DNA of 50,247 nt, from assembly GCA_903951425.1 (NCBI GenBank), contig CAJBBX010000155.1, forward strand, positions 1-50,247, read 5' to 3'. Position 1 is the first letter of the stretch; each line of letters opens with the position of its first letter. The notes under the pieces were generated by a model. That model saw only the letters and a list, made by a program, of their open reading frames with translations, had not been told where the DNA came from and searched no databases. Positions 1 to 50,247 of this stretch are shown piece after piece. This DNA is from an uncultured Chthonomonas sp. (GTDB lineage Bacteria > Armatimonadota > Chthonomonadetes > Chthonomonadales > CAJBBX01). The position numbers and the translations under genes were made by a program.

Positions 1-792
1 AACCACGCGAGCATCATCGACGGATGCCGCCTGGCGGGTCTGCCCTCCGACCAGCGGCCCGTGTACAGGCACCGCGACATGAACTCGCTGGAGGAGGCCT
101 TGCAGCGCTGCAAGGCCTACGAGAAGCGCCTCATCATCACCGACGGCGTCTTCAGCATGGACGGCGACGTGGCGCCCCTCCCCGACATTGTGGAGCTGGC
201 CGAGCGCTACGATGCAGCCGTCATGGTGGACGACGCCCACGGCTCCGGCGTACTCGGCGGTGGCCGCGGCGCCGCCTACCACTTCGGCGTACACCAGCGC
301 GTCGATGTCCAATTGGGCACGCTCTCCAAGGCCGTAGGGGTCATGGGCGGCTATATCGCCGGCAGTGCGCTCCTCCGCGACTGGCTCGTGCAGCGCGCCC
401 GGCCGTTCCTCTTCAGCACGGCCCACCCACCGGCTGTGGCGGGGGCGATCCTAGCCGCGCTGGACCTGATGGAGACCGACCCGAGCTTCACCGAGCGGCT
501 CTGGGCGAACACGCGCCACTGGCAGGGCGGCCTGAAGGCCATGGGGTTCGACATCGGCGTTACCGAGACCCCCATTACGCCCATAATGACCGGCAGCGAG
601 GAGAAGGCCCTGGAGCTGCAGCGCAGGCTGATGGCCGAAGGTGTGCTGGCGCTGGCTGTGGTCTTCCCCACCGTGCCGCGGGGCAGGGCTCGCATCCGCA
701 CCATGCCCAACGCGTCGCACAGCCTCGAGGAGCTGGATGAGGCCCTGCAGACCATGGGCCGCGTGGGCCGAAGTATGGGTTTGATCGCCTGA
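1..792 (+). CDS. kbl: Glycine C-acetyltransferase (2-amino-3-ketobutyrate CoA ligase) family, 3' part
   Basis: This PLP-dependent alpha-oxoamine synthase condenses glycine with an acyl-CoA in threonine/glycine metabolism. The reading frame is open to the window edge, so the N-terminal part is missing; about 263 codons are visible. The visible part holds the aspartate that contacts the PLP ring nitrogen (VMVDDAHGSG), the Schiff-base lysine in GTLSKAVG followed by GGYIAG, and the C-terminal domain ending in GRARIRTMPN. The GTLSK variant is what I associate with glycine C-acetyltransferases, whereas BioF enzymes more often have GTLGK, so Kbl is preferred over 8-amino-7-oxononanoate synthase. No biotin or tdh genes are visible nearby to settle this. 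It ends 85 bases before trxA, which has its own promoter. Confidence 0.85.
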   Translation, partial: NHASIIDGCRLAGLPSDQRPVYRHRDMNSLEEALQRCKAYEKRLIITDGVFSMDGDVAPLPDIVELAERYDAAVMVDDAHGSGVLGGGRGAAYHFGVHQRVDVQLGTLSKAVGVMGGYIAGSALLRDWLVQRARPFLFSTAHPPAVAGAILAALDLMETDPSFTERLWANTRHWQGGLKAMGFDIGVTETPITPIMTGSEEKALELQRRLMAEGVLALAVVFPTVPRGRARIRTMPNASHSLEELDEALQTMGRVGRSMGLIA

Positions 793-806
793 GCGGCCCG
801 TTTCGG

Positions 807-836
807 TTGACTCCTCGGGAGCCGTTAGCGTATAAC
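807..836 (+). promoter_or_regulatory. Sigma-70-type promoter for trxA
   Basis: A TTGACT box at 807-812 and a TATAAC box at 831-836 are separated by 18 bases. They lie in the gap between the kbl stop and trxA and predict a start near 843, giving a short leader before the ribosome binding site. Confidence 0.65.
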
Positions 837-877
837 CCATCGGAAACGAGGGCAGTCCATCTAAGGAGAGTACTTGC

Positions 878-1204
878 ATGAGCGCCGCCAAAGCCGTCAC
901 GTCCGCCGACTTCGAGACCGAAGTCCTGCAGTCCACCGTTCCCGTTCTTGTCGATTTCTGGGCCACATGGTGTGGGCCGTGCCGCCAGATCGCGCCGCAC
1001 GTCGACGCTGTCGCCGCCGAGTTCGACGGCAAGGCGAAGGTCTTCAAGGTCGACGTAGACACCGAAGGCGAGGTCGCGGGCAAGTACGGCATCATGTCCA
1101 TCCCCACGCTGCTCTTCTTCAAGGACGGCAAGATGGTCGACCAGATCGTCGGCGCCTTGCCGAAGAAGGCTATTGCCGAGAAGCTGCAGCGTCTGGTAGA
1201 GTAG
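878..1204 (+). CDS. trxA: Thioredoxin
   Basis: Cytoplasmic dithiol-disulfide oxidoreductase that reduces protein disulfides. The 108-residue product has the usual length and one thioredoxin fold, with the active site WCGPC at residues 31-35 in the context VDFWATWCGPC and the cis-proline at Pro76 in SIPT. No signal peptide is visible, which fits a cytosolic thioredoxin rather than an exported TlpA-like protein. The ATG is preceded by AAGGAG at 863-868, nine bases upstream. The gene has its own promoter at 807-836, and the TPP riboswitch begins about 45 bases after the stop, so it is probably a single-gene unit. Confidence 0.97.
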   Translation: MSAAKAVTSADFETEVLQSTVPVLVDFWATWCGPCRQIAPHVDAVAAEFDGKAKVFKVDVDTEGEVAGKYGIMSIPTLLFFKDGKMVDQIVGALPKKAIAEKLQRLVE

Positions 1205-1248
1205 GTCATAAGTCCGGCTACTTCGTGGGCCGAGCGACAACCGAATGA

Positions 1249-1341
1249 ACGCTGGGGGTGCCGGTATGGGCCGGCTGAGACCTCGTGCTGAACGAGGAAC
1301 TCCTGGAACCTGATGCGGGTAATCCCGACGGAGGGAAGCGA
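1249..1341 (+). promoter_or_regulatory. TPP (THI-box) riboswitch
   Basis: The conserved THI-element blocks appear in order: GGGGTGCC after a P1 strand CGCT (about 1250-1253), CTGAGA at 1275-1280, GAACCTGAT at 1306-1314, GGGTAATCCCG at about 1317-1327, and GGGAAGCG closing P1 near 1333-1340. These form the pyrimidine- and pyrophosphate-sensing arms of the TPP aptamer. A perfect terminator hairpin follows within 20 bases, so control is probably by transcription termination when TPP is bound. Downstream genes are a pseudopilin, thiamine pyrophosphokinase and an SSS transporter. The last two make physiological sense for a TPP regulon. Confidence 0.93.
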
Positions 1342-1356
1342 CACTGAGGCGTCAGC

Positions 1357-1403
1357 AGGCGCCGCGCTTTTCCGGGAGGTTGCCGGTGCGCGGCGCCTTT
1401 CTT
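1357..1403 (+). terminator. Intrinsic terminator, expression platform of the TPP riboswitch
   Basis: AGGCGCCGCGC at 1357-1367 pairs perfectly with GCGCGGCGCCT at 1388-1398, an 11-bp stem. The 20-base loop can add an inner CCGG/CCGG pairing. A TTTCTT run ending at 1403 follows. It lies between the aptamer and the pseudopilin start, so termination here would silence all three downstream genes. Confidence 0.85.
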
Positions 1404-1461
1404 GCGCCAGGCCGCCAGCGACCGACAGTGGACCCGCCTCTTCCTGAAGGAGGCACAACGA

Positions 1462-2202
1462 ATGTCACGCAAGCCGAGCGCATTCACGCTCATCGAGCTT
1501 CTGGTCGTCATTGCGATTATCGCGATCCTGGCAGCTATCCTCTTCCCCGTGTTCGCCCAGGCACGCGAGAAGGCGCGGGAGACCAGCTGCACCTCCAACA
1601 GCCGGCAGGTGGGACTGCAGGTGCGGATGTACGTGCAGGACTACGACGAGACGATGCCCATCTTCTACGCCTACAACAGCAACCCGGCTTCCGGCAGGCC
1701 CGGGCATAAGGGCGTGGAGGAGCTCATCCTCCCCTACGGCAGGAACCGGCTGATCTTCCGATGCCCGGACGACATAGGCGGGCCCGCCGTGGCCGACGCC
1801 ACGTACGGTTGCCCCGGACTGGGCTCTTACCACGCTTGCTACGGCTCCAGTTATCGATTTTGCCACGGTAGCTTCAGCACCGTGGCCGGCGAGTCGAGCC
1901 AGAACAACGAGCCCTACGCCGGCGGCGATCTGGTGGCCGATGCCGCCTTCGTCGCGCCGGCCGAGACCCGCATGATGCGGGATGATATGATGGCCTTCTT
2001 CACCGACCCGCGGTTCGGCTACTCGCCCGACTACTTCAGGCAGTGGCACCCTCGGGGGGGCTCGACCATCTTCATCGACGGCCATGCCAAGTTCACCGTC
2101 AGCGCCGGCGCCTTCGACCAGCAGGTCGTCTGCGCATCGGGCGGACGGAGCGGAGACATCAACCCCGCCACAGGATCGATGTACTACTGGGGTTGCGACT
2201 AG
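1462..2202 (+). CDS. Type II secretion/type IV pilin-like pseudopilin with H-X9-DG C-terminal motif
   Basis: The 246-residue product carries a prepilin peptidase site: a short basic leader, then FTLIE beginning at residue 8 with the conserved Glu five residues into the mature protein (Glu12), then a long hydrophobic helix. The soluble part ends in the H-X9-DG motif (about residues 196-207, HPRGG to FIDG) seen in large pseudopilin families of Planctomycetes and Armatimonadota. Such proteins are inserted in the inner membrane and may assemble into pseudopili or stay as membrane-anchored surface proteins; the role here is unknown. AAGGAGG at 1447-1453 fixes the ATG at 1462; an upstream in-frame TTG at 1402 falls inside the terminator and is rejected. 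The stop is one base from the thiamine pyrophosphokinase start, so the gene is part of the riboswitch-controlled operon. Confidence 0.9.
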
Positions 2203-2203
2203 C

Positions 2204-2857
2204 GTGAGCCCGTCCCGCACAGCCGCCCGCGTCCTCATCTGCGCCAACGGCGAGCCGCCATCGGCCGCCTCCCTGGCGCGCTTTTGTGCGGCCCACGACC
2301 TCTGCATCGCCGCCGATGGGGCCGCGGATTGGATGCTCGGCATGGGCCAAGCGCCTGACCTCGTGCTGGGCGACATGGATTCGGCCTCGAAGGATGCCCT
2401 GACCTCGCTGCCGGACGGCGCAGTGGAACTCGCCCTGGACCAGGATGAGTGCGATCTGGAGAAGGCGGTTCGCTGGTGCCTCGAGCGGGGCGCCACAGCC
2501 ATCACGGTCGTGGGGGCCACCGGCCGTAGGTTCGACCACAGTCTGACAACCGTCTCGATCCTCCTTGCGCTCCACCAGGAGGCCGACCTGCGAGTGGTGA
2601 GCGGCGGCTCGGTCACCCGGGCTTGCTCAAGCCGCATGACGGTGTCCGGATCGCCCGGCGACCGGCTCTCGCTGACAGTCATGGCGCCTGCCCAGGGCGT
2701 CAGGCTGAGCGGAGTGCGGTGGCCGCTACGGGGTGAGACGCTCCTGCCAGGCTCGCGCGGCGTGAGCAACGTCATGACCGAGGCCACGGCCGAGGTCACT
2801 GTGGAGCAGGGCGTCGTGCTGGTAACGCACTTCACCGGCGACGAGCCCGAGCCATGA
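2204..2857 (+). CDS. thiN: Thiamine pyrophosphokinase (thiamine diphosphokinase)
   Basis: Transfers pyrophosphate from ATP to thiamine, making TPP, the ligand of the riboswitch upstream. About 217 residues, the usual bacterial length. Visible motifs are DGAADWML near residue 38, LGDMDS at 55-60 (metal/ATP site), DQDECDLEKA at 79-88 (the usual D-x-T-D-x-E region, here with Cys in place of Thr), and GATGRRFDH at 104-112. The C-terminal beta domain ends in a GVSN segment typical of thiamine binding. The start is chosen as the GTG at 2204, one base after the pseudopilin stop; the frame extends upstream into the pseudopilin but without homology. The stop overlaps the next ATG (ATGA), indicating translational coupling with the transporter. 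Confidence 0.93.
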   Translation: MSPSRTAARVLICANGEPPSAASLARFCAAHDLCIAADGAADWMLGMGQAPDLVLGDMDSASKDALTSLPDGAVELALDQDECDLEKAVRWCLERGATAITVVGATGRRFDHSLTTVSILLALHQEADLRVVSGGSVTRACSSRMTVSGSPGDRLSLTVMAPAQGVRLSGVRWPLRGETLLPGSRGVSNVMTEATAEVTVEQGVVLVTHFTGDEPEP

Positions 2858-4290
2858 GGGCCCGATTCGAGCCCGTCGATATCGCCATCCTGGCGGCCTA
2901 CATGGTCTTCACGCTGGCCGTGGGGTTTTGGAAGCGGCGACAGACCACAGAGCAGTTCCTTATCGGCGACCGCGCGCTGGGACTGCCCGTCTTCGTGGCC
3001 ACGCTGGTGGCCACCTGGTACGGCGGCATCCTCGGCGTGGGAGAGTTCACCTATCGCTACGGCCTGGTGAACTGGACCACGCAGGGGCTACCCTATTACC
3101 TCTTCGCCATCATCTTCGGGCTCGTGCTGGCTGCCCGTGTGCGCAAGGCGGCGCACTATACCATCCCGGACAAGCTGAACGAGGCCTACGGCAGGCCGGC
3201 GGCGCTGGTGGGCTCGGTCTTCACCTTCTTCATGGCCACGCCGGCGCCCTACATCCTCATGGTCGGGCAACTCATCACAGTGGCAACGGGCATGCCGCTG
3301 GTCTGGGCCGTGCTGGCCGGCACAGCGCTATCAGCCTCCTACGTCTACGTAGGAGGCTTCCAGTCCGACGTACGGATCAACATCTACCAGTTCTGCCTGA
3401 TGTTCCTCGGGTTCGGATTGGCCCTGCCCGTCCTCATGGCGCGCACGGGCGACCTGCCCTGGCTGAGCCGCACGCTGCCTCCGGGCCACCTGTCATTGGA
3501 CGGAGGGCTGGGCGCGGGCTACATCGCGGTCTGGTTCTTCATCGCGCTCTGGACGCTCATCGACCCAGGCTTCCACCAGCGCTGCTACGCCGCCAGGTCG
3601 CCGGGGGTGGCCAAGTGGGGCGTGCTGGCGGCCGTGGGATGCTGGCTGCTCTTCGATACGCTGACGACGACGACGGGCCTCTACGCCCGAGCCGCCATGC
3701 CGGACCTGGGCGACAAGAGCGCGGGGCTGGCCTTCCCCATGCTGGCGCAGCGCCTCCTTCCGGGAGGGGTCCGGGGGCTCTTCTATGTAGCGATGCTGGC
3801 CACCGTCATGTCCACGGTGGTCTCGTACACGTTTCTGGGCGCCATGACGGTGGGACGCGACATGATCTGGCGTGCCCGTGGCGAGACATCCACGGAGAAG
3901 GTGCCCGGCTATGCTCGACTGGGCTTCATCGCGACGTGCGGCGTGGCCATCGCCATCAGCCTCTGGCTTCCGTCGGTCGTGCGGCAATGGTGGGCCATCG
4001 GCACGGTCTTTGTTCCGGGGATGTCTTACGCCCTGCTGACCGCCTACTGGCGCATCGATGCCCTCCCGCCGCGCTGGGCGGTGGCATCCATGCTCTGCGG
4101 CTCGCTCACGTCGGCGGCCTGCTTGGCCACGGGATGGGCGGCGAAGGGCGCGGGCGCCGACGTAACCGACAGCTCTATCTTCCCCTTAGGCGTCCAGCCC
4201 ATGTACCCGGGACTGGTGGCAGGCGCTCTCCCCTGGGCGCTGGGACTGGCGACGGCGCGGCTCAGGAGACGGGCGACTCCAGCAGCGTGA
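2854..4290 (+). CDS. Sodium:solute symporter (SSS) family transporter, candidate thiamine or precursor importer
   Basis: A 478-residue integral membrane protein with roughly 12-13 hydrophobic segments and the N-terminal pattern of the SSS family (a first helix followed by KRRQTTEQFLIGDRALG, then a WYGGILGVGEF stretch). SSS proteins use the sodium gradient to import sugars, amino acids or vitamins. The substrate cannot be read from the sequence, but the gene overlaps thiamine pyrophosphokinase by four bases and lies in a TPP-riboswitch operon. An SSS-family thiamine-regulon transporter, ThiV, has been predicted in other bacteria, so uptake of thiamine or a precursor such as HMP is the best inference. 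The last 29 bases overlap the end of the convergent LD-carboxypeptidase gene. Confidence 0.88.
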   Translation: MRARFEPVDIAILAAYMVFTLAVGFWKRRQTTEQFLIGDRALGLPVFVATLVATWYGGILGVGEFTYRYGLVNWTTQGLPYYLFAIIFGLVLAARVRKAAHYTIPDKLNEAYGRPAALVGSVFTFFMATPAPYILMVGQLITVATGMPLVWAVLAGTALSASYVYVGGFQSDVRINIYQFCLMFLGFGLALPVLMARTGDLPWLSRTLPPGHLSLDGGLGAGYIAVWFFIALWTLIDPGFHQRCYAARSPGVAKWGVLAAVGCWLLFDTLTTTTGLYARAAMPDLGDKSAGLAFPMLAQRLLPGGVRGLFYVAMLATVMSTVVSYTFLGAMTVGRDMIWRARGETSTEKVPGYARLGFIATCGVAIAISLWLPSVVRQWWAIGTVFVPGMSYALLTAYWRIDALPPRWAVASMLCGSLTSAACLATGWAAKGAGADVTDSSIFPLGVQPMYPGLVAGALPWALGLATARLRRRATPAA

Positions 4291-5194
4291 GAGTGCCCGC
4301 GCAGGCGTCGAGCCGCGCCATGCAGCCAAGCGGGAAGGTGAGCGGCTGGGGCTCGTGGCCCATGGGGAAGCCTGCAACAGCAGGGACGCCCAGCGGCGCA
4401 ATGATCCCGTACCACAGTTCGTCCAGCGTAGGGCCCTTCCGCGAGAGCCGTTGCCAGCCCGTGGCGTTGCCGATGATGATGCCCGCGGCGCGGCCCAGTC
4501 CGGCGCCGCGGATCAGTTGCGTGACGTAGCGGTCCATGCGGTAGACCGGCTCGCCGACGTCTTCCAGGATGACGATCTTGCCGACCAGGTCCGGCGCCTC
4601 CCAGCACCCCAGGGACGCGGTGAGGATCGTGATGCACCCGCCCGCCAGCCGCCCCGCGGCCACTCCGGGCGTCAGCGTGCGTACCGCCGCGCCCGCCGAC
4701 GGCATGAGGTAGGGCGCCTCGAAACCCTCCACCATGGCCCAGAAGCAGGCAAGCGGCTCGGGAGAGAGCTTGTCCCCCAGGCTCGCCGCCATGAGGCCGT
4801 GGAGCGTAGGCACGCGGGTCCGGGCGGCGAAGGCGAGGTGGAGCGAGGTGATGTCGCTGTACCCCGAGAAGAGGCGCGGCGCGGCGGCCACAGCCTCCCA
4901 ATCGATGCGATCGAGCAGGCGGCACGCCCCGTAGCCGCCTCTGCTGCAGAGGACCATGGAGATATCCGGATCGGTGAGCGCCGCCTGAAGGTCGCGGGCG
5001 CGCGCCTCGTCGTCACCGGCAAGGTATCCGAGGCAGTCGTGGGCGTGCGGATAGACGCGCACGCAGTACCCTCTGGCCTCGATGGCGCGGACGCCCGCGG
5101 CGAAGCGCTTGGTCCGGACCGCGCTGGAAGGCGACACGACCGCGATGGTGTCGCCGGGGCGCAGGCGCGGCGGCGCGATGCGGCCGTCCGTCAC
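4262..5194 (-). CDS. LD-carboxypeptidase, peptidase family S66 (LdcA/MccF type)
   Basis: 310 residues, normal for S66 enzymes, which cleave the L,D bond of murein tetrapeptides during cytoplasmic recycling or, in MccF relatives, detoxify microcin C-like compounds. The nucleophile elbow is GYSDIT with Ser113. LEDVGE at about 210-215 supplies the catalytic Glu and MGHEPQ supplies His280. The N-terminal nucleotide-binding-like strand reads GDTIAVVSPSS. There is no signal peptide, consistent with a cytosolic enzyme. GTG start: the GTGA overlaps the stop of the upstream metal-binding protein, so the two are coupled. The recycling role is more likely than microcin immunity because no peptide-nucleotide antibiotic genes are present. 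Confidence 0.93.
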   Translation of the reverse strand: MTDGRIAPPRLRPGDTIAVVSPSSAVRTKRFAAGVRAIEARGYCVRVYPHAHDCLGYLAGDDEARARDLQAALTDPDISMVLCSRGGYGACRLLDRIDWEAVAAAPRLFSGYSDITSLHLAFAARTRVPTLHGLMAASLGDKLSPEPLACFWAMVEGFEAPYLMPSAGAAVRTLTPGVAAGRLAGGCITILTASLGCWEAPDLVGKIVILEDVGEPVYRMDRYVTQLIRGAGLGRAAGIIIGNATGWQRLSRKGPTLDELWYGIIAPLGVPAVAGFPMGHEPQPLTFPLGCMARLDACAGTLTLLESPVS

Positions 5195-5400
5195 GGTTCC
5201 GCCGGGAAGCCCGCCGCCGCAAGCCGTGCGGTGATGGCCGCACCGTCGGTGACGGCCTCGTCGTACTGCACCGTGACGGCCTTCGTCGCCACCGCCACCT
5301 CCACGGCAGTGACGCCGCGTAGCTTGCCCAGCGAGCGGCTAATGGAGCCCGCGCAGCCTTCGCAGTGGATGGCCGGACAGGTGTAGGTCTGCGATGCCAT
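5191..5400 (-). CDS. Heavy-metal-associated (HMA) domain protein, copper-chaperone-like
   Basis: A 69-residue single HMA domain protein. The metal-binding loop is IHCEGCAGSI with Cys13 and Cys16, followed by a ferredoxin-like beta-alpha-beta-beta-alpha-beta pattern ending in LAAAGFPAEP. This is the size and layout of CopZ-type chaperones that carry Cu(I) to P-type ATPases. No copper ATPase or CsoR-like regulator occurs in the window, so the partner is unknown. AGGGAGA precedes the ATG. The stop overlaps the LD-carboxypeptidase start by four bases. Confidence 0.9.
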   Translation of the reverse strand: MASQTYTCPAIHCEGCAGSISRSLGKLRGVTAVEVAVATKAVTVQYDEAVTDGAAITARLAAAGFPAEP

Positions 5401-5420
5401 GGTTCGTCTCCCTGTGGCGC

Positions 5421-6128
5421 TCAGCGCCAGAATCGGTACCGGAGCAGCGTCCAGACGGCCTGCACGCCGTCGGTCCAGCGGATCTTCTTCCCCTCTGCGA
5501 ACCCTCGCGCCTGATAGCTGATGGGCGCCTCAACAATGCGGTGACCGCGGCGCAGGGCCTTGGCCGTCACCTCCGGGCAGAACTCAAAGCGGCGGCATAC
5601 CAGCGGCAACGAGACCAGCACCTCCCGCCGGAAGAGCTTGTAGCAGGTGGCCTCGTCCGTCAGCCGGGCGCCGTAGAGTGTGCGCACCATGGCGGCCAGT
5701 AGCCAGTTCACCACCCTGTTCGGCAACCGCATGGCGGGCCAGCCCCGGCTGAAGCGAGTGCCGTAGACGACCGGCGCACCCGTCTCTTCGGCGGTGGCGA
5801 GGAGCTTCACATAGTCTGCCGGGTCGTACTCAAGGTCGCCGTCCTGAATGATGACGTACTCACCCACGGTATGCGGCAGGCCTGCACGGATGGCCGCGCC
5901 CTTGCCGCCATTGGCCGGCAGCAGCACCACGGTGACGGCGTCGCCCCGCGTCGCGGCCTCGGCGGCCAGCACGTCGCGGGTGCCGTCGGTGGATGCGTCG
6001 TCAACCATCACGATCTGCATCTCAACGGGCACGGCGGACACGCGCTGAAGGAGCAGCGGCAGCGTGGCCGCCTCGTTGTAGAGGGGCATGAGGACCGACA
6101 GCTTCGGGCGGCGCGTTGGGTCAGCCAC
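5421..6128 (-). CDS. Glycosyltransferase family 2 (dolichyl/polyprenyl-phosphate mannose synthase-like)
   Basis: 235-residue GT-A fold enzyme. Motifs run LSVLMPLYNEA near residue 10, VDDASTDGT at 42-50, NGGKGAAIRAG at 73-83 and the metal-binding DGD at 96-98. The CYKLFRREVL region and C-terminal KIRWTDG resemble DPM1-like enzymes that transfer a sugar from a nucleotide donor to polyprenyl phosphate. No C-terminal transmembrane helices are present, so it is the short soluble form. It could supply lipid-linked sugar for the GT39 enzyme at 10449-12125; this is an inference. GTG start sharing one base with the stop of the upstream translin-like gene (TAGTG). Confidence 0.9.
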   Translation of the reverse strand: MADPTRRPKLSVLMPLYNEAATLPLLLQRVSAVPVEMQIVMVDDASTDGTRDVLAAEAATRGDAVTVVLLPANGGKGAAIRAGLPHTVGEYVIIQDGDLEYDPADYVKLLATAEETGAPVVYGTRFSRGWPAMRLPNRVVNWLLAAMVRTLYGARLTDEATCYKLFRREVLVSLPLVCRRFEFCPEVTAKALRRGHRIVEAPISYQARGFAEGKKIRWTDGVQAVWTLLRYRFWR

Positions 6129-6793
6129 TATCCGCCCTTCGCCTCGGTCGCCTGGCGCAGCGCCTCGCGGAGCGCGTTGTTCTGCACGGTGAGCGTAAGG
6201 TCGCCCCGCGTGCGCTCCAGCACAGCCCGGAAGGCGTCGGTCGTGCGGCGGAGGCCACCGGTGATCGCATCGGGGTAGTCGAACGTCACGAGCTCGTAGT
6301 AGATGTCATCCATGGCCCGCATGACGGCGTCGGCGCCCTCGGTGCTACCTTCGCGCAGGCGGTCCAGCACGAAGCGCCGGCACTCGGAGCCAGCTTCGGC
6401 GAGGCCGTTCAGGTAGGCCGCCGGCTCCACGCCCAGCGTAGCCGGATCGGGCAGGGGCATGTTGCGCACCATGGCATAGACCGCCTCGGCCTCGACGTAC
6501 TCCTTCTGCGAGTCGTGCACGTAGCCCGCGAAGAAGAGGTCCGGGTGCTGGGCGAGGGCCTCCTTGGCACGCTCTACGGTGGCTCGAGCCTCGTCGATCA
6601 GGCCTCGGGCAGCCTCGAACTCCAGGCGATGGACGGCCCGGATGGCCCGCGACGAGATGCGGATGGTCTCGCGGCATAGCCTCAGGGCGGCTTCGCGCGC
6701 GGCGTTCTTCTGGTCCAACGCCTCGCGCAACTGGGCGGCGATGGCGTCCAGGGCGATCAGCCCATGGCCTTGATGCGTTTCATGCTGGTCCAT
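6128..6793 (-). CDS. Translin/TRAX family protein
   Basis: 221 residues, all-alpha, close in length to translin and archaeal translin-like proteins, which bind single-stranded RNA or DNA and, in TRAX, cleave RNA. Recognisable blocks are RISSRAIRAVHR (48-56 region), QKEYVEAEAVYA with Glu98 and Glu101 in the spacing of the TRAX catalytic pair, and GVEPAAYLNGLAEAGSECRR, where the usual AD acid appears as AE (Glu133). The GGLRRTTDAFRAVLERTRGDL C-terminal helix also fits. Family members in bacteria are uncommon and poorly characterised. The gene overlaps the 3' end of radC by 37 bases and is coupled to GT2 downstream. The specific function is unknown. Confidence 0.75.
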   Translation of the reverse strand: MDQHETHQGHGLIALDAIAAQLREALDQKNAAREAALRLCRETIRISSRAIRAVHRLEFEAARGLIDEARATVERAKEALAQHPDLFFAGYVHDSQKEYVEAEAVYAMVRNMPLPDPATLGVEPAAYLNGLAEAGSECRRFVLDRLREGSTEGADAVMRAMDDIYYELVTFDYPDAITGGLRRTTDAFRAVLERTRGDLTLTVQNNALREALRQATEAKGG

Positions 6794-7485
6794 CGCCCAT
6801 CTCCTATGATGATGTGGTCGAGAACGTCGATACCGATCAGCGCTCCGGCGTCGGTCAGGCGCCGCGTCACGGATCGGTCCTCGGCGCTGGGATCGGCGCT
6901 GCCACCGGGGTGGTTGTGCGCCACGATGACCGCCACGGCGTTGGCCGCGATGGCGGGCCGGAAGACGTCACGCGGGTGCGCCATGCTGCTGTCGGCGGTG
7001 CCGGTGGAGACACGCTGCACGCCCAGCACGTTGTTTCGGCTGTCCAGCATGACCATGCGGAACTCCTCCACCGCGAGGAAGCGCATATCGGGCATCAGCA
7101 GGTTCACGGCGTCCTCAGGCGCGTTCACCACGGGCCGGGCCTCCGGAGTTAGGGCAGCGATGCGCTTGCCGAGTTCAATGGCGGCGGCAATCTGGATCGC
7201 CTTCACTTCGCCCACGCCAGGCACGCGCTTCAGATCCGCGAGGCTCGCGCGGACAAGGCCGTGAAGGTCCCGGTTCTCCAGCAGTTTCTGCGCCACGTAC
7301 AGCGCACTTCGGCCCTTGGAGCCGGTCCGAAGCAGGATCGCCAGCAGCTCGGCGTTGGAGAGGCTGTTGGCGCCCTTGTCCCGGAGACGCTCGCGCGGCC
7401 TGTCCTCAGCGGGCAGGTCCGTGATGCGGACGGAATAGACGCCGGTATCTGTGCTGGTCGCCACGGTTGCGCTACTGTACCCCAT
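6757..7485 (-). CDS. radC: RadC family JAMM/MPN-domain protein
   Basis: 242 residues with the standard RadC layout: an N-terminal RadC helical region (LPAEDRPRERL onward, NAELLAILLRTG), a helix-hairpin-helix (VPGVGEVKAIQI, about 88-99) and a C-terminal JAMM metalloprotease-like domain with His190, His192, Ser200 and Asp203 in AHNHPGGSADPSAED. Despite the name its role in DNA repair is not established. The frame runs upstream to 7692 without homology. The ATG at 7485 is the likeliest start, but there is no clear ribosome binding site and a GTG a few codons in is possible. First gene of the minus-strand string running to 4262. Confidence 0.92.
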   Translation of the reverse strand: MGYSSATVATSTDTGVYSVRITDLPAEDRPRERLRDKGANSLSNAELLAILLRTGSKGRSALYVAQKLLENRDLHGLVRASLADLKRVPGVGEVKAIQIAAAIELGKRIAALTPEARPVVNAPEDAVNLLMPDMRFLAVEEFRMVMLDSRNNVLGVQRVSTGTADSSMAHPRDVFRPAIAANAVAVIVAHNHPGGSADPSAEDRSVTRRLTDAGALIGIDVLDHIIIGDGRWTSMKRIKAMG

Positions 7486-7551
7486 GGGCCCGTCGGGCGG
7501 GTATGATGCGCTCACGCCCGCCGGTTTCGGGGCGCTCCAGGAACCGTAACC

Positions 7552-8421
7552 ATGAAACCCTCGCTCCTTCGCCGCGCCCTGCCCTGGGTCGCTGCTACGA
7601 TGCTCACGCTCGGCACGATGGCCTACCAGGATAAGACCGGACCCACCTACCCGCTGGATGTCTCGATGACCACGGCGGCCGGGCCTGTGCACGGCCTATT
7701 CCTGCGGAGCGAGACCATCGGTACGCCGCTGAAGGTGATGCTCGTAGAGCCCGTGCCGCCGGGAGTATCGGGACAGGTGCGGTACCGGCGCTACCGATCC
7801 AATGACGGCTGGACCAGGGTTGCCATGCGGCGCGGCGAGTTCACCATGACGCGCCGGGGCCGCGCTCGCGTGGTCCAGGGCCTGGGCGTCGAGCTGCCCA
7901 GCCTGCGCGAGCGCGCCGGGAAGTACGAGTACTTCGTGGACGTGACAGGCGGCGGCGCAGCGGCTTCCGCCACGGGGCTCAAGCCCATCTACGCCCGATA
8001 CAAGGCGCCCGTGCCGGGGCCGGTCCTTGCGCTGCACATCCTCGCCATCTTCGCCTCGCTGCTGGTGGCCATGCGCACGGCGCTGGCCGCGCTGGGCGGC
8101 GGGCCACTGAAGGCCCTGCTCCGCTGGACGCTGGCGCTGCTGCTGGTGGGCGGCTTCGTGCTGGGGCCGATCGTGCAGTGGTACGCCTTCGGCGTGCTCT
8201 GGTCGGGCTTCCCCTACGGCTACGACTGGACCGACAACAAGGTCGTGGTGGAGCTGGCGTTCTGGCTCGTGGCCATCTGGCGGAACCGAGGCGAGCGCCG
8301 CGAGCGCTGGTCGGTGCTCGTCGCCGGCATAGCTACGCTGGCCATCTTCCTGGTGCCGCACAGCATCTTCGGATCGGAATACAACTACATCACGGGCAAG
8401 GGGCACGGAACGACCGGCTGA
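7552..8421 (+). CDS. Conserved membrane protein of unknown function
   Basis: 289 residues. An N-terminal hydrophobic segment (about 8-24) acts as signal or anchor. A predicted extracytoplasmic beta-rich region with tyrosine- and arginine-rich strands follows (about 30-160, YRRYRSNDGWTRV), then four hydrophobic helices (about 165-285). Striking motifs are SGFPYGYDWTDNK in a loop between helices and a C-terminal PHSIFGSEYNY before a glycine-rich tail. I recall similar proteins annotated only as hypothetical in other phyla. No catalytic motif is recognised. It starts 66 bases from the radC start on the opposite strand, and its last 32 bases overlap the end of deoB. Confidence 0.8.
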   Translation: MKPSLLRRALPWVAATMLTLGTMAYQDKTGPTYPLDVSMTTAAGPVHGLFLRSETIGTPLKVMLVEPVPPGVSGQVRYRRYRSNDGWTRVAMRRGEFTMTRRGRARVVQGLGVELPSLRERAGKYEYFVDVTGGGAAASATGLKPIYARYKAPVPGPVLALHILAIFASLLVAMRTALAALGGGPLKALLRWTLALLLVGGFVLGPIVQWYAFGVLWSGFPYGYDWTDNKVVVELAFWLVAIWRNRGERRERWSVLVAGIATLAIFLVPHSIFGSEYNYITGKGHGTTG

Positions 8422-9553
8422 CGCCCTGGTCCCAGGGCACACCCAGCGCCTCGGCCACGGTGGTGGCTACATCGGCAAACGTGGCCCTGACGCCCAGGCT
8501 CCTGCCCGTGCCGGGATAGGCGAGCAGGAGGGCGTGCTCGCGGCTGTGGTCGGTTGAGGGCGTTGTGGGATCGTTGCCGTGGTCGCTGACGAGCAGGAGC
8601 AAGAGATCGGGCGCCACCACGGGCAGCAGATCGCCCAGCATCGCATCGAACTCGGCCAGATGCGCGGCGAAGCCCGGCACATCGTTACGGTGGCCGTAGA
8701 GCATGTCGAAGTCCTCGATGTTGGCGAAGACGAAACCCAGCGTCGGGTCGACGACCATGCGCCGCAACGCCGCCATCTGGCCCAGAGTGCCCTCCACCGG
8801 GTCAGATGTCGTAATTCCCCGGCCGGAGAAGTATTCGGCGATCTTCCCAACCGCGCCCACCCGGACTTCCGCCGTAGCCAGCGCGTCCAGCAGGTTCGGC
8901 GGCGGCGACAGGGGGTAGTCGCGGCGGCCCCGCGTCCGAGCGAAGCTGCCGGGGCTGCCTGCGAACGGACGCGCAATGACCCTCCCCACGGCGTGGTGGC
9001 CCGTCAGGACGGCTCTGGCGGCCGCACAGAGGGTGTGCAGTTCCGCCAGGGGTAGCACGTCCTCGTGCGCGGCGATCTGCAGCACGCTGTCCGCCGAAGT
9101 GTAGAGGATCGGCTTGCCGGTTCGCAGATGGCACTCGCCCAGCCGCTGGATGATCTCCGTGCCGGAGGCGACCTCGTTGGCCAGGAAGCCGTCCGGGACC
9201 AGCGGCGCCAGCAAGTCCAGCACCTCCTGCGGGAAGCCATGAGGGTACGTCGGCATGGCCGGAACCGGACTGACGCCCATGAGCTCCCAATGCCCGGAGA
9301 TCGAGTCCTTGCCCGGCGACTTCTCCGACATGCGTCCGTAGTCGCCTCGCGGAGGGGCGGCGGGCGGAACGCCGTCGATCGGCAAGATGCACCCGAGCCC
9401 CAGCGAGCCCAAGCACGGGACGCAAAGGCCGCCCACAGCATGGGCCATGTTGGCCAGGGTGCTGCTCCCCACATCGCCGTAGGCCGCCGCGTCGGGCAGT
9501 TCGCCACATCCCAAGCCGTCCAGCACCACCACCGCCACGCGCGACCAGGTCAT
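8390..9553 (-). CDS. deoB: Phosphopentomutase
   Basis: Interconverts (deoxy)ribose 1-phosphate and 5-phosphate in nucleoside salvage. 387 residues, full length, alkaline phosphatase superfamily. Metal ligands are in VVLDGLGCGELPD (Asp12) and the C-terminal VSDHGNDPT and STDHSREH segments. The phosphorylated-threonine region usually read as KDTxTGHWE is KDSISGHWE here (residues 82-90), with serine at both threonine positions. The ATG at 9553 overlaps the upstream recombinase stop (ATGA). The xerD-deoB neighbourhood also occurs in Firmicutes. A longer frame to 9880 only reads into the recombinase gene. Confidence 0.95.
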   Translation of the reverse strand: MTWSRVAVVVLDGLGCGELPDAAAYGDVGSSTLANMAHAVGGLCVPCLGSLGLGCILPIDGVPPAAPPRGDYGRMSEKSPGKDSISGHWELMGVSPVPAMPTYPHGFPQEVLDLLAPLVPDGFLANEVASGTEIIQRLGECHLRTGKPILYTSADSVLQIAAHEDVLPLAELHTLCAAARAVLTGHHAVGRVIARPFAGSPGSFARTRGRRDYPLSPPPNLLDALATAEVRVGAVGKIAEYFSGRGITTSDPVEGTLGQMAALRRMVVDPTLGFVFANIEDFDMLYGHRNDVPGFAAHLAEFDAMLGDLLPVVAPDLLLLLVSDHGNDPTTPSTDHSREHALLLAYPGTGRSLGVRATFADVATTVAEALGVPWDQGVSRSFRAPCP

Positions 9554-10452
9554 CGCTTCGCCCTCGGATGCGCCGCATCGTAGACACCCCGCAGGCGCGA
9601 GGTCTCGACGTGCGTGTAGATCTCGGTCGTGGTGACGCGGGCGTGGCCCAGCATCTCCTGGATCGCCCGCAAATCGGCGCCGCCGGCCAGCAGGTGCGTG
9701 GCGAAGGAGTGCCGGAACCGGTGCGGCGTCGCCTCGACACCGGAGGCGCGGGAAGCCTCCTTCACCACCTGCCACGCCCGGAAGCGCGTCAGCGGACGTC
9801 CGCAGCGGCCGGCAAAGACCGGATCGGCTGGACGCACCGAACCGCTGCGCGAACGACGCGACAGATGGGCGTCCAGCCACGATAGCGCCTGTCGGCCCAT
9901 GGGAACCACGCGCTCCTTGCCGCCCTTACCGAGGCACGTCACGGTCCGCGCCTTGGGGTCGATATCGCGCCAGCGCAACGCCACGGCCTCGCTGACGCGA
10001 AGGCCCGAGGAGTAGAGCAACTCCAGCAACGCGCGGTCACGCAGGCCCTCGGCCGTCACGATCTGTCCCGCGCCCAGCAATCGGCGCACGGCCGACGGCG
10101 AGAGGACAACGGGTAGCTTGCGGCGGACATGGCCGCTTTCGACGAGGTCACTGGGATCGCTCGGCAGGGCGCCCTCGCCGTAGAGGTAGCGGGCGAACAT
10201 GCGCAGCGCCGCCTGCTTGCGGGCCAGCGAAGCCTCCTGGAGCCCCTCGCGCCTGAGCCGGGCCATGTGCAGGCGCATCTCGGGCGCACCGAATAGCGCG
10301 GCCGCGGGCCGATCGGGAAGGCCCGCGTCGAACTGCCTCAGGTCGCTCACGTAGGCCGCCACGGTGTGCTTGCTCAGGCCGCGCTCGGAGACGAGGTGGT
10401 CGCGGTAGCGCTCGATCCACTCGGATAGCGCGCCGGCAGGAGGCGGCATCAA
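9550..10452 (-). CDS. xerD: XerC/XerD-type tyrosine recombinase
   Basis: 300 residues, the standard Xer length, with an N-terminal SAM-like core-binding domain (about 8-92) and a C-terminal catalytic domain. All catalytic residues are visible: Arg152 (SGLRVSE), Lys176 (LGKGGKE), His244 and Arg247 (PHRFRHSFATHLL), His270 (MLGHARV) and nucleophile Tyr279 (EIYTHV). Such proteins resolve chromosome dimers at dif. XerC and XerD cannot be told apart here without comparison. The gene is embedded in a housekeeping string, overlapping four bases on each side, and no att sites or phage genes flank it, so a mobile-element integrase is unlikely. Confidence 0.93.
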   Translation of the reverse strand: MMPPPAGALSEWIERYRDHLVSERGLSKHTVAAYVSDLRQFDAGLPDRPAAALFGAPEMRLHMARLRREGLQEASLARKQAALRMFARYLYGEGALPSDPSDLVESGHVRRKLPVVLSPSAVRRLLGAGQIVTAEGLRDRALLELLYSSGLRVSEAVALRWRDIDPKARTVTCLGKGGKERVVPMGRQALSWLDAHLSRRSRSGSVRPADPVFAGRCGRPLTRFRAWQVVKEASRASGVEATPHRFRHSFATHLLAGGADLRAIQEMLGHARVTTTEIYTHVETSRLRGVYDAAHPRAKR

Positions 10453-12125
10453 CGGCTCCAGTAGAGCGTCACGCGGGGCCAGATGTAGAGCAGGTCGTTG
10501 GGTAGCGTCGGCTCCTTGCGCAGCCTCAGGCCCAACGCCTCGGCGCGCCCCTCGAAGGCCTGCTCCCGGCGCGGCTGCAGCGCTGCCATGAAGGCCACCG
10601 CGCTCTCCACACGCAGGCGCAGGGCGTCCTGGCTCTCCAGGTCGCTGACGGTCACGACCGTGGGCGGCGGGCTAAGGGCAGACTGGTCCCATTCGGCGTC
10701 CTCGGCGGGAAGGCGCAGACGGGCGCCGGCCTCGGATGCGAGGACGGCGCGACGGCGCGAAGCTCCCGACGAGGGCAAGCCGAACTCGGGCGCAAGCGGC
10801 GGCGACCAGTACCAGGGCGTGGTAGCGAACGCCACGGTGGCCTCTGGACCGGCGGCGCGGACGGCGACAGCGGCCTGATCGCGCGGATCGGGGGTCACCA
10901 TCAGGCGCGTGTAGGCCATGGAGAGCCACGACGCATAGGCCACTCCCACGGCCACCAGCGTCCCGCCCACAGTCGGCGCACGGAACCGTCTGCCCGTGCC
11001 GCAGCAGGCTACCAAGGCCGAGGCTCCCAGGGCCAGGGCCGGCAGTAGCGGCATCACATAGCGCCAGAAGCGCACCGCCGCAGCGCCGATCAGGGCGTAG
11101 GTGACCAGCGCAAACGCCGCCACGGGAGCCGCCTCGCGCACACCGCGCCGCGCCAGGAGCGCCCAGCCCGCCAGGCCTGCCGCCAGCAGCGGCCAGCCGA
11201 GCGCCAAGCGGAGCGAAGTGACCAGGTGGTACCACCAGCCGTTGCCGGTCTGCGCGAAGAGGAGTCCCATGCCTGTGCGCGACTTGCGCATCTCGAAGAG
11301 CAGGTCCGCGCTGAAACGAGGCCAGTTCAGGAAGGCGCCGGGACAAGCCACCAGAAAGAGGATAGCGCAAGCCGCGGCCGCACCGAGCGCATAGAGGGCA
11401 CGGCGTCGCCACGGCGCCTGGATGCAGAGCGCGGACGCCAAGGGCGCAGCCAGCACGAGGACGGCGTTGTACCGGGCTGCACCGGCAAGGCCCGCAAGGC
11501 CGCCCGCTACGGCCAACCAGAGCCACGTGCGGCCATCGCGGCAGGCCCGGACCGAGGCCCAGAGCGCGGCCGTGGTGAGCAACGTGGCGAAGGCGTCCAC
11601 GGTGGCGAAGCGGCTGTGGATGACCGATAGCGGCGCCACGGCCACCACGGCAGCGGCCACAAGGCCGCCCCGGCGGCCCTGCAATCGGCGTGTGATCAGG
11701 CCGCACAGCAGCACAGTGAGGGCTGCGGACAGGACCGATATCAGGCGCCCCACGAGGATGAGGGCGCCGGCGCTGTCTGTGCTAGGGGCGGCCGGCGGCG
11801 AAGGCCACGAGAGGAGCCCGTACGCGCTGTTAACTGCGGCGGCCGCCTGCCAGACGTAGAAGTAGAGCGTGCCGTAGTTGTAGAAGCCCAGGTCGAGGTG
11901 CGGCCGAAGCCTGCCATCCTGCAGCACTCCGGAGACGAGGTTGACGCCCTCGTCCGGGTGGTAGGTCAGCAGGCGCTCGCCGGCCGGTAGCGACCAGGTG
12001 ACGCCCCAGAGGCGTAGCCCCACCGCCGCCACGACCACGAGCGCCAACGCAAGCCGCCAGGCCCGCTCGGCCGGCGGCAACGGTGGCCGGGCGGGCGGAC
12101 GCTCAGGCGACGAAGGTCGCCCCAC
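10449..12125 (-). CDS. Glycosyltransferase family 39-like membrane protein (PMT/ArnT type)
   Basis: 558 residues with about eleven to twelve hydrophobic helices in the N-terminal two thirds and a soluble C-terminal domain. The first periplasmic loop holds the acidic pair typical of GT-C enzymes in LLTYHPDEGVNL (Asp58-Glu59), followed by FYNYGTLYFYVW. GT39 and ArnT-like enzymes move sugars from polyprenyl-phosphate carriers to proteins or lipids at the outer face of the membrane. The acceptor is unknown. GTG start, overlapping the end of pheT by 23 bases; stop overlaps the recombinase start by four bases. The GT2 enzyme at 5421-6128 is a plausible donor-forming partner, which is inference. Confidence 0.82.
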   Translation of the reverse strand: MGRPSSPERPPARPPLPPAERAWRLALALVVVAAVGLRLWGVTWSLPAGERLLTYHPDEGVNLVSGVLQDGRLRPHLDLGFYNYGTLYFYVWQAAAAVNSAYGLLSWPSPPAAPSTDSAGALILVGRLISVLSAALTVLLCGLITRRLQGRRGGLVAAAVVAVAPLSVIHSRFATVDAFATLLTTAALWASVRACRDGRTWLWLAVAGGLAGLAGAARYNAVLVLAAPLASALCIQAPWRRRALYALGAAAACAILFLVACPGAFLNWPRFSADLLFEMRKSRTGMGLLFAQTGNGWWYHLVTSLRLALGWPLLAAGLAGWALLARRGVREAAPVAAFALVTYALIGAAAVRFWRYVMPLLPALALGASALVACCGTGRRFRAPTVGGTLVAVGVAYASWLSMAYTRLMVTPDPRDQAAVAVRAAGPEATVAFATTPWYWSPPLAPEFGLPSSGASRRRAVLASEAGARLRLPAEDAEWDQSALSPPPTVVTVSDLESQDALRLRVESAVAFMAALQPRREQAFEGRAEALGLRLRKEPTLPNDLLYIWPRVTLYWSR

Positions 12126-14148
12126 ACTCCCGCTCCAGTGCGGCGCGAATGGCAGCCATAGCCGCCTCTACCTCATCGTCGGTCAGCGTGCGGTCCAACG
12201 CACGGAAGGTGAACGAGAGCGTGAGGCTCCGGGTACCTGCGGGCAGGTTGGGACCGGAGTAGACATCGGTCAGGGCCATCCCCTCCAGCGTGGCCGGGGC
12301 AGCATCCAGCGCCGCCTGACGCACAGCCTGGTAGGGCGTGTCGGCGGCGATGCGTGGCGCCAAATCGCGGGTAACGCCGGGGAAGGCGCTGGGCTCAACG
12401 AACCCCATAGTGCGCCGCCCTGCCGCCACGAGGCCCGCCAGCGACAGCTCCAGCGCCACAGCACGCTCGCGCAGGTCGAGATCGGCCGCCACAGCGGGGT
12501 TCAGCTCGCCGGCGACACCGATGACCGCGTCGCCCACCACGATCTCGGCGCTACGGCCAGGGTGGAAGCGCCCGTCGGAAGTGCAGCGCATGGCGGGTGG
12601 ACCGGTCTTAAAGGCCGCGCAGAGCGCCTGGGCCAGGCCGGCGACGGTATAGAAGTCGGGCGGAGCGGGCCGGTCGGCGGAGCGCCACGCATCATTGGCC
12701 GGAGCGCCGTGCAGGAGCGCACCGACCGAGAGCGTCTCGGTGTGGCCACCCGGCGCCTCGTGGAACACGCGGGCCACCTCGAACAGCGCCACCTGCGGCT
12801 GCCCACGGCGCACGGCCCTGGCGAGGACATCGGCGAGGCCCGGCAGGAGGCTCCTGCGCAGGCCCGAGAGCTCTGAGGAGAGAGCGGTGCGGATGGCCAC
12901 GCGCTCGCCGCCATCGTCGTCCAAGGGCGTGGCGGCGACCAGCGAGTGACCCACGACCTCGGTGAGCCCTGCGCCCACCAGCACCTCACGAGCCAGCGTC
13001 ATCTGCCGACCCAGGTCGCTGTCGCCCCCCTGGGTGGTGGCGCCGGAGGGCAGCTTCTCTGGCATCCGCCCATACCCCACCACGCGGCCGATCTCCTCGA
13101 TGAGGTCGATCTCACGCACCACGTCGGGCCGCCACGACGGCGTCTGTACGGCCAGGGCCTCACCCTCGCACTCGGTGACCTCGAAGCCCAGGGCCTGGAG
13201 GCTCTTCTGCACCTCGTCGGCCGAGAGGTCGAAGCCGAGTATCTGCGAGACTCGGGCCAGCCGCAGCGTTACGGTCCCCACAGGAGCGGCGCCTGGGTAA
13301 GCGTCCACGACCCCCTCGACCGGCACGCCCGCGCCCAGTTCGGCGATCAGGTCACACGCACGGTTGAGGGACCGCACCACGCCGGCGGGGTCCACGATGC
13401 GCTCGAAGCGATAGGACGCCTCGGTCTGCAGCCCCAGGGCCTTGGAGGAGCGCCGAACGGCCTTGCGGTCGAAATGGGCGGACTCCAGCAGGATCGTCGT
13501 CGTCTTCGGCCCGATCTCCGTATCTGCGCCGCCCATGACGCCGGCCACAGCCACAGGGCGCTCGTCGTCCGCGATGATGAGCAGACCCTCGGCCAGCGGC
13601 CGTTCGGCGCCGTCCAGCGTGGTAATCGCCTCGCCGGGCTTCGAGCGCCGCACGCGGATGGCGGAGCCGCGCAGCAGCGGTAGGTCGAAGGCGTGGAGCG
13701 GCTGGCCGAGCTCGAGCATGACGTAGTTGGTGATATCGACGACACTGTTGATCGGCCGCATGCCCGCCGCGCTGAGCCGCCGCTGCATCCACTCCGGCGA
13801 CTCGCCGATGGTCACGTTCCGCACAACGCGGGCGGCATAGCGCGGACAGAGGTCGGGCGCCTCGATGGTCACGCGGACCAGGCTTCCGGCGTCCCCGCCA
13901 TCCGGCGTCCCAGCAGCGGCGACGTCCACGAACGGCTTCCGCGCCGCGGCGGCCATTTCGCGAGCCAGGCCCACCACCGAGAGGCAGTCGCCCCGGTTCG
14001 GCGTCACCTTGATGTTGAGGACCGGCCCCAGGTCGGACTCCTCGGTTTCCTCCACCTCAAGGCCCGCCATGGTCAGCGTGGTGGCGGCCTCGTCGGCGGT
14101 CATGCCGGTGGGTGCGTGCTGTTCCAGCCATTCAAGCGAAAGTCTCAT
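12103..14148 (-). CDS. pheT: Phenylalanyl-tRNA synthetase beta subunit, short form without the OB-fold domain
   Basis: 681 residues against about 795 in E. coli. The N-terminus (MRLSLEWLEQ to TMAGLEVEE) is followed at once by VTPNRGDCLSVVGLARE. The roughly 110-residue tRNA-binding EMAP-II-like OB domain that normally lies between these blocks is absent. The remaining B3/B4 editing region, B5 (WRPDVVREIDLIEEIGRVVGY), catalytic-like fold and C-terminal FDX-ACB anticodon-binding domain (DLAPRIAADTPY to the end) are intact. No frameshift or stop is seen at the junction, so this is a clean domain loss. The gene follows pheS by 39 bases, and its end overlaps the GT39 start by 23 bases. Confidence 0.95.
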   Translation of the reverse strand: MRLSLEWLEQHAPTGMTADEAATTLTMAGLEVEETEESDLGPVLNIKVTPNRGDCLSVVGLAREMAAAARKPFVDVAAAGTPDGGDAGSLVRVTIEAPDLCPRYAARVVRNVTIGESPEWMQRRLSAAGMRPINSVVDITNYVMLELGQPLHAFDLPLLRGSAIRVRRSKPGEAITTLDGAERPLAEGLLIIADDERPVAVAGVMGGADTEIGPKTTTILLESAHFDRKAVRRSSKALGLQTEASYRFERIVDPAGVVRSLNRACDLIAELGAGVPVEGVVDAYPGAAPVGTVTLRLARVSQILGFDLSADEVQKSLQALGFEVTECEGEALAVQTPSWRPDVVREIDLIEEIGRVVGYGRMPEKLPSGATTQGGDSDLGRQMTLAREVLVGAGLTEVVGHSLVAATPLDDDGGERVAIRTALSSELSGLRRSLLPGLADVLARAVRRGQPQVALFEVARVFHEAPGGHTETLSVGALLHGAPANDAWRSADRPAPPDFYTVAGLAQALCAAFKTGPPAMRCTSDGRFHPGRSAEIVVGDAVIGVAGELNPAVAADLDLRERAVALELSLAGLVAAGRRTMGFVEPSAFPGVTRDLAPRIAADTPYQAVRQAALDAAPATLEGMALTDVYSGPNLPAGTRSLTLSFTFRALDRTLTDDEVEAAMAAIRAALERECGATFVA

Positions 14149-14187
14149 CGGGTCACTCCGATCGTCCGGGTCTCCATGGGGCGCGCC

Positions 14188-15168
14188 CTAGAACTGGCGC
14201 AGGAAGCGCAAGTCGTTGGCCAGGTACCAGCGCAGGTCGGTGACGCCGTTCTGGATCATGTGGATCCGCTCGATGCCCAGGCCGAACGCGAAGCCGCTGT
14301 AGCGCTCCGAGTCGATGCCGTGGCTCTCCAGGATATTCGGGTGGATGAGCCCGGCCCCGCCCAGCTCCAGCCAGCGCCCTTGCCAGTAGATGGAGTAGTC
14401 GACCCCCGGCTCCACGAACGGGAAGTAGTCGGGCCGGAAGCGCACCTGCACGTCGCCGCCGAACATTGCCCCGGCGAACTGCTTCAGCGCGCCCTTGAGG
14501 TCGGCCATGGCGACGCCCTCGTCGACCATGAAGACATCGACCTGGTGGAAGGTGTGGTGGTGCGTGGCATCGACGGCCTCGTAGCGGAAGCACCGGCCCA
14601 CCGTGGCGCATCGCAAGGGCAGCCGGGCTCCCCGGAGCGTGCGCCCCTGCAGGGCCGTGGTCTGCGTGCGGAGCAGGCGCGTGTCGTCAACGTAGAACGT
14701 CATCTGCTCGTCAAAGGCCGGGTGGTCCTCAGGGTAGTTCAGGGCTGCGAAGTTATAGGCGTAGTCTTCCAGCTCGGGGCCATCCACAATGCGGAAGCCC
14801 AGGCCGATGAGGACCGACTTCACCTGCTGGATGGTCCGCGTCAGGGGGTGGATACGGCCCAGCAACGGCGGCGCGCCGGGAAGCGTGATATCGATGGACT
14901 CAGCGGCCAGGCGCTCCTGCGCCTCGACTGCCGCGAGGTCGCCGTGCCGCGCCTCGATGGAGGCGAGCACGGTCGCCTTGGCGGCGTTCAGTCGAGCGCC
15001 GAACCCGGGTCGCTCTTCCTTGGGCAGCGACCCGATGGTCTTCAGCTGCGCCTGCAGCGCGCCCTTACCGCCGAGATAGGCTGCCTCCACGCGGGCCAAC
15101 TGCGCCGTGGAGGCGGCCGTAGCTACCTCGGCCTCCGCCTCCGCCACCAACCGTGTCAGATCATCCAT
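14188..15168 (-). CDS. pheS: Phenylalanyl-tRNA synthetase alpha subunit
   Basis: 326 residues, usual length. A short N-terminal coiled-coil region (LVAEAEAEV; KGALQAQLK) is followed by the class II catalytic core with HPLTRTIQQV, motif 2 region FRYEAVDATHHHTFHQVDVFMVD, WLELGGAGLIHP and motif 3 GFAFGLGIERIHMI near the C-terminus. It forms the alpha2-beta2 enzyme with PheT. The ATG at 15168 is preceded by AGGGGG; a longer frame to 15216 has no homology. It lies 114 bases downstream of rplT with a strong hairpin in the gap. Confidence 0.97.
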   Translation of the reverse strand: MDDLTRLVAEAEAEVATAASTAQLARVEAAYLGGKGALQAQLKTIGSLPKEERPGFGARLNAAKATVLASIEARHGDLAAVEAQERLAAESIDITLPGAPPLLGRIHPLTRTIQQVKSVLIGLGFRIVDGPELEDYAYNFAALNYPEDHPAFDEQMTFYVDDTRLLRTQTTALQGRTLRGARLPLRCATVGRCFRYEAVDATHHHTFHQVDVFMVDEGVAMADLKGALKQFAGAMFGGDVQVRFRPDYFPFVEPGVDYSIYWQGRWLELGGAGLIHPNILESHGIDSERYSGFAFGLGIERIHMIQNGVTDLRWYLANDLRFLRQF

Positions 15169-15202
15169 GCCGTCGCCCCCTGACCTACGTCCCTCGCACA
15201 AA

Positions 15203-15244
15203 CGCCCCGCGTGCAAGCTCCCGGAGGAGCCTGCGAGCGGGGCG
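15203..15244 (-). terminator. Hairpin between rplT and pheS (terminator or attenuator)
   Basis: Read on the minus strand, CGCCCCGC (15244-15237) pairs with GCGGGGCG (15210-15203). The inner arms extend the stem to nearly 19 bp with few mismatches, and TTTGTG follows. It could end the infC-rpmI-rplT message or act as a partial attenuator before pheST. No T-box consensus is present. Confidence 0.55.
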
Positions 15245-15282
15245 TAAGCCTTGCCTGACAGATGTTCGAACTGAGACGCCGG

Positions 15283-15648
15283 CTACTCGGTGACCGTCAG
15301 CCCACTCGCAGCCTGAGCCACGATCTTCGCGAACGTCGCCGGATCATGCACTGCCAGGTCGGCCAGGACCTTCCGGTCGATCATCACGCCGCCCTTGCGC
15401 AGGCCCTCCATGAAGCGGTTGTACGGCATACCGTTCATACGGCAGGCAGCGTTGATGCGGGTGATCCAGAGGCGGCGGAAGTTCCGCTTCTTGTTGCGCC
15501 GGTCGCGATACGCGTAGTTGCCGCTCTTCTGAATCTGCTCGTTAGCGGTCTTGAAGAGCGACCTCTTACCGGCGAAATAGCCGCTTGCGGCCTCAAGCAC
15601 CTTCTTGTGGCGCTTGTGGACCATCATGCCACGTTTGACTCTAGCCAT
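15283..15648 (-). CDS. rplT: 50S ribosomal protein L20
   Basis: 121-residue basic ribosomal protein that binds 23S rRNA early in assembly and in other bacteria represses its own operon. The N-terminus [18 protein letters not shown] and the core [19 protein letters not shown] are diagnostic. It sits in the classical infC-rpmI-rplT order, 85 bases after rpmI. Confidence 0.98.
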
Positions 15649-15733
15649 ACGAATCTCTCCTCACAGACGGGAGGGGCCTGTGGCCCACTTTGGGTTCCCG
15701 TGCTCGAGCGCCGCGGTGCGGCTGGGACTTGGG

Positions 15734-15934
15734 TTAGTTGATTCCGGCAAGCATGCGGACGATGCGGGACTTGTCGCCCTTGAAGAGCTCGGTGCCCTTG
15801 GTGAGCACGCGCTTCTGGGAGTTGGTCTTCTTCCGCATCAGGTGGTTCATACCGGTTGAACGGCGCATGAGCTTGCCGGTACCGGTGATCTTGAACCGCT
15901 TGGCCACGGTCTTACGCGTCTTCTGCTTCGGCAT
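15734..15934 (-). CDS. rpmI: 50S ribosomal protein L35
   Basis: 66 residues, MPKQKTRKTVAKRFKITGTG followed by the conserved RKKTNSQKR segment. The ATG at 15934 has GAGGTGA about nine bases upstream; the frame continues upstream to 16027 without L35 homology and is not counted. Middle gene of infC-rpmI-rplT. Confidence 0.98.
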   Translation of the reverse strand: MPKQKTRKTVAKRFKITGTGKLMRRSTGMNHLMRKKTNSQKRVLTKGTELFKGDKSRIVRMLAGIN

Positions 15935-15988
15935 CCTGTCACCTCGAGGCGTGGCAGTTAGGTCCGCCAAGCCGTACACGAACGAACG

Positions 15989-16016
15989 GGCGACGACCCG
16001 CGAGCGGGCCGTCGCC
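15989..16016 (-). promoter_or_regulatory. Strong hairpin in the infC-rpmI intergenic region
   Basis: Minus-strand GGCGACGGCCCG (16016-16005) and CGGGTCGTCGCC (16000-15989) form a 12-bp stem with one G-U pair and a four-base CTCG loop. It lies in the 111-base gap before rpmI, where L20 or processing control acts in other bacteria. No T-tract follows directly, so a regulatory or processing role is as likely as termination. Confidence 0.45.
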
Positions 16017-16045
16017 GCCACATCCAATCCGATGAGCCCGTCGAG

Positions 16046-16576
16046 CTACTTGGGTGCGAGTATCATCGTCATGGTCCGGCCTTCCATGGACGGCGGCTTC
16101 TCAACCACTGCCACGTCCGTCGAGGCCTCCACAACCCGGTCCAGAAGTCGCCTTCCGAACTCGGGATGGGTGATCTCGCGGCTCCGGAACCTGACGGTCA
16201 CCTTCACCTTGTCCCCATCCTGAAGAAACTTCATGGTGTTCTTGAGCTTGAACTCAAGGTCATGATCGTCGGTGCCCGGCCTGAGGAAGAGCCCCTTCAG
16301 GTCGCCACCTTTCTGTTTCTTCTGGGATTCCCTGTCGCGCTTGCCTTGCTCGTACTTGTAGCGGCCGTAGTCCATGACGCGGCAGACGGGAGGCGCAGCC
16401 TGAGGAGCCACCTCGATCAGATCGAGGCCACGCTCCTTGGCTAGTGCCAGGGCCTGCCGAACTTCGATGATACCGAGCTGCTCGCCGTCTTCACCGATCA
16501 GGCGTACGTCCCGCACCCGCGGGTACTCCCGGGAGAAGCGCAGGATCTGCTCATTGACGCGGAAATCTTTGTTGAT
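16046..16576 (-). CDS. infC: Translation initiation factor IF-3, AUC start
   Basis: IF-3 checks start-codon pairing on the 30S subunit and keeps subunits apart. A full-length 176-residue product results if translation starts at an ATC codon at 16576-16574: the frame upstream of the first GTG (16516) reads INKDFRVNEQI and continues LRFSREYPRVRDVRLIG, which is the conserved IF-3 N-terminus. There is no in-frame ATG, GTG or TTG between 16516 and the upstream stop at 16631. A GGGGGT ribosome binding site lies seven bases before the ATC. E. coli and other bacteria use AUU for infC as part of autoregulation, so a non-AUG start is expected. The linker and C-terminal domain (FRSREITHPEFG; VEKPPSMEGR) are intact. 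Confidence 0.93.
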   Translation of the reverse strand: MNKDFRVNEQILRFSREYPRVRDVRLIGEDGEQLGIIEVRQALALAKERGLDLIEVAPQAAPPVCRVMDYGRYKYEQGKRDRESQKKQKGGDLKGLFLRPGTDDHDLEFKLKNTMKFLQDGDKVKVTVRFRSREITHPEFGRRLLDRVVEASTDVAVVEKPPSMEGRTMTMILAPK

Positions 16577-16616
16577 GGATGGACCCCCAGTGTGGTACTC
16601 GACTCGAACGGGGTCA

Positions 16617-16645
16617 AGTATACCAGACCCCTACGGGCAAGTCAA
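16617..16645 (-). promoter_or_regulatory. Sigma-70-type promoter for infC operon
   Basis: On the minus strand TTGACT (16645-16640) and TATACT (16622-16617) are separated by exactly 17 bases. The predicted start near 16610 gives a leader of about 35 bases before the AUC start of infC. It lies just beyond the 3' end of rnpB. Confidence 0.8.
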
Positions 16646-16671
16646 ACGGCCCGTGCGTGGCAGGCGATGGT

Positions 16672-17007
16672 GGCAGAGGGTCTATAAGCCGGGTTCTGTA
16701 TTTGTGTGGCCATCTGTCTGGGACGCGCGATTGCTCGCGGCCTCAAGCGGCTCACCCGGAGGGTCAGCGGGCAGCTTCACCCCCTCCTATCGAGCCTTGC
16801 TCCCAATGGGGTTTGGCAGGCCGGCCGGTCTCCCGGCCGCCGGTGCGCTCTTGCCGCACCATTTCACCGTTGCCGCCGAAGCGGCTGTGTCTTTTCTGTG
16901 CCACTTTCCGTCGGGTCGCCCCGCCCGGACGTTATCCGGCATCGTGCCCTGTGGAGCCCGGACTTTCCTCCCCGGCCGAAGCCGGAGCGGCCACCCAACC
17001 CTCTGCC
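16672..17007 (-). ncRNA. rnpB: RNase P RNA, bacterial type A
   Basis: Catalytic RNA of RNase P, which matures tRNA 5' ends. Read on the minus strand, the universal blocks are present: GAGGAAAGTCCGGGCTCCAC near the 5' end, GGTGAAATGG in the middle, GAGCAAGGCTCGATAGGAGG, and ACAGAACCCGGCTTATAGAC at the 3' end. The ends pair as P1: GGCAGAGGGT (from 17007) with ACCCTCTGCC (to 16672). Length about 336 nt. The exact 3' end could extend a few bases. It lies immediately upstream of infC on the same strand. Confidence 0.96.
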
Positions 17008-17014
17008 GTTCGTG

Positions 17015-17020
17015 ATTGTA
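17015..17020 (-). promoter_or_regulatory. Minus-10 box of rnpB
   Basis: TACAAT on the minus strand ends seven bases before the first paired base of rnpB P1, the right spacing for a start at or near 17007. The -35 region is weak (TTCTAC at about 18 bases). Confidence 0.55.
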
Positions 17021-17045
17021 GCACCGCAGGTCCAACCGGTAGAAT
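17016..17045 (+). promoter_or_regulatory. Promoter for the CoA-binding protein gene
   Basis: TTGTAG at 17016-17021 and TAGAAT at 17040-17045 with an 18-base spacer. It overlaps the rnpB promoter on the other strand, so the two units share a compact divergent control region. Confidence 0.5.
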
Positions 17046-17091
17046 ATTGGGACGTGACTCGCCCGCAATGGCGGGCTGGAATGAGGATCCC

Positions 17092-17538
17092 ATGGGCGAT
17101 AATACGGCACGGTTCGGCAACGAGACCGCAGCGATGTTCGGACCCGTGATCGACGCGGCGCTGGGCGCCCGCTCCGTGGCGGTGCTCGGCGCGTCACGGG
17201 ACCCGGCCAAGTACGGGCACAAGGTCTACACCTCGATGAAGCGCGCCGGGTACAAGGTGTATGCCGTAAATCCCAACGCGGATGACATCGACGGCGACCC
17301 GGTCTACCCGCAGATCGACTGCCTGCCTGAGAAGCCCGACCTGCTGGTCACGGTGACGCCGCCCTCTGCCACCGAAGTCGCGGTAGCGGCGGCGGGCGAT
17401 GCGGGCATCCGCATCGTCTGGATGCAGCCCGGTTCGGAGTCCGAGGCCGCTGTCCACCTGGCGCGCGCCCACGGCATGCAAGCCGTCTATGGCGGCCCCT
17501 GTGTGATGGTGGCGGTAGCCACTCGCTCATGGAAATGA
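17092..17538 (+). CDS. CoA-binding domain protein (YccU-like)
   Basis: 148-residue single Rossmann-type CoA-binding domain: SVAVLGASRDPAKYGHKVY with the glycine-rich nucleotide loop, YAVNPNADDIDG, PDLLVTVTPP and a C-terminal YGGPCVMV. The same fold forms the alpha-part of ADP-forming acyl-CoA synthetases; the single-domain form is widespread and its role is not established. The ATG at 17092 is preceded by GAGGA; an in-frame ATG at 17068 is a possible earlier start. Transcribed away from rnpB. Confidence 0.85.
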   Translation: MGDNTARFGNETAAMFGPVIDAALGARSVAVLGASRDPAKYGHKVYTSMKRAGYKVYAVNPNADDIDGDPVYPQIDCLPEKPDLLVTVTPPSATEVAVAAAGDAGIRIVWMQPGSESEAAVHLARAHGMQAVYGGPCVMVAVATRSWK

Positions 17539-17575
17539 GCGCCACCCTATCCTGACAAAGTCAGAGGAGAAGCCA

Positions 17576-18580
17576 ATGGTACGATGGGTAGCGGCCGGAC
17601 TGGCCGCCGCAAGCCTTGCCGCAACGACGCCCGCCTGGGCGACGGCCAAGTACGCCGCCAAGGAGAAGAAGGCGTGCACCTACTGCCACGTCGCAGCAGA
17701 CAGCACGAAGCTGAACGCCAAGGGAACCTACTACAAGGCGCACAAGCTCAGCCTCGCCGGCCTCCCTCCCGCCTACGTCTCCTCTTGGCGCGTCGAAGCG
17801 CCCGCAGACGCGCGTCGAGCGGCCCTACTGGATGCCGACGGGAAGCATAGCATGCGTGTGGCCACGCTGGGCGCCGGCACCACGCTCACGCTGCACAAGA
17901 TCGCCGACGGCAAGACGGCCACCGATACCACCGTCGACCTCGGCCCGAAGGCCGCGCAGTTCGTGGCCGGCTCCTTCGCCGGCAACACGTCGGCGGGGTG
18001 CATCCTGGTGCCGGGAGCCGTCTACGTGAAAAAGGGCGACGCCTACTCCAAGATCGCATCGCCCTCCGTAGAAGCCATTACCGGCAGCGTTCGGTTCACC
18101 GACGGCGCCGAGTGCGCCTTCTTCTTCGACGGCGCCGGCCAACCGGCAGTCTGGACCGTTAAGCCCGACGCCGCCGACGGACTCGGCTACGGCCCCTCCA
18201 TGGTGATGCCCGACCAGGGCGCCGGGACCTACTCGTGGCTGACTGCCAAGATGCCCGTGGATGCCCTGGCTGCCTTGGGCTGGCCCAGCGACCTGATCAA
18301 GACGGGCATCTTCGGCCTGGTCGATGCGCGGGCGGACAACACCCTCTCGGCCTGGGTCATCATGGGTGAGGGCGCCGAAGCCAAGATCGTCCTCACCGAT
18401 ATGGCCGCCATCGCCACGGGTTCGGTAAAGCCCCTATGGACCAGCCCCAAGCTGGCGGGCTCGGTGCTTGATGTCACATACGGGTTGGACCCGAAGGACG
18501 GGAAGACCTGGGGCTTCCTCGTGCTGACTGCCGGCAAGGACAACACGGGCAGGACGCTGGAGTTCTTCGCCCTCGACTAG
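17576..18580 (+). CDS. Secreted protein with one CxxCH haem-binding motif
   Basis: 334 residues with a clear signal peptide (about 1-22, cleavage near AWA) followed by KKACTYCHVA: Cys34, Cys37 and His38 form one c-type haem attachment site. The segment after it (LNAKGTYYKAHKLSLAGLP) resembles the short cytochrome-like motif of exported Armatimonadota and Planctomycetes proteins. The remaining about 270 residues are beta-rich (many VYxK, GxV strands) and may form a propeller-like domain; I do not recognise the family. AGGAG six bases before the ATG supports the start. The role could be electron transfer or a structural metal or haem sensor; neither is shown. Confidence 0.8.
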   Translation: MVRWVAAGLAAASLAATTPAWATAKYAAKEKKACTYCHVAADSTKLNAKGTYYKAHKLSLAGLPPAYVSSWRVEAPADARRAALLDADGKHSMRVATLGAGTTLTLHKIADGKTATDTTVDLGPKAAQFVAGSFAGNTSAGCILVPGAVYVKKGDAYSKIASPSVEAITGSVRFTDGAECAFFFDGAGQPAVWTVKPDAADGLGYGPSMVMPDQGAGTYSWLTAKMPVDALAALGWPSDLIKTGIFGLVDARADNTLSAWVIMGEGAEAKIVLTDMAAIATGSVKPLWTSPKLAGSVLDVTYGLDPKDGKTWGFLVLTAGKDNTGRTLEFFALD

Positions 18581-18590
18581 CGCAACCGCG

Positions 18591-18626
18591 GGATGCCTGC
18601 CCGGCTTCGCCGCCGGACAGGCATCC
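18591..18626. terminator. Perfect hairpin after the CxxCH protein
   Basis: GGATGCCTG (18591-18599) pairs with CAGGCATCC (18618-18626), with an inner CCGGC/GCCGG pairing. No T-tract follows, so it is a weak intrinsic terminator or a processing/stability hairpin. Confidence 0.45.
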
Positions 18627-18706
18627 GCCTATGGATCAGGTGGATCGCGTCGAAGGTCAGGGCCGGCCAGCCGGAGCCGTTTGCTGCCGAGGATTTGAGG
18701 TGTTCG

Positions 18707-19966
18707 ATGCCGAGACTAGGACCGATCGTGTGGTTTGCTGCGCTCATGGCCTCCATGTGGCCGAACCCGTCGTCAGGGCAGTTCTACCTCCAGCCCGGCG
18801 AGCGAGTGGTCCTCTATGGGGACAGCATCACGGAGTTGGACAAGTGGCCCATGGTGCTCGAGACCTTCGTCGCGACGCGCATGCCCGCGCACCGATGCCG
18901 ATTCTTCAACGTGGCATGGTCCGGTGAGACAACCTGGCACAGCGCCGGCGGCACCGTCGATGTCCGCATCAACCGGGACGTGGCGCCGCGTCTGCCCGAC
19001 GTCATTGTGATCCTCCTGGGCTCAAACGACGGCCGGTATGTCCCCTTCTCTGCCGACCGCTTTGCGGCATACGCGACGGGTTACCGCAACCTCTTGGCCA
19101 AGATGAGCTATGCGTGCCCCGGCGTTCGATTTACACTGAGCACGCCACCGGCTTACGATGACGTGACGCGGGAGCCCTCGTTTGACGGCGGATACAACGG
19201 GGTCATGCTGACCTACGGAACGTACGTCACCAATCTGGCGGCAGCACAGGGCCATCGTTCCGTCGACATGAATGCGCCCATGGTGAGTGCCCTGCGGTCC
19301 GTGTTGCCCGTGGACGCCACCTGGGCCAAGCTCCTGATCGGCGATCGGATTCATCCCGGCGAAGGGATGAGCCTGGCCATGGCGGGGGCGGTGCTCACCG
19401 GATGGAAGGCGCCAGGAACCGTCACCGACGTCGAGCTCTCCGCGTCCGGCGCGGTCACCAAGTCGGTCAACGCCACCGTGACGGGCATCGCCTCCACCGC
19501 CACCAGCCTCAAGTGGTACCAGACTGACGCCTGCCTACCCTACCCCGTGAACTGGGGTGACAAGGGAAGCGAACTGACCGCGGTCTACTCGGGGTTCATG
19601 GACAGCCTGAACACAGAGCGCCTGCAGATCAGCAACCTGCCGGCGTCGCGCTACCACCTGTTTATCGGTAGCTCGTACGTCGGCGACTTCACTCCGGCCC
19701 AACTCAGCGCCGGAGTGAACCTCGCGCGGTACTCCGCGACACCCATGTACAAGCAGGCCTGGCAGGTGTACCAGGCTGTCCAGACACGAGCAGCCTTCTA
19801 CCGCTCGCGCTGGCGCGGCCTGGAGTACGCCCTATCGCCCGTGGTTAGCCAACCGACCATGGACCGCGCTGTGATGTCCTTGGATGATCTGGAGACCGAA
19901 CTCGCACAGCGCATCTGGACGCTGGCACAGCCCAAGCAGCAGTACTACCAGCTCGTCGCCTTTTGA
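18707..19966 (+). CDS. Secreted SGNH/GDSL-family hydrolase with C-terminal extension
   Basis: 419 residues from the ATG at 18707 (GAGGTG upstream). A signal peptide (about 1-24) leads into an SGNH hydrolase domain: block I VVLYGDSITE with Ser40, block II FNVAWSGETT, block III ILLGSNDGR with Asn107, and block V GDRIHPGEG with Asp213 and His216. Such enzymes remove acyl groups from lipids or glycans. About 200 further residues form a separate region with a beta-rich part and a C-terminal helical part (YKQAWQVYQAVQTRAAFYRSRW), which also occurs in longer GDSL esterases. A frame extension to 18593 lacks a signal peptide and is not used. Confidence 0.85.
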   Translation: MPRLGPIVWFAALMASMWPNPSSGQFYLQPGERVVLYGDSITELDKWPMVLETFVATRMPAHRCRFFNVAWSGETTWHSAGGTVDVRINRDVAPRLPDVIVILLGSNDGRYVPFSADRFAAYATGYRNLLAKMSYACPGVRFTLSTPPAYDDVTREPSFDGGYNGVMLTYGTYVTNLAAAQGHRSVDMNAPMVSALRSVLPVDATWAKLLIGDRIHPGEGMSLAMAGAVLTGWKAPGTVTDVELSASGAVTKSVNATVTGIASTATSLKWYQTDACLPYPVNWGDKGSELTAVYSGFMDSLNTERLQISNLPASRYHLFIGSSYVGDFTPAQLSAGVNLARYSATPMYKQAWQVYQAVQTRAAFYRSRWRGLEYALSPVVSQPTMDRAVMSLDDLETELAQRIWTLAQPKQQYYQLVAF

Positions 19967-19994
19967 TGGCCAGCCCGTGAGGCACGCGAAAACT

Positions 19995-22900
19995 ATGAGG
20001 AACAAGTCACATCTGCTGCTCAATGTCGGCCTCTCCGTAGCGATCCTGGCCGGTGGTCCGGCGCCCCGCCGCGCACTGGCGGGCCTGCCGGTGCTCTTCG
20101 AGAAGAACCTGGGCCAAGCGGCGCCCGACGTGCAGATGGCCGCCCGAGGCCGCGGTTACGCGCTCCTGCTCCGGGCCGCCGACACGGTTCTCGTCTTCGG
20201 TCGACCGGGACACGCGCCGGCCACCGTGCGCATGAAGGTGCCGGGCAACCTCGCGAACGGCGCTTGGCGCGGGGAGCAAGCCACCGGCGGCACGGTCAAC
20301 AACATCATCAGCGCCGACCGGAGGCGCTGGGTCATCGGTGCGCCGCTCTTCGCGAGGGCACGTCGGAGGAACGTGGCGCCAGGCATTGACCTGGTCTTCC
20401 GCGACGGCGGCCGAACGCTGGAGTACGACTTCGTCGTCCGCCCCGGGGCGGACCCGCGCCGCGCAGCCCTGAACGTGATGGGCGGAAAGGCCACACTCAC
20501 ACGCGACGGCGGATTGACGCTGGCCACAAGCGCAGGCGCGCTTACATGGCGCAGGCCCGTCGCCTACACGGAGCGCGCCGGTAAGCGGACTATTGTGCCG
20601 TGCCGGTACAGCCTGACCCCGGTCGGCGCCGGGCAGACGAGGGTCGCCTTCCGCGTGGCTCGCGTGGACCCACATGCCACCCTTGTCATCGATCCTGCGC
20701 TGGAGTACTCATCGTTGCTGGGCGGCTCGGCCCAGGACGAGGCCCGCGCCGTGGCGACCGATGCGGCCGGCAACGCCTACGTGGCCGGCTGGACCTACTC
20801 TGCCAACCTCCCCGGTACAAGCGGGGGCATGCAGCCCGAGCGGAGCGTCGGAGGCTTCCAAGACGGGTTCGTGGCCAAGCTAACGCCAGACGGAGCCGGC
20901 ATCGTCTACGCCACCTACTTCGGCGGGACAGGGGCCGACCGCATCCTCGGACTGACGGTCGGAGCCGACGGATGTGCTTACGCCGCCGGTGTCACCGATT
21001 CGCCCGACCTGCCCACCACGGCCGGGTCGCACCGGACGGCGGGCCCAAGCGGCGCCACGGACGGCTTCGTCGTCAAGCTCAGCGCCGGGGGCTCGGCCCT
21101 GGGGTTCGGCACATACCTGGGCGGGGCGTCAGACGAGCAGATGAACGCCGTAGCGATCGATGCTGCCGGCGCGGTCGTGGTGGCCGGCTCGACCTCCTCA
21201 GTCGATTACCCGGTCACGGCGGCGGCGTTCCAGTCCACGAACAGGTCCGACTTCCTCTACAACGAGTATGACGCCTGCGTGACGAGGCTCTCAGCGACTA
21301 GCGCGGCGATGATCGCGTCCACCTATCTGGGAGGCGCCGGAGGAGACTCCGCCGGCGGCGTGGCCATCGACAGCCAGGGCCGCATCGTGGTTGCCGGCCG
21401 CACCTCATCAGCCGACTTCCCCACCGACGCAGGCGCCCTGCAGGTCGCTCTGAGCGGCGTCTCAGACGGCTTCATCGCTCGCCTCGGAGCCGACTGCACA
21501 GCCCTTGCCGGTGCAAGCCTGCTGGGCGGGTCAGGCGCCGATGAGGCCACAGGCGTGGCAGTGGCGTCCGACGACTCGCTCTGGATCACGGGCGTCACCG
21601 CCTCCGCAGACCTGCCGACCACCTCCGGTTGCCTCCAGCCATCCAATGCATCTGCGGCGCCTGCCACCCGCGACGCCTTCGTCGCGCACCTGCCGGGTGA
21701 CCTCCGTGCCCTGCTCTATGGCAGCTTCTTCGGAGGATCCGGCAACGACGTCGGCAACGGTGTGGCCGTCCTCACGTCGGGACTGGCAGCCGTATGCGGC
21801 GGCACGGCGTCCGGCAACCTGCCCACAACAGCCGATGCTGTGATGCCGGCATCGGCTGGGGGCGGCGATGCATTCCTGGCCCTGTTCAATGATGCGGGCG
21901 CCCTTGCCTACTCCAGCTACGTAGGAGGCGTCGGCATCGACGCGGCCTACGCCGTAGCTGCGGCGCCGGGCGGCGATGCAGTCGTCGTGGGTGTCAGCCA
22001 ATCAGGCGCTTTCCCGACGACGCCCTGGTCTCCGCAGACGACACCTTCCGGCAACGGCGATGCGTTCCTGGCGCGCCTACGAATGCGCGCGGCTGACGCC
22101 TGCCTGATCGTCGTGCCCGATGCCACAGCCTGGGCCGGAGCCAAGGCCACGCTGGCGGCCTACCTCATCCGCGAAGAGGACGGGGCAGGGATCGCCTACC
22201 GCACACTTACGTTCGGCATCGACGGCACGCCGCTCGCCAAAGCCGGGCCTACCGCTGACGATGGCCGGGCGGCGCTGAGCTACGCCATACCACCTGCTGA
22301 AGCGGATGCCACACAGACCATCGACGCCTCGTTCGGCGGCGACGGTATCTACACCTCCGCGTCGGCCACGGCCACCCTGACGATCTACGCCAAGGCCGAC
22401 AGCCTGGTATGGGTCCCATCGGGCAGCGCCAATGCGGGTGCACCGGCGACCCTGACCGCCTACCTCTACCGCATCGGCCCCGCGGGTTCGTTGCGCGCCT
22501 TGGGCTCGGCAACGCTCAGGTTCAGCTTGGCCGGCACCAGCGTCGGCACTGCAGTCACCAACCTGTCAGGACGCGCGGCCAGGCCTGTGACGATCGCCGC
22601 CGCCGCCGCCGGTCCCGTAGTGGTTGCCGCGCAGTTCAGCGGCAACTCAACGACCAATCCATCGACCGGCTCGAAGGCGTGGACCATCGTGCCTGCCGGA
22701 TCAGTCGAGACGTCAGACACCTGGGGCTCCTGCGGCAGCCCCGTCGCACTGAGCGCCAGGCTGACGCGCAAGAGCGATGCCGCGGCAATCGCGGGCAAGA
22801 CGATCACCTTCCGGGCAGGGGCCTGGACGGGGTCAGCCACCACCGACGCAACTGGCCGCGCCGCCACATCGTGGCTCATTCCGGTAGGCGAGGCTCAGGG

Positions 22901-24167
22901 CGTGAAGGCGCTGACCGTCACCTTCGCGGGCGGCGCCGACCTCGTGGCTGCCGGCGCGTCGGCGAGCGTGCTGGTCTACGGCAGGGCCTCGAGCTTGGCG
23001 GTCGGTAGCCTATCCTCCCCTGCGGGGCGCAGTGTAGATCTGACCGCACTCCTCACCGACGTATCCTCGGGCGCACCGGCTTCGGGCGCCGTCGTTCGGT
23101 TCGCCGTGGCGGGCGTGGCGACGGGGTCGGCTGTCACTGACGCATCCGGTGCCGCCAGGTGTACCTATGCCGTCCCGGACGCTGCACAAAGCGCCCCCTA
23201 CGCTATCAGCGCGTTGTTCGCCGGTTCTGGATCTGAGTGGTCACCGGCCGAGGGCTCAGGCGTCCTAACCGTGACGACCATGGCCACCACGCTGGCCGCC
23301 GCCAATGCTGCAGCCGCGGCCGGCGACACGGTCACGCTCACGGCCACGCTGACATCGGCGGCCGGACCCGTTGCCGGACAGTCGGTGGCCTTCCGCGTCA
23401 ACGGGACCGCCGTCGGCAACGGGCTGACAGACGCAACGGGCAAGGCGACGCGAACCCACTCAGTTCCTGCCGCCACACCCCTGGGCGAGCAGCCCATCAC
23501 AGCCGATTTCGCCGGCGATACCCAGTACGCCGCAAGCTCGGGCGCCGGCAAACTGACCATCGGTGCCCGCGCAAGGGTCGTCGGAATGGCTGCATCGGGC
23601 GCCGGCGGCGACCAGGTGACCCTTAGCGCCTACCTATTCAGCGGAACGACCGGCTACACAGGCGTGGCCGGCAAGACCCTGTCGTTCGCGCTGGCTGGTA
23701 GCGTCCTGGGCTCAGCCGTGACCGCGAGTAGCGGCATCGCCCGCTTGGCATGGGTCGTGCCTGACGGGCTCAGCGTCGGCGCGCACACCCTGACCATATC
23801 GTTTGCCGGGGACGTTGGGTGGGCCCCATCGACCTCGACGCTCACGTTCACGGTATTGGCTTACGCCAAGACCTATCTGTGGACCACCAACCGCACGGCA
23901 AAGCCCGGTACGACCGCCATCCTGGTGGCGATCCTCTATCGGCAGCATCCAAACGGAGCCCTGGTACCTCTCGCATCCAAGCGGGTGGCCTTTGAGGCGC
24001 CGGGCCTGCTGGCGCGCACGACCGTGACCACTGGTCCCGATGGCTCGGCGCGAGCCTCGTTCATCGCTCCGGCGGGCAGCGTAGCAACATGGCCGTTCAC
24101 CGCCGCCTTCGAAGCCGACGCCGCCTACACCGGCTCATCGGCAGCCGGAACCCTCACGATCAACTGA
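19995..24167 (+). CDS. Giant secreted SBBP beta-propeller protein with seven Ig-like domains
   Basis: 1390 residues. A signal peptide (about 1-29) is followed by a beta-rich N-terminal domain common to SBBP proteins (LFEKNLGQAAPDV onward, to about 235, ending TLVIDPALEYSS). Seven SBBP repeats then follow (about 238-695), each with a YLGGxxxDxxxxVAxDxxG core and a SADLPTT-type turn, matching one seven-bladed propeller. From about 700 to the end lie seven Ig-like domains of roughly 100 residues, each ending in a LTI/LTV strand, with a GxAxxxYxVP core. No sorting signal or transmembrane anchor is seen. The role is probably adhesive or structural at the cell surface. The same Ig module occurs in the protein at 29668. 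A start upstream at 19884 has no support. Confidence 0.88.
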   Translation: MRNKSHLLLNVGLSVAILAGGPAPRRALAGLPVLFEKNLGQAAPDVQMAARGRGYALLLRAADTVLVFGRPGHAPATVRMKVPGNLANGAWRGEQATGGTVNNIISADRRRWVIGAPLFARARRRNVAPGIDLVFRDGGRTLEYDFVVRPGADPRRAALNVMGGKATLTRDGGLTLATSAGALTWRRPVAYTERAGKRTIVPCRYSLTPVGAGQTRVAFRVARVDPHATLVIDPALEYSSLLGGSAQDEARAVATDAAGNAYVAGWTYSANLPGTSGGMQPERSVGGFQDGFVAKLTPDGAGIVYATYFGGTGADRILGLTVGADGCAYAAGVTDSPDLPTTAGSHRTAGPSGATDGFVVKLSAGGSALGFGTYLGGASDEQMNAVAIDAAGAVVVAGSTSSVDYPVTAAAFQSTNRSDFLYNEYDACVTRLSATSAAMIASTYLGGAGGDSAGGVAIDSQGRIVVAGRTSSADFPTDAGALQVALSGVSDGFIARLGADCTALAGASLLGGSGADEATGVAVASDDSLWITGVTASADLPTTSGCLQPSNASAAPATRDAFVAHLPGDLRALLYGSFFGGSGNDVGNGVAVLTSGLAAVCGGTASGNLPTTADAVMPASAGGGDAFLALFNDAGALAYSSYVGGVGIDAAYAVAAAPGGDAVVVGVSQSGAFPTTPWSPQTTPSGNGDAFLARLRMRAADACLIVVPDATAWAGAKATLAAYLIREEDGAGIAYRTLTFGIDGTPLAKAGPTADDGRAALSYAIPPAEADATQTIDASFGGDGIYTSASATATLTIYAKADSLVWVPSGSANAGAPATLTAYLYRIGPAGSLRALGSATLRFSLAGTSVGTAVTNLSGRAARPVTIAAAAAGPVVVAAQFSGNSTTNPSTGSKAWTIVPAGSVETSDTWGSCGSPVALSARLTRKSDAAAIAGKTITFRAGAWTGSATTDATGRAATSWLIPVGEAQGVKALTVTFAGGADLVAAGASASVLVYGRASSLAVGSLSSPAGRSVDLTALLTDVSSGAPASGAVVRFAVAGVATGSAVTDASGAARCTYAVPDAAQSAPYAISALFAGSGSEWSPAEGSGVLTVTTMATTLAAANAAAAAGDTVTLTATLTSAAGPVAGQSVAFRVNGTAVGNGLTDATGKATRTHSVPAATPLGEQPITADFAGDTQYAASSGAGKLTIGARARVVGMAASGAGGDQVTLSAYLFSGTTGYTGVAGKTLSFALAGSVLGSAVTASSGIARLAWVVPDGLSVGAHTLTISFAGDVGWAPSTSTLTFTVLAYAKTYLWTTNRTAKPGTTAILVAILYRQHPNGALVPLASKRVAFEAPGLLARTTVTTGPDGSARASFIAPAGSVATWPFTAAFEADAAYTGSSAAGTLTIN

Positions 24168-24189
24168 CCGTCTGAGCCGCCGTCGCGGT

Positions 24190-24222
24190 AAGGCCCGGCT
24201 CCGTCAGATGGGGCCGGGCCTT
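24190..24222. terminator. Bidirectional terminator between convergent giant genes
   Basis: AAGGCCCGGC (24190-24199) pairs perfectly with GCCGGGCCTT (24213-24222) around a 13-base loop. TT then CCTCTT follows on the plus side. It lies between the SBBP protein stop and the stop of the gene on the minus strand. Confidence 0.8.
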
Positions 24223-24237
24223 CCTCTTGCCATCCGC

Positions 24238-27200
24238 CTACCGGATCGGGTCCGTACGCGGCAGCCAGCGGTCGTCCAGCAGTTGGCACTGGGCAACCTG
24301 CCCGATGGCGGCGTTGTTCACCTGCCATACCACCCGCTTGTCCGGCGTCACCTCGATGACGTGTGCCGCATCCTTGCCCACGGCGCCCTGCGTGTTCCAG
24401 TTGCAGATTACCGTGTTGCCGTTCGGCAAACGCTGGATCCCGGCGGGGACAGCCACGTCGATGTCGGCCAGCCACTCCTTGTCCACGCGCCAGACGATCG
24501 CCAGGTCGGGCGCATACTCGGTGACGGCGCCGTTGGCGCTGATCAGCGTATTCCCGTTGGGCAGGCGCAAGGCGCAGACCGGCATCGGCGCCGGCGGCCA
24601 CTCGCGCAGGACCTTGCCGTCACGGTCCACCTCGCGGACGATCCCCTCGGCGGTGAACGGGACCAGGTAGGTGCCCTCGGGCGTCTGCCGGCACATGCGG
24701 AACTGGGCGTGCGGCTCGGCGACGGAGGTAGCCAACTGAACCGTGTGGACAATGCGACCTGACGGGCGCTCCACCTCCAGGAGGCGACACAAGCCCACCA
24801 CACCGATAAGCGCGTTGCCGTTGGGCAGCATCTGCAGCGACGGCACTTCGTTGGGCGCCTCGACCTTGTACTCCCAGACCAGCGAGCCGTCGGGCCGCAG
24901 TTCGCGAACGCCGCGGACGTGGGTCGTGATCAGGTTGCCGCTGGGCAGGAGCCAGGCGTCCTGCGGGTGCGGAACCTTCCACTCGCGCTTGACGGCTCCG
25001 GCCTCATCCATCAGGACGACGCGGTCGTGCGCATGCTCGGCGACCAGCAGCTTGTAGGGTCCGAAGTGGTTCTCATGCCAGAAGTTGCGGCGCAGGGGCG
25101 CGCCGGAGCCCTCCACGCCCTGCGCGTTGGCTGGGTCCACGTCCAGCACGGGCCATATGAGCTCGCCCTTCAGCTGCCGCTCCTCGTCGGTGTAGGCCCC
25201 GAGCCTCAGCGAGTTGGAGTCGAGCCAGACTATGAACGCGTGGCGGTCCGCCGCGCTGACGGCGTTGCGGTGGGTGGCATCAAGGAGCGCCTTGCCGATG
25301 ACGGATGCCCGTGCGCCGAAGCGGCCCGGGATGGTGCGCGACCCGCCGTGCGTGCCGCTGTAGGGACCGTTCATGTCGGTCCACATGGCGCCGGAGAACC
25401 AGAACGTCTTGTCGCGCAACGCCTCGTAGCCAATGTCCGCGGGCCCCTTGCCGGCGCGCGCGTGGCACGGAGCGCAACTCCGTTCGATGATCGGCTTGAT
25501 CTGACGATAGTAGCTGATGGGTTCCACGACGCCCAGTTCCGGCCGTAGCTTGGACGGGGCACGCCTCAGCGCCGCGGGGACGCCGTAGGGCTTGGGAGCC
25601 TTGCGCGGGCTCTCATGGCACCCCTGGCAGCGCAATTGCTCACCCGGCTGAACAGATGCGCAGGCCCGCATGGAGTGAACGGCCATGTAGTTCTCGTCCA
25701 GCGCCTGGAAGATGAGCTGCTTGGCCACCGGCGCCTCGAAGTAGACGCTCCCGTCGGCCTCCACGGGCACGATGCCCAGGGGGATGCGCGGCGTGTTCTC
25801 GCGCTCGTAGCCGACCATGGGAGCCCCCATCAGGTGGTTCTCCTTCAGGGTGTTCTGCGTTACCCGGAGCCACTTCACCTTTGCGCCCTTCGGTAGCGGC
25901 AGGTCGGCGTCGTAGACGTTTATCACTGCCACGGTGGCCTTGGCCGCCGCCTTCGCCGGGGCCAGCGGACGCGTGCGCGGTCCCACGGCGGGGGGCCGGA
26001 CCCGTTGACGCACGGGGATGGGATCAACCAGCCGTAGCCGCTCGTCCTGCTGGCAGGGCAGCAGGTCAATCTCGCAGAGCAACTCCCGGTTGCCGTACCG
26101 GTCCACCAGGAAGAGGTCCTCCCAGATGTTGCAGAGGTAGAAGTCCTCGCTCAGCGGCCACGGCGTGCCGTACTTGTAGTGGCGACGGCCGGGCAGTTCG
26201 CTCTCCGGGAAGAGCTCATCGGGCGTGATGCGCTTGACCTGCGACATATGTCCGTCGTCAGGCACGCTCAGGTCGAGCAGGCAGAGGGACCCGAAGGCCT
26301 GGCCGTGGTGCGGCGCGGCGGTGACAATGATCTTTCGGGAGCCGGGAATGGCCCGCATGCCCATCTCCACCAGCGGAGAGCCCAGGCGGCTGTCGCGGAG
26401 CGGCGCGCCGTTGACCACCTTCCAGGGCTGGTTGCCGTCCAGTGTGCTGAAGGGGAGCGGGTAGTTGCCGTGCGGCGATCGTGCGTCGGTACCATCGGCG
26501 CCGGCGATCCAGAGGCGCGTGCCCAGGCAGTTCTCGCGATCCGTGTAGTCCCACCGCGTATACAGGAGCCGCCCGTCGTTCGAGACGCTTGGGTTCCACT
26601 CATCAGTCTCGAAGTAGCTCAACGGCAGGAGGCCCGTGCCGTCGGGCCGGATGCTGAAGAGCGTGAAGTTCCGCACCGGCACATTGCCGAAGCAGCGAAT
26701 ATACCCACCGCGCCGCTCGGAGACGAAGGCGATGCGCCGGTCCGGTAGCCAGCAGGGGTCGAAGTCGTCGAACGGGCCGTCGGTGAGCTGCGTCAGGTTC
26801 GAGCCGTCCACGTTGACGCGGAAGAGGTGGAAGCAGGTCTCGCGGTTGAAGGCCCAGCGATGCTCCTTGTTGGCGGTCCAGGCGAAGACGATGGCCCTCC
26901 CGTCGAAGGAGAGGTCGGGCGTGGCGAAGGAGCCGCCGACCAGCCGCTTGCCCTTCAGCCGCCCGTTCTGGACCAGCGACGAGGCCACCACGTCCACGAT
27001 GCGCGGCGTCGGCGACCTCAGGTCCTTCACCAGGTAGAGCCCACCGCCGGGCCATGCGTTGAAGCCGAAGTACTGGGTGGCGAAGTGGCCGCCTTGGACG
27101 TCGCTCGTGCCCGGATTGGAGCGCACGGAGCCCTCGTAGGTGCCACGGGCGGCGAAGAGCAGGGGCGCGTCGCCCAGAAGCGGGTTGGACAGCGCCACGC

Positions 27201-28398
27201 GTCGGCGCACGGCGCAGAGAGCCAGGTAGAGGGCCCGATCCGCTTCACTGCCGGTGGCAGGCTTGGCCTGCTCGTGCGCGGCGGCGAGGATGTCCAGGTC
27301 GGCGGCCTCGCGGGCCTTGGCGACGCCGCCCGGTCGTGCCAGGTTCCGGACCAGCGCACGGGTTCGCCGCAGGGCCACGCTGAATGGCCCGGTGTCGCCC
27401 GGTTGCGGAAGGGCCTGCGCGTCCAGCGTCTGCCTGGCGAGGTCGGTCGGCTTGATCCAGACGGCCTCGGGGTACTCGCGGGCGCCGTTGAGGCGGTACT
27501 GCAGCAACCAGTCGCGCAGGACGCCGTCGCGGATTTGCTCGCTGGTGACGCTGGTCAGCCCCAGTCGGCGGATGGCGTTCGCCATGAGTGCGCGCTGGGC
27601 GGCCACCGGCTCACGCGGCGGCATGGGCCGAAACTCCGAGGTCTCGCCGCCGAGGAAGTTGTTGGGCCAGAGCCCGTTCTCCTGCGTAGCCTTCGAGACG
27701 GCCGGGCGTCGGTTGGCGGAGAGATCCGCGAAGCCTCCATCGACGGCCGCGCCGAAGTCCCAGAGGCCGATCGTGGCCGCATCGGCCTGCCAGGGCTCAG
27801 CGGGGACGCCGTCGATCTCGCGCACCCCGGCCGAGAGCCTGGGACGCAGGATCAGTCCGTTGCAGCCGATCTCGCCGTTCACCAGCGAGCCAAACGCCAT
27901 TGGACCTGCGGCGCCGGGGCGGGCGGGCGGCGTCATGGCCTGGTCCGCCTCCAGCCTGCCGTCCACGTAGAGGCGCGCGCGCCGGTCCTCCAGCACGAAG
28001 CCGATGGTATGCCACCGACCGTCGCCGATGTCCCGCTGCGTTCGGACATGGTCCGGAGCGAACCCGGGCAGGTAGGCGGTCAAGGCGCCGGTATCGGGCC
28101 ACGTGAAGAGCTCCCAGTGCGTGGCAGAGGGCTTGTCCTCATTCGCCACGAGGATGTTGAAGCCCGATCGCGAACGCACCAGCGCAAGGCACTCGAAGGT
28201 AAAGGGGCGCGACGAGTAGGCGGCAAACGGGGCCACGGAGGCCGACGAGCGCTGTGCCGCCAGCGGCGTGCCGCTCTTACGGGCCAGCGCCTCGGCCGGC
28301 AAGGGCTGATCATCGCCCATAGAAGCCACGACGGCCAGCGCCGCCGAAGCCGCCGCCACAAGAACGCCGAGTGTCATCCTGCCGGACCGGAATACCAT
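24238..28398 (-). CDS. Giant secreted di-haem LamG / hydrazine-synthase-alpha-like / propeller protein
   Basis: 1386 residues with a signal peptide. Domains in order: a LamG/concanavalin A-like region (about 50-205, including RWHTIGFVLEDRRARLYVDG); a PD40/TolB-like propeller with hydrazine synthase alpha-subunit middle-domain character (about 420-830, SERRGGYIRCFG, WNPSVSNDGRLLYTRWDY); two c-type haem sites, CQGCH (near residue 923) and CAPCH (near 976), the second in a cytochrome-like segment with GYEALRDKTFWFSGAMW; and a C-terminal repeat propeller with LPNGNTLI and MLPNGNALI turns. Similar large proteins are common in Planctomycetes and Verrucomicrobia; most cannot be hydrazine synthases because the beta and gamma subunits are missing, as here. 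A redox or ligand-binding exported role is inferred. The start is set at 28398 from the signal peptide and a GGAGGG eight bases upstream. Confidence 0.82.
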   Translation of the reverse strand: MVFRSGRMTLGVLVAAASAALAVVASMGDDQPLPAEALARKSGTPLAAQRSSASVAPFAAYSSRPFTFECLALVRSRSGFNILVANEDKPSATHWELFTWPDTGALTAYLPGFAPDHVRTQRDIGDGRWHTIGFVLEDRRARLYVDGRLEADQAMTPPARPGAAGPMAFGSLVNGEIGCNGLILRPRLSAGVREIDGVPAEPWQADAATIGLWDFGAAVDGGFADLSANRRPAVSKATQENGLWPNNFLGGETSEFRPMPPREPVAAQRALMANAIRRLGLTSVTSEQIRDGVLRDWLLQYRLNGAREYPEAVWIKPTDLARQTLDAQALPQPGDTGPFSVALRRTRALVRNLARPGGVAKAREAADLDILAAAHEQAKPATGSEADRALYLALCAVRRRVALSNPLLGDAPLLFAARGTYEGSVRSNPGTSDVQGGHFATQYFGFNAWPGGGLYLVKDLRSPTPRIVDVVASSLVQNGRLKGKRLVGGSFATPDLSFDGRAIVFAWTANKEHRWAFNRETCFHLFRVNVDGSNLTQLTDGPFDDFDPCWLPDRRIAFVSERRGGYIRCFGNVPVRNFTLFSIRPDGTGLLPLSYFETDEWNPSVSNDGRLLYTRWDYTDRENCLGTRLWIAGADGTDARSPHGNYPLPFSTLDGNQPWKVVNGAPLRDSRLGSPLVEMGMRAIPGSRKIIVTAAPHHGQAFGSLCLLDLSVPDDGHMSQVKRITPDELFPESELPGRRHYKYGTPWPLSEDFYLCNIWEDLFLVDRYGNRELLCEIDLLPCQQDERLRLVDPIPVRQRVRPPAVGPRTRPLAPAKAAAKATVAVINVYDADLPLPKGAKVKWLRVTQNTLKENHLMGAPMVGYERENTPRIPLGIVPVEADGSVYFEAPVAKQLIFQALDENYMAVHSMRACASVQPGEQLRCQGCHESPRKAPKPYGVPAALRRAPSKLRPELGVVEPISYYRQIKPIIERSCAPCHARAGKGPADIGYEALRDKTFWFSGAMWTDMNGPYSGTHGGSRTIPGRFGARASVIGKALLDATHRNAVSAADRHAFIVWLDSNSLRLGAYTDEERQLKGELIWPVLDVDPANAQGVEGSGAPLRRNFWHENHFGPYKLLVAEHAHDRVVLMDEAGAVKREWKVPHPQDAWLLPSGNLITTHVRGVRELRPDGSLVWEYKVEAPNEVPSLQMLPNGNALIGVVGLCRLLEVERPSGRIVHTVQLATSVAEPHAQFRMCRQTPEGTYLVPFTAEGIVREVDRDGKVLREWPPAPMPVCALRLPNGNTLISANGAVTEYAPDLAIVWRVDKEWLADIDVAVPAGIQRLPNGNTVICNWNTQGAVGKDAAHVIEVTPDKRVVWQVNNAAIGQVAQCQLLDDRWLPRTDPIR

Positions 28399-28502
28399 TG
28401 GGGGACCCTCCGACCTCACAGATACGAGGCAGAGGGGTGGAACTCCTGCCGACGGGTACCATAGGCCATGACAGGAACGCCGCTGCATGGAGGCAAACGC
28501 AA

Positions 28503-28895
28503 GTGACGGCGCGGGACGCGGAACGCAAGCCGAAAGGCTTGACCGCCGCTGCGGCATCACACGGCATCGTCAGCGACGGCGAAGGCTCGTGGCCGCTGTG
28601 GCTCTTCGAGTTGGTGGACGACCTGCGCAAGCGTCGTGACGCCGAACTGATCGTGGAGCCGCCGGCGCCGGGCCTGGGCGTCCGAATGCGCGCCCTCGTG
28701 GCGAGTACCGTAGAGCCCCTGTGCGCCGAGTTGCATCTGCCGGTACCGGAATGGTGTTGGGAAACGGCGGCACTCGCCGAACCCTGGTTCGTGGCCGGTC
28801 TGGAGGACCTGAAGGTCATGGCGTTGGTAGAGTCACCAGTCTGGTTCCGGCGCCGCAACGTCTTCGTGCTGGGAAACTTCCTGAGCAGGGCCTAG
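28503..28895 (+). CDS. Upstream partner of a DUF6036-type NTase (toxin-antitoxin-like module)
   Basis: 130 residues from a GTG at 28503 with GGAGG nine bases upstream. Recognisable core: WPLWLFELVDDLRKRRDAEL, then VEPLCAELHLPVPEWCWE, and a C-terminal ALVESPVWFRRRNVFVLGNF. I have seen similar ORFs directly before DUF6036 nucleotidyltransferase-like genes, so I read it as the first gene of a two-gene module. Whether it is an antitoxin is inference; no DNA-binding motif is obvious. It reads intact, ending four bases before the next ATG. Divergent from the giant gene at 28398. Confidence 0.6.
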   Translation: MTARDAERKPKGLTAAAASHGIVSDGEGSWPLWLFELVDDLRKRRDAELIVEPPAPGLGVRMRALVASTVEPLCAELHLPVPEWCWETAALAEPWFVAGLEDLKVMALVESPVWFRRRNVFVLGNFLSRA

Positions 28896-28898
28896 GCA

Positions 28899-29249
28899 AT
28901 GCTGACGTCGGGCCAGATTAAGACACTCTTCAGGGCGTTGGACGAGGAACTCGCCGCTCGCGGCGTCGTAGGCGAAGTCCTCCTGTGTGGCAGAGCCGTC
29001 ATGTGCCTCGTGTTTGAGGCGCGAACAGCCACCAAGGATGTCGATGCGGCATTTCAGCCCACCGAGGAGGTCCGGGCGGCGGCCCGCACGGTGGCCGAGA
29101 GACTCGGCGTCGAGGACGATTGGCTCAACGATGCCGCCAAGGGCTTCTTCGGGGCCGCGCCACCGCGCCAGACCGTTCTTGAGCTTCCGAACCTACGCGC
29201 CCGCGGGATCACTGGACCAGGGGAACCTTTTTGTTGCTTGAACGTCTGA
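28899..29249 (+). pseudogene. Truncated DUF6036-like nucleotidyltransferase (toxin-like)
   Basis: The first 100 codons match the N-terminal part of DUF6036 family proteins, which belong to the nucleotidyltransferase superfamily and resemble AbiEii-type toxins: MLTSGQIKTLFRALDEELAARG, a strand leading to ATKDVDAAFQP with the acidic pair, and GVEDDWLNDAAKGFF. The usual VGGAVMCL motif reads LCGRAVMCL, so the active-site GG is changed. The frame breaks off after LELPNLRAR into unrelated residues and a stop at 29249. The C-terminal third, including the usual AMKCL helix, is missing. A deletion or rearrangement is likely, and the product is probably inactive. Confidence 0.65.
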
Positions 29250-29296
29250 CCCATAGACGTGCTGGTACCGGAGTTCTCTTGCAACGGAGCACAGGA

Positions 29297-29434
29297 ATGA
29301 ACGGTCCGCCTAAGACCTACTTCGACCAGATGCTCGCTGACGCCGCCGCAAACACGCCGCGCATACCCCCCCGCGCGAACGAGCTCCCCCCGCCTGTGAC
29401 GACTACCACGACGGTGACGCGTCCGAGTACCTGA
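29297..29434 (+). CDS. Small ORF of unknown origin in a decayed stretch
   Basis: 45 codons starting MNGPPKTYFDQMLADA after a CGGAGC-like ribosome binding site and ending in a threonine- and proline-rich tail. No family is recognised. It lies between two damaged genes and may be the 5' fragment of the gene whose end is at 29433-29600. Outside this ORF and the fragment after it I see nothing in 29250-29667. Confidence 0.2.
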   Translation: MNGPPKTYFDQMLADAAANTPRIPPRANELPPPVTTTTTVTRPST

Positions 29435-29600
29435 CGTGGACCGCCTCAGCATCGGCGCACTCGGACGAAGCTCCGCGCCGACGCAGAACTACCCTATGGA
29501 CGGATACATCGGAATCCTCGCCGTCATCCCGGCCGTGGTCACCCAGGAAGAGCGCGTGCTGCTCATGCAGTGGATGGCCGATATGGGCGGTATATCGTAA
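29433..29600 (+). pseudogene. C-terminal remnant of a LamG-like domain protein
   Basis: A 55-codon open stretch reads VDRLSIGALGRSS, then DGYIGILAVIPAVVTQEER and ends LMQWMADMGGIS before TAA. This is the typical closing part of LamG/concanavalin A-like domains (IGALxRSS, DGYIGE-type strand, final helix). No start or upstream domain exists in this frame (stop at 29415), so it is a fragment of a lost gene. An internal ATG at 29496 could start a 34-residue peptide but has no support. Confidence 0.5.
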
Positions 29601-29667
29601 CCGGTCGCTCGCCGGCTCGGCGCAGCGACGGTTCGGCGCCCTTCCGGCAGATTGATGGAGCGGAATC

Positions 29668-31566
29668 GTGGCATCCTATTGCTTACACCCCGTCATACTT
29701 GCGGCGATCCTGAGTGTCGCCGCAGCCGGCGCCGGTGCGCAGGGCTCACCCGATATCCTGTGGCAGGCAGCCGGCAGCACCGCCGCGGTCGCGTTTTCTC
29801 CAGACGGATCCATGGTGGCGGGCGGCCGGGCTGCAGGCGTCACATTCTGGCGATCCGCCGATGGGACGCCGATCCGGTCGGTGTCCAGCGGCGGGACCGG
29901 TACGCTTGCGGTGAACTCGCTGGCGTTCTCACCGGACGGGACGACGCTGGTCAGCTCGCACCCGTACCGATCGGGCCGGTTGGACCAACTCGAGTTGTGG
30001 CGCGTGTCCGACGGAGCCCTCATCCGTCCCCTGATGGGTCCGGAACGCGATTTGGCCACCGTTGTGTTCGCCCGGGACGGCGCCACGGTTGTGGCGGGAG
30101 GTATGGCCGAGCTCGGCTATATGACACCGGTCAACAGGTGGCGGGTCTCCGACGGCGCCTACCTGGGCGATGTGCCGTGGCCGGGCGGCTTCATGGCCTA
30201 TTGCCTGGCATTCACACAGGACGGAACGCTCCTCGCCGCGGCAAGCACCGGCTACACGCAGGTCTGGCGCGTGGCGGACTGGACGCCCATTGCCACGCTC
30301 GCATCACCCGACAGCCAAGTGCGCACCGTGGCGTTCTCGCCGGACGGCTCGATCCTTGCTGCCGCCGGGTTCGACAAGGTAGTGCAGCTCTGGCGCGTTT
30401 CCGACTGGTCCGAGATCGGCACGCTGACGGGCTTCAGCGCGAGGGTGACCTCGATAGCCTTCTCGCCGGACGGGTCGATTCTAGCCTGCGCTACCGGCCT
30501 GGTCAACGGGCCGGGCGGCGATGTGTCGCTGTGGCGCGTCTCAGACGGCGTTCGGCTGCAGGCCTACGCCCTGGAGCCCGGCGAGTCCGGCCTCTCCGTG
30601 GCGTTTTCCCCGGATGGTGCACGCCTCGCCTATGGCACCAGCGATGCCGTAGTCGTGGCGAGGAACCCGTATGCGCCGCCGGCTGGGCGCGCCGACACAG
30701 CGCTTACCGTACAGCCTGCCGCCGGACCCATCGGCAAGGACGTGACGCTGTCGGCCCGCCTGACGAGCGCAGGCGCGGGCGTCGCCGGAAGGGCGGTTGC
30801 GCTCACCGTAGGGGCCGACGTTCTCTCGGCGGTGACGGACGGCGCCGGCACGGCCACCGTCGCGTACCGGGTGCCTGAGGGGCCCGGCGCCGGCGCCAGA
30901 AGCGTCACGGCAGCCTTCGCCGGCGACACTGCCTTCGCCCCGACCTCCGCATCCGGGACGCTCACCGTCACGATGACCGACACTTTCCTGTACGTCGTCG
31001 ACCGCACAGGCCAGGTGGGTCGAACCGTCTACCTGAAGGGATACCTGTACCGACAGACCGACAGGGGCCCGGTCGCGGGCCGTCCCCTCGCGTTTTGGGT
31101 CGACGGCACCGTCGTCGGGAGCGCCGTCACGGACAGCGAGCGGTGCGCCGTCCTGCCGTTTGCTGTACCCGAAGGCGCCGCCGCCGACCGGCGCTTGATC
31201 GTGAGTTGGTTCGGTGATGAGACCTACAACGACAGCAAGGGATTTGCCACGCTCACCGTACACCGAGGCGACACATACCTCTGGCCGGCCTCACGCTCCA
31301 TCGGGCGCGGCCAAGCGGTGTACCTTCGCGTGTACCTGCGAAGACTGCCGGACTACCGCTATCTCGCCGGCAAGACGATCGGCTTCACTCTTGACGATAC
31401 GGCGCTTGGTACGGCGGTCACAGACAACAGCGGTCTCGGGCACGCGTGCCGGCTCATTACGATCCCACCCGATATGGCGCCCGGCAAACACAGCTTTGTC
31501 GGCACCTTCGCCGGCGACGCAAACTACAACGGCACGAGCTGTACCGGGACGCTGACCGTTCTCTGA
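29668..31566 (+). CDS. Secreted WD40-like propeller protein with three Ig-like domains
   Basis: 632 residues from a GTG at 29668 with GGAG nine bases before it. A signal peptide (about 1-25) is followed by seven WD40-like repeats (about 33-340) marked by VAFSPDG turns and LWRVSDG strands; one repeat is degraded (VVFARDG). The C-terminal 290 residues hold three Ig-like domains of the same type as in the protein at 19995: GxAxxxYxVPEG, AAFAGDT and LTVT/LTVL ends. The last two Ig domains carry TYLW and FLYV starts like the last domain of the other protein. No anchor is visible. Likely exported and structural or binding; the ligand is unknown. It ends 57 bases before the convergent beta-helix gene. 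Confidence 0.85.
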   Translation: MASYCLHPVILAAILSVAAAGAGAQGSPDILWQAAGSTAAVAFSPDGSMVAGGRAAGVTFWRSADGTPIRSVSSGGTGTLAVNSLAFSPDGTTLVSSHPYRSGRLDQLELWRVSDGALIRPLMGPERDLATVVFARDGATVVAGGMAELGYMTPVNRWRVSDGAYLGDVPWPGGFMAYCLAFTQDGTLLAAASTGYTQVWRVADWTPIATLASPDSQVRTVAFSPDGSILAAAGFDKVVQLWRVSDWSEIGTLTGFSARVTSIAFSPDGSILACATGLVNGPGGDVSLWRVSDGVRLQAYALEPGESGLSVAFSPDGARLAYGTSDAVVVARNPYAPPAGRADTALTVQPAAGPIGKDVTLSARLTSAGAGVAGRAVALTVGADVLSAVTDGAGTATVAYRVPEGPGAGARSVTAAFAGDTAFAPTSASGTLTVTMTDTFLYVVDRTGQVGRTVYLKGYLYRQTDRGPVAGRPLAFWVDGTVVGSAVTDSERCAVLPFAVPEGAAADRRLIVSWFGDETYNDSKGFATLTVHRGDTYLWPASRSIGRGQAVYLRVYLRRLPDYRYLAGKTIGFTLDDTALGTAVTDNSGLGHACRLITIPPDMAPGKHSFVGTFAGDANYNGTSCTGTLTVL

Positions 31567-31598
31567 TCGCCCAGATCCAATACGCCGTGTGCTTGGTA

Positions 31599-31634
31599 GG
31601 CGGGCCGCAGCGCTCTGCGACGCTACGGCCCGCC
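31599..31634. terminator. Bidirectional hairpin between convergent genes
   Basis: GGCGGGCCG (31599-31607) pairs perfectly with CGGCCCGCC (31626-31634), with an inner GCG/CGC pairing. It overlaps the stop of the minus-strand beta-helix gene. T-tract is poor on both sides. Confidence 0.5.
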
Positions 31635-33683
31635 GGGCGCTGCCTTCCGTTCGTCCCGCACCACGGGAACGCCGGGCGCCAGGTCTGCACGGATGCCGCG
31701 GAGGGTGACGCCCACCGTGCCCGGCGCGCAGTCGGCGCCGATCGTGATAGCCGCCTCGCGAATGGAGCGATCGACCAGGCTGAGCCGATCCACAAGCACG
31801 CCGGAGCAGTTGCGAAGCGAGATGCTGCAATCCACGGGATACCATTGCGGGTGGTTCCAGGTATTGCGGCGGCCGGGGTCGGTGGAGACGCGGTTGCCGG
31901 AGATTCTAAGCCCCTGCATGCCCGAGACCGAGATCGCCATCTTCCTCGGGTTCACGAACCGGTTCGCCTCCACCACGATCCGGCGGAAGTTCCTGTCGGG
32001 TGATCCGTCGTTGGCCTCGATGGGAGGCGCCAACCCGACGCCGGTCACGTTCCGGAAGGTGTTGTCCCGGATCGTCACGTCGGTTGGGATGATCCCCTCG
32101 GCCCATGCGGCGCCGCCGTACCCCAGCACGACGCCGTAGCCCTCGGCGTTCTCGATCGTGTTGGCCTGGATGAGCCCGTGACGCGCCTGGATGAGCATGC
32201 AACGGCTACGGTTCTGCCCAAAACGACAGCGGACGATCTTGAAGTTGGAGCCCGCCAGGTCGGTTACGTAGGCGGCGTCGGTCTTCGCGTCGTAACCGAC
32301 GCTGCTCAGCGGGGCGGCCAGGCGACAACGGACGACCTCGTGGGCGGCATTGGAGATCACCGACAGGACACGGATCGACCCCTTGATCTTCCCCGCGTTG
32401 GGGTCCATGATCTCAATCGTGTCGCCCTTGCGGAGGTCGATCGGCGACGCGATCGCGACCTCCCGGTCGCCCACCGGCCGAAGCCACCGGCTACTCCATG
32501 CGGTGGTGTGAAGGTTGATGCAGTCATCGCCCTGCCCCATGAACCTGCAGTTCCGTATGGTTATGCCGCCACGCACGTTGTGTACGTAGAGCCCGTCGGC
32601 GTTGGTGGCCAGCAGCCGGTTCGACCCCGCCGGAATCTCGTCGGCGTAGCCGTCGATGCAGGCGCCGTCCACGTTGTTCAGCAGCAGCCCGCAGGTCGGA
32701 GACGCATGGACGGTCACGTCCTTGACGTAGAAGCGCCGCGTGAAGCATGCACTGAGGGCCGTCTGCGCGATGCGGCGCCCCACGAAGACGAACCGGTCGC
32801 CGGTCTTGAGCGTCCGCGCCACGTCGCTCCCCACATCGAAGCGGGTCTCATCGCCCTCCACCGACGGCGGCGTGCGAGGCGTCACCCCACCGATCGGCAG
32901 CCACCGGTAGCCGTTCGCCTGCTGGAGCGTGTATCCGCCGTGGAAGCCGGGGATGCGGGCGCCCATCTCGCACGGCGGCAGGTACCCGGCATCCGTCCGA
33001 AGGCGGAACGAGCCCGCATCCGGGTCGACCTGCGACACGGCGCCTTGTGTGAAGGGCAGCGGGTTGTAGTCGATGGTAAAGCCCTGAAGCATGACGCCGG
33101 AGCTGTCAGTCACCTGCAGGCCACCGAGCTTCGGGTCCGCCATCGCAAGCACGGTGCCCGCGCCTTGCCCACGGATCCGCAGGCCGACGGCCTTGCGGAC
33201 GATCAGGATCGCCAGATCGTCGGAGCCCAGCCCCGGGTCGGGCCTGAACAGGTAGCGTCCCGAGCGCCGGAACAGCAACTCAACCGGCAAGGAGCATCGG
33301 CGAGCGGCCGCCCAGGCCCGCGCGAACGCAGGAGTGCAGTCGGTCGCGCCGTCGGGTCTGGCGCCGTAGTCGTCCACCACAAAAATCCGCCTCCGACCGG
33401 CGGGAAACGGCACATTGAACCCATACCGCCGGGTCTCAGGCGTCTCGCGGAACGCCACCTCGGACACCGGCGCGGCGCCGGCCCTGGGCGACGGGTAGAC
33501 TGCGGCAGCGAAAACCGGCGCGAGCCGACCATCACCCGTCACACTGGCGATAGGCGGCGCAGCCACAGCGAGGGCCACGGGCACGACCCACGCCCAGCCT
33601 GCAATGGATGGCCATGTGGAGAACGCCTCCTGATCGTCGCGGTCGCATTGCCAGACAGCCACCTTGCGGGACACGCTAGCCAA
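31623..33683 (-). CDS. Exported right-handed parallel beta-helix protein (GH110/pectate-lyase-like)
   Basis: Up to 686 residues. A hydrophobic export segment lies near residues 29-45 (WAWVVPVALAVAAPP), then a beta-helix lyase/hydrolase fold: RIFVVDDYGARPDGATDCTPAF, many NxxF/NxFxN turns, and a central IRNCRFMGQGDDCINLH segment that resembles the active region of GH110 alpha-1,3-galactosidases and polygalacturonase-like enzymes. Substrate is unknown. The start is uncertain: the frame opens at a TTG (33683) overlapping the end of mazF by eight bases, and the true start is probably a later GTG nearer the export segment. An ATG beside an AGGAGG at about 33615 is in another frame. Could also be a non-catalytic surface helix. 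Confidence 0.75.
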   Translation of the reverse strand: MASVSRKVAVWQCDRDDQEAFSTWPSIAGWAWVVPVALAVAAPPIASVTGDGRLAPVFAAAVYPSPRAGAAPVSEVAFRETPETRRYGFNVPFPAGRRRIFVVDDYGARPDGATDCTPAFARAWAAARRCSLPVELLFRRSGRYLFRPDPGLGSDDLAILIVRKAVGLRIRGQGAGTVLAMADPKLGGLQVTDSSGVMLQGFTIDYNPLPFTQGAVSQVDPDAGSFRLRTDAGYLPPCEMGARIPGFHGGYTLQQANGYRWLPIGGVTPRTPPSVEGDETRFDVGSDVARTLKTGDRFVFVGRRIAQTALSACFTRRFYVKDVTVHASPTCGLLLNNVDGACIDGYADEIPAGSNRLLATNADGLYVHNVRGGITIRNCRFMGQGDDCINLHTTAWSSRWLRPVGDREVAIASPIDLRKGDTIEIMDPNAGKIKGSIRVLSVISNAAHEVVRCRLAAPLSSVGYDAKTDAAYVTDLAGSNFKIVRCRFGQNRSRCMLIQARHGLIQANTIENAEGYGVVLGYGGAAWAEGIIPTDVTIRDNTFRNVTGVGLAPPIEANDGSPDRNFRRIVVEANRFVNPRKMAISVSGMQGLRISGNRVSTDPGRRNTWNHPQWYPVDCSISLRNCSGVLVDRLSLVDRSIREAAITIGADCAPGTVGVTLRGIRADLAPGVPVVRDERKAAPGGP

Positions 33684-34020
33684 CCAACAGCCGGATCAGG
33701 TCGCGAACGGCGCCCAGCACCTCGCGACCTACAGGGCCGATCGACTCGGCGGCCCGTGCTCGGTAGTCGACACTACGGATATGATCGGCCAGAACCACTC
33801 CTTGGACTGGAGCCACGGCGGGCAGCGCCACCTCAAACGGGTAGCCCTTGACTGAGCGCGTGACGGGGCATACGAGGCACAGCCCGGACCGACCGTTATA
33901 GCTGCGCGGCGACAACACCAGAGCCGGTCGCCGTCCGGCTTGCTCGAAGCCCGCCTGCGGCGTGAAGGTCAGCCAGATCAGGTCACCCTCGTCGGGCACG
34001 AAGAGGCCGGGGCCTACCAA
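33676..34020 (-). CDS. mazF: MazF/PemK family mRNA interferase toxin
   Basis: 114 residues, normal for MazF. PDEGDLIWLTFTPQAGFEQAGRRPALVLSP at the N-terminus includes the conserved Arg-Pro strand, and the core continues LCLVCPVTRSVKGYPFEV and VLADHIRSVDYRAR. MazF toxins cut single-stranded RNA at short motifs. TTG start overlapping the stop of mazE by seven bases, so translation is coupled and toxin output follows antitoxin. Type II toxin. Confidence 0.92.
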   Translation of the reverse strand: MVGPGLFVPDEGDLIWLTFTPQAGFEQAGRRPALVLSPRSYNGRSGLCLVCPVTRSVKGYPFEVALPAVAPVQGVVLADHIRSVDYRARAAESIGPVGREVLGAVRDLIRLLVG

Positions 34021-34253
34021 ACCTCAAGCCCCCAACTGTCGCCCCAGTCGGCCTCATCGTGCCGGTTCTGCGACGTGATCCCAGCCGCCAGCCGCTCCAG
34101 TTCGCCAGCGGGATCCGACGGCCTGAACACAAGCGCGCCTTGCTGTAGCGAAACCGCCAGCGGAGACCCGGCCACAAGTCCCAGTTCCGCGGCCAGGGAC
34201 CGCGGCACACGGACGGCCAGGCTGTTGCCCCACCGCGCAAGTCTGACATCCAT
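34014..34253 (-). CDS. mazE: MazE-like AbrB/SpoVT antitoxin
   Basis: 79 residues. The N-terminal swapped-hairpin DNA-binding domain reads MDVRLARWGNSLAVRVPRSL and is followed by AELGLVAGSPLAVS; the acidic C-terminal tail (DEADWGDSWGLEVW) is the usual toxin-binding part. GGAGGAGG precedes the ATG. It is first in the operon with mazF and has a palindrome in its promoter region. Confidence 0.92.
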   Translation of the reverse strand: MDVRLARWGNSLAVRVPRSLAAELGLVAGSPLAVSLQQGALVFRPSDPAGELERLAAGITSQNRHDEADWGDSWGLEVW

Positions 34254-34269
34254 GGCGCATCCTCCTCCG

Positions 34270-34282
34270 GATATACAAAGTA
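34270..34282. promoter_or_regulatory. Palindromic operator/-10 region of mazEF
   Basis: TATAC-AAA-GTATA is a perfect 13-base palindrome placed 17-30 bases upstream of mazE. Read on the minus strand it contains TATACT, a good -10 box. Binding by MazE or the MazEF complex here would repress the operon. The -35 region is not clear. Confidence 0.55.
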
Positions 34283-34428
34283 TAGCCCAATGCACGTCGG
34301 CGCACAGGAAGTACAGACTAACGCGCGACCGTTCCCACAGCGGGCCGCTTTCCGCAGGTCTTTCGGCCGCTCGCGGCGAACTATCCACCACGCCGGTGGC
34401 TTGCTGGGCCGGCGCCAGGGGGAACGCC

Positions 34429-35427
34429 ATGAACCGTCTTCGGCCGTCTCTGTTCGCACTCGCCGCGGTGGCTTGCATCACGCTCTTCGGCTGCAGCAAC
34501 CCCAAGCAATCCGCGACGACAGCTGGCGCGCCCAAGAAGCGCATCGCCGGCATCATCTTCCAGGAAGACCAGTACTTCCGTCTGGTCCTTTTCGGAATGC
34601 GCGACGCCGCCAAGAAGAACAACGTGGAGCTCCTGGAGGGCAACAGCAACAACAAGCCCGAGAAGGAAGCCGAGCTGGTGAACACCTATGCGTCGCAGGG
34701 CGTCGACGCCATCATCCTCTCGCCCCTGAGCGCCAAGGGCTCGGTGGCCGCGCTCAAGCCTGCCGCCGACAAGGGCATCACCATCATCGCCGCCAACACG
34801 CCCATCGACGGCAACTTCCACAAGGCCTACATTGAGAGCAACGCCTTCAACCTGGGCGAGCAGACCGGCAAGAAGGCCCGCGCCTACATCGAGCAGAAGA
34901 TGGGCGGCAAGGCGACCATCGCAATCCTCGCCTTCAAGTCGTTGATCCCAGAGCAGAGCGATGCGCGCACCAACGGCTTCAAGGAGCAGATCAAGGGAAT
35001 GCCCGGCGTGACGATCGTCGCCGAGCAGGACGCCTGGCTCCCTGAGCAGGCCGTCAAGAAGGCCGGCGACATCCTGACCGCGCATCCGGAGATCGACCTG
35101 ATATGGTCGGCCAATGAGGGCGGCACCATCGGCTCCGTCATGGCCGTGAGGAACGCGGGCAAGGCGGGCAAGATCGCCGTCTTCGGCACCGATTCCAGCG
35201 AACAGCTCGTGGGCTTCCTCAAGGCAGCGGACGGCATCCTGCAGGCCATCACCAGCCAGAAGCCGGTGGACGTTGGCCGCACCGCCGTGGCGTTCGCGCT
35301 GAAGGCCATGAAGGGCGAGCCGGTGGAGAAGCACGTGGCTATGACCGGTATCTGCCTCTCGCGTGATGACCCCGCGGGCATCGCGGCCTTCGAGAAGCAG
35401 CTCAAGGAATGGATGTCGAACGGCTGA
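34429..35427 (+). CDS. Sugar-type ABC transporter substrate-binding lipoprotein
   Basis: 332 residues. A signal peptide ends in the lipobox LFGC, lipidated Cys22. The mature part is a Periplasmic-binding-protein fold of the ribose/galactose (CUT2) type: KKRIAGIIFQEDQYFRLVLFGM, ILSPLSAKGSVAALKPAADKGI, IAANTPIDG, WSANEGGTIGSVMAVRNAG and AVFGTDSSEQLV. The substrate is unknown. AGGGGGAA stands before the ATG at 34429; a long frame upstream has no homology. Its TGATG overlaps the permease start, so the two form one unit. No ABC ATPase is adjacent. Confidence 0.92.
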   Translation: MNRLRPSLFALAAVACITLFGCSNPKQSATTAGAPKKRIAGIIFQEDQYFRLVLFGMRDAAKKNNVELLEGNSNNKPEKEAELVNTYASQGVDAIILSPLSAKGSVAALKPAADKGITIIAANTPIDGNFHKAYIESNAFNLGEQTGKKARAYIEQKMGGKATIAILAFKSLIPEQSDARTNGFKEQIKGMPGVTIVAEQDAWLPEQAVKKAGDILTAHPEIDLIWSANEGGTIGSVMAVRNAGKAGKIAVFGTDSSEQLVGFLKAADGILQAITSQKPVDVGRTAVAFALKAMKGEPVEKHVAMTGICLSRDDPAGIAAFEKQLKEWMSNG

Positions 35428-36410
35428 TGCCGCGCAAGCTCCCCCACATCAGGCAGAGCGTCATGGAGGTCATCCTCCTGGCGCTCTGCATCCTTCTGGC
35501 CTGCTCCGTGGATGGGTTCCTCACCAAGGCGAACCTGCTCAACGTGCTGCGCAACGTCTCCATGCAGGGGATCATCGCTTTCGGCATGACGGCGGCAATC
35601 ATCGCGGGTGAGATCGATCTATCGGTCGGCTCGGCCGTGGCCTTCGCGGGATGCGTCACGGCCTGGACGACGCAGTTCGGCATGGAGCGCCTCCACATGC
35701 CTCCCGTGGCCGCGGTGGTTGTGGGGATGGCGGTGGCCCTGGCTCTGGGCTCCTGTGTGGGAGCGCTGACCGGGTTCCTGCGCGCTCGGTTCCGCGTGCC
35801 CACCTTCATCGCCACCCTGGCGTGGCTCACGGTGCTCAAGGGCGCGTCGGAGCTCATCACCAACGGCTTCCCCCTCACACCCTTCCCTGACTGGTTCAAC
35901 TTCCTGGGCGGCGGCTACTGGCTGGGCATCCCCTTCCCCGCCATCCTGTTCCTCGTCACCTTCATCGTAGTGCACGTGGTGATGCACAAGACCGCGTTTG
36001 GCCGGTCGGTCTACGCCGTAGGCGGCAACGTAGAGGCCGCGCGCCTGAGCGGGCTCAACGTCGGCGGCATCAAGATCCGCGTCATGGCCATCGTAGGCTT
36101 CTGCTCCGCCTTGGCGGGCATCCTGCAGGCCGCGCAGATCATGTCGGGCTCGGCGACGACGGCGCAGGGCTGGGAGCTGGATGTCATCTCGGCGGTCATC
36201 ATCGGCGGCACCAGCCTTCTGGGCGGCGCGGGGTCTGTGCGTGGTACCCTCATCGGTCTCGTCTTCCTCGGCGTGCTGGTCAACGGCATGACGCTGATGA
36301 ACGTGAACGAGTACTGGCAGCACGTGGTACGCGGTGGGCTGATCCTCACCGCGGTGCTGATCAACATGGCGCCGGGAAAGCAGTCGGGTAGCCGCACCGA
36401 GACTGCCTGA
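35427..36410 (+). CDS. CUT2-type ABC transporter permease (RbsC-like)
   Basis: 327 residues with about nine to ten hydrophobic helices. It carries the permease signature AGEIDLSVGSAVA, plus the cytoplasmic-loop segment FGRSVYAVGGNVEAARLSG that contacts the ATPase in other systems, and a C-terminal LTAVLINMAPGK. It imports the ligand of the upstream binding protein. The start at 35427 overlaps the binding-protein stop (TGATG). An in-frame ATG at 35409 would place its ribosome binding site too close. No RbsA-type ATPase follows. Confidence 0.92.
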   Translation: MPRKLPHIRQSVMEVILLALCILLACSVDGFLTKANLLNVLRNVSMQGIIAFGMTAAIIAGEIDLSVGSAVAFAGCVTAWTTQFGMERLHMPPVAAVVVGMAVALALGSCVGALTGFLRARFRVPTFIATLAWLTVLKGASELITNGFPLTPFPDWFNFLGGGYWLGIPFPAILFLVTFIVVHVVMHKTAFGRSVYAVGGNVEAARLSGLNVGGIKIRVMAIVGFCSALAGILQAAQIMSGSATTAQGWELDVISAVIIGGTSLLGGAGSVRGTLIGLVFLGVLVNGMTLMNVNEYWQHVVRGGLILTAVLINMAPGKQSGSRTETA

Positions 36411-36443
36411 CGACTACGTTCCGATTGTAGAGGAAACGCACCG

Positions 36444-37610
36444 ATGGAGCTTCGCCGCATCGCCGAAGACGACCTGAGCCAGGTCTTCGGCCTCATATCC
36501 CAGGCCTTCATGCGCGGAGGCAAGGACGATGGATGGATCCGCGACCCTGCCACCCAGGCCATGCACGCCTACGGGGTCTTCGAGGGCGCCACGCTGAAGG
36601 CGCAGGCGGCGATCGCACCATACCAGTGCCACATGGGCGGCGACCTGGTGATGAAGATGGGCGGCATCGCCGGCGTGGCTTGCCACCCCACCGCCCGCGG
36701 CAAGGGCTACGCGGGCATGTGCATGCGCCGGGCGCTGGAGGGCATGCGCGACGAGGGCCAGACGATCTCAACTCTCTTCCCCTTCAGCTGGGCCTACTAC
36801 CGGCGGCTGGGTTGGGCGTGGGTGGGCGAGAAGCGCCGCTACGGCGTTCCCACCTCCGCCATGCAGAGCTGCCCCGAAACCCGCGATGTACGCCCAGCCG
36901 ACGAGGCCGACCACGCCGCCGTCCGCGATCTCTACACACGGTTCTCGGCGGGCTACCGGGGCCTCATCGCCCGCGACGAGGCGCAGTGGAAGCAGATGCT
37001 CGACCACGCTGAGAAGGAGTTCACCTACACCTATCTCTATCCCGCTGCGGGGCCGTTGGAGGGGTACCTCACCTATCGTGGCGGGAGCCGCGACAACACG
37101 CACCTGCGGGAGTTCATCTGCCAAACGCCTGCGGCCAAGCGCGCTCTCCTCGGCCTGCTGCGCCGCCACGATATGCAGGTCTCCCGCTTCGAGTGGGACG
37201 CCCCCGCCGACGACGACCTGCGTTGCCACCTCTGCCACTGGGACGTCGAGACCCGGACGACCCCGTGCACCCAGGGCCGCATCGTGGATGTGGCAGGCGC
37301 ACTGCGTGCCTGGGGCGCAAGCCGCGGTACCGAAGCCGCCTTTGTGGTGCGTGTGGCCGATGCCTCGGCACCATGGAACGAGATGACCTGGGCAGTGACC
37401 GCCGGTTCCGGTGAGGCTACGGTCGCCCCGTCCGCATCGGAACCGGGCCTTGAGATCGAGATCGGCGAGCTGTCGCAGTGCCTCTACGGCGCCCCGACAG
37501 TGTGCCAACTGCGCCGGGCGGGCCTCATCACCGTCCACGACGAGGCGCAGTTCGAGGCCATGGAGCGCTTCTTCGCAGGGCCGACCATGTGGACGAATGA
37601 CTCTTTCTAG
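36444..37610 (+). CDS. Eis-like GNAT N-acetyltransferase with SCP2-like C-terminal domain
   Basis: 388 residues, the length of the Eis family. An N-terminal GNAT domain has MKMGGIAGVACHPTARGKGYAGMCM with the acetyl-CoA R/Q-x-x-G-x-G/A loop (RGKGYA), a second GNAT-like half, and a C-terminal sterol-carrier-like domain (about 280-388, EIGELSQCLYG). Eis acetylates amines such as aminoglycosides or lysine side chains; the target here is unknown. AGAGGA nine bases before the ATG. It follows the permease by 33 bases and precedes the URO-D gene by 15, so it is likely in the same operon. Confidence 0.9.
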   Translation: MELRRIAEDDLSQVFGLISQAFMRGGKDDGWIRDPATQAMHAYGVFEGATLKAQAAIAPYQCHMGGDLVMKMGGIAGVACHPTARGKGYAGMCMRRALEGMRDEGQTISTLFPFSWAYYRRLGWAWVGEKRRYGVPTSAMQSCPETRDVRPADEADHAAVRDLYTRFSAGYRGLIARDEAQWKQMLDHAEKEFTYTYLYPAAGPLEGYLTYRGGSRDNTHLREFICQTPAAKRALLGLLRRHDMQVSRFEWDAPADDDLRCHLCHWDVETRTTPCTQGRIVDVAGALRAWGASRGTEAAFVVRVADASAPWNEMTWAVTAGSGEATVAPSASEPGLEIEIGELSQCLYGAPTVCQLRRAGLITVHDEAQFEAMERFFAGPTMWTNDSF

Positions 37611-37625
37611 ACCACGGAGGACGCC

Positions 37626-38678
37626 ATGAGCCGTCAACTCGCGCTAGATATCGTTAACCTGAAGCCCACGGGGCAGGTGGGCCATACCGAGTACAGCCTG
37701 GAGTACCACCCGGAGTACGCAGCCGCCCGCATGGGGCTGGCGCAGGACGACCCGGGCCTTTGGCGCTCGCTCTACGACGACTGGGGTATCGACCTCTGCT
37801 GGAGCACCGACGACGGTCTTCACGGCAACTGGGGCGCCCGGGGCCGATGCACCGACATGGGCCATGCCGCCTACGCCGGTGACGGTAGCGACCTCCACCA
37901 GCCCGCCGCTTGCCCATTCACATCTCCGGAAGAGGTCTGGGCCTTCGACCCGGCTGCGGAGTACGGGCTGCCGGACTTCGATGAGCAGGTGGCGGCCTAC
38001 CAGCGCAGCGTCACGGCGGCGCTGCAGTCGCGGCCGAACCAACTCGTCACCGGAGGCTACTACAAGACGATCGTCTCCGGCGGCATCCAGGCCTTCGGTT
38101 GGGACATGCTGCTTGAGGCGGCGGCCGACCGCAAGCGCATGGAGGCGGTCTGGGACCGCTTTTTCCGGTTCACGCTGCACCATATGCAGGCCTGGGCTAA
38201 GACCAGCGTGGAGGTCATCATCCAGCACGACGACTTCGTCTGGAGCGCCGGCGCCTTCATGCACCCGGACATCTACCGCGATGTCATCATCCCACGTTAC
38301 GCCGAGCTATGGAAGCCACTACATGCCGCCGGCAAGAAGGTCCTCTTCTGCTCCGACGGGCTCTTTGAGGTGTTTGTAGAGGATCTGGCCCATGCCGGCG
38401 CCGACGGCTTCATCTTCGAGCCCTGCAACCGGTTCGGCTTCATGGCCGAGCGCGTGGGCAAGGGCAAGGCGCTGGTGGGCAGCTGCGTGGACTGCCGCGA
38501 CCTCTCATTCGGCACGTGGGAGACCGTGCGGGAGACCATCGACGACACGCTACGCATCGCCCGCCAGTGCGCCGGCGTCATCCTCGCCGTGGGCAATCAC
38601 ATGCCGTCCAACATCCCGGACAGCATGATGGATCGGTTCATCGAGCATGTGAAGGCCCACAGGGTGTTCCATGACTGA
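37626..38678 (+). CDS. Uroporphyrinogen-decarboxylase-fold protein, MtaA/CmuA-like branch
   Basis: 350 residues with the URO-D TIM-barrel: GGYYKTIVSGGIQAFGWDMLLE, a loop HDDFVWSAGAFMHPDIYRDVIIPRYAEL, KKVLFCSDGLFEVFVEDLAHAGADGFIFEPCNRF and a C-terminal LAVGNHMPSNIP. Cys in FCSDG and the CVDC pair of LVGSCVDCRDL may supply a zinc site as in methylcobamide:CoM methyltransferases of this fold. It is unlikely to be haem synthesis: no other haem genes are near, and the N-terminus lacks the haem-specific pattern I would expect. In such clusters URO-D proteins are widespread and uncharacterised. GGAGG five bases upstream of the ATG. Confidence 0.85.
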   Translation: MSRQLALDIVNLKPTGQVGHTEYSLEYHPEYAAARMGLAQDDPGLWRSLYDDWGIDLCWSTDDGLHGNWGARGRCTDMGHAAYAGDGSDLHQPAACPFTSPEEVWAFDPAAEYGLPDFDEQVAAYQRSVTAALQSRPNQLVTGGYYKTIVSGGIQAFGWDMLLEAAADRKRMEAVWDRFFRFTLHHMQAWAKTSVEVIIQHDDFVWSAGAFMHPDIYRDVIIPRYAELWKPLHAAGKKVLFCSDGLFEVFVEDLAHAGADGFIFEPCNRFGFMAERVGKGKALVGSCVDCRDLSFGTWETVRETIDDTLRIARQCAGVILAVGNHMPSNIPDSMMDRFIEHVKAHRVFHD

Positions 38679-39939
38679 GCAGGAGGCGACAGCCTCCGAG
38701 CAGATGTCTGGCCCGCTCGAGACGCTGGAGGACCCCTACCGACCGGACCTGCTGACCGCGGGGAAGCGCACGGCCCTCCGCATGCGCCGCTGCGCCCCGG
38801 CGCTGCAGGGCGAGCCCGCCTTCGACCCGCGCCGGGTGAAGAGGCTGGCCGATGCGCTGGTCCTGCCCGAGGGCGCCCGGTTCGAGCATCCGCTCATGGA
38901 GAAGGCCGTCCGCATCGGACTGGCGCACATCGACCTCACGTTCCAGGGCGACCACCCCAAGTACGGCGCCGATGCCTACGCGGCAGCGGAGCATGACGGC
39001 TTTCCGCCCACCATCATCGCCGCCGTCGACGCGCTGACGGCCTGGGGCTTCACCGAGCGCGCCCAGCAGCTGCTGGAGGCGTGGGTCCGGCGCTTCGTCC
39101 GGCAGGACGGCACGATCGACTACTACGCGCCCTCGCTCAGCGAGTACGGCCAGCTTCTGACCACGCTGCGCCGCGTGGCCGAGCGCGGCGGGGCGAGGCC
39201 ATGGGTCCGCCTCCACTGCACACCCTTCCTGCGGGTCGCGCGGATGCTGGCCGACGTGGTGGGCCCCGCGCCCATGCCCGAGCTTCCATCGGGCGTGCCC
39301 GAGGCCGACATGGCCCACCTGCCCGCGCGCTACTTCCACAACGCCGCATGGATCTCACGGGGCCTGCGGGACTGGGCCTGGCTGGCCGAGAAGAAGCTGG
39401 GCCTCGCCGGCGACGCTACCGATGCGGCGCGGATGGCCCTCCGCCTCCGCCTCACGCTCAACGGAGCCGTCCGCGAGACCTGGGGCGCCACCGCGACGCC
39501 CTGGTGGCTCGCGCCCTTCGCGGAGGACCCGGCGGGCCTCGGGATGGAGGCGCCGAAGGAGCGCATCACCGACACCGAACTCGGCTCCTACACCAACTAC
39601 CGCTACTGGCCGGAGCTACTCGCCAGCGACTCCCTGACGGAGGACCTGTCGCATCGCATCGTGGCGGCGCGCCTGGCAGGCGGTGGCCAGTGGCTGGGCA
39701 TGACCCGTTTCCTCGACCGCGCCGACGATTGGCCCATGGCGGACCTGCTCGACGGGATGTGGCGCCTGAAGCTCCGGAGCGAGGTCCGGTACTGCCTCTG
39801 GGGCCACATCCTGTACCATCAGGCCGAGGGCCACATGACCGCCTACGAGCAGGTAACATTTCCTGCGGGGGCTCCCGCCGCGCCCTATTGCCTCCCCGCG
39901 CAACTCGTGGCGGTGCGGGCGGCCCGCCGATTGGCCTGA
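38671..39939 (+). CDS. Predicted alpha/alpha-toroid (six-hairpin) protein
   Basis: 422 residues, mostly alpha-helical with repeated helix hairpins and aromatic turns (YYAPSLSEYGQLLTTL, YFHNAAWISRGLRDWAWLAEKK, ETWGATATPWW, NYRYWPELL). This layout suggests a six-hairpin glycosidase-like toroid, as in GH15, GH76 or GH88. No catalytic pair is confidently identified, and the gene may encode an enzyme or a binding scaffold. No signal peptide, so the protein acts in the cytoplasm. It overlaps the URO-D gene by eight bases (ATG inside its last codons), indicating coupling. Confidence 0.7.
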   Translation: MTEQEATASEQMSGPLETLEDPYRPDLLTAGKRTALRMRRCAPALQGEPAFDPRRVKRLADALVLPEGARFEHPLMEKAVRIGLAHIDLTFQGDHPKYGADAYAAAEHDGFPPTIIAAVDALTAWGFTERAQQLLEAWVRRFVRQDGTIDYYAPSLSEYGQLLTTLRRVAERGGARPWVRLHCTPFLRVARMLADVVGPAPMPELPSGVPEADMAHLPARYFHNAAWISRGLRDWAWLAEKKLGLAGDATDAARMALRLRLTLNGAVRETWGATATPWWLAPFAEDPAGLGMEAPKERITDTELGSYTNYRYWPELLASDSLTEDLSHRIVAARLAGGGQWLGMTRFLDRADDWPMADLLDGMWRLKLRSEVRYCLWGHILYHQAEGHMTAYEQVTFPAGAPAAPYCLPAQLVAVRAARRLA

Positions 39940-39960
39940 ACGGCCGATTGTCTCTCCACA

Positions 39961-39980
39961 GGGCAGGAAAACGCCTGCCC
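39961..39980. terminator. Small hairpin between the toroid-like and sulfatase-like genes
   Basis: GGGCAGG (39961-39967) pairs with CCTGCCC (39974-39980) around AAAACG, with no T-tract. Weak terminator or spacer hairpin inside the apparent operon. Confidence 0.35.
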
Positions 39981-40032
39981 GCTGTCAAACAACGCCCAGA
40001 AGCACCACACTCTCCTTGAGGACAAGCGTACA

Positions 40033-41439
40033 ATGAGCACCTGCTGCACCGGGCGTAAGCCCAACATCCTTCTGCTGGGGATCGACTCCCTCCGCGCCGA
40101 CCACATGAGCTGCTACGGCTACCCGCTGAACACCACGCCGCATATGGACAAGCTCGCGGCCGAAGCCACCCTGTTCGAACACGCCATCAGCGCCCACATA
40201 CCCACCACCAGCGGTTACTCCAACATGCTCACCGGCATGGACTGCTTCGGCACCTCCGTCGTAGCCCTCCGGCACCGCGGCGGCCTCCGCGACGGAGTGA
40301 AGACGCTGGCCGAGATCCTGCGCGAGAACGGCTACACCACCACTTGCGTCGGATTCACCGGTAACCCGGCCTCCCGCGGCTTCGATACGTACCTGGACTT
40401 CTCCGGCTGGGGCGCCGAGAAGGACGGCAAGAGCCCGAAGGCCGAGAACCTGAACGCCGTGGCGATCCCCGAACTAAAGCGCCTGGCCGAGCAGGATCAG
40501 CCCTTCCTGCTCTTCCTCCGCCACATGGACCCTCATACCCCGTACCTGCCGCCGGCGCCCTTCGAGCGCATCTTCTACCACGGCGACGAGTGCGACCCGG
40601 CCAACCAGTCCATGGAACCGGTGATGACCTTCAAGCCCTTCTGCGACTACTTCGCGGCGTGGCTACCCGTGGGTTGCTCCGACAAGGACTACGTCGTCGC
40701 CCAGTACGACGGCGCGGTCGCCTATATGGACTCGGCCATCCAGGCGATCTTCACGTCGCTGGAGAAGCTGGGCATTGAGGATGAGACCATCGTCGTCATC
40801 ACCTCGGACCATGGCGAGACGCTCTACGACCACGACTGCTGGTTCGACCACCACGGCATGTACGACTGCACGCTGCACGTCCCGCTGATCATCAAGTACC
40901 CCGGTAAGGTCCCGGCAGGCAAGAGGATCACCGGCTACAACCAGCACAAGGACCTGGTCCCAACACTGCTCGAGCTCACGGGGATCGAGACGCCGGGCCA
41001 CGAGTTCGACGGCAAGAGCCTCATGGATATGGTGCGCGGCGAGGCGGCCTCCCACGAGACCGAGATCTACATCACCGAGTGTACCTGGATGCGGAAGCAC
41101 GGCTGGCGGACCCCTGAGTGGAAGCTCATGGTCGCGCTGGAGCCGGATTTCCACTTCAAGCCGCCCGTGGAGCTCTACAACCTGGTGCAGGACCCCGAGG
41201 AGTACAACAACCTGGCGGATACCTATCCCGACGTGGTAGCCTGCCTCAAGGGCCGCATGGATGCGTGGATCGCCAGGCGCGAGGCCGAGATCGGCGCCGA
41301 CAATCCCATGCTCACCCAGGGCGACTGGCACGGGTATGAGGGCGTAGGGCCGTTCACGTCATCGCAGCAGGCGTACGACACCCTGCATATCGGCGACCCG
41401 GGCCAGGCCGCCCGGCTGCAGGCCGAAGCCCGCAAGTAG
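40033..41439 (+). CDS. Sulfatase-fold (alkaline phosphatase superfamily) protein lacking the FGly motif
   Basis: 468 residues. The N-terminus has NILLLGIDSLRADHMSCYGYP with metal-ligand Asp18, and the C-terminal half VVITSDHGETLYDHDCWFDHHG and VPLIIKYPGKVPAG; these are classic sulfatase-family blocks. The site that becomes formylglycine, normally C-x-P-S/T-R, reads H-I-P-T-T (residues 55-59). His at the Cys position removes the known nucleophile, so it is either a phosphodiesterase- or phosphonate-hydrolase-like enzyme using a threonine, or catalytically altered. It has no signal peptide. The substrate is unknown. It is separated by 93 bases and a small hairpin from the gene before it. Confidence 0.85.
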   Translation: MSTCCTGRKPNILLLGIDSLRADHMSCYGYPLNTTPHMDKLAAEATLFEHAISAHIPTTSGYSNMLTGMDCFGTSVVALRHRGGLRDGVKTLAEILRENGYTTTCVGFTGNPASRGFDTYLDFSGWGAEKDGKSPKAENLNAVAIPELKRLAEQDQPFLLFLRHMDPHTPYLPPAPFERIFYHGDECDPANQSMEPVMTFKPFCDYFAAWLPVGCSDKDYVVAQYDGAVAYMDSAIQAIFTSLEKLGIEDETIVVITSDHGETLYDHDCWFDHHGMYDCTLHVPLIIKYPGKVPAGKRITGYNQHKDLVPTLLELTGIETPGHEFDGKSLMDMVRGEAASHETEIYITECTWMRKHGWRTPEWKLMVALEPDFHFKPPVELYNLVQDPEEYNNLADTYPDVVACLKGRMDAWIARREAEIGADNPMLTQGDWHGYEGVGPFTSSQQAYDTLHIGDPGQAARLQAEARK

Positions 41440-41470
41440 CGGCGCGACGGACTGGAAAGGACCAAGATAG

Positions 41471-42592
41471 ATGGCAGTCAAGGTAGGGATCGTGGGCATG
41501 CGCGGCATCGGCATGGGCCACGCCAACGCGCACAAGGCCGACCCCCTGAGCGACTTCGTGGCAGTCTGCGACGTCGTGAAGGCCCGCGCCGACGAGGCAG
41601 CCGAGAAGATGGGCGTCCGGGCCTACTATAGCCTGGCCGACATGCTGCGCAACGAAGACCTGGACATGGTGGACGTCACCACCGGCGGCTACGAGAACGG
41701 CAGCTGGCACTTCGAGCCCGCCATGGAGGCCGTCGAGGCCGGCAAGAACGTGCTGGTCGAGAAGCCGCTCTGCAACGACGTGGGCGAGGCCCGGCAGTTG
41801 GTCGCCAAGGCCGCTGAGAAGGGCGTCCGGCTGGGCTGCAACCTGAACCACTACTTCACGCCGCCCGCCGAGAAGGCCATGCAGTACATCAAGGATGGCC
41901 GCATCGGTGAGATGGTCTACTGTCTGCACAAGATGGGCTTCTCCGCCGGCGAGCCCACCTACGCGCCCATGAAGGACTCGCGCTGGTGGGGCTTCCCTTA
42001 TGCCCACCTGAAGGCCTTCCTGTCCCACCCGTTCAGCGTCATGCGCTACTTCTGCGGCGACGTCACGCACGTGCAGGCCTTCGCCAACCGGCCGGGTTGC
42101 CGCCGTAGCGCCAGCGACGTCATGCTCTCCTCGGTGAGCGTCAACGTGAAGTTCGCCAATGACTGCGTGGGCGTCCTGCTCAGCCAGCGCGGCGACGCCA
42201 CCTACGGCCTCGGCGGCTGGTGGAGCATCGAGGTCGCCGGCACCAGGGGCACCTTCTGCATCGAGAACTGCATCGAGAAGATCACGTTCTGGCCCGCGCC
42301 TGGCAGCGAGGCGGCCGGCTCCGCCGACAAGCCCGGCGGCGGCTCCAACGAGCCCGAGACGATGAACACCGGGATCACGGACTTCGGTGAGACCTTCCCC
42401 CGCCGCATCCACGCCTTCCTGGAGGATGTGGAGAACAAGGTCTACTTCGAGAACGTCCGCGCATCCGGCCGCGACGCCCTGGCCGCGCTGGAGTACACCT
42501 GGGCGGTCATGGAGAGCTACGAGCAGGGCGGGATCATGGTCCGCCCGCACCCGCTACCGCCGATCCACGGCGACCCGATGACCATCGGGTAG
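41471..42592 (+). CDS. Gfo/Idh/MocA family NAD(P)-dependent oxidoreductase
   Basis: 373 residues. A Rossmann start (VGIVGMRGIGMGHANAHK), AVCDVVKARADEAAEKMG, the conserved KNVLVEKPLCNDVGEAR segment and the C-terminal alpha/beta domain are present. These enzymes oxidise sugar or inositol-like alcohols or hydrolyse glycosides by a redox mechanism. AAGGA ten bases before the ATG. Fifteen bases up to 31 bases separate neighbouring genes, so it probably ends the transport cluster starting at 34429. The substrate is likely the same imported carbohydrate; this is inference. Cytoplasmic, no signal peptide. Confidence 0.92.
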   Translation: MAVKVGIVGMRGIGMGHANAHKADPLSDFVAVCDVVKARADEAAEKMGVRAYYSLADMLRNEDLDMVDVTTGGYENGSWHFEPAMEAVEAGKNVLVEKPLCNDVGEARQLVAKAAEKGVRLGCNLNHYFTPPAEKAMQYIKDGRIGEMVYCLHKMGFSAGEPTYAPMKDSRWWGFPYAHLKAFLSHPFSVMRYFCGDVTHVQAFANRPGCRRSASDVMLSSVSVNVKFANDCVGVLLSQRGDATYGLGGWWSIEVAGTRGTFCIENCIEKITFWPAPGSEAAGSADKPGGGSNEPETMNTGITDFGETFPRRIHAFLEDVENKVYFENVRASGRDALAALEYTWAVMESYEQGGIMVRPHPLPPIHGDPMTIG

Positions 42593-42622
42593 TCGATCGG
42601 CCGATCAGACGAACGACCGCGT

Positions 42623-42650
42623 GCCCGGCAGAGCCCCCGCTCCGCCGGGC
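42623..42650. terminator. Bidirectional hairpin between convergent genes
   Basis: GCCCGGC (42623-42629) pairs with GCCGGGC (42644-42650) around a 14-base loop. Short GC-rich stem without a T-tract, in the 80-base gap between two convergent stops. Confidence 0.45.
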
Positions 42651-42672
42651 GCGAGTCTGTCAGTGTCCTCGC

Positions 42673-45024
42673 CTACTTGTCGGCAATCAGCATCACCCGC
42701 GAGACCAGTCCTCCTGCCGCCGCGGCGGGGTTGAGGCTGGTGTGGACGCGGATGGCTATCTCGTTCCGAGCGCCGGGCTTCAGGGCATCCGAGACATCCA
42801 GCGAGAGCTCGTTGGGTCGCTCGTAGGCCTCGCGGTAGGCCTTGTGGCCGACGTAACGGGCGTTCACCCAGGCCCATGCCTCGGTCTCCGCCGCAGGCGC
42901 GAAGAGCCGCACATTCCGCCCCTTGGCCCACGCGGGCACATCGACGGTGAACCGGTACCAAGCCGCTCCCGTGTACGGATACCCGTCGCCCGCCATGAAG
43001 CCCTGCGCGTAGAAGGGCTTGGTGGTCGCCACCGTGGGCCATGCCGCCGCGCTAACGGAGGGCTCGTACCAGCCAGCGAAGCGGCCCGTATCCGTGGGAT
43101 CGGTGCGGAACGCCGTCTTCTCGGGCAGGAGCGCCACCAGGTCGCCTGTGCGCCCCTCGGTCTGGTCGGCCAGCTTGCGGTAGTAAGCGGCGCGGTCCAG
43201 GGCGCCCCAGTACCAGACACCGGAGTCGTACCGCTGCTCGTCGGCGAGGCAGTAGAGCGGGCTGATGGAATATAGCCGCTTCCGGCAGGCCATCATGGCG
43301 TCTGCCAGGCGGGCGGCTTCGCTGAACTTGCCGTCGTACTCGGCCTGGTTCATGGCCATGTAGGCCTTCAGGTGGTCGAGGATGAGCCGGTCGGCGCGCA
43401 CGTGGAGCTTCGAGCGCTCATCCTCGGCGAGGCGCTCGGCCTCGGCCACATGCCCTTCCAGAGCCGCGATCAGCTCGGGCGTGTACACATACGGCAGCAC
43501 CCGGTCCTCATGACCCAGCAGATGCGTGCCCTCGATGACCTGCTCGATGGCATCCCAGAATGCCATGGCAGGCGTCGCGGCGGCGGCGTACCAGTGGCTG
43601 TAGAAGTCCTGCGCTAGGCCCTTCACGTCGAGCGATGTGTTCCACTGCAAGCGCGCGCGCAGGTAGCGGGTGAGAATGCCACTCTCCATCCAGACGTTGC
43701 GCGACTCGCTGTGGAAGCCGATGACGCCCCACTTCTGCATCAACGGCAGGTCGTGCGCTATCTTGCGCGTCACCGGCACCGGCGTGAGCCCCGTGGTGAG
43801 CATCGTATAGTCGTACCCGTAGACCCAAACCTTGTCGCACATGCTGGCCCAGCGGCGCAGGTTCTGGCCCTGCCGCACCGATTGCCAGCTTTTTGGGTCG
43901 TCGTATGCGTGAAGCGTGTCCGACCAGATGGCGGCATACATGACGCTGATGTGCGGGTCGATCTCCACGCCGAAGGGCGGCAGGTCGCGGTTGGCGTAGC
44001 CGTTAGTCACCACGATCCGGTCCGGGAACTCCTTGTTGACCTCGCGGGTGACGGCGTTGACAAAGGAGAACCACTCCTCGCTGGTGCTCACCTCGGCGGG
44101 CTCGCCCTCGCGGCCGCCCAGCTGCACGAAGTTCTGGTTCAGCTTCCGCGTCTCCGCGCCGAAGTCGCGCGGCAGTCCGTCGTCCGGTGCGATCCCGTGC
44201 GACACCACGTTGGGGTCCGCGCGAAAGATAGCCTTGACCTTGTCGGCGGCCAGTTGCCGCGCCTCCGCGCCGGTGAGGTTGGGCAACGAGAGGTTGGGCG
44301 TGCCGTCGGCGTTCTTGGCGAAGAGCTCGGGCTTCGTCGCGGCCAGGGCGGCATCGGCCACCACGCCGCGCACGGAGGAGTCGCCCGGTATTGCGATGGG
44401 CGTCTCGGGGCTCATGCCGTTGCGCAGCTTCCATACCCGCTCCTGCGCGGCCATTTCGGCATTGGTATGCAGCCACCAGTTGCGGAGGCGGAATGATGGC
44501 GTCTGGCGGTCGGTCACCGCTGGCAGGCTCAGATCGGGCGTCGAGGGCAGGTACTCGCCAAAGGGACCGGGCATGTACCAGCGGGCGCCCAGCCGATGCA
44601 GCAGGCTGTAGACGGCGTACTCGGTGCCGTGGTACGGCCCGGCGTCGTTGCCGGCCAGCAGCAGCCTATCGGCGGTGCAGTGGAGGACGAAGCCCTCTTC
44701 CTTCCGCTCAGGCGTCAGGCCCGAAGGGATCGCCACGGCAGTCTTGGTAGCCGCCGGGCTGGGCCCGATCAGGATCAGGCGACCCGCAGGGGGCGCGTCT
44801 GCCGAGGCGATGGGCAGGAGGGCGCCCGATATCCTCCGGACGACGTCCTGCAGGTCCAGGGCTGCGGCGCGCCGCTTGGCGGCCTCCGGTCCAGGCGTCG
44901 TCGCCAGGCAAGCGGCGTCCACCACGATCGCCGCGGCGGGCTTGCCATCCTTGATCAGCACGAAGTCGGCCTCTGCGGCCGGAAGCAGGAGTACTGCGAG
45001 TGCGGCCAGGAGCCCGAGTGCCAT
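42673..45024 (-). CDS. Exported DUF4838 / GH67-N-like glycan-related protein
   Basis: 783 residues. A signal peptide (about 1-19) leads to a small alpha/beta domain resembling the glycoside hydrolase family 67 N-terminal domain (AALDLQDVVRRISGALL to LILIGPSPAA), then the DUF4838 TIM-barrel-like region (about 120-430, TEYAVYSLLHRLGARWYMPG; SHGIAPDDGLPRDFG; YAAIWSDTLHAYDD), then a helical region, and a C-terminal jelly-roll (about 640-783, WYRFTVDVPAWAKGRNVRLF; LSLDVSDALKPGARNEIAIRVH) of a sugar-binding type. DUF4838 proteins are predicted glycan-acting enzymes; the reaction is unknown. GGAGGA before the ATG supports the start. Divergent from the gene at 45159. Confidence 0.85.
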   Translation of the reverse strand: MALGLLAALAVLLLPAAEADFVLIKDGKPAAAIVVDAACLATTPGPEAAKRRAAALDLQDVVRRISGALLPIASADAPPAGRLILIGPSPAATKTAVAIPSGLTPERKEEGFVLHCTADRLLLAGNDAGPYHGTEYAVYSLLHRLGARWYMPGPFGEYLPSTPDLSLPAVTDRQTPSFRLRNWWLHTNAEMAAQERVWKLRNGMSPETPIAIPGDSSVRGVVADAALAATKPELFAKNADGTPNLSLPNLTGAEARQLAADKVKAIFRADPNVVSHGIAPDDGLPRDFGAETRKLNQNFVQLGGREGEPAEVSTSEEWFSFVNAVTREVNKEFPDRIVVTNGYANRDLPPFGVEIDPHISVMYAAIWSDTLHAYDDPKSWQSVRQGQNLRRWASMCDKVWVYGYDYTMLTTGLTPVPVTRKIAHDLPLMQKWGVIGFHSESRNVWMESGILTRYLRARLQWNTSLDVKGLAQDFYSHWYAAAATPAMAFWDAIEQVIEGTHLLGHEDRVLPYVYTPELIAALEGHVAEAERLAEDERSKLHVRADRLILDHLKAYMAMNQAEYDGKFSEAARLADAMMACRKRLYSISPLYCLADEQRYDSGVWYWGALDRAAYYRKLADQTEGRTGDLVALLPEKTAFRTDPTDTGRFAGWYEPSVSAAAWPTVATTKPFYAQGFMAGDGYPYTGAAWYRFTVDVPAWAKGRNVRLFAPAAETEAWAWVNARYVGHKAYREAYERPNELSLDVSDALKPGARNEIAIRVHTSLNPAAAAGGLVSRVMLIADK

Positions 45025-45158
45025 GCATATCCTCCGTCCATGGTGTCGGCCGCCCGCAGTGGACCAGCGGCGTCACCGTAGTCTTACCCCACATCGGGCG
45101 CCGCACGCTTCGGGCTACACTATGGCGACTATCAGCCCCGATCCCCTGTGAGGTACCT

Positions 45159-47261
45159 ATGCCCGCACGTCCGTCCCCGAGCCGCACCGTGTACGCCGCG
45201 CTGGCAACCGCCGCGGCCCTCGGCCTGCATCCGCTCGCGTCGTCTGCCGTCGCCGGCCCGGCGGCGCCCAGGCCTGCCCAGGCCCAGGGCACGATCCGTT
45301 TCCTACCGCTCAGCTCCGTGGAGCGGCAGTTCATCTACCGCAACCTGGGCTCGCAGGAGATCGAGTCGGAGCGGACGCGGTTCCAGGACGGCGGCTCCTA
45401 CATCGTCTACCGCTTCGCACTCAAGGCCAACACACGGGCCTCACTGGCCATGCGCATCACCGCGCAGTTCAAGGTGGAACTCTCCAGCGACGGCGAGCGG
45501 TTCGACACGGTTGGCCTCTACACCCGTGACAGCGGCGAGCCCTTGCGGCTCGACCTATCGCCCTACACGCGCAAGGGCGGCTTCGTCTACCTGCGTGTTG
45601 GCGACGGCAAGCCCGACGACGGCTGGGGCGGCAAGATCCACCAGATCACCGTAACCGGCGCCTTCCGGAACGCGCCCATCGGGCGGATCACCGAGATCAA
45701 GCCCATCTTCCTGCCGCAGCGCGACAACCTCTATGCCCGCTTGGCGCCGCCCAGCCGCCGCCTTTACCACTTCGCCGCCGAGGGATGCAGCGCCGAGGAG
45801 TCGATCCTCTTCCGCACGCTCCAAGGCTTGGTGAACCGCGACCGAAACGAGTTGCTGATCGCCGACCGCAACGGCATGTCCCGCGAGATGCTGCGTCAGG
45901 GACGCATCGACCACGTGGAGGAGATCCCTGGCGCCGCGGCCCTCTTCAACCGCTACTCCCGCCGCGACGCCGTGGTCTACGATCCGGCGCTCCACGGCTC
46001 GGAGAACTTGGCGGTCATCATCGGGAGCATGGAGGGCTGGGTCGTCACCCACCCTGACCTCGTCGCGCGCTATGGGCTACGCGTCCGCATGGACCTGCGG
46101 GGCCGATGGAAGAAGACGCTGGAGGGCTACAAGGAGCTCTACACCCACTACAAGGCGCGGTTCAACCGCCGAACGCTGGTCCTCTGCGCACCCACGAAGA
46201 GGCCGGGCCTCTACGACTACGCCATGGCGCACCGAACCTTCACCTTCTGGATCGTGGGCGGGACCGACGCCGATAAGCCCGGAGCCGACCGCTGGGCCGA
46301 GGAGGAGTGGTTCGAGAAGACCCTTTCCCGCGAGTTCCCGGTGAACATCCCCATCCTGGGGTACCCGCAGGTGGAGCCCTCCGACGGCATCGGCGAGAAC
46401 CGCGGCGTAGCCCTCTTCTCGCGGTGCGGCAAGTACCTCGTGCCCGCCGACCACATGGGCAATATGTCGCTGCTCTCGGCCTTCCCAAGCGCCCGCGACG
46501 CGTTCGCCATGCCGCCCGTGCGGAAGCTCCCACTGGACCGCGGCAAGGTCTACGCCTCGCTGGTGCTATCCGACGGCGATAACCAGTGCCTCTGGAACGG
46601 TCCCGGCTCGTTCATGCTCGAGTACATGCGCCGGATGCGCGAGAAGGGACCCCGCGACTTCGCCGTCTCCTACACCATGGGACCGAGCATTGTCGACCTC
46701 AATCCGGTCGCCTTCGCCATGCTGAAGACGCACCTGGAGACGCAAGACAGCGTGGGCGGCGCCGTCTCCGGTGTCGGCTATATGTACATGTCGTCGTACG
46801 GCGACAACTTCGGCAAGGACCGCGACCGCGTGGTGCGCGACTACGTCGCCCAGACCTCGGCCTACCTCGGCCACGCGGGCGAGCGCTGGAACTGGATCAT
46901 GGACTACGGCGGCCCCGGATCGGCGCGGCTGAAGGACTACGCCGGGCTGCGCAACTGCGTCGCGCTCATGGGCGGGTACGGTCGCGAGACGACCGACCCG
47001 GCCCGAACCGCCGAGCCCGTGGGCAACGCCGTGGCGTTCCACTCGGTGAGCCGCATGGTGGAGAAGGACGACGTCTACCGCGACGTGCGCCAGGTGATGG
47101 ACAAGGGCGTGCGCCCGCTCTTCCTGCACGTCTTCATCGGCAACTGGGGCCTCAATGCCGACCAGTACCGCGAACTGGCCGACCGCCTGGGCCGCGACGG
47201 CGTGGAAGTGGTGACGCCCGAGACGCTGGCCGACCTGTACAAGCAGAGCCGCAAGCCGTAG
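45159..47261 (+). CDS. Exported GxGYxYP-family putative glycoside hydrolase
   Basis: 700 residues from the ATG at 45159 with GAGGT upstream. A signal peptide (about 1-43) is followed by a beta-rich N-terminal domain (RFLPLSSVERQFIYRNLG; RVGDGKPDDGWGGKIHQI) and a large alpha/beta region. The family-naming GxGYxYP motif is present as GVGYMYMSSYGD, with Met in place of Pro. Other blocks are LVLSDGDNQCLWNG, WNWIMDYGGPGSARLKDY and FLHVFIGNWGL. The family is predicted to act on glycans, but no reaction is known. It is divergent from the DUF4838 gene with a 134-base shared gap, so co-regulation is likely. Confidence 0.85.
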   Translation: MPARPSPSRTVYAALATAAALGLHPLASSAVAGPAAPRPAQAQGTIRFLPLSSVERQFIYRNLGSQEIESERTRFQDGGSYIVYRFALKANTRASLAMRITAQFKVELSSDGERFDTVGLYTRDSGEPLRLDLSPYTRKGGFVYLRVGDGKPDDGWGGKIHQITVTGAFRNAPIGRITEIKPIFLPQRDNLYARLAPPSRRLYHFAAEGCSAEESILFRTLQGLVNRDRNELLIADRNGMSREMLRQGRIDHVEEIPGAAALFNRYSRRDAVVYDPALHGSENLAVIIGSMEGWVVTHPDLVARYGLRVRMDLRGRWKKTLEGYKELYTHYKARFNRRTLVLCAPTKRPGLYDYAMAHRTFTFWIVGGTDADKPGADRWAEEEWFEKTLSREFPVNIPILGYPQVEPSDGIGENRGVALFSRCGKYLVPADHMGNMSLLSAFPSARDAFAMPPVRKLPLDRGKVYASLVLSDGDNQCLWNGPGSFMLEYMRRMREKGPRDFAVSYTMGPSIVDLNPVAFAMLKTHLETQDSVGGAVSGVGYMYMSSYGDNFGKDRDRVVRDYVAQTSAYLGHAGERWNWIMDYGGPGSARLKDYAGLRNCVALMGGYGRETTDPARTAEPVGNAVAFHSVSRMVEKDDVYRDVRQVMDKGVRPLFLHVFIGNWGLNADQYRELADRLGRDGVEVVTPETLADLYKQSRKP

Positions 47262-47271
47262 CACGAACCAG

Positions 47272-47313
47272 CGGGGCCCCTCGCAAAACCATGATGGTCG
47301 GCGAGGGGCCCCG
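47272..47313. terminator. Long perfect hairpin between convergent genes
   Basis: CGGGGCCCCTCGC (47272-47284) pairs perfectly with GCGAGGGGCCCCG (47301-47313), 13 bp with a 16-base loop, between two convergent stops. There is no T-tract on either side. Confidence 0.6.
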
Positions 47314-47345
47314 TGGCTCGTCTGGTGCGGTCGCGGTTCGGCGGG

Positions 47346-48728
47346 TCAGAACTCCCGCTCGGTGACGATGCCGGGCTTGGGGGTCGGGTAGCGGCCGTCG
47401 GGACCGGGCTGCAGCGGCGCCTGCGTCTCGGAGGTCAGCTTGTCCAGCCCAGGAGCGAACTCGTGGTCGGAGTTCAGGATCTGGTCGTAGGTGATCTCCT
47501 TGCCCGTGTGAGCGGCCATGCGGCCCATGCTCGTCACCAGGCTGGCCTCAATGCCTCGCTTGGCCTCATTGTAGGGCTTGTCCTTCCGGATGGCCTCGAT
47601 CAGCGCGTCCCACTCGTTCTGGTACGGGTTCGTCCGGTCGGTTGATTGCCACTGCAGGTTGGCCGCATCGGCGTTCTGGCCTCGGTAGATGGCCGAAGGC
47701 CCGCCGCAGTCACTGGAGCGTGACGCGATAGCCAGCCCCTTGGTGCCGTGCAGGTAGCTGGAGTAGATGACCTGAGCGCCGTTCATGCACCGGCCGTCGA
47801 AGAAGAATTTGGTCCCGTCGGCAAAGGTGTACTCCACCGAGTAGGTATCGAAGTTCTGGTCCACCGCCGGGGCGCCGTTGGGGCAGTTCTTGTAGTGGCG
47901 TCCGCCCAGGGCCTGTGCCTTCACGGGCCAGGCGTCCTTCATCCAGCAGCAGTGGTCGATGACATGGATGTAGAAGTCGCTGAAGTTGCCGCCGCTGGCC
48001 CATAGGAAGCTGTGGAAGCGCCGCACCTGGTAGTCCAGGTCGCTGATGTCGGCGGGCTTAGCGGGCGACTCGAAGTAGCCGCCGGGCCCATGCATTCGGT
48101 AGCCCCGCATGAGCAGGATCTCGCCCAGTTCGCCGTTGCGAACGCGGTCGTGGAGCTCCTGCAGCGGGCGGGCGTGCCGCGACATGAGGCCTACGCCGAC
48201 CTTCAGGTTCTTGGCGATCGACTGCTCGGCCAGCGTGAGCATCCTCTTGCTGGTCGGGCCGTCCACGGTGATGGGCTTCTCCATAAACACATGGAGCTTC
48301 TTCTCGATGGCGTACTGGAAGTGGACCCAGCGGAATGCCGGCGGAGTGGTCAGGATCACCACATCGCCGGGCTTCAGGCAATCCATGGCCTTCCTGTAGG
48401 CATCGAACCCGACGAAGCGACGCGACTCGGGCACATCGACCTTGGCGCCGGCCTCTTTGCTGATGGAGTTGAAGCTGCCGTTCAGCCGGTCCGCGTAGGC
48501 GTCGGCCATGGCGATCAGTTTGATGGGCCCTGTCTGGGTGCTCAGAGCCTGCACCGCCGCCCCGCTACCCCGGCCGCCGCAGCCGACGATGGCTACCTGG
48601 ATCAGGTCGCTCCCCTGCACGTGCGCCGCCGGCAATTCGATGCCACCCAGCGCCGACAGCGCGGCGACCCCGCCGCCGGTCCGTAGAAACTCGCGCCGAC
48701 TTGTCGTTCCGTTCTCTTTCGTGTTCAT
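47346..48728 (-). CDS. Tat-exported Gfo/Idh/MocA family oxidoreductase
   Basis: 460 residues. A twin-arginine signal (TTSRREFLRTGGG, Arg11-Arg12, then a hydrophobic stretch to about 35) shows export of a folded, cofactor-loaded enzyme. The Rossmann domain reads IQVAIVGCGGRGSGAAV, with AMADAYADRLNG and LHVFMEKPITVDGPTSKRM. The C-terminal domain is GFO/IDH/MocA-like with the SDLDYQVRRFHSFLW stretch seen in Tat-exported planctomycete members. Such proteins are glycosidase- or dehydrogenase-like. AGGGGA lies before the ATG. It is a second, periplasmic counterpart of the cytoplasmic enzyme at 41471. Confidence 0.92.
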   Translation of the reverse strand: MNTKENGTTSRREFLRTGGGVAALSALGGIELPAAHVQGSDLIQVAIVGCGGRGSGAAVQALSTQTGPIKLIAMADAYADRLNGSFNSISKEAGAKVDVPESRRFVGFDAYRKAMDCLKPGDVVILTTPPAFRWVHFQYAIEKKLHVFMEKPITVDGPTSKRMLTLAEQSIAKNLKVGVGLMSRHARPLQELHDRVRNGELGEILLMRGYRMHGPGGYFESPAKPADISDLDYQVRRFHSFLWASGGNFSDFYIHVIDHCCWMKDAWPVKAQALGGRHYKNCPNGAPAVDQNFDTYSVEYTFADGTKFFFDGRCMNGAQVIYSSYLHGTKGLAIASRSSDCGGPSAIYRGQNADAANLQWQSTDRTNPYQNEWDALIEAIRKDKPYNEAKRGIEASLVTSMGRMAAHTGKEITYDQILNSDHEFAPGLDKLTSETQAPLQPGPDGRYPTPKPGIVTEREF

Positions 48729-48838
48729 GTGTCCCCTGGTTGGGCCGGGCTCTGCCCGTGACCTGCGCGGTCAGGGCAGTCCGACCGTGCTTCCGCAAAC
48801 AGTCTATCCCGAAACAGATGCCCGCACCGCATCGAGCA

Positions 48839-48872
48839 AGGGGGAGATGCCGAACTACCGGCATCTCCCCCT
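48839..48872. terminator. Strong hairpin between the GNAT protein end and the Tat-oxidoreductase start
   Basis: AGGGGGAGATGCCG (48839-48852) pairs perfectly with CGGCATCTCCCCCT (48859-48872), a 14-bp stem with a six-base loop, just after the minus-strand stop at 48898. T-tract is minimal. It probably ends the upstream gene before the next promoter. Confidence 0.65.
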
Positions 48873-48897
48873 GATCATCTGCGAGGGCTATGGCTGA

Positions 48898-50247
48898 CTA
48901 GGCGCCGACGATGAGCTTGGCCTTCACCATAGGCTCATCGACGATGCGCTCCAGCACGAAGCCCACCTTCTCGCAGACATGCTGCATCACGTAGTTCTCG
49001 GGCAGGATGTCGGCCAGGATCCGCTCGATCTTCTCGTCCCCGGCAACATGGACCAGGCGCTTCAGCAGTTCGGTACCGAGGCCGCGTCCGTGGTACTCGT
49101 CGCTGACGAGAAGCGAGAACTCGGAGTCAGCGGTGCCCGGCAGCCTGCTTAGGCGAGCCACGCCGGCGATCATCGGTTCGCCGGTCCGCGGGTCGGTGAT
49201 CTCGCCCACCAGCGCGATCTCGCGGTCGTAGTCGTTGAAGCAGATGCGGACCATGCGGTCGTGGGCCACGCGCTGGCTGAGCTTCATGGCGTGGAAGAAG
49301 CGGAGATAGACGCTCTGGTCGGACAGGGTCTCGTGGAACCGGGCCACGAGCGGCTCGTCCTCGGGCTGGATCGGTCGGATAGTGACCGAGCCGCCGCCGC
49401 CGATCTCCCAGGTGTCAATGTACTGGACCGGGTAGGGGCGGATGGCCAGCTTGGGAAGTTCGTCATCGGACACGCTCTGGTCGAAGACCACCACGCGAGC
49501 GTCCAGCGCGATGATGCCCTCCGGCGACGCCAGCAGCGGGTTGATGTCCAGCTCCTTGATGGTGCGGTTCTCCACCACGAGATAGCTGAACCGGACCATC
49601 AGCTGCTCGAGGGCCTCCACGTCGACGGGCTTGCGGCCGCGCACGCCCTTGAGCGCCTTGAGGATCTTGGTCTGCTCCATCATACGGCGGGCCAGCGTGG
49701 TCGTGAGCGGCGGAAGGCCCAGGGCGCGGTCCTTGAAGACCTCGACGAGCTGGCCGCCGGTGCCGAAGAGCAGGACCGGACCGAACTGGGGATCGACGCT
49801 ACTGCCGAGGATCACCTCGTAGCCGTCGAGCTTGGCCATGCGCTGCACGGTGACGCCGTTGAAGTGGCCGCCCCCCGCGATCTCGTTCACCGATGTCTCG
49901 ATCTCGGCGTAGGCTCGGCGGACGGCATCGGCATCGCGCAGGTTCAGCTTCACGCCTCCCACATCGGTCTTGTGGGTAATGGTGAAGGAGTGGAGCTTCA
50001 GGACGATGGGGTACCCCAGTTCGTCGGCCGCCTTGACCGCCTCGTCGGCGCTCTCCGCCAGGCCGGTCTCGACCGTGGGGATGCCGTACGCCTCGAGCAG
50101 CTTCTTGGATTCGTACTCGGTCAGGATGGTGCGTCCCGAGTCGCGGACGTCCTTGAGGATGGTGGCAGCCGCCGTCCGGTCGATACCGGCGCCGTCCGCG
50201 TCGGTGACGGCCATGGGCGTCTCATAGAGGCCGCGGATGTTGTAGCT
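48898..50247 (-). CDS. ATP-grasp / GNAT C-terminal part of a Pat-like protein or ADP-forming acyl-CoA synthetase (5' end outside the window)
   Basis: The frame is open to the window edge, reading SYNIRGLYETP into MAVTDADG, so this is the C-terminal part of a larger protein; the ATG at 50214 is probably internal. Visible domains are an ATP-grasp region of the acetyl-CoA synthetase beta type (TEYESKKLLEAYGIP, YPIVLKLHSFTITHKTDVGG, VLLFGTGGQLVEVFKDRALGLPPLT, INPLLASPEG) and a C-terminal GNAT domain (about 290-438 of the visible part; FSLLVSDEYHGRGLGTELLKRLV). This is the arrangement of Pat-type protein lysine acetyltransferases, which carry an acyl-CoA-synthetase-like part and a catalytic GNAT. 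It could regulate acyl-CoA synthetases by acetylation; this is inferred. Confidence 0.85.
   Translation of the reverse strand, partial: SYNIRGLYETPMAVTDADGAGIDRTAAATILKDVRDSGRTILTEYESKKLLEAYGIPTVETGLAESADEAVKAADELGYPIVLKLHSFTITHKTDVGGVKLNLRDADAVRRAYAEIETSVNEIAGGGHFNGVTVQRMAKLDGYEVILGSSVDPQFGPVLLFGTGGQLVEVFKDRALGLPPLTTTLARRMMEQTKILKALKGVRGRKPVDVEALEQLMVRFSYLVVENRTIKELDINPLLASPEGIIALDARVVVFDQSVSDDELPKLAIRPYPVQYIDTWEIGGGGSVTIRPIQPEDEPLVARFHETLSDQSVYLRFFHAMKLSQRVAHDRMVRICFNDYDREIALVGEITDPRTGEPMIAGVARLSRLPGTADSEFSLLVSDEYHGRGLGTELLKRLVHVAGDEKIERILADILPENYVMQHVCEKVGFVLERIVDEPMVKAKLIVGA

Follow-up and report, generated by a model that had tools for sequence, protein, structure and literature searches.

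A di-haem relative of the hydrazine synthase alpha subunit with lectin-like and propeller modules in Chthonomonas: a possible role in redox reactions on glycans

What could a relative of the hydrazine synthase (HZS) alpha subunit be doing when it is joined to a lectin-like domain and an additional propeller? This question is raised by one gene in a 50,247-nucleotide stretch of DNA from an uncultured Chthonomonas sp., hereafter the window. We know of no substrate, partner or activity for any non-anammox member of the HZS-alpha group and, to our knowledge, HZS has no relative with a known function, its origin being an open question.

The gene lies on the minus strand, which the initial annotation had not given, and its start ATG has GGAGG ahead of it. 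That annotation, made from the sequence alone, read the polypeptide as a fusion of a LamG domain, a PD40/HZS-alpha region, two CxxCH haem sites and a C-terminal propeller. The domain reading was borne out by Pfam matches over the cut-offs (Table 1), with 35.8 bits against 27.6 for PF13385, 61.7 bits against a curated cut-off of 26.6 for PF18582, and 79.7 bits against 27.5 for PF22701 (residues 1154-1334, E 3e-22). The core consists, in order, of a helical linker, a six-bladed propeller, a haem-1 domain and a haem-2 domain. The LamG domain is 48% identical to that of a haem protein from a planctomycete of the Gemmataceae (L052).

Table 1. Features of the HZS-alpha-like gene, in window positions
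Feature	Coordinates	Strand	Basis or conservation
Whole CDS, 1386 aa, exported di-haem HZS-alpha-like protein	24238..28398	-	single ORF
Signal-peptide-like N-terminus, residues about 1-26	28321..28398	-	direct sequence reading, without a signal-peptide program
LamG / concanavalin-like domain, residues 62-184	27847..28215	-	Pfam PF13385 (Laminin_G_3), E 1e-8
HZS-alpha-like core, residues 297-1125	25024..27510	-	profile and structure matches
PD40 blade of core propeller, residues 535-566	26701..26796	-	Pfam PF07676, E 1e-7
HZS_alpha middle domain, residues 845-929	25612..25866	-	Pfam PF18582, E 1e-16
C-terminal Mala_s_1-like propeller, residues 1118-1374	24277..25047	-	Pfam PF22701; 3no2 E 1e-23
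Haem-1 motif CQGCH, residues 924-928 (HZS haem alphaI site)	25615..25629	-	68/68
Haem-2 motif CAPCH, residues 975-979 (HZS haem alphaII site)	25462..25476	-	68/68
Met910, before haem 1, candidate axial ligand	25669..25671	-	68/68; Ala569 in HZS
His1043, probable haem-2 distal ligand (HZS His772)	25270..25272	-	68/68

Both haem sites were present, and the initial annotation had held that the protein would be only a structural propeller if they were not conserved among close homologues. Both CxxCH motifs were invariant in 42 of 42 homologues and then in all 68 relatives covering the region, a set that leaves out two fragments and the divergent L073 and L083, which have the first CxxCH only. Conservation of the second CxxCH was not built in, as this motif is not covered by the HZS_alpha model with which the homologues were collected. 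Orthologues were found at 92% (L046/L069) and 98% (L047/L068), and comparison with a congener gave a dN/dS of 0.10, with values of at most 0.05 for the propeller and the HZS middle domain. Judged from the sequence, the domains and haem motifs are not due to chance and are under strong purifying selection. A purely structural propeller or adhesin with relic haem motifs is therefore very improbable; the loss of the second haem region in the two divergent relatives speaks for it, whereas the CxxCH motifs and the distal His are invariant in all the others.

The core was matched to the Kuenenia HZS alpha subunit (5c2v_A) by profile comparison, with an E value of 1.9e-42. The structure prediction proposed in the initial annotation pointed the same way: an AF2 model of residues 431-1095 (pLDDT 66) had 5c2v_A as its best match, with a Z of 26.8, 527 aligned residues, an rmsd of 3.7 and a TM of 0.62, and the second-best structure was well below at a Z of 21.5. 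An earlier model that included the C-terminal propeller was built from eight sequences and reached a pLDDT of 48, and only its best match was used. Thus, the predicted core was shown to share the three-domain HZS-alpha fold, i.e., a propeller, a haem-1 middle domain and a C-terminal cytochrome domain with haem 2, together with both haem-binding motifs and the distal His of haem 2, at 15-18% sequence identity across the structural alignment.

The active-site comparison, also proposed in the initial annotation, gave a divided result, since the haem-2 distal His is kept and the two residues that set the HZS alphaI site apart are missing. Tyr591 is the ligand of haem alphaI in HZS (PMC12607021); its position, four residues after the CxxCH His, is taken by Arg932, and no Tyr was found there among the homologues shown. 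The zinc ligand Cys303 aligns with Tyr646, at a position that is variable across the family, and this is a weak criterion because Cys303 has been lost in some anammox bacteria too (PMC12758564). Moreover, Met910 stands where HZS has Ala569, the LamG domain and the C-terminal propeller are extra, and the locus has no adjoining beta or gamma genes; a search found no beta-gamma-like gene within the window and no beta-gamma gene above cut-off genome-wide. The protein scored 28 bits with the NCBIfam model hydrazine_alpha (NF052339), whose equivalog cut-off is 800. Identity as HZS was rejected on this score and on the absence of Tyr591 and Cys303. A genuine HZS subunit serving an unrecognised anammox-like function, for which the three-domain fold and the PF18582 match over cut-off would speak, was already strongly disfavoured and is scarcely credible. 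When HZS was used as the outgroup of the tree, it sat on a very long branch, and its placement is unsure.

His1043 is found 15 residues upstream of an invariant Trp, the same spacing as in HZS. Its equivalence to HZS His772 is based on this spacing because the HMM alignment of the pair was off by one and MAFFT --add put the residue in a gap. Haem 2 thus looks bis-His, with His979 and His1043 (68/68) as the putative ligands. Four residues, Cys569, Arg615, Tyr618 and Met910, form an invariant set particular to the family; Met910 is a candidate axial ligand of haem 1, and any roles assigned to this residue and to the other three are guesses from conservation. The source genome contains a CcsA-type cytochrome c maturation locus.

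A rival explanation is a protein that only transfers electrons, as a non-catalytic extracellular wire or docking scaffold between the cell and a surface substrate or partner enzyme. A bis-His-looking haem is typical of electron transfer, Met910 could cap haem 1 to make it six-coordinate, two propellers and a LamG domain are binding modules, and this copy has no adjoining partner gene. However, the invariant Cys569, Arg615 and Tyr618 in or after the propeller exceed the needs of a simple wire, and two haems alone would make a short one. We regard this explanation as rather unlikely, and the many differently targeted copies per genome, which suggest substrate specificity, also count against it.

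The source genome encodes 18 HZS-alpha-like paralogues, including the copy in the window, and the modules attached to the core were LamG (4), F5/8 type C (4), FGE-sulfatase (3), NPCBM (2) and a PL4-type CBM (1). Such swapping of sugar-type modules among 18 copies speaks further against an HZS subunit. One of the 18, located on contig C115 and different from the copy in the window, lies beside a propeller-MauG gene of fused beta-gamma-like type. Neighbours of the paralogues include GH127, sulfatases, 3-keto-disaccharide hydrolases, Gfo/Idh/MocA proteins and arabinofuranosidases, in tallies without a background control, and carbohydrate genes may just be abundant in this genus. Near the gene studied here are a beta-helix protein, seen again at L048 and L072, a sugar-type ABC transporter, a sulfatase, and GxGYxYP and DUF4838 genes, with no obvious operon.

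Related gene sets were found in other phyla. An NPCBM-core-FGE relative in Parabacteroides shares an operon with genes for a propeller-MauG di-haem protein, CcsA/ResB, the sugar-type kinase and aldolase proteins DhaK, Dak2 and an LsrF-type aldolase, along with an IclR regulator; the Bacteroidota relatives with this sugar-type operon are 24-26% identical to the protein and belong to another subfamily. Spirochaete relatives adjoin a protein with propeller, ricin-B lectin, MauG and dockerin parts. The C-terminal propeller, shared with the Mala s 1-like BACCAC_01654 type (3no2, PF22701), is fused here to a haem protein, whereas in Aureibacter it is encoded as a separate adjacent gene.

The pairing of one subfamily with MauG/CCP-like propeller proteins suggests another kind of redox enzyme, acting in detoxification of H2O2, NO or hydroxylamine or in MauG-like side-chain modification, with the lectin domain as a surface anchor only. 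FGE fusions in three paralogues fit this explanation, as does the consideration that N-chemistry must have arisen from some earlier activity of the HZS ancestor. It is nonetheless improbable, as there is no MauG neighbour at the locus, the modules and neighbours point to carbohydrates, and the Bacteroidota operon is of a sugar type.

HZS-alpha homologues outside anammox bacteria have been placed in clades I-IV by Hagglund et al. 2025, with no function given (PMC12758564). The description of such fusions as widespread and functionally unassigned agrees with that work, where more than 600 structural hits were obtained and none of the top hits had another experimentally confirmed function (PMC12758564). 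The protein belongs to the same superfamily and has likewise lost Tyr591 and Cys303. In contrast, some of those homologues are paired with a fused beta-gamma-like gene and this copy is unpaired, the haem-2 distal His reported absent from clade I is kept, and Armatimonadota, unmentioned there, show here a large paralogue expansion with glycan-type modules (PMC12758564). Our literature search for HZS_alpha together with Armatimonadota or a sugar function found no description. A parallel in architecture is offered by the PSCyt1/2/3-PSD proteins of Planctomycetota and Verrucomicrobia, likewise large haem-c proteins that occur in multiple copies, carry LamG, NPCBM and F5/8 modules and have sulfatases nearby, and for which action on carbohydrates has been proposed (PMC5615132). 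Nevertheless, PSCyt1 identity was rejected, since the core is different and PF07635 had 0 matches in the source genome against 49 in a Gemmataceae control genome.

Collectively, we favour, with a probability of about 0.45, an exported c-type cytochrome with two haems, from the HZS-alpha superfamily, that would carry out redox reactions on glycans or sugar-derived substrates and not on nitrogen compounds. The LamG domain may hold the protein on a glycan, and the substrate would react at haem 1, close to the propeller and to the conserved residues Cys569, Arg615, Tyr618 and Met910. Haem 2, with its putative bis-His ligation, would pass electrons on to a soluble cytochrome, and the C-terminal propeller could serve for docking or for presenting the substrate; this copy would work without a beta-gamma-like partner encoded next to it. 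The initial annotation had tied redox activity to recognition of a glycan or surface ligand; the module swaps, the Bacteroidota operon and the neighbourhoods are consistent with the glycan part, as indirect evidence that stops short of proof. Protein binding and a purely structural role are likewise known among LamG domains.

More tentatively, HZS-alpha-like di-haem proteins, with or without a propeller-MauG partner, might make up a large class of exported sugar oxidoreductases that has gone unrecognised in Armatimonadota, Bacteroidota, Spirochaetota and Planctomycetota, with anammox HZS as a derived member in which haem-1 ligation and substrate were exchanged. Multi-copy relatives with sugar modules offer an experimentally reachable route to the ancestral activity of HZS: the alpha and beta-gamma pairing is kept in one subfamily, and some relatives are encoded in a small operon of sugar type that includes a cytochrome c assembly gene and belongs to a gut bacterium that can be cultured. 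They are also candidates for a class of haem enzymes with which environmental bacteria could oxidise carbohydrates.

The initial annotation also pointed to a mono-haem exported protein near 17576. Members of its family are encoded across the order by genomes that have no HZS_alpha gene, on which ground it was rejected as a partner, and the two proteins appear unconnected. The mono-haem protein itself is real, with a CTYCH motif downstream of a signal peptide, and is conserved in congeners. In one congener, a gene of this type and an HZS-alpha-like gene are only about 70 bases apart.

The gene of the window protein has GGAGG ahead of its start ATG, and the N-terminus of the product reads as signal-peptide-like. 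The initial annotation had placed a LamG domain, a PD40/HZS-alpha region, two CxxCH motifs and a C-terminal propeller in one polypeptide, and this was borne out by Pfam and motif analysis. Comparison with a congener gave a dN/dS of 0.10, indicating strong purifying selection, with 0.04 for the propeller, 0.05 for the HZS domain, 0.06 for the C-terminal propeller and 0.28 for the helical linker.

Coordinates of the window protein, its neighbours and related loci
Feature	Position	Strand	Remarks
Window protein gene	24238-28398	minus	one open frame, 1386 aa
LamG	res 62-184		Pfam
PD40	res 535-566		Pfam
HZS_alpha	res 845-929		Pfam
Two CxxCH motifs	res 924-928, 975-979		haem 1, haem 2
Mala_s_1-like propeller	res 1154-1334		Pfam
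Mono-haem exported protein	17576-18580	plus	CTYCH
GDSL lipase and DUF7948/SBBP/Big_3_5 protein	18593-24167	plus	second protein 1427 aa
WD40-Ig-like protein	29668-31566	plus
ATP-grasp_5-GNAT protein	48898-50214	minus
Propeller-MauG gene, window's genome	L065:5639-10449 (G000 C115)		directly upstream of the C115 HZS-alpha-like paralogue
Propeller-MauG-paired alphas	G000 C115, G001 C108, G002 C117, G009 C275, G011 C311, G025 C607, G031 C8, G044 C183, G057 C10, G057 C91
Parabacteroides distasonis plasmid operon	L118:1259-13932
Divergent HZS_alpha-like proteins	L073:7559-11614, L083:7014-11333

The family profile matched the hydrazine synthase (HZS) alpha structure 5c2v_A with an E of 1.9e-42, spanning the propeller, middle and cytochrome domains. 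The structure predicted for residues 431-1095 (pLDDT 66, 10 sequences) had 5c2v_A as its top Foldseek match (E 3.7e-17, TM 0.62), and VIA-align superposed 527 residues on chain positions 72-803 (Z 26.8, rmsd 3.7), the second-best match being a lone propeller (21.5). The C-terminal propeller matched 3no2 (E 1.2e-23). The window protein combines an export-type start, two haem-attachment motifs, an HZS-alpha fold and binding modules.

All 18 paralogues of the genome had at least two CxxCH motifs, and about 50 residues separate the first from the second. Both were invariant in 42 aligned cores and in 68, three Bacteroidota among them, so that the motif conservation on which the initial annotation depended held among homologues; this last count left out two fragments and two divergent single-motif proteins. 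Since the first motif lies within the Pfam model used to find the genes and the second outside it, only the second gives an unbiased count. The two divergent HZS_alpha-like proteins (L073, L083), from another Armatimonadota family, carried only the first motif. His1043, C-terminal of haem 2, was invariant, as was a Trp 15 residues further on, which matches the distance from His772 to Trp787 in the HZS alpha of Kuenenia. We read His1043 as a putative HZS-type distal ligand of haem 2, an equivalence that relies on spacing because the HMM alignment was one position off there and MAFFT put the HZS His in a gap. Electron transfer without catalysis is a rather unlikely role for this pair of haems.

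In HZS alpha, the CxxCH His587 binds zinc and Tyr591 the haem iron (PMC12607021, PMC12758564). However, Tyr591, at the +4 position, is replaced by Arg932 in the window protein and, in most relatives, by Asn, Thr, Ser, Arg or Gln; Cys303 is replaced by Tyr646, at a position variable in the family. Cys569, Arg615, Tyr618 and Met910 were family-specific and invariant (68/68), and HZS has Ala at the Met910 position. Given the family's residues, haem 1 is likely canonical His-ligated, perhaps Met910-capped. The window protein was rejected as a hydrazine synthase, as Tyr591 and Cys303 are missing and it scored 28 bits on the HZS equivalog model, whose cut-off is 800.

Around one core, the 18 paralogues carried LamG (4), F5/8 type C (4), NPCBM (2), FGE (3) and a PL4-type CBM (1). 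The LamG of the window protein was 48% identical to that of a Gemmataceae protein that carries a cytochrome c motif as well as a xylose-isomerase-like domain. Paralogue neighbours included GH127, sulfatase, 3-keto-disaccharide hydrolase, Gfo/Idh/MocA, arabinofuranosidase and fucosidase genes, and the window's other genes include those for a GDSL lipase, a beta-helix protein (also a neighbour at the related loci L048 and L072), a sugar-type ABC transporter, a sulfatase, Gfo/Idh/MocA, DUF4838 and GxGYxYP proteins. As functional pointers, these carbohydrate-type neighbours are suggestive only. Our tentative proposal, with a probability of about 0.45, is that the window protein is a carbohydrate oxidoreductase: LamG would hold it on a glycan, the substrate would react at haem 1, close to the propeller, electrons would exit through bis-His haem 2, and the C-terminal propeller would dock a partner or present substrate. 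A redox enzyme for another small molecule or for protein modification is a distinctly less probable reading of the same core. A CcsA-type cytochrome c assembly locus was found on contig C19 of the genome.

The Parabacteroides and Aureibacter relatives were plasmid-borne (core identity 24-26%), and in both the HZS-alpha core was fused to FGE, with NPCBM added in Parabacteroides. In the latter, an upstream IclR regulator is followed by propeller-MauG, a RidA-like protein, another small protein, the NPCBM-HZS_alpha-FGE fusion, the operon's own CcsA/ResB, a small protein, DhaK, Dak2 and an LsrF-type aldolase. In Aureibacter, a separate Mala_s_1-like propeller gene, its product 26% identical to the C-terminus of the window protein (E 2e-30), lay immediately ahead of the fusion gene. 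This propeller is thus fused in Armatimonadota and split in Aureibacter, suggesting that it is functionally tied to the core.

Contig C115 held the single paired HZS-like locus of the window's genome, where the partner combines a YVTN propeller with a MauG-like di-haem domain and scored 118 bits against the NCBI HZS beta-gamma fusion model (cut-off 1250). Ten alpha genes adjoined a propeller-MauG gene in the 18 genomes searched, and in a quick tree nine of them shared one ten-row clade (support 100), apart from that of the window protein. The latter clade included the congeners, L072 (Armatimonadota, other family), L048, the planctomycete L049 and the spirochaetes L050 and L051, in which the next gene encodes propeller, ricin-B lectin, MauG and dockerin domains.

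The window is contig C155 of a 6.08 Mb Armatimonadota genome, and its nearest named records were L046, from an uncultured Chthonomonas MAG, and L047, from an Armatimonadetes MAG of Lake Pavin. PF18582 had 18 copies in this genome and in each of two congeners, and 26 in one genome of another family. It occurred in at least 29 of 255 Armatimonadota genomes, where up to 18 candidates were scored per genome and copy counts are likewise minima, and was absent from 6 of 9 searched genomes of other genera of the same family; the distribution is patchy. Non-anammox members of the superfamily were described in December 2025, without function; the main text does not mention Armatimonadota, and the haem-2 distal His was reported missing from clade I (PMC12758564). 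As far as searchable papers show, the many-paralogue expansion with swapped sugar-type modules, the kept distal His, the family's own invariant residue set, the fused or split propeller and the CcsA-containing sugar-type operon are new.

The mono-haem protein encoded nearby matched no Pfam or NCBIfam family above cut-off, and its family is widespread in the order, including genomes without HZS_alpha genes. Between it and the haem-propeller gene, the window and G002 have the lipase and DUF7948/SBBP/Big_3_5 pair, which is missing in the congener G001 (L047), where the two haem genes are about 70 bases apart; this two-gene unit is gained or lost. Elsewhere in the window, a WD40 propeller matching eukaryote-like WD40 models was fused to bacterial Ig-like domains, and an ATP-grasp_5 domain to a GNAT acetyltransferase domain.
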